From Glaciecola sp. UBA983 (lineage in GTDB: Bacteria > Pseudomonadota > Gammaproteobacteria > Enterobacterales > Alteromonadaceae): a stretch of DNA of 39,279 nt. Positions 1-39,279 of the stretch are shown in pieces. The notes beneath the pieces are model-generated. The model worked only from the letters and a program-made list of their open reading frames with translations. It ran no database searches and was not told the DNA's origin. The stretch covers positions 1 through 39,279 of the forward strand of contig DBBN01000061.1 in the NCBI GenBank assembly GCA_002292215.1. Direction: 5' to 3'. The position numbers and the translations under genes were made by a program. How positions within the stretch are numbered: position 1 is the stretch's first letter; every line of letters begins with the position of its first letter.

Positions 1-650
1 ATTTTCATTTCTTCTTTGGTGTAGTCATTATCCATAAATGCATCAATCTGCGGGATCACGTTAAACGCGATTTGACGTGAAAAACTTCCTTTTTGCACTT
101 CACGCGCATTTAATAAATCAGCAGTCTGAGTCGCTAGACCTTCCATCGCTTCTTTGCCAGCACCTGACACTGATTGATACGTACATACGTTAATCCGCTC
201 AATACCCACTGCATCATGAATCGGCTTCAGCGCCACCATCATTTGAATAGTAGAGCAATTAGGGTTAGCGATGATATTACGGTTTCTAAAATCTGCTAAT
301 GCATGTGCATTTACTTCTGGCACCACTAATGGAATATCAGGTTCATACCTAAAGTGAGAGGTATTATCAATCACAATACAGCCGGCTTCAGCTGCAATTG
401 GCGCAAACTTTTCAGATACACTACCACCAGCAGAGAAAAAACCAAACTCAGCTTGAGACCAGTCAAAAGTATCCGCATCTAATACTTCAATTTCTTTACC
501 CTTAAAATTAATCGTGCCACCGGCTGAACGGCTTGAGGCTAGAGGAAATAATTGATTGATGGGAAATTTGCGCTCAGCGAGTATATCCATCATTGTTTGA
601 CCTACAAGGCCAGTAGCGCCTAAAACGGCAACATTAAATGCTTGTGACAT
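1..650 (-). CDS. asd: Aspartate-semialdehyde dehydrogenase, N-terminal part (gene runs off the left edge)
   Basis: Asd reduces aspartyl-4-phosphate to aspartate-semialdehyde, the branch-point step to lysine/diaminopimelate, threonine and methionine. The frame opens with ATG at 650 (reverse strand) and stays open for about 216 codons to the window edge, so the C-terminal third is missing. Visible signatures are the NADP-binding glycine loop near the N-terminus (VLGATGLVG), the SAGGS motif, and the active-site cysteine segment NPNCST. A protein starting MSQAFNVAVLG and about 340 residues long would be usual. Next to pdxB, as in Shewanella-type genomes; only 25 bases separate the pdxB stop from this start, which suggests cotranscription. 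The related Usg-1 paralogue lacks the catalytic cysteine context seen here, so Asd is preferred. Confidence 0.93.
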   Translation of the reverse strand, partial: MSQAFNVAVLGATGLVGQTMMDILAERKFPINQLFPLASSRSAGGTINFKGKEIEVLDADTFDWSQAEFGFFSAGGSVSEKFAPIAAEAGCIVIDNTSHFRYEPDIPLVVPEVNAHALADFRNRNIIANPNCSTIQMMVALKPIHDAVGIERINVCTYQSVSGAGKEAMEGLATQTADLLNAREVQKGSFSRQIAFNVIPQIDAFMDNDYTKEEMK

Positions 651-675
651 GGTAAAAAGTAATCCTTAAAACAGG

Positions 676-1863
676 TTATGGCGCAATGGCATTAAAGCCT
701 AGCGCGGACAAAATTAGCTGTGTTGGTTGATGCGTACATGTGATCTGTAAGGTATCAAATTCTCGACGAATTGACGCATCAAGCTGATACTTAGGATCAC
801 GGTATTGCTTACGCAGCAGCGCGAAACAGTCGGATTGTGACATGTTCGTCACAAATTGGCTATGATCATATGCTATATCATATACCGTACCTACTAATAT
901 ACTAAGCGATTCAATGGTTAAACACTCATCGGAGCACACTATTTGCAGGGTTGCATCAGGTAAAAACTCGTGCATTTTATGTACCACAGGCTGATTAACT
1001 TGCTGCGCTAACCACTCATACAGCATAAATGTTCCCCGCGTTTTTCCTTCAAGGCTATGTCCTGCAATATGCGGAGTCGCAAACAAACAATGTGCAATTA
1101 GGGACTTGAGTATAGTCGGTTCATGCTCCCACACATCTAAGATTAATGTAGGGGCTAACTGTTGTTCTGCCGATCGCAATAATGCTTGATTATCGATGAC
1201 CTCTCCTCGACCAGCATTGAGTAAAATTTGTCTTGGCGAAAGCTGTGTTAATACTTCTTCATTAAATAAATGCAATGTGGGATGTGCGCCCGTTTTCACT
1301 AAAGGCGCATGTAAACAAACGATATCACATTGCAATATTGCTGTTAAATCACCCCACTGTGGTTGTGCTTCTGCCTCAGCTCGAGGAGGATCGTATGCAT
1401 GTACAGTCATACCCAGCGCACTAAATTTAGTGAGTACACGACGTCCAACCTGCCCTAACCCCACAATCCCTACCGTAAAGCCCGATAATACCTCAAATGA
1501 ATCCGATAATAGAATATCACCGCGCGCCAATAACGCATGTAAGATGCCTGCCAGTGCATATTCGGCAACTGATTCCGCATTACAACCTGCAGCGACATAG
1601 GTGGCAATATCTGCGCTAGCTAGCGCATCGAGATCTAAATGATTATAGCCAGCCGTCGCGGTTGCTAGATATTGGCATTGGGTTAATTGCTCTACCCGTT
1701 GAGCATTAATTTTAGTCGTAGAGCGCAACATTAATGCATTGACGTTGCATAAATCATTTGCACTAATAGTTTGGTGGTTAAAGGCTTGCGCTTGCCCTAA
1801 CGATGGGAACACGTTAGCGGCAAACGGCATATTATCATCATATAAAATATTCAAGTCCAACAC
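676..1863 (-). CDS. pdxB: Erythronate-4-phosphate dehydrogenase
   Basis: PdxB oxidises 4-phospho-D-erythronate to 2-oxo-3-hydroxy-4-phosphobutanoate, the second step of the DXP-dependent pyridoxal phosphate pathway. The 395-residue protein belongs to the D-2-hydroxyacid dehydrogenase family. I can see the GCNAESVAEY signature of PdxB, the Rossmann loop GLGQVGRRV, NAGRGEVID with the catalytic arginine, the DVWEHEP glutamate segment and the PHIAGHS histidine. A C-terminal PdxB dimerisation region follows, giving the usual family length of about 380. Its ATG at 1863 lies inside the 3' end of the upstream hydrolase gene (13-base overlap), indicating translational coupling, and asd follows downstream. 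The start MLDLNILYDDNMPFA fits PdxB proteins. Confidence 0.95.
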   Translation of the reverse strand: MLDLNILYDDNMPFAANVFPSLGQAQAFNHQTISANDLCNVNALMLRSTTKINAQRVEQLTQCQYLATATAGYNHLDLDALASADIATYVAAGCNAESVAEYALAGILHALLARGDILLSDSFEVLSGFTVGIVGLGQVGRRVLTKFSALGMTVHAYDPPRAEAEAQPQWGDLTAILQCDIVCLHAPLVKTGAHPTLHLFNEEVLTQLSPRQILLNAGRGEVIDNQALLRSAEQQLAPTLILDVWEHEPTILKSLIAHCLFATPHIAGHSLEGKTRGTFMLYEWLAQQVNQPVVHKMHEFLPDATLQIVCSDECLTIESLSILVGTVYDIAYDHSQFVTNMSQSDCFALLRKQYRDPKYQLDASIRREFDTLQITCTHQPTQLILSALGFNAIAP

Positions 1864-2798
1864 TCCATCAACGCCTTAGTCACTGCTTCAGGCGCTTCAA
1901 TTTGAGGGTAATGCCCAACATCTAACGCAAATGTCTTAGCATTAGGTAACAGGCGGATAAATTCATCAAGCATGTGCTGACCGGAAATAGGATCATATAT
2001 ACCATTAATGAATGCTAATGGGATCTTACTGTTTACTAACGCATCTTGCCAGCGTTGTGCAAATACTGCACGCTCATCAATATATTGCAACACGCTAGGG
2101 ATCACGCGACGACCATCATGCACTATTAGCAATTGCCACAGATCATTGATTAATGTGGGACTAGGCGGTGTATTAGGGCCAAATATACTCATAAAACTCT
2201 GATGTAACACGCGCTTACTCATCAACTTAACTGCAATAGGACCAAGTGAGGATTTAAGCAATTTTTGAGTGAATAACGGTTTATGTAATGCGGCAAATAA
2301 ACCACCATTTAAAAATGAGACTGACTGAAACTCAACAGGGAGCGCAACATTTAGCTCTGGCTGTTGATCATTGACTAAAGCAGGTGATTGACTGCGCGCG
2401 ACTAATTCTTGTGCCACCGACACGCCATAATCATGAGCAACCACATGACAAGCTTCAATACCGATGGCTTTCATATGTTCAAGTAATACGCATACTGCAT
2501 CCGTTTGTTGTTGCAGAGTGTATTGATGTGGGTAAGGTTTATCCGAGATGCCAAAGCCCAAAAAATCCATACCGATGCAGATATGAGAATGCCGCAAGGC
2601 TTGCCATTGATAATGCCAATCATAACTGGCACTGGGAAATCCATGTAAAAAAAGGACGACGGGTTTATCAATAACGACAGGTTTGTCATGAGAGGAGGTA
2701 ACCTGCAGCGGTACAGGGCTAAAACAGCCAATATGCCACTGCTCAAATTTGATATATTGCGCTTGAGCTTGATAATCCCGAAGAGCAATATGACTCAT
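1851..2798 (-). CDS. MEST-like alpha/beta hydrolase (Asp-nucleophile type)
   Basis: A 315-residue alpha/beta hydrolase. The oxyanion motif HGFP lies at residues 52-55, the nucleophile elbow is AHDYG with aspartate 123 in place of serine, a likely acid is in GIYDP, and the catalytic histidine is in VGHYPQ. An Asp nucleophile places it with haloalkane dehalogenases and epoxide hydrolases. From memory, the second half (FLNGGLF, FGP, LQYID, GHYPQ-E-P) follows the vertebrate imprinted protein MEST/PEG1 and its bacterial relatives. The physiological substrate is unknown. It has no signal peptide, so it is probably cytoplasmic. Its ATG overlaps the aldolase stop by one base (TAATG) and its 3' end overlaps pdxB, so the three genes look like one translationally coupled unit. 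Family assignment is firm; function is not. Confidence 0.85.
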   Translation of the reverse strand: MSHIALRDYQAQAQYIKFEQWHIGCFSPVPLQVTSSHDKPVVIDKPVVLFLHGFPSASYDWHYQWQALRHSHICIGMDFLGFGISDKPYPHQYTLQQQTDAVCVLLEHMKAIGIEACHVVAHDYGVSVAQELVARSQSPALVNDQQPELNVALPVEFQSVSFLNGGLFAALHKPLFTQKLLKSSLGPIAVKLMSKRVLHQSFMSIFGPNTPPSPTLINDLWQLLIVHDGRRVIPSVLQYIDERAVFAQRWQDALVNSKIPLAFINGIYDPISGQHMLDEFIRLLPNAKTFALDVGHYPQIEAPEAVTKALMECWT

Positions 2799-3553
2799 TA
2801 CGCTCTAAATCCAGGGTAATCACGATCTAATTTACGTAAAATGCCAGGCCACGCAAGTTGTCCACCTGATGATTTTAACACCATTTCGGCTTGAGCTTGG
2901 ATCCCTGCCAGTATAGCATCGGGTACTTGAATCAGATTTTGTCCGGTGCCTTGTGCCATGAGTTGTACTTCAGCAGCTCGCTGCATAATGTACATAAACA
3001 AAAACGCATCAGGAATGGTCGACGCGCAAGTTAATAAACCATGATTGCGTAAGATAAAGAAATTTTTATCACCTAAATCTGATACTAAACGCTGCTTTTC
3101 ATCCGAATTAAGCGAGACCCCTTCATAATCATGGTATGCAATGGAACTTAACGGAAATAATGACGCCTGCGAAAATGCCTCCATTCCCTTTTCTAAGATG
3201 GATACTGCAACGCCTTCATTGGTGTGAAGGTGCAATACACAATGCGCATCATCGCGGGCACAGTGGACTGCTGAGTGGATATTAAAACCTGCGGGATTGA
3301 TTTCGTAATCACTGTCGAGGACTTTGTTACCATCCAAATCAACTTTGACTAGACTCGATGCGGTCACTTCTTCAAACATCATCCCATAAGGATTAATTAA
3401 AAAGTGAGCATCAGGTCCTGGGACTCGCGCAGAAATATGCGTAAAAATTAAATCGTCCCAACCATAATGTGCCACCATGCGATAGCAGGCTGCAAGATCA
3501 ACGCGCGTTGCCCATTCTTCTTTAGAAACAAGGTCTTGTACTGGTTTACTCAT
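2798..3553 (-). CDS. Class II aldolase/adducin family protein
   Basis: A 251-residue protein with the class II aldolase/adducin fold. Metal-binding features are the HLHT pair near residue 145 and the later histidine in RNHGLL. Members include fuculose-1-phosphate aldolase, ribulose-5-phosphate 4-epimerase and many of unknown substrate, so the reaction cannot be assigned. The opening VDLAACYRMVAHYGWDDLI and the INPYGMMFEEVTASSLVKVD stretch are typical of the subgroup often annotated only as class II aldolase. It is the first gene of the unit aldolase, MEST-like hydrolase, pdxB, asd. The 132 bases between it and fabB would hold the promoter, but I see no clear terminator or operator there. Confidence 0.88.
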   Translation of the reverse strand: MSKPVQDLVSKEEWATRVDLAACYRMVAHYGWDDLIFTHISARVPGPDAHFLINPYGMMFEEVTASSLVKVDLDGNKVLDSDYEINPAGFNIHSAVHCARDDAHCVLHLHTNEGVAVSILEKGMEAFSQASLFPLSSIAYHDYEGVSLNSDEKQRLVSDLGDKNFFILRNHGLLTCASTIPDAFLFMYIMQRAAEVQLMAQGTGQNLIQVPDAILAGIQAQAEMVLKSSGGQLAWPGILRKLDRDYPGFRA

Positions 3554-3685
3554 TGGCCGCCCTTTTATACAACATAATAAGATGCAAAATAATATTTACA
3601 ATAATTTAACGTATTACTTGTAAAAAAGCCAATAACAACAACGCGCTTAATCTATCACTTATTCTAATCAGACTTTATAAGTATT

Positions 3686-4900
3686 TTAGCCTTTATAACG
3701 CTGCATCACTAAGGTTGCGTTCGTACCACCAAAACCAAAACTGTTAGACATAATGGTATTGATAGTTTGTTCACGTGTTTGTGTCACGATATCCAAACCT
3801 TTCGCCGCGTCATCTAATGTTTCAATGTTAATTGATGGTGCAATAAAATTATTTTCCATCATTAAAATACTAAAGATAGCTTCGTTAACCCCTGCAGCAC
3901 CAAGTGCATGGCCTGTCATGGCTTTAGTTGCACTAATTGCTGGTGATTTTTCACCGAATACTTCTTGGATCGCTTTAAGCTCTTGTACATCACCAACAGG
4001 AGTGGACGTCCCGTGAGTGTTTAAGTAGTCAATCTCGCCTTCTACATTTTGCATCGCCATTTGCATACAACGCACCGCGCCTTCACCTGAAGGAGCAACC
4101 ATGTCATAACCGTCAGAGGTTGCACCGTAACCAACAATTTCAGCATAAATATGCGCACCACGCGCTAACGCATGTTCAAGTTCTTCGACCACGACCATAC
4201 CACCACCACCTGAACTGACAAACCCATCACGGTCTGCATCATAAGTGCGCGAGGCTTTTTCTGGCGTATCGTTATATTCTGAGGACAAGGCACCCATTGC
4301 ATCAAATTGACCAGAAAGCGCCCAATGGAGTTCTTCACCACCACCGGCAAATACCACATCCTGCTTGTTCAATTGGATCATTTCCAAGGCATTACCGATA
4401 CAATGTGCTGATGTGGCACAAGCCGATGAAATCGAGTAATTCACCCCTTTGATTTTAAATGGGGTCGCTAAACAAGCAGAAACCGTGCTACCCATACAGC
4501 GTGTAACCATGTAAGGACCGACACGACGCACGCCTTTGTTACGAATAATATCCGCAGAATCAACTTGATGCTTAGACGATGCCCCACCTGAACCTGCAAT
4601 GATACCGGTACGAATATTAGAAATTTGCTCAGGTGACAAACCGGAATCGTCTACGGCTTGTTGCATGGCAATATACGCATAAGAAGCCGCATCGCCCATA
4701 AAGCGTAATTGTTTACGGTCAATATGTTCACTCAAGTCAAGGTCTACTTTGCCCCAAACTTGGCTACGTAAACCCATTTCCTTAAACTGTTCAGAAAACG
4801 TAATACCTGATTTACCAGCACGTAATGACTCAGTAACTTCTGCTTTGTTATTACCAATACTTGATACGATACCTAATCCAGTGATGACTGCTCTTCTCAT
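3686..4900 (-). CDS. fabB: Beta-ketoacyl-ACP synthase I
   Basis: FabB condenses malonyl-ACP with acyl-ACP and is the synthase needed for unsaturated fatty acid elongation. The 404-residue protein carries the thiolase-fold catalytic triad: Cys161 in [10 protein letters not shown], a histidine in [10 protein letters not shown] and a second histidine in [12 protein letters not shown]. The closing [12 protein letters not shown] is typical. Length matches E. coli FabB (406). The ATG at 4900 is preceded by AAGGAA at good spacing. It is divergent from mnmC, the same neighbour as in E. coli, and its upstream region holds FadR-like and FabR-like sites described separately, so activation by FadR and repression by FabR are likely. 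Confidence 0.97.
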
Positions 4901-4947
4901 GATATTCCTTAGCGAATTTTGTGGGACTTTTTATACGTCTTTTTTGT

Positions 4948-4963
4948 GCGTAAGATTGTACGC
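4948..4963 (-). promoter_or_regulatory. FabR-like operator in the fabB promoter
   Basis: The 16 bases read GCGTAAG-AT-TGTACGC on the plus strand. The right half matches the known FabR half-site TGTACGC exactly and the left half matches GCGTACA at five of seven positions, with the usual two-base centre. A good -10 hexamer on the fabB strand (TACAAT, 4955-4960) sits inside it, the expected position for a repressor of fabB. FabR itself is not in the window. The assignment is by pattern and position only. Confidence 0.6.
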
Positions 4964-4983
4964 CAGTTTATTAATTTAACTGG
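4955..4983 (-). promoter_or_regulatory. Predicted sigma-70 promoter of fabB
   Basis: On the fabB strand, -10 TACAAT (4955-4960) is separated by 17 bases from a weak -35 CCAGTT (4978-4983). The -35 overlaps the FadR-like site. A poor -35 is what one expects of an activator-dependent promoter. The transcription start would fall near 4947, giving a leader of about 47 bases. Confidence 0.5.
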
Positions 4984-4994
4984 TCTGATATTAT
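4978..4994 (+). promoter_or_regulatory. FadR-like binding site upstream of fabB
   Basis: The 17-mer starts AACTGGTCTGA and keeps the left half and centre of the enterobacterial FadR consensus (AACTGGTCnGACnnGTT), with a degenerate right half. Its centre is about 38-40 bases upstream of the predicted fabB start, the position from which E. coli FadR activates fabB and fabA. A fadR gene lies in this window at 15571-16281. Confidence 0.55.
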
Positions 4995-5027
4995 ACTCCC
5001 CTTAGTATATTTACTTACAGGTTCAAT

Positions 5028-7049
5028 GTGAAGCTTAGCCATGCACAAATCAGCTTTAAATCATCCGGCACGCCAGTTGCTGATGATTTTTCCGATGTTT
5101 ATTTCTTAGACGCTCACGGCTGCGCAGAAACTGACTACGTATTTATCGAACAAAATGATTTGCTCAACAGGTGGTTACAATTCGAACTATCTGACTCTAT
5201 TTCTGCCAATGTATTTGTGATTGCTGAAACCGGTTTTGGCTCGGGTTTAAACTTTTTTCAAACATTGCACCATTATTCGCAGCTACTTGAACAAGGTCAC
5301 ACACTGCCAAGGTTATATTTTTTATCAACTGAAAAGTTTCCAATGACCATGGCCGATTTACAACAATCGATTGCCGTGTACCCACATTTATCTAAATGGG
5401 TTGACGAACTACTGCCACAATATCCTATGGCTTTAACAGGCTGTCATCGAATGCATTTATGCAATGGACTGGTAACATTGGATCTATGGCTTGGAGATAT
5501 TCATGACACCCTGCCCCAATGGCTAAATGAGCATGATGGTCTAGTGGATGCCTGGTTCTTAGATGGGTTTGCGCCAAGCCGTAACCCGGATATGTGGAAT
5601 GAGGCCTTATTTACGCAACTTGCTCGTTTATCCAAACCCAATGGAACACTATCAACCTTTACCGCTGCGAGTATCGTTAAGAGAGGCTTAGTTAAAGCTG
5701 GATATAAATTAACTAAAACCAAAGGCTTTCGCTATAAACGAGAAATGATCCTTGCCACGTTCACAGAATTAGCTATTCGACAACCAACGCAACAACAGCA
5801 CAGCATTCCATATTATGCGCGTCCTGCTCAGCCATTATTACAACATGTGACGATTTTGGGTGGTGGTATCGCCGCAGGGTGTTTAGCCTATTTACTTACT
5901 CAACAAGGCATCGAAGTCTCCGTACACTGCAAAGATGCAGCCTTAGCACAAGGCGCTTCGGGCAATGATTTAGGCGGTTTTTATCCACAACTTAATGCTC
6001 AAGCGAGTATCGCTAGCCAAGTTCATGCAGCTAGTTTTGTGTATGCTCGGCGATTTTATGATGCATTGCTTAGCCAAGGTGCTAAGTTTGGTCATGCTTG
6101 GTGTGGGGTATTACAAGTCGGTTTTAATGACAAAGTTCAACAACGCCAACAAAATTTAATTGATCAACAGGTGTGGCCAGCAGATCTAATCCAAGGTGTT
6201 AGTGCTAGCCAAGCGTCAGAAATTGCACAAGTCGAACTCCCCTATCCGGCGTTATTTATTGAGCAAGGAGGTTGGATCAGCCCACCTCAATTAGTAAAGG
6301 CAATGTTTGCACTCGCACAACAAACCGGTTTATGTCAGATTAACACCCAATCAACATTGAGTACTGATGTCATTACTAATATTACCAGCGATCCTAGTCA
6401 GGCTGTAATATATGCCACGGGTGCAGAATCAGCGCGATTAGCAATCCCGGCGTTACCGTATCGCCTAGTCAGAGGTCAAGTCGAACGAGCCCCTGCCTCC
6501 ACACAAAGCACAAACTTACAAACCGTGTTATGCCACAAAGGTTATTTCACCCCAGCTGTAGATGGAATACATGCATTAGGCTCAACCTATGTGAAAGACG
6601 ATGTTAATTGTGAGTATCGTCCTTCCGAAGCACAACTTAATTTAGCGATGCATCAACAGAGTCTGGTTGAATGTCCATGGATCCAAGCTATGCCATTACC
6701 CACTTCAGGCAGAGCCGCTATTCGCTGCTCAACACCTGACCATTTACCACTCGTCGGCGCTGTGCCCGATGTACAGCAACAATTAATCGACTTTAATCAG
6801 TTGTATCAAGCAAAACCTGCACATACTTACCCTCAAGCGCAAAATGTCAAAGGGCAATATGTGCTAACAGGATTAGGCTCTCGTGGATTAACCACCGCAC
6901 CATTAATGGCACAATTATTAGTATCTCAACTATTAGGGCTGCCTATTCCAGTCACTCAGACCGTCGCAAACGCACTCAATCCAAATCGCTTTTTGATCCG
7001 CGACGGGATCCGTAGATTAAGCTATTTAGACCGATTTACGGCTTCATAA
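5028..7049 (+). CDS. mnmC: Bifunctional tRNA mnm5s2U biosynthesis protein MnmC
   Basis: MnmC completes 5-methylaminomethyl-2-thiouridine at the wobble position of tRNAs for Lys, Glu and Gln. The C-terminal FAD domain removes the carboxymethyl group and the N-terminal domain then methylates the amine. Visible in the 673 residues are the SAM-binding loop ETGFGSGLNF, the DGFAPSRNPDMW motif of the methyltransferase half (about 1-245), and an FAD-binding ILGGGIAAG loop near residue 278 opening the oxidase half. The start is GTG at 5028. The ATG two bases upstream (5026) is followed directly by TGA in its own frame, and the GTG frame matches the family N-terminus (GTPVADDFSDVYF). Divergent from fabB as in E. 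coli. Confidence 0.95.
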   Translation: MKLSHAQISFKSSGTPVADDFSDVYFLDAHGCAETDYVFIEQNDLLNRWLQFELSDSISANVFVIAETGFGSGLNFFQTLHHYSQLLEQGHTLPRLYFLSTEKFPMTMADLQQSIAVYPHLSKWVDELLPQYPMALTGCHRMHLCNGLVTLDLWLGDIHDTLPQWLNEHDGLVDAWFLDGFAPSRNPDMWNEALFTQLARLSKPNGTLSTFTAASIVKRGLVKAGYKLTKTKGFRYKREMILATFTELAIRQPTQQQHSIPYYARPAQPLLQHVTILGGGIAAGCLAYLLTQQGIEVSVHCKDAALAQGASGNDLGGFYPQLNAQASIASQVHAASFVYARRFYDALLSQGAKFGHAWCGVLQVGFNDKVQQRQQNLIDQQVWPADLIQGVSASQASEIAQVELPYPALFIEQGGWISPPQLVKAMFALAQQTGLCQINTQSTLSTDVITNITSDPSQAVIYATGAESARLAIPALPYRLVRGQVERAPASTQSTNLQTVLCHKGYFTPAVDGIHALGSTYVKDDVNCEYRPSEAQLNLAMHQQSLVECPWIQAMPLPTSGRAAIRCSTPDHLPLVGAVPDVQQQLIDFNQLYQAKPAHTYPQAQNVKGQYVLTGLGSRGLTTAPLMAQLLVSQLLGLPIPVTQTVANALNPNRFLIRDGIRRLSYLDRFTAS

Positions 7050-7108
7050 TGGCTGCTATTTCATCAACTTGGGCTTTTTTTGAAACATGTGTTTCCAAAG
7101 CGCTATCG

Positions 7109-7822
7109 TTATTGCTGCGCAGGTAACCCTAATAAATCCAAATGTTCCCCGATCACGTTTTCATAAGACACCATAACCGCATTGGCAATATGCTCTGGGA
7201 TCAATGATTGTGCACTGGCTACAATATGTTTAGTACTCACGTCGATAATCCGTGCATTGATCAAGACGCCACCATGATGTCGGGCAAATGTTCCCGTCAA
7301 AATATAGTCCATCGGTACGTCAATATTCAGATCTTCATGATCACGTGACAAATAAAAATCACCTTGCGACGTCACCCTAATAAAGCCCGTTGATTTAAAA
7401 TCCACCACGGGTATACGGTATTGATGCAATTCGTGTTTAAAGCTTTCTGCCATTTGTAATGCCATGATATTGGAATGATTAAGATCGCTATCAAGCCAAG
7501 CAAAATGTGTCACACCCATTGGGGTTTGTGGCGTCATATTTTCCATATTAGCGACTAAATCTTGTGTTAGATTGCGCACATAATCATTGATGGTATATAA
7601 CAATCGCTCGGGAGTGGCATCCACGGCAATGGGTGAATCTTTATCTGAAAGCTCATCAAGAGAGAGCTCAGATGAAAGCCGAGCCTGTGGCGACGAGATG
7701 GGTATATCATCCGCATAGCGGGCAATAGGTATTGTTGTCTCTGGCAGCAACATGCACCCAGAAAGGCTAGCCACACTAATTGCAACAAGGCTATGTTTGA
7801 GTGTGTGTGATTTTTTAGGCAT
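7109..7822 (-). CDS. FlgO-domain outer-membrane lipoprotein
   Basis: A 237-residue lipoprotein with a FlgO-type domain. I chose ATG at 7822 because GAGG precedes it by five bases and the protein then begins with a lipoprotein signal: a charged n-region, a hydrophobic stretch, and the lipobox LSGC with Cys23. The frame extends 14 codons upstream without a better start. The body (residues about 75-230: LVANMENMTP, VTHFAWLDSDLNHSN, LQMAESFKHEL, DYILTGTF) follows the FlgO fold known from Vibrio, where FlgO is an outer-membrane factor for flagellar function. No flagellar gene is nearby, so a role in motility is not supported by context. It converges on mnmC with no convincing terminator between them. 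Confidence 0.72.
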   Translation of the reverse strand: MPKKSHTLKHSLVAISVASLSGCMLLPETTIPIARYADDIPISSPQARLSSELSLDELSDKDSPIAVDATPERLLYTINDYVRNLTQDLVANMENMTPQTPMGVTHFAWLDSDLNHSNIMALQMAESFKHELHQYRIPVVDFKSTGFIRVTSQGDFYLSRDHEDLNIDVPMDYILTGTFARHHGGVLINARIIDVSTKHIVASAQSLIPEHIANAVMVSYENVIGEHLDLLGLPAQQ

Positions 7823-8037
7823 AACGTCCTCGTCTACACATCGTTTCATCATGTCCAAACACAAGGCAAAGTGTTGCCGTGTAGACCGCAGTTAAAGGCA
7901 ATGTACGGCGACATATATCCGATTTGTAGCGAAATATGGCGTAGTTACCTGTTTAACCTAAGACAAAATACGATGTTGTGGTTATTTCATTGGTATCCAT
8001 GATTAATGAATAGCAATTGTCATACCAAGAATGTTAT

Positions 8038-9954
8038 CTAGTACGTTTGACGCAGGCGCTGCCATAGCGTCCAGATTTTTTTCTGATCCGGCTTGTCCAA
8101 TTCTTGATTGGCAAACGCATCAGTCAAATTTTGGGTGAGGATGTCATCGAGGTTGTTTACTGAGTTTTCACTCGCATCAGGTACCATGCTGACAGCTAAT
8201 GAAAAATGACCATGAAAATAACTACTAATAAACAATTCATCATCAGTGCCATTAACAACAATGTTATCTAAATCTTGTTCAACACCCTCAATAAACTCTG
8301 CAAAGGTTGATGCTTTGTTACTCGCATCAGAATAACTCACTCCGACAGGATATAATACTTTGTCATTGTAGCCGGTGATCACCTCAATCAAACCATCTAA
8401 ACTCGCATCTAACTTTGCATCACCCGTGTCACAAATAAGTGGCTGCCCTTGTAACTGTTGTAATTTAGTTTTAGTTGCCACGATAATAATGTTGTCTTTA
8501 CCTATGGCGCGGATCACGTCTGGCGAAAGTTGCTGGTTGCCTCTACCAAAAATATGCCCTTGCCCACCAATTAATGTAATTAAGAGCTTAGTCGGTGAGT
8601 TTTGTACAATCGGTAATATAGAATCTGCCATCATATCTTGCTCAACACGCTCATTGGCATGGATCACATCTACACCCAGTAATGTATTGGGGTAGCCTAA
8701 TTCTTGCATAATAAAATCAATGGTTGAGCCAGAACCCATAATCCAATTGCAAGGCGCATGTTCATCGCGTAACTCACCGATATAAGCAGCTAAGTCGGCT
8801 AACACCATCTCGTCTGATTCTTTGCCCCCCATCTTGACTGACTGTACATATTGTAATTGCGCGGGGACAGTGAGTTCTCCAAAATGCTTTGCGATGACTT
8901 TACCTTCACGAAATGCTGTCTCATCGATATCGCGTACTTCCGCTTCTTGCACACTGACTAATTTACCTAAAATCATATCAGCAATGACACATCCTGCTGC
9001 GCGAGGCGTAATCGCATAGACACCAGAATGAATTTTACAGCCTGCAGGTATCCCTAAAACCGGAATATGCGTAGGCACAACGTCACAGATATTTCGAGCG
9101 GTGCCATCACCACCAGCAAATAAAATACAATCCACACCTTGAGCAAGGAGCGCTTGGACAGCAGCTTGTGTGTCGCTAGCTTCGGTTTGCGCATGAGGAT
9201 GGGTGTAAACCACTTGTGTCGTAAAACCCAGTGCCACAGCACAATCTTCGCCCATCTGACCTGATGCCGTTTTGATCACTAGTTGTGATTGATGAGCTAC
9301 TAGCTCTTGCAGCGCAGTAGCCGTTTTATAATTAGCTTGTGGAATCGCACCTTTAGCTAAGGCCTGCGCGCGAACATCAGCCCCATCGCTGCCTTTTAAC
9401 GCAACAGCACCACCAATTCCGGCATACGGATTAATCACCAAACCCAGCACAAATTGTCGAGATGTCGGTGAGTGTAATGATTCGGGGTAATATTCTTGTT
9501 TTAACACTTGGATAAATTCTTGTGCTCGTTGTGGGTAACCGTCATTCATCAGTTGCGAAAGTTTATCCGCAACCAGCGACTTAAACGCCAACTCGTCGGT
9601 TTTATTTCCCGTTAAATTATCAGAACTGATGGTAAATTCAAGACCACATGCCAAACAAAAGCCCCATTCAATGGCTTGTGGTAACACTTCGACTCTTTGA
9701 AATTGTCGTTGTTTCTCATCATCCCGACCGTCCGGCGCATACCAATACCCATAATCTGGGAGTAAACGTCGTTCCGAACCAGCAATACACCAATGCGCTA
9801 TTTCATGTAATGCGCTAGAAAAATACCCATGAGCAAACACAACTTGATGATGTTCGACGTGCTCATTAGCAGGTATATAGATAGGCTCGTCTGTGCCCTT
9901 TACTAATCGAGTATTACATCTTTCATAAAAAGTGTGGTCAAATAATTCGATCAA
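8038..9954 (-). CDS. Three-domain fusion: EpmC, ATP-NAD kinase-like, YfcL
   Basis: One uninterrupted 638-codon frame carries three proteins that are separate in E. coli or Shewanella-type genomes. Residues 1 to about 163 match EpmC/YfcM, the hydroxylase acting on the modified lysine of elongation factor P (FAHGYFSSALHEIAHWCIAG, with HExxH at 50-54, and YWYAPDGRD). Residues about 168-540 match the ATP-NAD kinase-like family related to AcoX (INPYAGIGG, GGDGTARNICD at 281, IPAGCKIHSGVY, IGGQGHIFGRGNQ). Residues about 550-638 match YfcL (DDELFISSYFHGHFSLA, and a C-terminal LDKPDQ...W..L). Neither junction (about 9462 and 8322) contains a methionine that could restart translation. The apparent start is TTG at 9954 with a weak ribosome site; the frame is open upstream to a stop at 10033-10035, and EpmC similarity continues a few codons before the TTG, so the true start is unsettled. 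Confidence 0.88.
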   Translation of the reverse strand: MIELFDHTFYERCNTRLVKGTDEPIYIPANEHVEHHQVVFAHGYFSSALHEIAHWCIAGSERRLLPDYGYWYAPDGRDDEKQRQFQRVEVLPQAIEWGFCLACGLEFTISSDNLTGNKTDELAFKSLVADKLSQLMNDGYPQRAQEFIQVLKQEYYPESLHSPTSRQFVLGLVINPYAGIGGAVALKGSDGADVRAQALAKGAIPQANYKTATALQELVAHQSQLVIKTASGQMGEDCAVALGFTTQVVYTHPHAQTEASDTQAAVQALLAQGVDCILFAGGDGTARNICDVVPTHIPVLGIPAGCKIHSGVYAITPRAAGCVIADMILGKLVSVQEAEVRDIDETAFREGKVIAKHFGELTVPAQLQYVQSVKMGGKESDEMVLADLAAYIGELRDEHAPCNWIMGSGSTIDFIMQELGYPNTLLGVDVIHANERVEQDMMADSILPIVQNSPTKLLITLIGGQGHIFGRGNQQLSPDVIRAIGKDNIIIVATKTKLQQLQGQPLICDTGDAKLDASLDGLIEVITGYNDKVLYPVGVSYSDASNKASTFAEFIEGVEQDLDNIVVNGTDDELFISSYFHGHFSLAVSMVPDASENSVNNLDDILTQNLTDAFANQELDKPDQKKIWTLWQRLRQTY

Positions 9955-9960
9955 TCTATC

Positions 9961-9991
9961 GATGCTATGGTTGATGCTATGGTTGGTGCTA
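9961..9991. repeat. 12-bp tandem repeat, 2.6 copies
   Basis: GATGCTATGGTT occurs at 9961-9972 and 9973-9984, followed by a diverged partial copy, GGTGCTA. The unit is a multiple of three and falls in the open frame just upstream of the apparent TTG start of the EpmC fusion. Read on that strand, it would encode repeated His-Ser-Ile-Asn. It may be an expanded leader or part of an N-terminal extension. Confidence 0.85.
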
Positions 9992-10140
9992 AGCGAGGTA
10001 CTATGAGTGATATCAGAGCCCTTAATGACTGTTTACTATGGCGTTATTTTATATTAATTAGCTAAAAGTCACTATATATATTTACGTTCCACTACGACTT
10101 TGATGTAGTATGAAATGTATCAATTATTAAGGTCGTTTCT

Positions 10141-10592
10141 ATGTTCAGTTTACCGCAACCGTTTATCAGCCAATGGGCTATTACCGATTCAGTGATCGAC
10201 CACTATGGTCATGTAAATAACGTTGCATATGTCAAACAGATTGAAACAACCGCATGGCTTCACTCTAATGCACTAGGGTTAAGCATAGAACAATACCAAG
10301 CGATTGATCGCGGCATGGCAATCCGCTCGCATGTGTTGCAATATCATCAACCGTTACATTTAAGCGAGCAAGTTCATTGCGCCACTTGGATTACCCAGTG
10401 TGATGGTAAAGCCACGTTAACGCGTCAATTTGAAATGTACAGTGAACAAAAATCTACCATCGTGTTTAGCGCCACCACAGAGTTTGTATGTATTGCTTTG
10501 TCTTCGGGGAAAATACGGCGCATGCCCGAATTGTTTCGTGATGCTTACCTGCCGGCAGTGCTTGCTCCTGGACAACCAAGCGTGGCGGTAAA

Positions 10593-10596
<4 letters not shown>
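10141..10596 (+). CDS. Hotdog-fold acyl-CoA thioesterase, 4HBT family
   Basis: A 151-residue hotdog protein. The DHYGHVNNVAY segment near residue 20 carries the aspartate and asparagine pattern of the 4-hydroxybenzoyl-CoA thioesterase family, and the rest (TRQFEMYS, VFSATTEFVCIAL) fits the central beta sheet. Such enzymes hydrolyse acyl-CoA or acyl-ACP thioesters; chain preference cannot be read from the sequence. ATG at 10141 is preceded by AAGG. The stop overlaps the start of the retropepsin-like gene by four bases (ATGA), so the two are probably translationally coupled. Divergent from the EpmC fusion across 186 bases. Confidence 0.85.
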
Positions 10597-13859
<3,263 letters not shown>

Positions 13860-15473
13860 CTAAGTAAGCTGGGCAATAATATGCTGAGCAATTTTTTCAG
13901 CAATCATGATCGTGGGTGCATTGGTATTGCCGCCAATAATACTCGGCATAACAGAAGCATCAACAACGCGTAAACGCTTAATATGTTTAACGTTACAATG
14001 GGGGTCGACAACCGTAGTAGGATCATCGATTTGCCCCATGCGACAAGTACCGACTGGATGATAAACCGTTTGCGCTTGGCTTTTAATAAACGCAATAATC
14101 TGCTCATCAGTCATGTTTTCCAACGGCAATGATGGCTGCCAAGGACTGGGTGTATAGGCTGAAAACGCAGATGAAGCTAACATTGTCATCGCCAGTTTAA
14201 CGCCGTCCACTAACGCGATTAAATCGTCAGGGTGACTGAGATAATTGGGTTGTATTTCTGGATGAGCTAACGGGCTGTTTGACTGCAATCGAATATAACC
14301 TTGAGATTTGGGATATAAATGGCACACATGTACACCAAAGCCATAATCAAACTCTATTCCTCTACCGTGATCAACAATGATCCCTGGAATAAAATGGAAT
14401 TGCAGATCCGGTTTATCCGCAGTACCCAGCTGACTATAAGCAAACCCACCAGCTTCTGCGACGTTTGATGACATCAGACCGTCTCGCGTGGTTGCATATT
14501 TTGCAGCATGGTGAATATATTTAGGCACCAAACGCGGCATTAAAGCATAACCAGAAGCCGTTTTACATTTAACTTGTACGATAACATCAAGATGATCTTG
14601 TAAATGTTGTCCCACACTTGGAATATCAGAAAGACATTCAATATGATATTTGGCTAAATGATTTTTGTCCCCAATCCCTGATAACATTAAGATCTGAGGT
14701 GAATTAATTGCACCACCACATAACAACACTTCGTTATTGGCAAAAAGTTGCGTGCTACTTCCGTCAATCGTGCATTCTACCCCCATGGCAGTCTGTTCAT
14801 TAATTAACACACGGTGCACTAAGGTATTGCTTAATATTGTCAGATTCGGATCATCTTTGACCGGGGCGATATATCCTTTGGCGGTCGAGCATCGTTGACC
14901 ATTACGATGGCTGACTTGATACAAGCCGACCCCCACACGTTCATGTGTATTAAAGTCACTAATATGGGGTAATTGTACAGATTGACCTGAAGCGATAAAT
15001 GCTTGAGAAAGTGAATCATGATAGCGTAAATCACTGACACCTAAGGGACCACCTACACCATGAAAAGTACTCTCCCCACGGGTATTATCTTCACTTAATT
15101 TAAAGAGGGGTATGACACACTCCGCGTTCCAGCCTATTGCACCACTGGCTGCCCAATCATCGTAATCACTGTATTGACCCCGAATATAGCACATCGCATT
15201 GACGGAGCTGGAGCCTCCCATGACTTTGCCTCTGGGCCAATATAATGAACGGTTGTCGAGCTGAGTTTGAGGGGCGGTATTGTAGTTCCAATTAATACTC
15301 GTCATGCGTGAGAGTAATGCGACCCCAAACGGAATGTGGATCAATGGATTTGAATCTGAGACACCCGCCTCGATAAGGCAAACAGTAACTTGTTGGGTAT
15401 CGATTAAGCGACGAGCAAGGACGCAACCTGCCGAACCAGCACCTACAATGATATAATCAAAAGAATTTTGCAC
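13860..15473 (-). CDS. GMC-family FAD alcohol dehydrogenase (choline dehydrogenase-like)
   Basis: A 537-residue glucose-methanol-choline oxidoreductase. Signatures are the FAD loop VGAGSAGCVLA at the N-terminus, GGSSSVNAMCYIRG (about residue 85), the second GMC signature GAINSPQILMLSGIG (about 250), and the catalytic histidine segment VYHPVGTCRMG with NAPTIMIAEK near the C-terminus. Databases often label such proteins BetA, but no betaine aldehyde dehydrogenase, BetI or choline transporter is nearby. The pairing with fadH suggests an AlkJ-like long-chain alcohol dehydrogenase. That is inference from context. The start is GTG at 15473. Probably the first gene of a two-gene operon with fadH. 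Confidence 0.87.
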   Translation of the reverse strand: MQNSFDYIIVGAGSAGCVLARRLIDTQQVTVCLIEAGVSDSNPLIHIPFGVALLSRMTSINWNYNTAPQTQLDNRSLYWPRGKVMGGSSSVNAMCYIRGQYSDYDDWAASGAIGWNAECVIPLFKLSEDNTRGESTFHGVGGPLGVSDLRYHDSLSQAFIASGQSVQLPHISDFNTHERVGVGLYQVSHRNGQRCSTAKGYIAPVKDDPNLTILSNTLVHRVLINEQTAMGVECTIDGSSTQLFANNEVLLCGGAINSPQILMLSGIGDKNHLAKYHIECLSDIPSVGQHLQDHLDVIVQVKCKTASGYALMPRLVPKYIHHAAKYATTRDGLMSSNVAEAGGFAYSQLGTADKPDLQFHFIPGIIVDHGRGIEFDYGFGVHVCHLYPKSQGYIRLQSNSPLAHPEIQPNYLSHPDDLIALVDGVKLAMTMLASSAFSAYTPSPWQPSLPLENMTDEQIIAFIKSQAQTVYHPVGTCRMGQIDDPTTVVDPHCNVKHIKRLRVVDASVMPSIIGGNTNAPTIMIAEKIAQHIIAQLT

Positions 15474-15570
15474 TACAACACTAACACTAATTAAATAAAC
15501 TCATCGTACCACTGTACCAAAAGAATGTTCATAAGTGTTAGTAAATTGTAATTAATTTGTGTGGATGACG

Positions 15571-16281
15571 CTAGTCTGCAATATCACTAGGGATGTTTTC
15601 ACGAATTTCAGCCCAGATTTTACCACTATCTATACCGTATTGACGGATTAACATTTGCACTTTTTGTGGCTCTGCTTGGTCAATTAATGCAAAAAGATCC
15701 TGATAAAACTTAGTCGCTAGATCACGTGATGAAGCATACGAAAAATAATAACTTCCGATGCGCGCATACATGCCTTTAAAGCCATTCATCAGTAATACGT
15801 ATATATTGTTATTAGAAGCAAACGCTAAATCGTGATTCATTTGATAATCAAACTGTGCAAAAGCTAAACCTGTTTGTTCGATATCTTTGTAACGTCCGAT
15901 GATTTCTTTGGCTCGTTCTGGGTTATTTTTGAATGCGCCACGAATAAATACAGCACTGACATTGGTACGTGCAGCTAATAAATTATCCACTAGCTCTTTA
16001 ATATTCGTCGGATCGAGACGAGCAAGGGTCTCTAGAATATTTAAGCCACAAGTTTCCCAGTAGTTGTTAACCTTGGTTGGCTTACCATGTTGGATCGTTA
16101 ACCAACCATCGCGAGCAAGGCGCTGTAACACTTCACGTAAGGTGGTTCTAGTCACACCGATTAATTCGGATAACTCACGTTCAGCAGGTAAAATTGTACC
16201 TGGAGGAAAACGACCACTCCAAATAGACTCAACAATATACTCTTCAGCAAAACCTGCTGGACTTTGGGCTTTATAAATCAT
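15571..16281 (-). CDS. fadR: Fatty acid metabolism transcriptional regulator FadR
   Basis: FadR is the acyl-CoA-responsive GntR-family regulator that represses fad genes and activates fabA/fabB. I start it at ATG 16281, giving 236 residues beginning [20 protein letters not shown], which lines up with E. coli FadR (239 residues). The frame runs 22 codons further upstream, but that part matches nothing. The winged-helix segment ([20 protein letters not shown], then [17 protein letters not shown]) is almost identical to E. coli, and the C-terminal acyl-CoA domain is more diverged. Its target fabB and the beta-oxidation gene fadH are both in this window. Divergent from dsbB. Confidence 0.96.
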
Positions 16282-16407
16282 GTGACTTTCTCGGTTATCT
16301 TGATACTGATTGTACCAGATAAAAGCTAAGCTACCAATATTTATCATTTATTCTTGGTTAAACCTCTAGTATGATTTATGAAAATTAAACACTAGGACGG
16401 CGTTACC

Positions 16408-16926
16408 TTGTTAAATTCATTCTCTGCATGGGCTGAATCAAAATCTGCTTGGCTAACATTATCTATGTCTAGCGCGCTACTTATTGTCACTGCGTTATAT
16501 TTCCAACATATTATGGATTTACAACCCTGTATTAAATGTATCTACCAACGCACCGCCGTTTTTGGCATCTTAGTCAGCAGTCTAATGCCCTTAATCTGGC
16601 AACATAGCATAACTCGTTTACTTGGATTTATTGGCTGGGGCGTTGCATCTATTTGGGGCTTTTTGATTGCACATGAACACGTTGATATTTTATTTGCTGC
16701 TAATCCCTTTTTTGTGGTCTGCGATATAATCCCTAATTTCCCAGCATTTATGCCTCTGCACGAGTGGTTGCCAGCAGTGTTTGGTGCGACTGGCGACTGC
16801 AGTGAAAACTCGTGGCAATTTTTGGATATGGGTATGGCACAATGGATGCGCATCATCTTTGGTATGTATGCGGTCACTTGGCTAATAATGCTCATCAGCC
16901 GACTTGCTATCGCGCGTAAAATTTAA
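16408..16926 (+). CDS. dsbB: Disulfide bond formation protein DsbB
   Basis: DsbB is the inner-membrane quinone reductase that reoxidises DsbA. The 172-residue protein has four hydrophobic segments and both catalytic cysteine pairs: Cys41/Cys44 in QPCIKCIYQR and Cys105/Cys131 in the second periplasmic loop, essentially the E. coli positions (41, 44, 104, 130). The start is TTG at 16408, with AGGA about ten bases upstream. No ATG lies near the expected N-terminus in this frame. In E. coli fadR, nhaB and dsbB are neighbours; here dsbB is directly divergent from fadR and nhaB is absent between them. Confidence 0.94.
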   Translation: MLNSFSAWAESKSAWLTLSMSSALLIVTALYFQHIMDLQPCIKCIYQRTAVFGILVSSLMPLIWQHSITRLLGFIGWGVASIWGFLIAHEHVDILFAANPFFVVCDIIPNFPAFMPLHEWLPAVFGATGDCSENSWQFLDMGMAQWMRIIFGMYAVTWLIMLISRLAIARKI

Positions 16927-16978
16927 GCATTGTCGGAGCCAAACAAGGACTCGTTATGAATTATTTGGAGATAGGAAG

Positions 16979-17503
16979 CTAGTCCAATTCATTTAATGGC
17001 CAAGTCACGATCCGCTCTTCAAACTCGTCCATATTAACGTCAAGTTCGCTGACAATTTTATTTCTTACTGACATACCCTCGGCATGCATTTTATGAGCTT
17101 TACCACCATTTAATAATGGATGCCATGACGCTAACGCTTTACCTTCATGCAGGCGTCGATAACTGCAACTAGGTGGCATATAAAAAATTTCAGGCAGATT
17201 TGCTTGAGTCAGTTTCACACAATGTGGTACTAACTCGGTACGATTCTCATATTCCGTGCATTGACATGTTTTGGTGTGCAAAAACTGGCACACAATATCG
17301 GTGAAAAACATTTCTTCTTCACCTTTTGCTGTGTCGGTAAAATGGGCCTCTTCAACATCATCATCAATGAACTTATGCAAACAGCATTTGGCACAACCAT
17401 CACAAATTGCTTCCCATTGTGCCTCATCCATTTGCGTTAATGGCGTGGTTTCCCAGTAACGGGATGCAATAAGTGCATTCATTTTTGCTGAAACTTTTGC
17501 CAT
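16979..17503 (-). CDS. ycgN: YcgN family cysteine-cluster protein (UPF0260)
   Basis: A 174-residue member of the YcgN family, whose role is unknown. The cysteines sit in two groups, CDGCAKCCLHK near residue 35 and VC-x6-TCQC about 35 residues later, plus VPHC and SC, suggesting a metal or Fe-S site. Compared with my recollection of E. coli YcgN there is an extra stretch of about 15 acidic residues between the two groups (around residues 52-68). The start follows the ycgL stop by one base, with AGGA at usable distance, so translational coupling supports the first methionine. Confidence 0.9.
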   Translation of the reverse strand: MAKVSAKMNALIASRYWETTPLTQMDEAQWEAICDGCAKCCLHKFIDDDVEEAHFTDTAKGEEEMFFTDIVCQFLHTKTCQCTEYENRTELVPHCVKLTQANLPEIFYMPPSCSYRRLHEGKALASWHPLLNGGKAHKMHAEGMSVRNKIVSELDVNMDEFEERIVTWPLNELD

Positions 17504-17504
17504 A

Positions 17505-17807
17505 TTACGTATCCTGCTGTGGATCAGGTGATAGGCCTAACGAAATGCGATGTTCTGCAAGCAGGCTTGGACTGAGCGGGGGTAATTGAAGATAATAGCC
17601 AGGCTCAAGTAATGCCTTTACTAGTACATCTTGTTCTAAATTAGCAAACGTTTTATCTGTTGGTAAAGGTAGCAGCATGACTAACTCAGGACGTCCAAAA
17701 CGCGTGAGTAGGCCCTCTGGCACTGCACTAAAATCTTCTTTTTTGGGGACATATAAAAAGGTATCGGGACGTAAATTAGATTTATAAATGGCACAAATTT
17801 GGCGCAT
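17505..17807 (-). CDS. ycgL: YcgL domain protein
   Basis: A 100-residue YcgL-family protein (MRQICAIYKSNLRPDTFLYV, then LTRFGRPELVMLLPL). The fold of E. coli YcgL is known but its function is not. It sits between rnd and ycgN with gaps of three bases and one base, a block conserved in many gammaproteobacteria. The minCDE genes that often lie nearby are not in this window. Confidence 0.93.
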   Translation of the reverse strand: MRQICAIYKSNLRPDTFLYVPKKEDFSAVPEGLLTRFGRPELVMLLPLPTDKTFANLEQDVLVKALLEPGYYLQLPPLSPSLLAEHRISLGLSPDPQQDT

Positions 17808-17810
17808 GTT

Positions 17811-18971
17811 TTACTCTTTAAATTTTTGGGAAAAATTCTTTGCAGCAGCTTTGATCTTAGCACCTACCAACTCTGCACGCCAACCTACCAATAAATCAGG
17901 TTCCATACCTAAAGCACGGGTATCATCAAACGCCAAGCAGTACCAACTAATGATCTGATTGATTTGTCGTTTGGATGCAAAATATGTGGGGTCAACATTG
18001 ACGGCTTCTGCAGCAGTCGTACAAATTTCTTTGATTTGGGCTACGTGCTTTTTATATAACGGCACATCCGTTAACCGATGTGTCGGCGCCGGATACTCAG
18101 TCTCAGATGCTGAACGCGCCGCTCTGATCAAATCAAGGACTATATCACAATGACGACGAGCTTCTTGCGGTGTCACTATATCCAGCGCAAACAATGCACT
18201 TTTATGTCCCGGTAAACGGTATGCAATCTCAAATGCACTTTGCTCACGAATGATAAAGTTTTGCGTAATATCGTGTTCTCTCGCGTAGCTTAAGCGCCAT
18301 GCAGCTAATAATTGCAGCGCATACAAATTAATCGGCTGCAGTTTCCATGTGTTTTTCAATAACAAATACGCATGCTCCGGAGCAATATTGGCGCGTTTGC
18401 GGCGAATTAGCTGGTCAATTTCATCATAGACCCACTGTAATTGACCATTTTCAGTGAGTAGCTCGACTAACTTGTGGTAACACGGCAGTAAATAAATGAC
18501 ATCTTCTGCAGCATATTGAAGCTGTTTAGGACTTAGCGGGCGACTGATCCAGTCTGTGCGTGACTCGCCTTTTTCTAAAACGACACCTTGAAGTAATTCG
18601 ACTAAACGTCCATAACCTAGGGAATTGCCAAGACCGGCGAGTTGCGCGCCAACTTGAGAATCAAACAGTGGTTCAGGCATTATACCCATTGCATATTCGA
18701 ATGTTTCAAGATCTTCGGAGCAAGCATGCAATACTTTAATTACATTTGGATTAGTGAGTAAGGCCTTAAGCGGAGATAAATCATCGATGGCAATAGGATC
18801 GATTAACACCACATCAATGCCATCAAAAATTTGGACTAAACCAATCTGGGGATAAAATGTTCTAGTACGAACAAATTCGGTGTCAACAGCGATAACCGAT
18901 TGTTGCTCGGCTTGTTGGCAATAGTTGCGCAGTGCATCATACGTATCGATATACTGATAAGCTTGTGTCAT
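17811..18971 (-). CDS. rnd: Ribonuclease D
   Basis: RNase D is a 3'-5' exoribonuclease that trims tRNA and other small RNA precursors. The 386-residue protein shows the DEDD exonuclease residues: AVDTEFVRT (about residue 29), HACSEDLETF (about 98), and the AAEDVIYLLPCY segment with the third conserved Asp and Tyr. An HRDC domain follows (about 210-290). Length is close to E. coli Rnd (375). First gene of the run rnd-ycgL-ycgN. fadD, its neighbour in E. coli, is not present here. Confidence 0.95.
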   Translation of the reverse strand: MTQAYQYIDTYDALRNYCQQAEQQSVIAVDTEFVRTRTFYPQIGLVQIFDGIDVVLIDPIAIDDLSPLKALLTNPNVIKVLHACSEDLETFEYAMGIMPEPLFDSQVGAQLAGLGNSLGYGRLVELLQGVVLEKGESRTDWISRPLSPKQLQYAAEDVIYLLPCYHKLVELLTENGQLQWVYDEIDQLIRRKRANIAPEHAYLLLKNTWKLQPINLYALQLLAAWRLSYAREHDITQNFIIREQSAFEIAYRLPGHKSALFALDIVTPQEARRHCDIVLDLIRAARSASETEYPAPTHRLTDVPLYKKHVAQIKEICTTAAEAVNVDPTYFASKRQINQIISWYCLAFDDTRALGMEPDLLVGWRAELVGAKIKAAAKNFSQKFKE

Positions 18972-19069
18972 ATAGAGAGACCGTGGTAATGGAGAGCAGT
19001 AATTTCTGGTCTTTACTGGTCATTATAGAATGATGCTTAGGTTATCATAAAAATCAGAATATGCGATAT

Positions 19070-19993
19070 TTAGTTGATTTTAGGCTTCTTTTTACCTAAG
19101 GAACACATGATTGAACCGACAATGACCAATCCTGCACCAAAATAAGCCCATTCATCCATTTGGCTGTGCTCAAAACGTTCTGGTGCGATTTCTATCGCAA
19201 CGACAACCGATAAATAGGTAAAGATTGGAGCGGTTGCAATGATAGCACTGACCTTTGAAGCACTCCATACCTCCATGGCTTCAGTAAACGCTCCATAAGC
19301 AATAATCGTGTTAATACAGCAGAATATTAACGCACCAATATGAATCGGTTGCAGATGCATAATAGCTGAAAAATCGGTCAACGGGATCAATATCACAAAA
19401 CCAAGCACATACATAAACAAGGTCAATTGTTTAGCACTAAAGCTCCGCAATAATGGCTTTTGCGCTAATGCATAAATGGCCCACGTCGTTGCAGCAAAAA
19501 TAATAATCGCCAATCCTACGGGAGACTCTGTAGTGGAAATTGTTAACGCATTAATTCGCTCATTGAAAAACATCAACATGCCACTGAGCAGCACTACTGC
19601 GCCAAACGTTTGAAACCGAGTAAATCGCTCTTTGAAAATGACGACGCCACCAAGCATTAACAAAAATGGTGCTAATTGCATCACTACCTGCACCGTCTCA
19701 GGATTGAGATAATCCAGACCAATGACATTTGTAGTGTAATTAAGCACCAGCATAATACTGGCAAAAACAATTAAGCCAAGGGTTTTGGGCGTCAATAATG
19801 CTTTGACCGGCAACCTGCGACTGGTCAATAAAACAGCAAAAACAAACAACCCTGCAACTAAAAATCGGTATGCGGTTATCGTCATACTGTCCATAACTTC
19901 TAAACATATTTTTAAAAACAAGGGTAACACGCCCCATAATACTGCAGTAATTGCAGCCAATACGAAACCATAAACCGGACGAGGTTCAGTCAT
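19070..19993 (-). CDS. EamA/DMT family inner-membrane transporter
   Basis: A 307-residue protein with about ten hydrophobic segments arranged as two EamA repeats (residues about 10-145 and 160-300). The first repeat carries the usual AVLWGVLPLFLK opening. The drug/metabolite transporter superfamily includes amino acid and metabolite exporters; the substrate cannot be inferred. AAGGG precedes the ATG at 19993. The stop lies 98 bases upstream of rnd on the same strand, so cotranscription is possible. Confidence 0.88.
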   Translation of the reverse strand: MTEPRPVYGFVLAAITAVLWGVLPLFLKICLEVMDSMTITAYRFLVAGLFVFAVLLTSRRLPVKALLTPKTLGLIVFASIMLVLNYTTNVIGLDYLNPETVQVVMQLAPFLLMLGGVVIFKERFTRFQTFGAVVLLSGMLMFFNERINALTISTTESPVGLAIIIFAATTWAIYALAQKPLLRSFSAKQLTLFMYVLGFVILIPLTDFSAIMHLQPIHIGALIFCCINTIIAYGAFTEAMEVWSASKVSAIIATAPIFTYLSVVVAIEIAPERFEHSQMDEWAYFGAGLVIVGSIMCSLGKKKPKIN

Positions 19994-20021
19994 AAAGACC
20001 CTTTGAGTGAAGTTTTTTAGA

Positions 20022-20849
20022 CTAACTGATGGATTGTAACAACGTTAAATATTCGTCAATTTTTGCAATCAATTCATCACGTTGTCTTGGTGAAAGTGTC
20101 GGAAAGATAGCCCAAAGCATATCAATATACAATGCTTTATTTGCTTCTGATGCTGCTTGGAGTGCTCGCGGTTGGAGGGTTTCTTGGTTGACAATAAAAT
20201 CCGCAAGGCGTTGCTGCGCTAACTCATCAAACCCCGCACTAAGTAATATTTTGCGTGCAGTTTGATTACTCACATCGCCATACTCTTGCCATAGCGAATA
20301 AGTGGCATTTAGCTGAGAGACATAAGATTCGACAATTTGTGCCTGTGATTGTGACATCGGCCCGATGTATTCTTCCATCGATTCCATCATTCGCTCGGCA
20401 CGAGAAGGTTGTTTTTTCTGTCTTTTAACAAAGTCCTCAGCTCGTTCTTTACGTTCATGGTTAATCGTCGCAAATAATTGCGAGAGTTGATCAATATCCA
20501 AGGTCACGCCTATTGCAGCAACATCCGGTGCAATACGTTGACGAATACGCTCTATGTGAGACAGTGTTTCGGTGAATTGTTGTTCCAGTTGTGGACGCGA
20601 AAACTGTTTTGTCGTCACGGCAGTTTTGAGCGTGTTCAGTTGTTGTTGGTAGCGTGGGATTTCAGATTGTCGATGCCAACTTAACCATGCATCAATGGTA
20701 TTTTCTACCACCGGCTGTTGTTGGGGATTAAAATCAATATATTTACTGACCCACCATTTCACTAAAAAATCGGCGTTATTGTAAACGATACTACTTGAGC
20801 AAGCGCCAAGTAGTATCGTAATAGTGAAAATCAAAAATAATCGACGCAT
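20022..20849 (-). CDS. DUF6279 family putative lipoprotein
   Basis: A lipoprotein of about 275 residues. I prefer ATG 20849, which gives a textbook signal (MRRLFL, hydrophobic core, lipobox LGAC with Cys17); an in-frame ATG three codons upstream (20858) is possible and neither has a good ribosome site. The mature part is helical and rich in Gln, Arg and Glu (VKWWVSKYIDFNPQQQ, IRQRIAP, MMESMEEYIGPMS) and matches what I recall of DUF6279 proteins in Vibrio and Shewanella. Function unknown; probably an envelope protein anchored on the periplasmic side. Confidence 0.75.
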   Translation of the reverse strand: MRRLFLIFTITILLGACSSSIVYNNADFLVKWWVSKYIDFNPQQQPVVENTIDAWLSWHRQSEIPRYQQQLNTLKTAVTTKQFSRPQLEQQFTETLSHIERIRQRIAPDVAAIGVTLDIDQLSQLFATINHERKERAEDFVKRQKKQPSRAERMMESMEEYIGPMSQSQAQIVESYVSQLNATYSLWQEYGDVSNQTARKILLSAGFDELAQQRLADFIVNQETLQPRALQAASEANKALYIDMLWAIFPTLSPRQRDELIAKIDEYLTLLQSIS

Positions 20850-20916
20850 GACACACATAATAAATAAAGAGGTAATATATTATATACCGCACTGCGGCGA
20901 TTTAGTTCAAATATAG

Positions 20917-21378
20917 TTAAGGCTGGATGTTAAAACGACGCAATAAATGCATCCACCACCAGGCAGGACCCACTAATAAAAAACGCACATCTTCAAAAAA
21001 TGACGGTTTTTTTCCTTCAATTTTATGACCGACAAACTGCAATACCCACATGATGACAAATAACGCTATAGAAAACTGCCAGATTGAAATTCCAGCTTGC
21101 TCGAGTGCGGTTATACCCAAAAACACACCGATTGTTAATAAAGTCATAGCTGCACCAATTGGTCCTGATAATTTGAAATAATACATCAACATCGGGATTG
21201 CTAAGATATGCGCAAATGTAACATTAAATTTAGCTAACATATCAGGCACAGGAATGGCGTAAATTAAACCAATCGTAACAAAGAAAATACTTGGAACCGC
21301 AATCCCATGGATCCATACATTGGTGGAGTTTTGGTGTGATTCGCCGTATTGATGTAATAATTTGTCGATTTGACGCAT
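20917..21378 (-). CDS. Mpo1-like (DUF962) membrane protein
   Basis: A 153-residue membrane protein with about four hydrophobic segments. The family signatures are YGESHQNSTNVWIHGIAVP at the N-terminus and QFVGHKIEGKKPSFFEDVRF with VGP near the C-terminus. The conserved histidines are those of the yeast protein Mpo1, an iron-dependent dioxygenase that shortens 2-hydroxy fatty acids. Whether bacterial members act on hydroxy fatty acids is not established as far as I know. GGAG precedes the ATG at 21378. Divergent from the M61 peptidase. Confidence 0.82.
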   Translation of the reverse strand: MRQIDKLLHQYGESHQNSTNVWIHGIAVPSIFFVTIGLIYAIPVPDMLAKFNVTFAHILAIPMLMYYFKLSGPIGAAMTLLTIGVFLGITALEQAGISIWQFSIALFVIMWVLQFVGHKIEGKKPSFFEDVRFLLVGPAWWWMHLLRRFNIQP

Positions 21379-21492
21379 ACATTCTCCATATATATCTTGT
21401 TTTTTATAATTAAAGCACAGTATGCTTGATTATCTATACTATTATTTCACTGATAATATTAACATTTATTTTACATTCGTCTAGGGAAATTT

Positions 21493-23367
21493 ATGCTACC
21501 AACCATTTGTTATGATGTGCAGTTATTTGATGCCAATGCACACTTACTACAAATCACCGTTACACTGCCAGCTAATGCCCAACAGACGATTTTACGCCTG
21601 CCCAATTGGATCCCCGGTAGTTATATGATCCGAGACTTTGCCCAACACGTGCATCAAGAACAAGCTCGAGACTCCCTAGATCAAGTATTAGCATGGCGAA
21701 AAACCTCTAAACACACTTGGGTTGTTGCCCCATGTGCATATGATTTCACGTTTTCATACATGGTGTTTGCCAATGATTTATCGGTGCGCAGTGCGTTTAT
21801 AAACGATCAATATGCGTTTTTTAATGGCACAAGTGTGTTTATGCAAATCATTGATGATTTTGACCAAAAGACCCAAGTACTAGAAGATTTTGGCATTAAT
21901 GATGAGCGTGAATATGCGGTTCGGTTATTTGGCAACCAGTATTCGTTAGCCCATAAATGGCAAGTAAGCACAACGCTTCCGGTTGTCTTAAAAGAAGATA
22001 TACATCCGATACAGCGCAGTGATTCAGAATATCTATTGGGGCATTTTCAGGTTAATTCATACACTAATCTCATTGATCATCCGATTGTTATCGGTGCAAT
22101 TAATGTTCATTCTTTTATGGTTGAAGATGTCGTATTTGAAATGATGTTTACCGAACAGGTTGATTTGGATATGGTGGCGTTACTTGATGATATGAAAAAA
22201 ATCTGCGTGCATCATTTACACTTATTCAACTCGCATACCCCGATTAAACGCTATGTATTTCAAACCTTGGTTTGCAAAGACGGTTTTGGCGGGTTAGAAC
22301 ACCAAGCGTCTACGGCGCTGTTATACCCTAGAGATTCGTTGAAAAACACAGCGGCGGCAGGTATTAGTGAAGGTTATGAAACATTTTTGAGTTTGTGCGC
22401 ACATGAGCTATTTCACACATGGCATGTCAAACGAATCAAGCCCAATGTCATGGTTAATCCATCATTAACGCTCGAAAACTACACCAATCAATTATGGATT
22501 TATGAAGGTTTCACTAGTTTTTATGATGATGCGACGTTAGTGCGAACTGGGATTATTCCGGCCCAATCCTATGCCAATATTTTAGCAAAAAATATCACTC
22601 GTCTATTGCGAAATCCAGGTAGGGTCGATCAATCCATCAGCCGCTCGAGTTTTGAGGCATGGACCAAGTTTTATAAACAAACGCCCGATTCAACTAACTT
22701 TATTGTAAGTTATTACAACAAAGGCGGCCTTGCGGCACTGTGTTTGGACATAGTGTTGTTACAACAATCAAACGGGCAAGCTAATTTAGATACTGTGATG
22801 CGTTTATTATGGGAACACTATGGTGTGGACGAAGTCGGCACGCCAGACCATGTTATTGAATTGCTATGCAAACAATACCTAAATATAAATGTGGAGAGTA
22901 TTGTCCATCAACTCGCCCACAGTACGATAGACTTGCCCTTACCGACCTTACTACCGACTATAGGTCTGCGACTCGCAGTGCGACCAGCAATTGATGTCAA
23001 CGATAAAGGGGGAATCAGCAAAGCAACACCTTGCCCTGTCGCATTTGGCGCAATGTACAGCGCAAATCCTGTCGGTATTAAATTAACTCAAGTATTAATA
23101 GGTTCGCCTGTTGCCTGCGCAGGTATGAGTCGTGACGATATATTAATTGCGATGGCTAATTATGAAGTAAGTCAGAGCAACCTTATCAATCTACTGACAC
23201 GTTTTACTCAACAAGCAAGTGTCGAGTTGACTTGGTTGCGTGATGGACGATTGTGTACAGGGACCATGCCCATACAATCAGCTTTATGTGACACAGCAGA
23301 GGTGCATGTCATGGATGAAGCCAAATTTAATGCATGGGCACAACGAACACTTACTTTTCCAGAGTAA
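21493..23367 (+). CDS. M61 family metallopeptidase with PDZ domain
   Basis: A 624-residue glycyl aminopeptidase-like protein. An N-terminal beta domain (LPNWIPGSYMIRDFAQHVH) is followed by the zinc motif HELFH at 304-308 inside CAHELFHTWHVKRIKP. A further glutamate lies in IYEGFTSFYDD, and a C-terminal PDZ-like region (about 520-600) completes the protein. The order and length match the bacterial M61 family. No signal peptide is visible, so it is probably cytoplasmic. AGGGA precedes the ATG. Its 3' end overlaps the convergent hydrolase gene by 17 bases. Confidence 0.92.
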   Translation: MLPTICYDVQLFDANAHLLQITVTLPANAQQTILRLPNWIPGSYMIRDFAQHVHQEQARDSLDQVLAWRKTSKHTWVVAPCAYDFTFSYMVFANDLSVRSAFINDQYAFFNGTSVFMQIIDDFDQKTQVLEDFGINDEREYAVRLFGNQYSLAHKWQVSTTLPVVLKEDIHPIQRSDSEYLLGHFQVNSYTNLIDHPIVIGAINVHSFMVEDVVFEMMFTEQVDLDMVALLDDMKKICVHHLHLFNSHTPIKRYVFQTLVCKDGFGGLEHQASTALLYPRDSLKNTAAAGISEGYETFLSLCAHELFHTWHVKRIKPNVMVNPSLTLENYTNQLWIYEGFTSFYDDATLVRTGIIPAQSYANILAKNITRLLRNPGRVDQSISRSSFEAWTKFYKQTPDSTNFIVSYYNKGGLAALCLDIVLLQQSNGQANLDTVMRLLWEHYGVDEVGTPDHVIELLCKQYLNINVESIVHQLAHSTIDLPLPTLLPTIGLRLAVRPAIDVNDKGGISKATPCPVAFGAMYSANPVGIKLTQVLIGSPVACAGMSRDDILIAMANYEVSQSNLINLLTRFTQQASVELTWLRDGRLCTGTMPIQSALCDTAEVHVMDEAKFNAWAQRTLTFPE

Positions 23368-24331
23368 GTGACTCGCTGAGTAACGATGTTAACATCTGGG
23401 TAATTAGTTGCGGGTACTGCATGTGGACGTAATGATTACCTGGTGACTCGATTATCATAAGTTGCTTAAACCAATCACTGCGCGTTTGCGCTTGTGATCT
23501 GACTCGCTCAAACCCCTCTTTTGCCACCACTATAACCACTGGACACTGGATATTTTGAATAATATTGTGTGCTTGCTCATCGGTAAAACGCAAGGTTGAA
23601 ACGGTCCGTAATCGACTATCTGTCGCCCACTCGCAGCCACTCGAGACCTCAGGTAGTGCCGTACGGAACACGAGATTACGCCGCATAATCAAATCAGCAT
23701 GGGCAATACTAAGCTGGCTGACTTGCATACGAGCCTGCAATACATGCTGAAAACTTTTAGGTTGTTTGGGTGTTTTACTCGCTGCGGTAATCCTACTATC
23801 TATTGATGCACGCATTTGTTTTACGGTATTGTCCGTTGAATCGGTTAAAGGACCCACCGTTTCGATTAACAGTAACTGCATCACGACATCGTCGAGAATA
23901 GCAGCCACTGAGCAACCAATGATCCCGCCCATAGAATGGCCAACAATACAGACCTTTGTCCAGCCTTGCTGGCGAATCAAATCGACTATATCTTGAATAT
24001 AATCAGATTGATGATAATGCGCGTCACGACTGCGATGGCTAGATTGTCCATGTCCAGCAAAATCAACAGCAACCACCTGTGCATTTTGATACGCAGATTC
24101 AAGGCTTAGCTGTGTTAAAAACGGAATAAAAGAATGACTATTATCTAAATAACCGTGCAAACATAAAATCACTCGATCATCAAGTATGCTACAGCCACTA
24201 TGATTATTGGTAATGCCAGCTAATTGTGTGCCGTTAGCAAGTGTAAATGAAGTGGGCTCAAATCGGCAAGCCGTATCATTAATTCTTAGAACCCCATTCG
24301 CTTGTTGCTCCGCAGAGGACATATCAGTCAT
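23351..24331 (-). CDS. SERHL-like alpha/beta hydrolase
   Basis: A 326-residue serine hydrolase. The oxyanion-side motif is LCLHGYLDNSHSF, the nucleophile elbow GHSMGG has Ser133, and a C-terminal GNHYVHM supplies the histidine. The combination HGYLDN plus VDFAGHGQSSHRS resembles the serine hydrolase-like proteins named SERHL in vertebrates. The substrate is unknown. The ATG overlaps the slp stop by one base (TAATG), so the two are coupled, an arrangement that may reflect an envelope or lipid role. Confidence 0.83.
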   Translation of the reverse strand: MTDMSSAEQQANGVLRINDTACRFEPTSFTLANGTQLAGITNNHSGCSILDDRVILCLHGYLDNSHSFIPFLTQLSLESAYQNAQVVAVDFAGHGQSSHRSRDAHYHQSDYIQDIVDLIRQQGWTKVCIVGHSMGGIIGCSVAAILDDVVMQLLLIETVGPLTDSTDNTVKQMRASIDSRITAASKTPKQPKSFQHVLQARMQVSQLSIAHADLIMRRNLVFRTALPEVSSGCEWATDSRLRTVSTLRFTDEQAHNIIQNIQCPVVIVVAKEGFERVRSQAQTRSDWFKQLMIIESPGNHYVHMQYPQLITQMLTSLLSESLTLEK

Positions 24332-25053
24332 TATTTTTCAGAATATTTGACATTGCTTTCAGCATGCTGGGATATTGCTGGTGGCCTAGGCTCATTTCTT
24401 GGAGGTAATGCTGGCGTGTTGGAATTTGCACCATCGCCGCCGTTAGCGGTTTGCCCGACACTACCGGATTGGGTATTATTCGATCTAACACGAATACGTC
24501 CGCGGTCATTGTACACGCCATGGTAACGAGTTCGATAAAACGGGAACCCTAAATCAAAACCAAAATGGTGGCCAAAACGGAAAAATGGGGTGATTTGCAC
24601 TTGGCTGTATTCAAAGTCTTGGATGTCTTCCCATAAATAATACCCGGTTGCGATGATGCTTGGATATATATATACCTGTTCAGATACCATCCCTTCGATC
24701 GGTTCTCCAATGGTGCCAACCACACTCACAACGCGCTCTTGTTTAAACACGAGCGGATCAATGAAACCGTCAATTAACACTTTAAAGCGCCCAATAGATG
24801 CTTTTCTTAAATTCGGTCTGCCGTCTGATTTAAGTGGGTAATGCACCACTTCAATGATACTAGCTTGCGCATTATTTTCGACTTGCGCAATCACCCCACC
24901 CCAACGTGCCATAGATCCTGGCGCCGCCGTAGTCATGACGACGTCTTCATATGTCACTAACGGTTGTTCTTTTGCTGTTTCTAAGATTGGTGGCAGTGAT
25001 GCGCAGGCACTTAAGACTAATACACAGAGTACAGATAATAACCTAACATTCAT
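24331..25053 (-). CDS. Slp family outer-membrane lipoprotein
   Basis: A 240-residue lipoprotein with signal peptide and lipobox LSAC (Cys17). It matches the Slp/YeaY family: ARWGGVIAQVENN, the IIEVVHYPL stretch, GRFKVLIDGFIDP, VVSVVGTIGEPIEG, YPSIIATGYYLW. E. coli Slp and YeaY are about 190 residues; this one carries an additional C-terminal tail of roughly 45 residues that is Asn/Pro/Gly/Arg-rich. Family members are induced in stationary phase; the molecular role is unclear. Position next to tsaB and yoaA is as for E. coli yeaY. Confidence 0.88.
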   Translation of the reverse strand: MNVRLLSVLCVLVLSACASLPPILETAKEQPLVTYEDVVMTTAAPGSMARWGGVIAQVENNAQASIIEVVHYPLKSDGRPNLRKASIGRFKVLIDGFIDPLVFKQERVVSVVGTIGEPIEGMVSEQVYIYPSIIATGYYLWEDIQDFEYSQVQITPFFRFGHHFGFDLGFPFYRTRYHGVYNDRGRIRVRSNNTQSGSVGQTANGGDGANSNTPALPPRNEPRPPAISQHAESNVKYSEK

Positions 25054-25144
25054 GAGGGGTGAGTCCTTGATAAAACATTATTACAATAATGATAATATAA
25101 CCATAATTACCATTATTCACAATCTATGCTGAATCAAAACTGAA

Positions 25145-25465
25145 TCAAGCGAACGTATCGACACCAAGCATTTGCCGAATTTGGTCTTTTTCATTTTGTC
25201 TAGATTGGATCTGTTGGTAAGCATGCAGCGCATCCCGTGAATGACGGTTGGGCTGGTCATAAAAGGTATTCTGTTCTTGGGCAAAGCGCTCGGCTTGCGC
25301 ATAAATACGCTCATCCACGTCACGACGGATAGCAATAGGTGCATTATTTTTGGTGTCAGTATCCGTACTTTTTTGAGTGCGAGCTTGATCCGCAGTGCTG
25401 TGTTTCACCGCTGGATTAACAATCATCGCTCGCTGCGATATTATCGCAGCAGTCTCAATATCCAT
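25145..25465 (-). CDS. Conserved-looking small protein of unknown function
   Basis: A 106-residue protein without a signal peptide or membrane segment. The N-terminus (MDIETAAIISQ) is mildly hydrophobic, the middle is charged and Gln-rich, probably helical (ERIYAQAERFAQEQNTFYDQP, YQQIQSRQNEKDQIRQ), and the chain ends in MLGVDTFA. I have an impression of similar small proteins ending in GVD-hydrophobic-A next to tsaB in related genomes, but cannot confirm it. Located between tsaB and slp on the same strand with 79 and 223 base flanks; it probably belongs to that run of genes. Confidence 0.65.
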   Translation of the reverse strand: MDIETAAIISQRAMIVNPAVKHSTADQARTQKSTDTDTKNNAPIAIRRDVDERIYAQAERFAQEQNTFYDQPNRHSRDALHAYQQIQSRQNEKDQIRQMLGVDTFA

Positions 25466-25688
25466 GTTGGCTTACCTAAAAAGTCAAAAATTTGTTAATC
25501 GTCCATGTGATTAATAGCCAAATAATTGGCAGCATTTAATCATTAAACTAACTTATTAATGAGTGCAATAATCATGCTCAAATGCAAAATAATGCTTATT
25601 TACCCTTTGAAGTTAAGAATGCTATAAACAAAATAGCAAGGCGCAATACATGTTTATTAATATTAAATGCCGATTGAGATAGGTATGT

Positions 25689-26393
25689 TTACTCTTTACC
25701 GGGTAACTTTTTCCACGTTACTGTATCACGCAGATAGACTGGCTCTACTTCTTCGATGGCTTGTCCGTTGCCCATCGTAAATTGTTGAGCGACTAAGGGC
25801 AGCATATACAGTGCATTTGGTAGAGTAATATTAATGGGTGAAGAAACTAATTGAGATAATTCAGGATACGCTTCCCAGCCAGTACCTACCAAAGCGATGT
25901 GACTGTCAGAAATCTGACTATGAATGTTTTCAGGCAACTTAGATAATGCCTCTGTGGGTGGGATCACACATTCTTTCCCAACCAATACTGCCATGCCCTG
26001 TTGCACTTGATAATGCGCAAAATACACTTCATTCATGCGCGCATCAATAGCGGAATACACATCTGTTAGCGTCGGCTGTGAAGTAAATGCCTCTTGTGCG
26101 AGAGTAGCTAATGTCGACATACCTACGACCGGTACATTTAGTCCTAACGCCAGTCCCTGAGTCATCCCTAATGCAATACGCACACCAGTAAATGAACCTG
26201 GCCCATGCCCAAAACCGATCCCTTGAATATCTTGTTTAGCTAGCCCCGCGTCATCGAGCACCTGCGCCAACATAGGTAAAATAGTCACCGACTGTTGCTG
26301 TGGACACACTGAAAATTGACCGATGACTTTATCTTGATATTGCACAGCAACCGAACAGGCTTCTGTGGCGGTATCGATAACCACTATATTCAT
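25689..26393 (-). CDS. tsaB: tRNA threonylcarbamoyladenosine biosynthesis protein TsaB
   Basis: TsaB is the scaffold partner of TsaD and TsaE in making t6A37 on ANN-decoding tRNAs. The 234-residue protein has the ASKHA-type opening VIDTATEACSVAV, the conserved FGHGPGSFTGVRIALG segment and PVVGMSTLATLAQEA, and ends in an EVEPVYLRD stretch typical of TsaB. It lacks the metal-binding histidines of TsaD. Its ATG overlaps the yoaA stop by four bases (ATGA), so the two are coupled, as in E. coli where yoaA and tsaB are neighbours. Confidence 0.95.
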   Translation of the reverse strand: MNIVVIDTATEACSVAVQYQDKVIGQFSVCPQQQSVTILPMLAQVLDDAGLAKQDIQGIGFGHGPGSFTGVRIALGMTQGLALGLNVPVVGMSTLATLAQEAFTSQPTLTDVYSAIDARMNEVYFAHYQVQQGMAVLVGKECVIPPTEALSKLPENIHSQISDSHIALVGTGWEAYPELSQLVSSPINITLPNALYMLPLVAQQFTMGNGQAIEEVEPVYLRDTVTWKKLPGKE

Positions 26394-28315
26394 GCAATAG
26401 GTTCCACTAACGAAGTTAAAAATTGAGTCGCCTTACGCATATCTCTCGTTCTGCGCATAGGCGGTAAACTGGCTAAAAATATTTTACCATAATCTTTGGT
26501 CACTAATCGACTATCGCAAATGACCAGCACGCCTTTGTCGGTTTCATCTCGTATCAATCGACCTGCACCTTGTTTTAAGGTGATCACGGCTTGCGGGATC
26601 TGCACATGCATAAATGAATTTTTACCGCGTTTTTGTGCATCTTCCACTTTGGCTTGTAACAAAGGATCATCAGGCGAAGCAAAGGGTAGCTTATCAATTA
26701 ATACACACAATAAGTCATCACCGCGCACATCAACACCTTCCCAAAATGCACCAGTGGCTAATAATACCGATTCTTTGTTTTCAATATAGCTATCTAATAG
26801 CGCTTGTTTAGTAGTAGTGCCTTGCACCAATAATTCATTATCGATGCGCTCGGCCAATGCCGCCGCCACCTCTCGAAGCATTGCATGAGATGTAAATAAT
26901 AAAAAACATCGACCTTTCGCCGCAGCGATCAACTCCATTGATATGCGGATCAATGTGTCTTTCATTGCAAAATTAGACGGTTCAGGTAAATAGTGAGGGA
27001 CACACAACATCGCTTGATTGTAATAATCAAAAGGACTATCTAAGGCAAGCGTTTGCGCTTGCCCTAATCCCATGTGCTCAGTAAAATGCGCAAAACCATT
27101 ATCTACCATCAAGGTTGCAGACGTGAACACCCAGGTGCGCTTTGGCTGCGTCACAATGGTGTTGAATTTATCTGCGATGCTCAATGGCGTAAGATGCAAC
27201 ACCACTTGTTTGGGTGTCGTTTCGTACCACAAGCTAACGCCTTGCGTAGAAATATCCGTCACGTCTTTTAAATTAGTCTTAGCTTGTACCAGACGCTCAT
27301 AGATATTATCCAGCTCTTTGTCGCGTCCAATATGTACTTTTAAAATATTGACCAATGTCTTTAGGGTGTCAGAGAGACGATCCAGCGCTTGTACCACGTT
27401 ATCATCCCAGAGCATCTCTTTGAGTTTGCCTTTTTGCGATTTCTCAGGAAAATATGAACGCAGATCAGTGGCTATACTGGCTAATTTTTTTGCCGCTTTA
27501 TCTGCTTGTTCGATGTCTTTTAACGTTGTGCGGAATAAGCCATAAATATCTCGCGCACTATCATGCAATAAGCGTGTTGAGAACTGTTGTCCAAAATACT
27601 CACTGGCAATATCCCCAATTTGATGGGCTTCATCAAAAATAATCGTATCGGCATCGGGGATAAGCTCACCAAACCCTGTATCTTTTAGGGCTAAATCAGC
27701 AAAAAACAAATGGTGATTAACCACAATCACATCCGCTTCGAGGGCTTCACCTCGTGCTTTAACTAAATAACATTCGTCATAATCGGGACATTCTTTACCC
27801 AGGCAGTTATCCACATTTGAAGTAACAAAAGGCAATACTTTGGCATTTTCAGGAATACTTTTTAACTCACCAATATCGCCCGATTTTGTGGTACTTGCCC
27901 ATCGTCGCACTTGAGAAAATTCATGTAGGGTTTCGGCATCTAACAACGTATTTGAACCTGAATGATAGGATAAACGATGTTTACATAGGTAATTTGAGCG
28001 ACCTTTTAGTAAGGCGGTTTGTTTATAACTGCCAAGGGCTTTTTTTACGATAGGCAAATCACGATGAAAGAGTTGTTCTTGCAGGTTTTTGGTTCCCGTC
28101 GAGATGATGGTTTTACCTTCATTCATTAGTGCAGGCACTAAATAAGCAAACGTTTTCCCCGTCCCGGTTCCCGCCTCAACAACCAGCTGTTGTTTTTTGG
28201 CTATCGCTTCATTCACCGCATTAGCCATTTGAGTCTGAGCGTCACGAGGTAAAAATCCAGGGATCACGTCTGCAAGTAAGCCATCTTTGGCAAACACTGA
28301 ATTTATTTTTTTCAT
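26390..28315 (-). CDS. yoaA: DinG-family ATP-dependent helicase YoaA
   Basis: An XPD/DinG-type superfamily 2 helicase with an Fe-S cluster; E. coli YoaA acts in DNA damage tolerance. I place the start at ATG 28315 because AAGG precedes it by five bases; a GTG five codons upstream (28330) extends the frame without a ribosome site. The 641 residues show the Walker A GTGTGKT at 49-55, cysteines of the Fe-S region (LCKH, CLGKECPDYDEC), the DEAH box (FDEAHQIGD), and late helicase motifs ending QGAGRLIRDETDKG. Length fits YoaA (636) better than DinG (716). Confidence 0.93.
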   Translation of the reverse strand: MKKINSVFAKDGLLADVIPGFLPRDAQTQMANAVNEAIAKKQQLVVEAGTGTGKTFAYLVPALMNEGKTIISTGTKNLQEQLFHRDLPIVKKALGSYKQTALLKGRSNYLCKHRLSYHSGSNTLLDAETLHEFSQVRRWASTTKSGDIGELKSIPENAKVLPFVTSNVDNCLGKECPDYDECYLVKARGEALEADVIVVNHHLFFADLALKDTGFGELIPDADTIIFDEAHQIGDIASEYFGQQFSTRLLHDSARDIYGLFRTTLKDIEQADKAAKKLASIATDLRSYFPEKSQKGKLKEMLWDDNVVQALDRLSDTLKTLVNILKVHIGRDKELDNIYERLVQAKTNLKDVTDISTQGVSLWYETTPKQVVLHLTPLSIADKFNTIVTQPKRTWVFTSATLMVDNGFAHFTEHMGLGQAQTLALDSPFDYYNQAMLCVPHYLPEPSNFAMKDTLIRISMELIAAAKGRCFLLFTSHAMLREVAAALAERIDNELLVQGTTTKQALLDSYIENKESVLLATGAFWEGVDVRGDDLLCVLIDKLPFASPDDPLLQAKVEDAQKRGKNSFMHVQIPQAVITLKQGAGRLIRDETDKGVLVICDSRLVTKDYGKIFLASLPPMRRTRDMRKATQFLTSLVEPIA

Positions 28316-28415
28316 GAACACCTTTTTCACATTTACCTAGCTAAGCACATTATTCTATTGGGGTAATTATGCCTGTTTCCCCAGTAAAAACCTATTGAAC
28401 CAAAGCACTGAATAC

Positions 28416-28450
28416 AAAAAAACCCGCTAACAACTTAATGCGAGCGGGTT
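28416..28450 (-). terminator. Intrinsic terminator of the 2-Cys peroxiredoxin gene
   Basis: On the reverse strand an 8-base stem AACCCGCT / AGCGGGTT (28443-28450 and 28421-28428) closes a 14-base loop and runs into a T tract. It lies about 38 bases after the peroxiredoxin stop. Confidence 0.9.
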
Positions 28451-28487
28451 ACAGATTATCTAATAATCAGTGGTAGCAGAAAATCGC

Positions 28488-29093
28488 TTATAGTTTATCC
28501 GCATTTTCTGAAAGGTAAGCAGCAACACCGGCAGTGCTAGCGTCCATACCTTTGTCGCCTTGAGTCCAACCTGCAGGACAGACTTCACCGTGTTCTTGGT
28601 GGAAGTTTAAGGCATCAATCATACGTAACATTTCATCAACGTTACGACCTAATGGTAAATCGTTGACCACTTGATGACGTACTTGGAAATCTTCATCAAT
28701 TAGGAAAGATGCACGGAAAGCAACACCTGCGTCTGGATGCTCAACGTCATAGGCTTTACAGATTTCATGTTTAGTATCAGCGACTAATGTGTACTTAACT
28801 TGGCCAATACCACCGTCATTGATGGCAGTGTTACGCCATGCATTGTGGCTGAACTGAGAATCAATTGATACACCGATAACTTCAACGCCACGCTTAGTGA
28901 ATTCAGCTAAACGCTTATCAAAAGCAATTAGTTCAGAAGGACATACGAAAGTGAAATCTAATGGATAAAAGAACACTACTGCTTTTTTACCTTTAACGGC
29001 TTCACTTAATGTGAAGCTATCGACGATTTCACCAGAGCCTAACACAGCTGCTGCAGAAAAATCAGGGGCCTGACGACCAACTAATACACTCAT
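28488..29093 (-). CDS. Typical 2-Cys peroxiredoxin (AhpC/Prx1 family)
   Basis: Reduces hydrogen peroxide and organic peroxides using a peroxidatic and a resolving cysteine. I start it at ATG 29093 (201 residues, MSVLVGRQAPDFS) because GGAG lies six bases upstream; a TTG four codons earlier only extends through that ribosome site. Cys51 is in DFTFVCPSE and the resolving cysteine is in GEVCPAGW near residue 172. The sequence resembles the Prx1/AhpC type found alone in many marine gammaproteobacteria. No ahpF is adjacent. A clear terminator follows; no convincing OxyR site was seen upstream. Confidence 0.93.
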   Translation of the reverse strand: MSVLVGRQAPDFSAAAVLGSGEIVDSFTLSEAVKGKKAVVFFYPLDFTFVCPSELIAFDKRLAEFTKRGVEVIGVSIDSQFSHNAWRNTAINDGGIGQVKYTLVADTKHEICKAYDVEHPDAGVAFRASFLIDEDFQVRHQVVNDLPLGRNVDEMLRMIDALNFHQEHGEVCPAGWTQGDKGMDASTAGVAAYLSENADKL

Positions 29094-29218
29094 AAAATTC
29101 TCCAATAATGTTTGTTATAAGTTTTTTGTAACGAATATCTATTACGTTATACATCAATATATGGTTTAAAAATTCTTTATCAAGAAAAAACTAAAATTTA
29201 TTTGCAATAAACCCAAAT

Positions 29219-29237
29219 GCGAACTATTATTATTTGC
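29219..29237 (+). promoter_or_regulatory. Possible Fur box upstream of bfd
   Basis: The 19-mer GCGAACTATTATTATTTGC agrees with the Fur consensus at about 11 of 19 positions and is flanked by an imperfect inverted repeat (ATGCGAA / TTTGCAT). It lies 21 bases upstream of the bfd start and overlaps possible -10 hexamers, a position suited to iron-dependent repression. Weak, by pattern only. Confidence 0.3.
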
Positions 29238-29258
29238 ATAAAGATTTGAGGTTTTTCA

Positions 29259-29453
29259 ATGTTTGTATGTGTGTGCAACAATGTGACAGATAAAGATATT
29301 AAACATGCGGTCAATACGCATGGGGTTGGTAATGTCCGCGAGCTAAAACAGCATCTGCAACTAGGCGATAACTGTGGTAAGTGTATTGCCATGGCACAAG
29401 ATATTATTGATACCCAAATCATCGATGAAAGTTTGTTTAAAGACGTCGGGTAA
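29259..29453 (+). CDS. bfd: Bacterioferritin-associated ferredoxin
   Basis: A 64-residue BFD-type 2Fe-2S protein. The four cluster cysteines are visible as VCVCN near the N-terminus and CGKC near residue 40, the C-x-C and C-x2-C spacing of the family. Bfd reduces the haem of bacterioferritin to release stored iron. No bfr gene is in the window. It is flanked by the peroxiredoxin gene (divergent) and converges on grxD across a bidirectional terminator. Confidence 0.93.
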   Translation: MFVCVCNNVTDKDIKHAVNTHGVGNVRELKQHLQLGDNCGKCIAMAQDIIDTQIIDESLFKDVG

Positions 29454-29497
29454 CTGTATTCTTACTCTCATTCGTATGCAGCGACCTTACGCACAAT

Positions 29498-29537
29498 AAA
29501 AAGCCCCTTTGAGTTGACACTCTCTCAGGGGCTTTTT
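29498..29537. terminator. Bidirectional intrinsic terminator between bfd and grxD
   Basis: A perfect ten-base inverted repeat AAAAAGCCCC / GGGGCTTTTT (29498-29507, 29528-29537), with further pairing inside. It has A and T tracts on both sides, so it can stop transcription from bfd and from the convergent grxD. Confidence 0.93.
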
Positions 29538-29551
29538 ATATATCTAAGGTA

Positions 29552-29890
29552 TTATTCAGCAGCATCATCAGCGTATTTAGCCGCTGTTTCTTTTACTAAA
29601 GGCTGTAATTCACCTTGCTGCATCATTTCCATAATAATGTCACAACCACCGACTAACTCACCATCGACCCATAATTGTGGGAAGGTAGGCCAATTAGCAA
29701 ATTTAGGTAACTCTGCACGGATATCTGGATTTAACAAAATATCAACGTAGGCAAACTGCTCGCCACATTGCATTAATGCTTGTGAAGCTTGTGATGAAAA
29801 ACCACAACTAGGCAGCTTAGGCGACCCTTTCATATATAACAAAATTGCATTTTCACTGATCTGTTGTTTGATCTTCTCAACGGTTTCCAT
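29552..29890 (-). CDS. grxD: Monothiol glutaredoxin GrxD (Grx4 type)
   Basis: A 112-residue monothiol glutaredoxin with the CGFS active site (SCGFSSQAS), the WPTFPQLWVDGELVGGCDI segment that binds glutathione, and the usual length for Grx4. Such proteins carry and deliver 2Fe-2S clusters together with BolA-type partners. Located between bfd and sodB, an iron and superoxide setting. ATG at 29890 is preceded by AGGTGAG. Confidence 0.95.
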   Translation of the reverse strand: METVEKIKQQISENAILLYMKGSPKLPSCGFSSQASQALMQCGEQFAYVDILLNPDIRAELPKFANWPTFPQLWVDGELVGGCDIIMEMMQQGELQPLVKETAAKYADDAAE

Positions 29891-30126
29891 AAGTACTCAC
29901 CTTTAATATAAATTGAAATCTATACAGCTATTATGCCTGTGAATGACAACATTCCCAATCGTAAATTGAACTTATTTAGTTAATTTACATATATGTTAGT
30001 GTCGATTGGTTTACGAAAGTTGGTAAATTACTCTTGTAAACTGGCACACAATCCTTATATTACACTCAATTGCCAAATTTATTGGTATATATTGATAACC
30101 ACTTTTTATGACGAATGGAGAACATC

Positions 30127-30708
30127 ATGGCTTTTGAATTGCCTGCACTACCTTACGAAAAAAACGCCCTAGAGCCACATATTTCTGCGGAAACGTTAGA
30201 ATTTCACCATGGCAAGCACCACGCTACTTACGTAACTAAGCTTAATGGTTTAGTTGAAGGTACTGATCTTGCTTCAAAAAGCCTTGAAGAAATCATCAAA
30301 TCTTCTGACGGTGGTGTATTCAACAACGCAGCACAAATCTGGAACCACACGTTCTACTGGAACAGCCTTAGCCCGAACGGTGGCGGTGAGCCAACTGGCG
30401 ATCTAGCTGACGCAATCAATGCTAAATGGGGTTCTTTTGCAGAGTTCAAAGCTGCATTTAATGACAAAGCTGTGAATAACTTTGGTTCAAGCTGGACGTG
30501 GTTAGTAAAAGCAGCTGATGGTTCATTAGACATCGTTAATACGTCTAACGCTGGCACGCCTATCACAGAAGATCTAGTTCCATTAATCACAGTTGATTTA
30601 TGGGAACACGCTTACTACATCGATTATCGCAATGTTCGTCCTAACTACCTTGAAGGTTTTTGGGCACTAGCAAACTGGGAATTCGCAACGGCGAACTTCG
30701 CAGCATAA
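30127..30708 (+). CDS. sodB: Superoxide dismutase, iron type
   Basis: Dismutates superoxide in the cytoplasm. The ATG at 30127 gives 193 residues ([20 protein letters not shown]), equal to E. coli SodB. An ATG four codons upstream (30115) overlaps the GGAG ribosome site and is less likely. Metal ligands are visible as the His in the [15 protein letters not shown] region, the His in WNHTFYW, and the Asp and His in [14 protein letters not shown]. The iron type is supported by the overall match to SodB ([17 protein letters not shown]). A strong terminator follows the gene. Confidence 0.96.
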
Positions 30709-30768
30709 GCATCTATTTACAGTTCAATATCGTGTGTATCTAACGTTCGATTGATTAACTGTAATACT

Positions 30769-30800
30769 AACGCCAATGGTTATCCGTTGGCGTTTTTTTT
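30769..30800 (+). terminator. Intrinsic terminator after sodB
   Basis: Stem AACGCCAA / TTGGCGTT (30769-30776, 30787-30794) with a 10-base loop, followed by a run of T to 30800. It lies 60 bases beyond the sodB stop and isolates sodB from the kinase operon downstream. Confidence 0.92.
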
Positions 30801-30885
30801 GTCTTAAAAAAAATATTTATCCCTTCTGCTAAATATACCGACTAAGCTATATATATAACCAACTAACCATTAAACCGGAGATGTT

Positions 30886-32808
30886 ATGGGTATATTTGAG
30901 CAATACAAAGACCGTTATGAAGCACATAAGGAAGAAGAATTCACGATCCAAGAATTCCTCGAAATTTGTAAAAATGATCCGACAAGCTATGCAAATTCTG
31001 CAGAGCGTTTACTCAATGCAATTGGGACGCCGCAAATGGTGGATACCTCTCAAGATCCCGCCTTAAGCCGTATTTTTTCTAATCGAGTGATAGCTCGCTA
31101 CCCTGCTTTTGCTGAATTTTATGGGATGGAGGAAGCGATCGAACAAATTGTGTCGTATCTTAAACATGCGGCACAAGGGTTAGAAGAAAAGAAGCAAGTA
31201 TTGTATTTATTGGGACCCGTTGGCGGTGGTAAATCATCGCTTGCTGAACGCTTAAAAGAGCTGATGCAAAATAACCCCATTTATGTCCTCAAAGGCTCAC
31301 CAGTGAATGACCATCCTTTTTCATTATTTGATGCTAATGAAGATGGGCACATTTTAGCGTCTGAGTATGGGATATCCAAACGCTATTTAAAAACGATTAT
31401 GTCGCCTTGGGCACGTAAACGTCTACATGAATTCAATGGTGATATTACCCAATTTAAGGTCGTGCGTCTGCATCCATCTATTTTGGATCAAATCGCTATT
31501 GCTAAGACTGAACCGGGTGATGAAAATAACCAAGATATCTCAACCCTAGTGGGTAAAGTGGATATTCGCCGTCTCGAAGACTTTGCACAAAATGATCCAG
31601 ATGCCTACAGCTATTCCGGTTCACTGTGTAAATCCAATCAAGGTTTGATGGAATTTGTGGAGATGTTTAAAGCCCCCATCAAAGTGCTCCACCCTTTACT
31701 TACCGCGACCCAAGAAGGTAACTATAATCCAACTGAAGGCTTTTCCGCCCTCCCCTTTGATGGCTTGATCCTCGCTCACTCCAATGAATCAGAATGGCAG
31801 ACATTTAGAAACAACAAAAACAACGAGGCATTTTTAGACCGTGTGTATATTGTCAAAGTCCCGTATTGTCTGCGTGTTTCTGAAGAAATTAAAATTTACC
31901 GTAAGCTCCTTGAAAATAGTGAGTTATATGGTGCACCTTGTGCTCCTGACACATTAGAAGCGCTGGCTCAGTTTTCAGTATTATCGCGTCTAGTCGATAC
32001 CGAGAACTCGAGTTTATATTCAAAAATGCGCGTCTATGATGGCGAAAGCTTAAAAGATACCGATCCCAAAGCTAAGTCCTATCAAGAATACCGCGATTAT
32101 GCAGGTGTCGATGAGGGGATGAATGGGTTATCAACTCGATTTGCATTTAAGATTTTATCGCGCGTATTTAATTTTGACCACGCTGAAGTAGCGGCCAACC
32201 CAGTACATTTATTTTATGTACTTGAGCAGCAGATCGATCGTGAACAATTCCCAATCGACATTGCTGAGCGTTATAAAGAGTTTTTAAAAGGCTATCTGAT
32301 CCCTAAATATGTTGAATTTATTGGTAAAGAAATCCAAACCGCCTATCTTGAATCGTACTCAGAATATGGTCAAAATTTATTCGATCGCTACGTAACCTAT
32401 GCCGATTTTTGGATCCAAGATCAAGAATACCGCGATCCTGAAACCGGACAACTATTTGATCGTGAAGCCCTTAATGCTGAATTAGAAAAAACTGAAAAAC
32501 CTGCTGGCATTAGCAATCCAAAGGATTTCAGAAATGAAATCGTGAACTTTGTATTACGTGCCCGTGCTGCCAATGACAGTATGAATCCCAAGTGGACCAG
32601 TTATGAAAAACTGCGCACGGTTATCGAAAAGAAAATGTTTTCTAACACCGAAGATTTACTCCCTGTTATTTCATTTAATACTAAGTCATCGACAGATGAT
32701 CAGAAAAAACATGACGATTTTGTCGCCCGCATGACCGAAAAAGGATATACCCAGAAGCAGGTACGCTTACTCTGTGAATGGTATTTACGCGTCAGAAAGG
32801 CGTCTTAA
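30886..32808 (+). CDS. yeaG: PrkA family serine protein kinase
   Basis: YeaG/PrkA is an AAA-plus-like ATPase with a kinase-like C-terminal region, linked in E. coli to nitrogen starvation and stationary phase. The 640-residue protein begins MGIFEQYKDRYEAH, has the Walker A motif GPVGGGKSS at 110-118, and keeps the PrkA signatures KGSPVNDHPFSLFD and LILAHSNESEW. Length matches E. coli YeaG (644). First gene of the yeaG-yeaH-ycgB operon, preceded by GGAG. The region just upstream contains TATATA-type elements but no recognisable -24/-12 sigma-54 promoter. Confidence 0.96.
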   Translation: MGIFEQYKDRYEAHKEEEFTIQEFLEICKNDPTSYANSAERLLNAIGTPQMVDTSQDPALSRIFSNRVIARYPAFAEFYGMEEAIEQIVSYLKHAAQGLEEKKQVLYLLGPVGGGKSSLAERLKELMQNNPIYVLKGSPVNDHPFSLFDANEDGHILASEYGISKRYLKTIMSPWARKRLHEFNGDITQFKVVRLHPSILDQIAIAKTEPGDENNQDISTLVGKVDIRRLEDFAQNDPDAYSYSGSLCKSNQGLMEFVEMFKAPIKVLHPLLTATQEGNYNPTEGFSALPFDGLILAHSNESEWQTFRNNKNNEAFLDRVYIVKVPYCLRVSEEIKIYRKLLENSELYGAPCAPDTLEALAQFSVLSRLVDTENSSLYSKMRVYDGESLKDTDPKAKSYQEYRDYAGVDEGMNGLSTRFAFKILSRVFNFDHAEVAANPVHLFYVLEQQIDREQFPIDIAERYKEFLKGYLIPKYVEFIGKEIQTAYLESYSEYGQNLFDRYVTYADFWIQDQEYRDPETGQLFDREALNAELEKTEKPAGISNPKDFRNEIVNFVLRARAANDSMNPKWTSYEKLRTVIEKKMFSNTEDLLPVISFNTKSSTDDQKKHDDFVARMTEKGYTQKQVRLLCEWYLRVRKAS

Positions 32809-32811
32809 TCT

Positions 32812-34098
32812 ATGGCGCATTTTATTGACCGTCGATTAAATAGTAAGGGCAAGAGCACTGTCAACAGACAGCGCTTTTTGCGTCGGTATAAAAATCAAAT
32901 CAAACGCTCAATAGCCGATGCCGTAGGGCAACGCAGTGTAACCGATGTCGATTCGGGTGAAAGTATTAGTATTCCGACCCGTGACGTGTCCGAACCTGTC
33001 TTTCATACCGGTAAAGGCGGCAAACGCGAACAAGTGCATCCTGGCAACGACCAATTTGCACCTGGTGACAGTGTTGAGCGTCCATTAGGTGGTGAAGGTG
33101 GTGGCGGAACGGGAGACGGCGATGCATCCGATAGTGGTGAAGGTCAAGATGAGTTTAGCTTTCAAATATCCAAAGATGAATATCTTGATTTGTTGTTCGA
33201 AGATTTAGCGCTGCCTAACTTACGTAAAACGCAACAAAAACAGATGATCCAATATGAGACGTTTCGTTCAGGGTATCAAACTGATGGCGTGCCGAGTAAT
33301 TTGGATATCGTACGTTCGTTGAAAGGCTCTGTAGCAAGGCGTATCGCGCTGACCTCGGGCAAGAAACGGGAAGTTAAACGTTTGAAAATGGAAATCCAAG
33401 CATTTTTGGATGACCCACATGAACACCCAATCGAAATAGCCGCACTAGAAAAACGCATTGCCGAACTCGAAGGCAAAATAAAGCGAGTGCCATTTATTGA
33501 TAGCTTTGATCTACGATTTAAGAATTATGACAAACGGGCGATCCCGACGAGTAAAGCCGTCATGTTTTGTTTGATGGATGTATCGGGCTCGATGGATCAA
33601 GCAACCAAAGACATTGCTAAACGCTTTTATATCTTACTATATTTGTTTTTAACACGTAATTATAAAGATGTGGAAGTCGTCTATATCCGTCATCATACCC
33701 AAGCTAAAGAGGTCGATGAGCAGGAGTTTTTTTACTCCCAAGAAACGGGCGGAACTATCGTGTCTAGCGCGCTTAAATTGATGTTAGAGATCGTGCAGAA
33801 TCGCTATGATGCAGGAGAATGGAATGTCTATGCCGCTCAAGCTTCCGATGGGGATAATTGGGCCGATGACTCACCTAGTTGTCGGCAAATTCTCACAGAT
33901 AAGATCTTGCCATTAACACGCTATTATTCATACATCGAAATTACCCAGCGCCAGCATCAAAGCTTGTGGCGAGAGTATGAAACCATTGCGAGTAATTGTG
34001 ACAATTTCGCGATGAAACATATTCAGAGTGCTGAGGATATTTTTCCTACATTTAGAGAATTGTTTAAATCGCAACATACTACTGCCGATGGAGCATGA
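32812..34098 (+). CDS. yeaH: YeaH family VWA-domain protein (UPF0229)
   Basis: A 428-residue UPF0229 protein. The N-terminal part is basic ([20 protein letters not shown]), a Gly-rich linker lies near residues 92-105, and a VWA-like domain starts at [12 protein letters not shown], where DVSGS at 256-260 gives a MIDAS-type metal site. It starts three bases after the yeaG stop and ends by overlapping the ribosome site of the SpoVR gene. The trio is conserved in many bacteria and induced in stationary phase in E. coli; biochemical role unclear. Confidence 0.95.
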
Positions 34099-34099
34099 G

Positions 34100-35626
34100 A
34101 TGGGAACACCAAACGTCAAACCAGACCGACCCAAAGCTATGTTATCCGATGGTCCAGATTGGACATTCTCGTTATTAACGCAATATGAGGATGAAATAGA
34201 CCGAGTTGCCAAAATTTACAAACTCGACACGTATCCTAACCAAATCGAAATCATTACCGCGGAACAAATGATGGATGCGTATGCATCAATTGGCATGCCG
34301 ATTAATTATTCACACTGGTCTTTTGGCAAAAAATTTATATCTACCGAACAAGGCTATCGCAGAGGACAAATGGGTCTTGCCTATGAGATTGTGATTAATT
34401 CCGAGCCATGTATTTCTTATCTCATGGAAGAAAACACCATCACAATGCAAGCGTTGGTTATTGCGCATGCATGTTATGGACACAACTCATTTTTTAAAGG
34501 TAACTATTTATTTCAAACTTGGACTGATGCGAGCTCGATCATTGATTATTTAGTCTTTGCTAAAAAATTCGTTTCCGATTGTGAAGAAAAGCATGGGGTT
34601 GATGAAGTCGAAAAAATCATGGATTCGTGCCATGCTTTAATGAACTATGGTGTTGATCGTTACAAACGCCCAAGTAAAATATCTATGGTCGAGGAACAGG
34701 CTAGACTCGCTGACCGAGCCGAGTATTTACAATCACAAGTCAATGATTTGTGGCGCACCCTACCTCAATCAAATACGGTACCTGAGATAAAAGAAGTGCG
34801 TTTTCCTAGTGAACCACAAGAAAACATCTTGTATTTTATTGAGAAAAAAGCGCCGTTATTAGAGCCGTGGCAACGTGAATTAGTCAGGATCGTACGCAAA
34901 ATATCACAATATTTTTATCCACAAAAACAAACCCAAGTGATGAACGAAGGCTGGGCTTGTTTTTGGCACTACCATATTCTCAACCACTTATATGATGAAG
35001 GTAAAGTGACTGATAGTTTTATTATGGAGTTTTTACATTCGCATACCGCGGTAGTTGCGCAACCGGATTATAACTCCCCTTATTATTCAGGTATCAACCC
35101 TTATGCGTTGGGCTTTGCAATGTTTATGGACATTAAACGTATGTGCACGGATCCGACCCCAGAAGACTATCAAGAGATGCCCGATATTGCCGGTAAAGAT
35201 TGGTTAGAAACGGTACATTTTGCCATGCAAAACTTCAAAGATGAATCTTTTATCAGTCAATTTTTATCGCCTAAATTAATCCGAGATTTTAAATTCTTTG
35301 CCATTAATGATGACATGAAACAGGACTTTATTGAAATTTCAGCGATACATAATGAACAGGGATATCGACTTATACGTGAAAAACTTTCAGCCCAATATAA
35401 CTTGAGTAATCTTGAACCTAATATTCAAGTATATAATGTCGATGTGCGAGGAGACCGATCATTGACCTTGCGCTACATTCCACAAAATGGGATCCCATTA
35501 GCCAAATCACAGCACCAAGTAATGAAACATTTACATCGTCTGTGGGGCTTTGACGTTAAATTGGAGCAAAAAAATGAAGATGGTTCGCTTACGACGTTAG
35601 CACGCTGTCATAGTGGAATTGGTTAA
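34100..35626 (+). CDS. ycgB: SpoVR family protein (YcgB)
   Basis: A 508-residue SpoVR/YcgB protein, close to E. coli YcgB (510). I chose ATG 34100 because GGAG lies six bases upstream and the stretch DGPDWTFSLLTQYEDEIDRVA then aligns with the YcgB N-terminus; the frame is open further upstream inside yeaH. Signatures are SHWSFGKKF, HACYGHNSFFKGNY, and MNEGWACFWHYHIL, with conserved His and Glu residues. Bacillus SpoVR affects spore cortex formation; the function in non-sporulating bacteria is unsettled. In E. coli ycgB is away from yeaGH; here the three form one operon. Confidence 0.95.
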   Translation: MGTPNVKPDRPKAMLSDGPDWTFSLLTQYEDEIDRVAKIYKLDTYPNQIEIITAEQMMDAYASIGMPINYSHWSFGKKFISTEQGYRRGQMGLAYEIVINSEPCISYLMEENTITMQALVIAHACYGHNSFFKGNYLFQTWTDASSIIDYLVFAKKFVSDCEEKHGVDEVEKIMDSCHALMNYGVDRYKRPSKISMVEEQARLADRAEYLQSQVNDLWRTLPQSNTVPEIKEVRFPSEPQENILYFIEKKAPLLEPWQRELVRIVRKISQYFYPQKQTQVMNEGWACFWHYHILNHLYDEGKVTDSFIMEFLHSHTAVVAQPDYNSPYYSGINPYALGFAMFMDIKRMCTDPTPEDYQEMPDIAGKDWLETVHFAMQNFKDESFISQFLSPKLIRDFKFFAINDDMKQDFIEISAIHNEQGYRLIREKLSAQYNLSNLEPNIQVYNVDVRGDRSLTLRYIPQNGIPLAKSQHQVMKHLHRLWGFDVKLEQKNEDGSLTTLARCHSGIG

Positions 35627-36835
35627 AACAGGGTGGTACGCAAACATCATAACTATTCCTCCTAGCATAGCTGCCAGTGCCGCACACACAAATGTCGTCA
35701 CTGCTCCAGTACCATCTAGCCATAATAGACCCGCGCCATAATTACCGACTGCGCCACCTAAGCCAAACGCCAAACTAACATACAAAGCTTGTCCTTGGGA
35801 ATGAAAACGCTTCGCAAAAAAGTGATGAATAAAGCTTACCGACGCGGCATGAGTGACACCAAAACTAAACGCATGTAACAGTTGAGACAAACTTAATAAC
35901 CACCAAGTATCCGGCGTATAAGCCAGCATTAACCAACGAATTGAGGTTAACCACATTGAAACAATGATCAGCCACTTTATTCCAAAACGATGGATTAATT
36001 TGCCAGCAACTAAAAATATACCTATTTCAGCGACCACGCCCAATGCCAAAAATATCCCTGTTTGAGCGCCCGTATAACCTAACTCCGCGCTGTATAACGC
36101 AAAAAAACTATAAAATGGCCCCATGCTCAGTTGTAGTAAACCTGCAGAAATAATAAAACAAATAAAAGGCATGCTTAGCGCTTTGCGCCATTCATTTTTT
36201 CCATCAGTAACCGTATTAGGATGAACATCGTGTTGGACACTGCGGATCGCCAAAGTGCTACAGAAAACCGCTAATAAAATCGCTGTTGTGCCATAAAGCA
36301 CCATCTCAGTCGAGGTCACATCTAATACTGCGCCCATCGCAACAGTAAATGCAATAAACCCCATACTGCCCCACATTCGTAACCGTGAGTAGCGCTGTGG
36401 ATCGCCTTTGACACAATCCATGGTAACCACTTCAATTTGCGGTAAAATAGCAGTAGCAAATATCATTACGCCAGCTAGAGAAGCGGTAATTAACCAAAAC
36501 TCATTGCTTACATAAGCCAAGCCCGTACTCACGCAGGTCAACAACGCCCCTATCCGAAGCATCAACAGGCCTTTACCCACCTTATCGGCTAAATAAGACC
36601 AGAGGTTTGGACCTAAGATCCGTGCGAGTGTAATAATGGCAAACAGCTCGCCTATTTGTTGCGAAGAATATCCTCGACCATCAAGGAATACACCCAAATA
36701 CGGAACGATCACGCCAACATGGCCAAAGTACAAAAAGTACGTCAAGCCGAGCAAAAATATATTAGAAGGTGATAGCGCCTTATCATAGGCACTATCATAG
36801 GCACTTTCAGTAGCACGAGGATTGGATGTGTTCAA
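35597..36835 (-). CDS. MFS transporter, HcaT/phenylpropionate-like
   Basis: A 412-residue major facilitator protein with about 12 hydrophobic segments. The opening FLLGLTYFLYFGHVGVIVPYLGVFLD and GELFAIITLARILGPNLWSYLAD place it with the MFS_1-like HcaT group, which includes 3-phenylpropionate transporters, but substrate assignments in this group are weak. The first 20 residues are not conserved and contain the repeat SAYDSAYD, encoded by a 12-bp tandem repeat. The stop lies 30 bases inside the convergent SpoVR gene. It follows aroC on the same strand with one base between them. Confidence 0.88.
   Translation of the reverse strand: MNTSNPRATESAYDSAYDKALSPSNIFLLGLTYFLYFGHVGVIVPYLGVFLDGRGYSSQQIGELFAIITLARILGPNLWSYLADKVGKGLLMLRIGALLTCVSTGLAYVSNEFWLITASLAGVMIFATAILPQIEVVTMDCVKGDPQRYSRLRMWGSMGFIAFTVAMGAVLDVTSTEMVLYGTTAILLAVFCSTLAIRSVQHDVHPNTVTDGKNEWRKALSMPFICFIISAGLLQLSMGPFYSFFALYSAELGYTGAQTGIFLALGVVAEIGIFLVAGKLIHRFGIKWLIIVSMWLTSIRWLMLAYTPDTWWLLSLSQLLHAFSFGVTHAASVSFIHHFFAKRFHSQGQALYVSLAFGLGGAVGNYGAGLLWLDGTGAVTTFVCAALAAMLGGIVMMFAYHPVLTNSTMTAC
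36782..36805. repeat. 12-bp perfect tandem duplication in the MFS gene
   Basis: ATCATAGGCACT occurs twice in succession (36782-36793 and 36794-36805). It is in frame and duplicates Ser-Ala-Tyr-Asp in the N-terminal tail of the transporter, before the first membrane segment. Confidence 0.9.
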
Positions 36836-36836
36836 A

Positions 36837-37940
36837 TTAAGCTTTTATTGCACCAGGTATGACAGGTGTAGTAGATACCACACCGGCATTTTGCCCGCGA
36901 TGACGTAATAAGTGATCCATGATCACAATCGCTGCCATGGCTTCGGCAATAGGTACAGCTCTGATCCCAACACAAGGATCGTGACGCCCTTTAGTAATCA
37001 CATCGGTCGTCTTGCCGTCAACAGTAATCGTTTCACCCGGTACCGTTATCGATGAGGTCGGCTTTAACGCCATGTGAACTAGCACATCTTGACCGGTAGA
37101 AATACCACCTAACACGCCACCGGCATGGTTGGTTGCAAACCCTTCAGGCGTCATACGATCACGATGTTCACTACCTTTTTGGTTAATCACAGCAAAGCCA
37201 TCGCCAATTTCAACGCCTTTGACTGCGTTAATTCCCATCATTGCATGAGCTAAATCAGCATCTAGACGATCAAATACCGGTTCACCTAAGCCAACGGGCA
37301 TATTCGTGATCTGAACAGAGACTTTCGCACCAATCGAATCACCTGATTTTTTAAGATCACGCATGTACTCATCAAGCGCTTCAAGCTTACTGGCATCAGG
37401 ACAGAAAAAGGGATTAGTATTGGTTACACTGTGGTCGACTGTTTCAGCGACAACAGGTCCTAGCTGCGATAAATAGCCTAAGACTTCGATACCAAACTCT
37501 TGTTTAAGGTATTTTTTGGCGATTGCACCAGCAGCAACACGGATCGCAGTTTCACGCGCAGAGCTACGACCACCACCACGATAATCGCGCGTACCAAATT
37601 TTTGTTGATAAGTATAATCAGCATGTCCGGGACGGAATCGATCTGCAATTTTAGAATAATCTTGGCTACGTTGATCTTTGTTTTTGATCAGCACTCCAAT
37701 ACTGGTACCGGTAGTCACGCCGTCAAACACACCTGATAAAATCTGTACTTCATCGTCTTCACGACGGGCTGTAGTATAGCGTGAAGTTCCAGGTTTACGA
37801 CGATCCAAGTCACCTTGTAAATCAGCTTCAGTTAATGCCATGCCCGGAGGACAACCATCAATAACACCACCGATTGCGATACCATGAGACTCGCCAAAAG
37901 TAGTAACGGTAAATAAACGACCAAAAGTATTGCCTGCCAC
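36837..37940 (-). CDS. aroC: Chorismate synthase
   Basis: AroC makes chorismate from 5-enolpyruvylshikimate-3-phosphate and needs reduced FMN. The 367-residue protein begins [19 protein letters not shown] with the first family signature. [25 protein letters not shown], seen around residues 107-131, carries the FMN and substrate-binding region, and the C-terminal KGRHDPCVG stretch is typical. Length and sequence match the family. Nine bases downstream of prmB, as in E. coli and Shewanella-type genomes. Confidence 0.97.
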
Positions 37941-37949
37941 GATAAATCC

Positions 37950-38885
37950 TTACTGTTGTTGCCAATAGTCGACTAAGGTTTGACGGTCTACAGCAAAGAC
38001 CCCTTGTCCACCTTGTTCAAAATCAATCCACTGTACCGCTAACCCAGGAAAACGAGTTTGCATATGCACAGACGAGTTGCCCACTTCAACAAATAACCAA
38101 CCATGTGGCGTTAAATGTTCAGGAGCTTGTTGTAATATTGTCTCAACAATATCCAAACCATCATGCCCAGCCGCTAATGCCAAGGCTGGTTCATGTAAAA
38201 ATTCTTGCGGAAGATCGGACATATCCTCAGCATCCACATACGGAGGATTTGACACAATCAAATCATACTGCTGCCCCATCACGCCACTATACACATCGGA
38301 TTGTACCGGATAGACCCGATCAGCTAAACCGTGCTCGGCAATATTCATTGTTGCCACTTCAAGTGCGTCTTCAGAAATATCTAACGCATCGACTTGTGCG
38401 TGGGTAAATTGATGAGCTAATGCAATGGCGATACATCCGCCACCTGTGCACAGATCCATAATCAATTGTGGCGGCTGAGTCAGCCATTGAGAAAACTCAT
38501 CACGAATCAATTCAGCAAAAGGGGAACGAGGGATTAAAACTCGATGATCCACATAAAAAGGATAACCTGCAAACCAAGCTTGATTAGTTAAATAAGGTAA
38601 CGGCTCTAACGTATTGATACGTTGAGTGAGTAATGCAACAACTTGCTCTTTTTCAGCCTGTACTAAGCGTGCGTTAAATAAGGCATCTGATGTTTTTTGT
38701 GCCATATCGGGCGGCAGAGATAGACTAAATAGCACAATCACAACGGCTTCATCCCACGCATTGTCAGTGCCATGACCAAAATACACGTCGGATTGATTTA
38801 GTTGTGAAGTACAGAAACGCACCCAATCTAATATTGAGTGCAGTTGTCCATAATCGTCTTGGGGAAAGGAATATACCGATGTCAT
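37950..38885 (-). CDS. prmB: Ribosomal protein uL3 glutamine methyltransferase PrmB
   Basis: PrmB methylates a glutamine of ribosomal protein uL3 (L3) before or during assembly of the large subunit. The 311-residue protein has an N-terminal helical domain, the SAM-binding loop DLCTGGGCIAIALA (about residue 140), and the catalytic NPPY (SNPPYVDAEDM, about 200). HVRVLIPRSPFAEL-like residues precede the SAM loop as in the PrmB/PrmC/HemK group. PrmC is unlikely, because the aroC and smrB neighbours fit prmB. Divergent from smrB. Confidence 0.95.
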   Translation of the reverse strand: MTSVYSFPQDDYGQLHSILDWVRFCTSQLNQSDVYFGHGTDNAWDEAVVIVLFSLSLPPDMAQKTSDALFNARLVQAEKEQVVALLTQRINTLEPLPYLTNQAWFAGYPFYVDHRVLIPRSPFAELIRDEFSQWLTQPPQLIMDLCTGGGCIAIALAHQFTHAQVDALDISEDALEVATMNIAEHGLADRVYPVQSDVYSGVMGQQYDLIVSNPPYVDAEDMSDLPQEFLHEPALALAAGHDGLDIVETILQQAPEHLTPHGWLFVEVGNSSVHMQTRFPGLAVQWIDFEQGGQGVFAVDRQTLVDYWQQQ

Positions 38886-38921
38886 AGTTAACAGGTTGTT
38901 CTTGTTACAGATAATAACAGG

Positions 38922-38927
38922 TATAAT
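38922..38927 (+). promoter_or_regulatory. Probable -10 element of the smrB promoter
   Basis: A consensus TATAAT lies 52 bases upstream of the smrB start. No -35 at ideal spacing is evident: TTGTTC at 38896 would give a 20-base spacer and TTGTTA at 38902 a 14-base one. The call is therefore only moderate. Confidence 0.4.
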
Positions 38928-38979
38928 ACCTCAAAACCGCCAATACGGCATGTTCAATTTAACGGATGCAGGGATTTTT

Positions 38980-39279
38980 ATGAAAACCAATCTCACCAAA
39001 GGCAATATTAAAGCGTTTTTAGCAAAAAATGCGTCGCCTTCGGCAGCAACAGGGTCTGAGAAATCGCTGGAGTCGTTGGCAAGGGAGCCCTCATTTGCTG
39101 AGTTGCATCCTGATATTACGCCATTCAGTCAAGATAAAATAGAACCTGACTTTCCACAACAAACACATTCAACGTTATCTGAGCATATCAAACAGAGAAA
39201 ACAACGCAAGCAACTAACGACCACAACCAAGCAACGTCATGCAGAGTTTACGTTCAGTGATGGCTTTGAGGCGCATTTC
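38980..39279 (+). CDS. smrB: Probable ribosome-rescue endonuclease SmrB, N-terminal part (runs off the right edge)
   Basis: One hundred codons from ATG 38980, preceded by AGGGA, stay open to the window end. The stretch HPDITPFSQDKIEP and the later FTFSDGFEAHF resemble the N-terminal hook region of SmrB, and the gene is divergent from prmB as in E. coli. SmrB cleaves mRNA between collided ribosomes. Its catalytic Smr domain would lie beyond the window, so the identification rests on position and a low-complexity N-terminal region. Confidence 0.75.
   Translation, partial: MKTNLTKGNIKAFLAKNASPSAATGSEKSLESLAREPSFAELHPDITPFSQDKIEPDFPQQTHSTLSEHIKQRKQRKQLTTTTKQRHAEFTFSDGFEAHF

Follow-up and report, generated by a model that had tools for sequence, protein, structure and literature searches.

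The window, that is the whole 39,279-nucleotide stretch of Glaciecola sp. UBA983 DNA that was analysed, is confirmed to carry a real, rare and clade-limited three-gene fusion that derives from a widely conserved operon. The initial annotation had read EpmC, an ATP-NAD-kinase-like protein and YfcL as one chain of 638 residues, and the domain search agrees with this, since each part scores above its curated Pfam gathering score: EpmC (PF04315) at residues 4–161 with 231 bits (cut-off 23.8), NAD_kinase at residues 207–328 with 66 bits (25.5), NAD_kinase_C at residues 418–535 with 51 bits (23.7) and YfcL (PF08891) at residues 553–636 with 74 bits (25). The 638 codons are open throughout. The absence of a stop codon and of a methionine codon at either junction was likewise seen on the sequence, where in-frame GTG and TTG codons do occur. 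The true N-terminus of the protein is uncertain, because the frame stays open for 26 further codons upstream of the TTG start, with no ATG, GTG or TTG among them, and because E. coli EpmC is nine residues longer at this end, the TTG being aligned with its residue 10. No report of the three-domain architecture was found in the literature searches, part of which covered the best matches of longer lists. The fusion, its parts and the flanking genes are collected in Table 1. In the related genome G003 (locus L033) the FlgO-domain gene is absent from this position, since only some 12 nt, with the stop codons counted, separate the end of mnmC from that of the fusion frame.

Table 1. Position of the fusion gene, its parts and its neighbours in the window
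Feature	Coordinates	Strand	Remark
epmC-kinase-yfcL triple fusion gene	8038..9954	minus	638 aa, TTG start (start uncertain)
EpmC domain, residues 1-160	9475..9954	minus	iron ligands H50, H54, E89 and supporting acid E96 intact
Junction 1, residues 156-167	9454..9489	minus	stop+ATG junction of unfused relative G008 is 18 nt longer
ATP-NAD-kinase-like domain, residues 168-540	8335..9453	minus	GGDGT motif intact
Junction 2, residues 541-556	8287..8334	minus	GGAG present, no in-frame ATG
YfcL domain, residues 553-636	8047..8298	minus	predicted four-helix bundle
Beta-ketoacyl synthase gene (fabB-like)	3686..4900	minus	flank common to several relatives
mnmC-like gene	5028..7049	plus	flank common to several relatives
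FlgO-domain gene	7109..7864	minus	between mnmC and fusion
Thioesterase-like gene	10141..10596	plus	divergent neighbour upstream of fusion

Related genomes with the same fusion, the search for which had been proposed along with the initial annotation, were found; the refutation that it had named, a lack of any such genome, thus fails. Two of the nine other sampled genomes of the genus contain it, G001 (86% identity) and G003 (98%, cut by a contig end). Among the ten genus genomes including that of the window (G000), three are thus fused and seven have three separate genes. The three-domain frame is also found in two database clusters: P0001 comprises 140 sequences from 82 contigs (97% identity) and P0002 comprises 16 sequences (86%). 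Comparison of the window with G001 over the 638 codons revealed no indel at a dS of about 1.25, and a dN/dS of 0.067 overall (EpmC 0.089, kinase 0.044, YfcL 0.085). The values against G003 are 0.066 overall, 0.054 for EpmC and 0.033 for the kinase; the YfcL value of 0.74 rests on very few changes (dS 0.03). At the end of the G003 fusion the residues following LWQRLRQT differ from those of the window, and the protein is longer by about 11 residues owing to a shifted stop. Because of the lack of indels over 638 codons and the low dN/dS, the fused frame is, as judged from these comparisons, kept by selection. An assembly or sequencing error might have merged three genes, the source of the window being a draft assembly of 129 contigs. 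This explanation is hardly credible: it is refuted by the other copies in G001, G003, P0001 and P0002, and by the indel-free frame at the above divergence from G001.

Another explanation accepts the chain but lets it act as separate parts, released by internal initiation or by proteolysis at the junctions. In the unfused relative G008, the ATG of the kinase gene comes immediately after the epmC stop and is in frame with epmC; the fused junction 1 has neither codon. The C-terminal tail of EpmC after the YY/YF motif, which is present in most unfused genus members, is replaced by the junction in the fusion. The yfcL ATG overlaps the end of the kinase gene in six of the seven unfused genus members and lies 9 nt after the stop in G006. 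Five of the seven have a GGAG in the last kinase codons before this ATG, and the two closest unfused relatives, G008 and G006, do not. At junction 2 the GGAG is present in the window and G001 and absent from G003, and none of the three has an in-frame ATG. Release of separate parts would suit junctions that are short and variable (12 and 16 codons, dN/dS 0.69 and 0.65 against G001) and that fall in stretches of pLDDT below 50 (residues 151–164 and 541–548 of a full-length model in which the whole EpmC part is poor). At junction 2 of G001 (L053), an in-frame TTG situated 10 nt after GGGAG could start a free YfcL. However, a Shine-Dalgarno-like match of at least 4 bases at a distance of 3–13 nt is lacking for every in-frame GTG and TTG codon at the junctions of the window. 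Neither the window nor G003 has an in-frame ATG, GTG or TTG with a match of at least 5 bases at either junction, and G003 has lost the GGAG. The separate action of the parts is therefore regarded as rather unlikely. The full-length model, obtained from alignment A3, says nothing reliable about the packing of the domains because of its poor EpmC part (block pLDDT 41–72) and its pTM of 0.57. Alignment A2 was discarded, since MAFFT had placed the rows of free-standing EpmC and YfcL on kinase columns.

The fusion probably arose once, in Glaciecola-like bacteria, by the collapse of an epmC-kinase-yfcL operon. The sample of relatives has 33 EpmC-bearing genomes; in 30 of them, counting the three fusions, the kinase gene adjoins epmC and is co-directional with it, and a yfcL match is next in line in 25 of these 30. 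As in the known Rosetta-stone fusions of operon neighbours, the domain order equals the gene order and the stop and start signals are lost at the junctions; the present case differs in that three families are joined at once and in that their distribution argues against one shared reaction. As the sequence shows, the tightly packed, co-directional genes epmC, kinase and yfcL have lost the two internal stop/start signals in one Glaciecola-like clade, and their products are read as one chain. Each domain has kept residues or the fold of its free-standing relatives: the iron site and the GGDGT motif are seen in the sequence, and the YfcL bundle is predicted.

The fused species stand together in the kinase tree (support 83/61), where their sister is P0003, a kinase-YfcL protein (98/95) encoded on a contig of only 2194 bases. 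This position of P0003 suggests that the kinase and YfcL were joined first, if the start of P0003 is right. Grouping of the window with G001 is likewise seen in the EpmC tree (94/96) and in the YfcL tree (80/90); G003 was left out of both because its frame is cut by the contig end. A recent transfer of one part is not supported by this grouping in all three domain trees. Two proteins show the same joins in the same order but comprise only two domains, namely P0008 with EpmC and the kinase, and P0016 of Pseudoalteromonas denitrificans with the kinase and YfcL; they are located elsewhere in the kinase tree and are separate joins. By precomputed Pfam assignment, P0001, P0002, P0003, P0016 and P0008 were the only multi-family clusters among the best 120 matches of each of the three protein searches, which returned 7722, 7779 and 1362 matches. 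A long EpmC frame in G218 was considered as a further fusion; on visual inspection it resembles an upstream extension due to chance.

The EpmC part resembles the EF-P hydroxylase EpmC/YfcM (PDB 3wtr, 4pdn) in a nearly full-length domain match, and differs from it in being joined directly to a kinase-like domain. Alignment to 3wtr showed that the 2-His-1-carboxylate iron site and the supporting acid are kept; the corresponding E. coli ligands are H59, H63 and E98, with the acid at position 105, in the numbering used in a section of PMC4231759. The genome also encodes EF-P with K34, EpmA and EpmB, so the substrate pathway is present. The EpmC part would accordingly be expected to hydroxylate the beta-lysylated K34 of EF-P.

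The N-terminal half of the kinase-like part has, by fold match, the fold of the NAD kinase/DAG kinase superfamily, and the GGDGT motif is invariant in all 22 aligned rows. A search of the PDB chains with the kinase profile gave no match below an E-value of 0.1. Against the NCBIfam equivalogs of canonical NadK, the part scores 12–13 bits, far under the cut-offs of 299–326. The idea that it is the only NAD kinase of the genome was rejected, as a canonical NadK is present, split over two contig ends. Next to this enzyme, the part likely represents a non-canonical type within the NADK/DGK superfamily. It shares both domains and the invariant residues, GGDGT among them, with the free-standing "ATP-NAD kinase family protein" (57–77% identical among the matches listed), from which it is set apart by its place between EpmC and YfcL. 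It may phosphorylate NAD(H) or some other small molecule at a hydroxyl group; the literature search found no function for this subfamily. A second, distant kinase copy, 36% identical to that of the window in alignment A3, was observed in G391 (L051, 6633-7805), on a different contig from epmC and yfcL.

The YfcL part covers positions 2–83 of the 83 profile positions of PF08891 and retains the DDELF...Y..GH region. Unlike free YfcL, it has no ATG of its own and is read through from the kinase. Structure prediction gave four helices with a pLDDT of 95. Neither Foldseek nor VIA-align found a convincing PDB match for the predicted structure, and no PDB chain matched the sequence profile. The part is predicted to be a small helical partner of the kinase. 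The literature search found no function for YfcL. Excerpts of two papers mention the gene, one among the mutants of a curli screen (PMC5745457) and the other together with epmC, yfcA and mepA (PMC11356199).

The distribution of the three genes was studied in 197 genomes of the order, in which EpmC was found in 132, the kinase in 99 and YfcL in 98. All three are present in 44 genomes, EpmC and the kinase in 29, EpmC and YfcL in 29, EpmC alone in 30, the kinase and YfcL in 24, the kinase alone in two, YfcL alone in one and none in 38. For these counts, eight fragment matches under 50 bits were dropped, whereas the YfcL matches of G459 and G031 were retained although they score below the Pfam cut-off. 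The co-presence odds ratios, uncorrected for kinship, are 5.0 for kinase and YfcL, 1.9 for EpmC and kinase and 2.0 for EpmC and YfcL. Where both epmC and the kinase gene occur, they lie side by side in 72 of 73 genomes; for the kinase gene and yfcL the figure is 66 of 68. The genes epmC and yfcL lie within 300 nt of each other in 23 of 73 genomes with both, which fits the earlier remark that they are neighbours in E. coli. In family f176 (G340, G427, G439, G462, G483), 2.86–3.17 kb separate them, as if by an insertion. An apparently decaying copy of the operon was seen in G400 (C1:3861709-3863794), where a second epmC precedes a kinase frame interrupted by stop codons and a yfcL.

EpmA is present in all 132 EpmC genomes; its absence, defined by a best E-value above 1e-80 and read by hand, was assigned to 42 genomes, in agreement with 155 of 197 over the cut-off. 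EpmC acts after EpmA, and EarP is the enzyme of EF-P arginine rhamnosylation; lineages that use EarP should not need EpmC. The 25 genomes with EarP over the cut-off, which belong to five families, have no EpmC; the kinase is present in 24 of them, YfcL in 24 and the two together in 23. A further twelve genomes, in which EarP scored under the cut-off, were dropped; all belong to family f3, and epmC, the kinase gene and yfcL are missing from each of the 13 genomes of this family. Since the counted genomes are related, the EarP counts probably reflect a handful of independent EpmC losses, not 25. Of the 26 genomes with the kinase and without EpmC, 24 have yfcL right beside it (15–137 nt) and 24 have EarP. 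The other neighbours of the kinase-yfcL pair vary in genomes without EpmC: an MFS gene with a small methyltransferase gene (L042) or with an FKBP gene (L044), a chorismate synthase gene two genes away (L047), and a gene for an AMP-binding enzyme (L043). In a wider sample of the class (276 genomes), EpmC exceeds the cut-off in 19 genomes and the kinase subfamily is strong (above 500 bits) in three. One of the three, G159, is without EpmC, and no yfcL was found beside its kinase gene.

The initial annotation had proposed that all three parts act in one process and that the kinase and YfcL may work with EF-P hydroxylation. The annotation is supported in that the fusion is genuine, is found again in related genomes and unites genes which adjoin each other in many families; the proposal of one common process is weakened. 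In a more specific form of this proposal, the fusion would be a dedicated EF-P hydroxylation machine, in which the kinase-like domain is the source or the carrier of NADP(H) for the iron site of EpmC and YfcL serves as an adaptor. The conserved adjacency of epmC and the kinase gene and the EpmC-kinase fusion P0008 of another lineage are in line with this, as is the yeast NADH kinase 3afo among the fold matches; NADPH would be formed directly by a kinase that takes NADH instead of NAD as its substrate. Passages of PMC4231759 report that EpmC hydroxylation in vitro is stimulated by NADPH and falls about 2-fold without it, that no NADPH binding by EpmC itself was detected and that further components are suspected. 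Nevertheless, the kinase and YfcL are both kept in 23 EarP genomes without EpmC, 59 of the 132 EpmC genomes lack such a kinase, the genome of the window has a canonical NadK too, and a passage of PMC6544042 calls the hydroxylation negligible for EF-P function. A dedicated machine is thus considered unlikely. It is quite improbable that the kinase takes part directly in the EpmC reaction, either by binding or making NADP(H) as the component missing in vitro or by phosphorylating the hydroxyl added by EpmC, with YfcL as adaptor and with another substrate in EarP lineages.

The retention of the pair in EarP genomes without EpmC implies that the kinase and YfcL have some job independent of EF-P hydroxylation, which they cannot serve in these lineages, and a dedicated role in this modification is therefore unlikely. 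A direct link of the two to EpmC, or such a role within the EpmC-bearing lineages, is possible, and a shared pathway of all three is possible and not favoured. The fusion is most likely a collapsed-operon protein that is limited to one clade and whose three domains fold separately. Taken as a whole, this explanation is considered probable: the kinase and YfcL would form a functional pair, and EpmC would share expression with them, not a reaction. The covalent link would fix the stoichiometry and may be tolerated or mildly useful.

Read alone, the fusion could suggest the wrong pathway. The kinase-YfcL pair is kept in both worlds of EF-P modification, EpmABC and EarP, which makes it a testable partner pair. 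The fusion is a natural single-chain version of this pair with fixed stoichiometry, which could be purified, assayed or crystallised.
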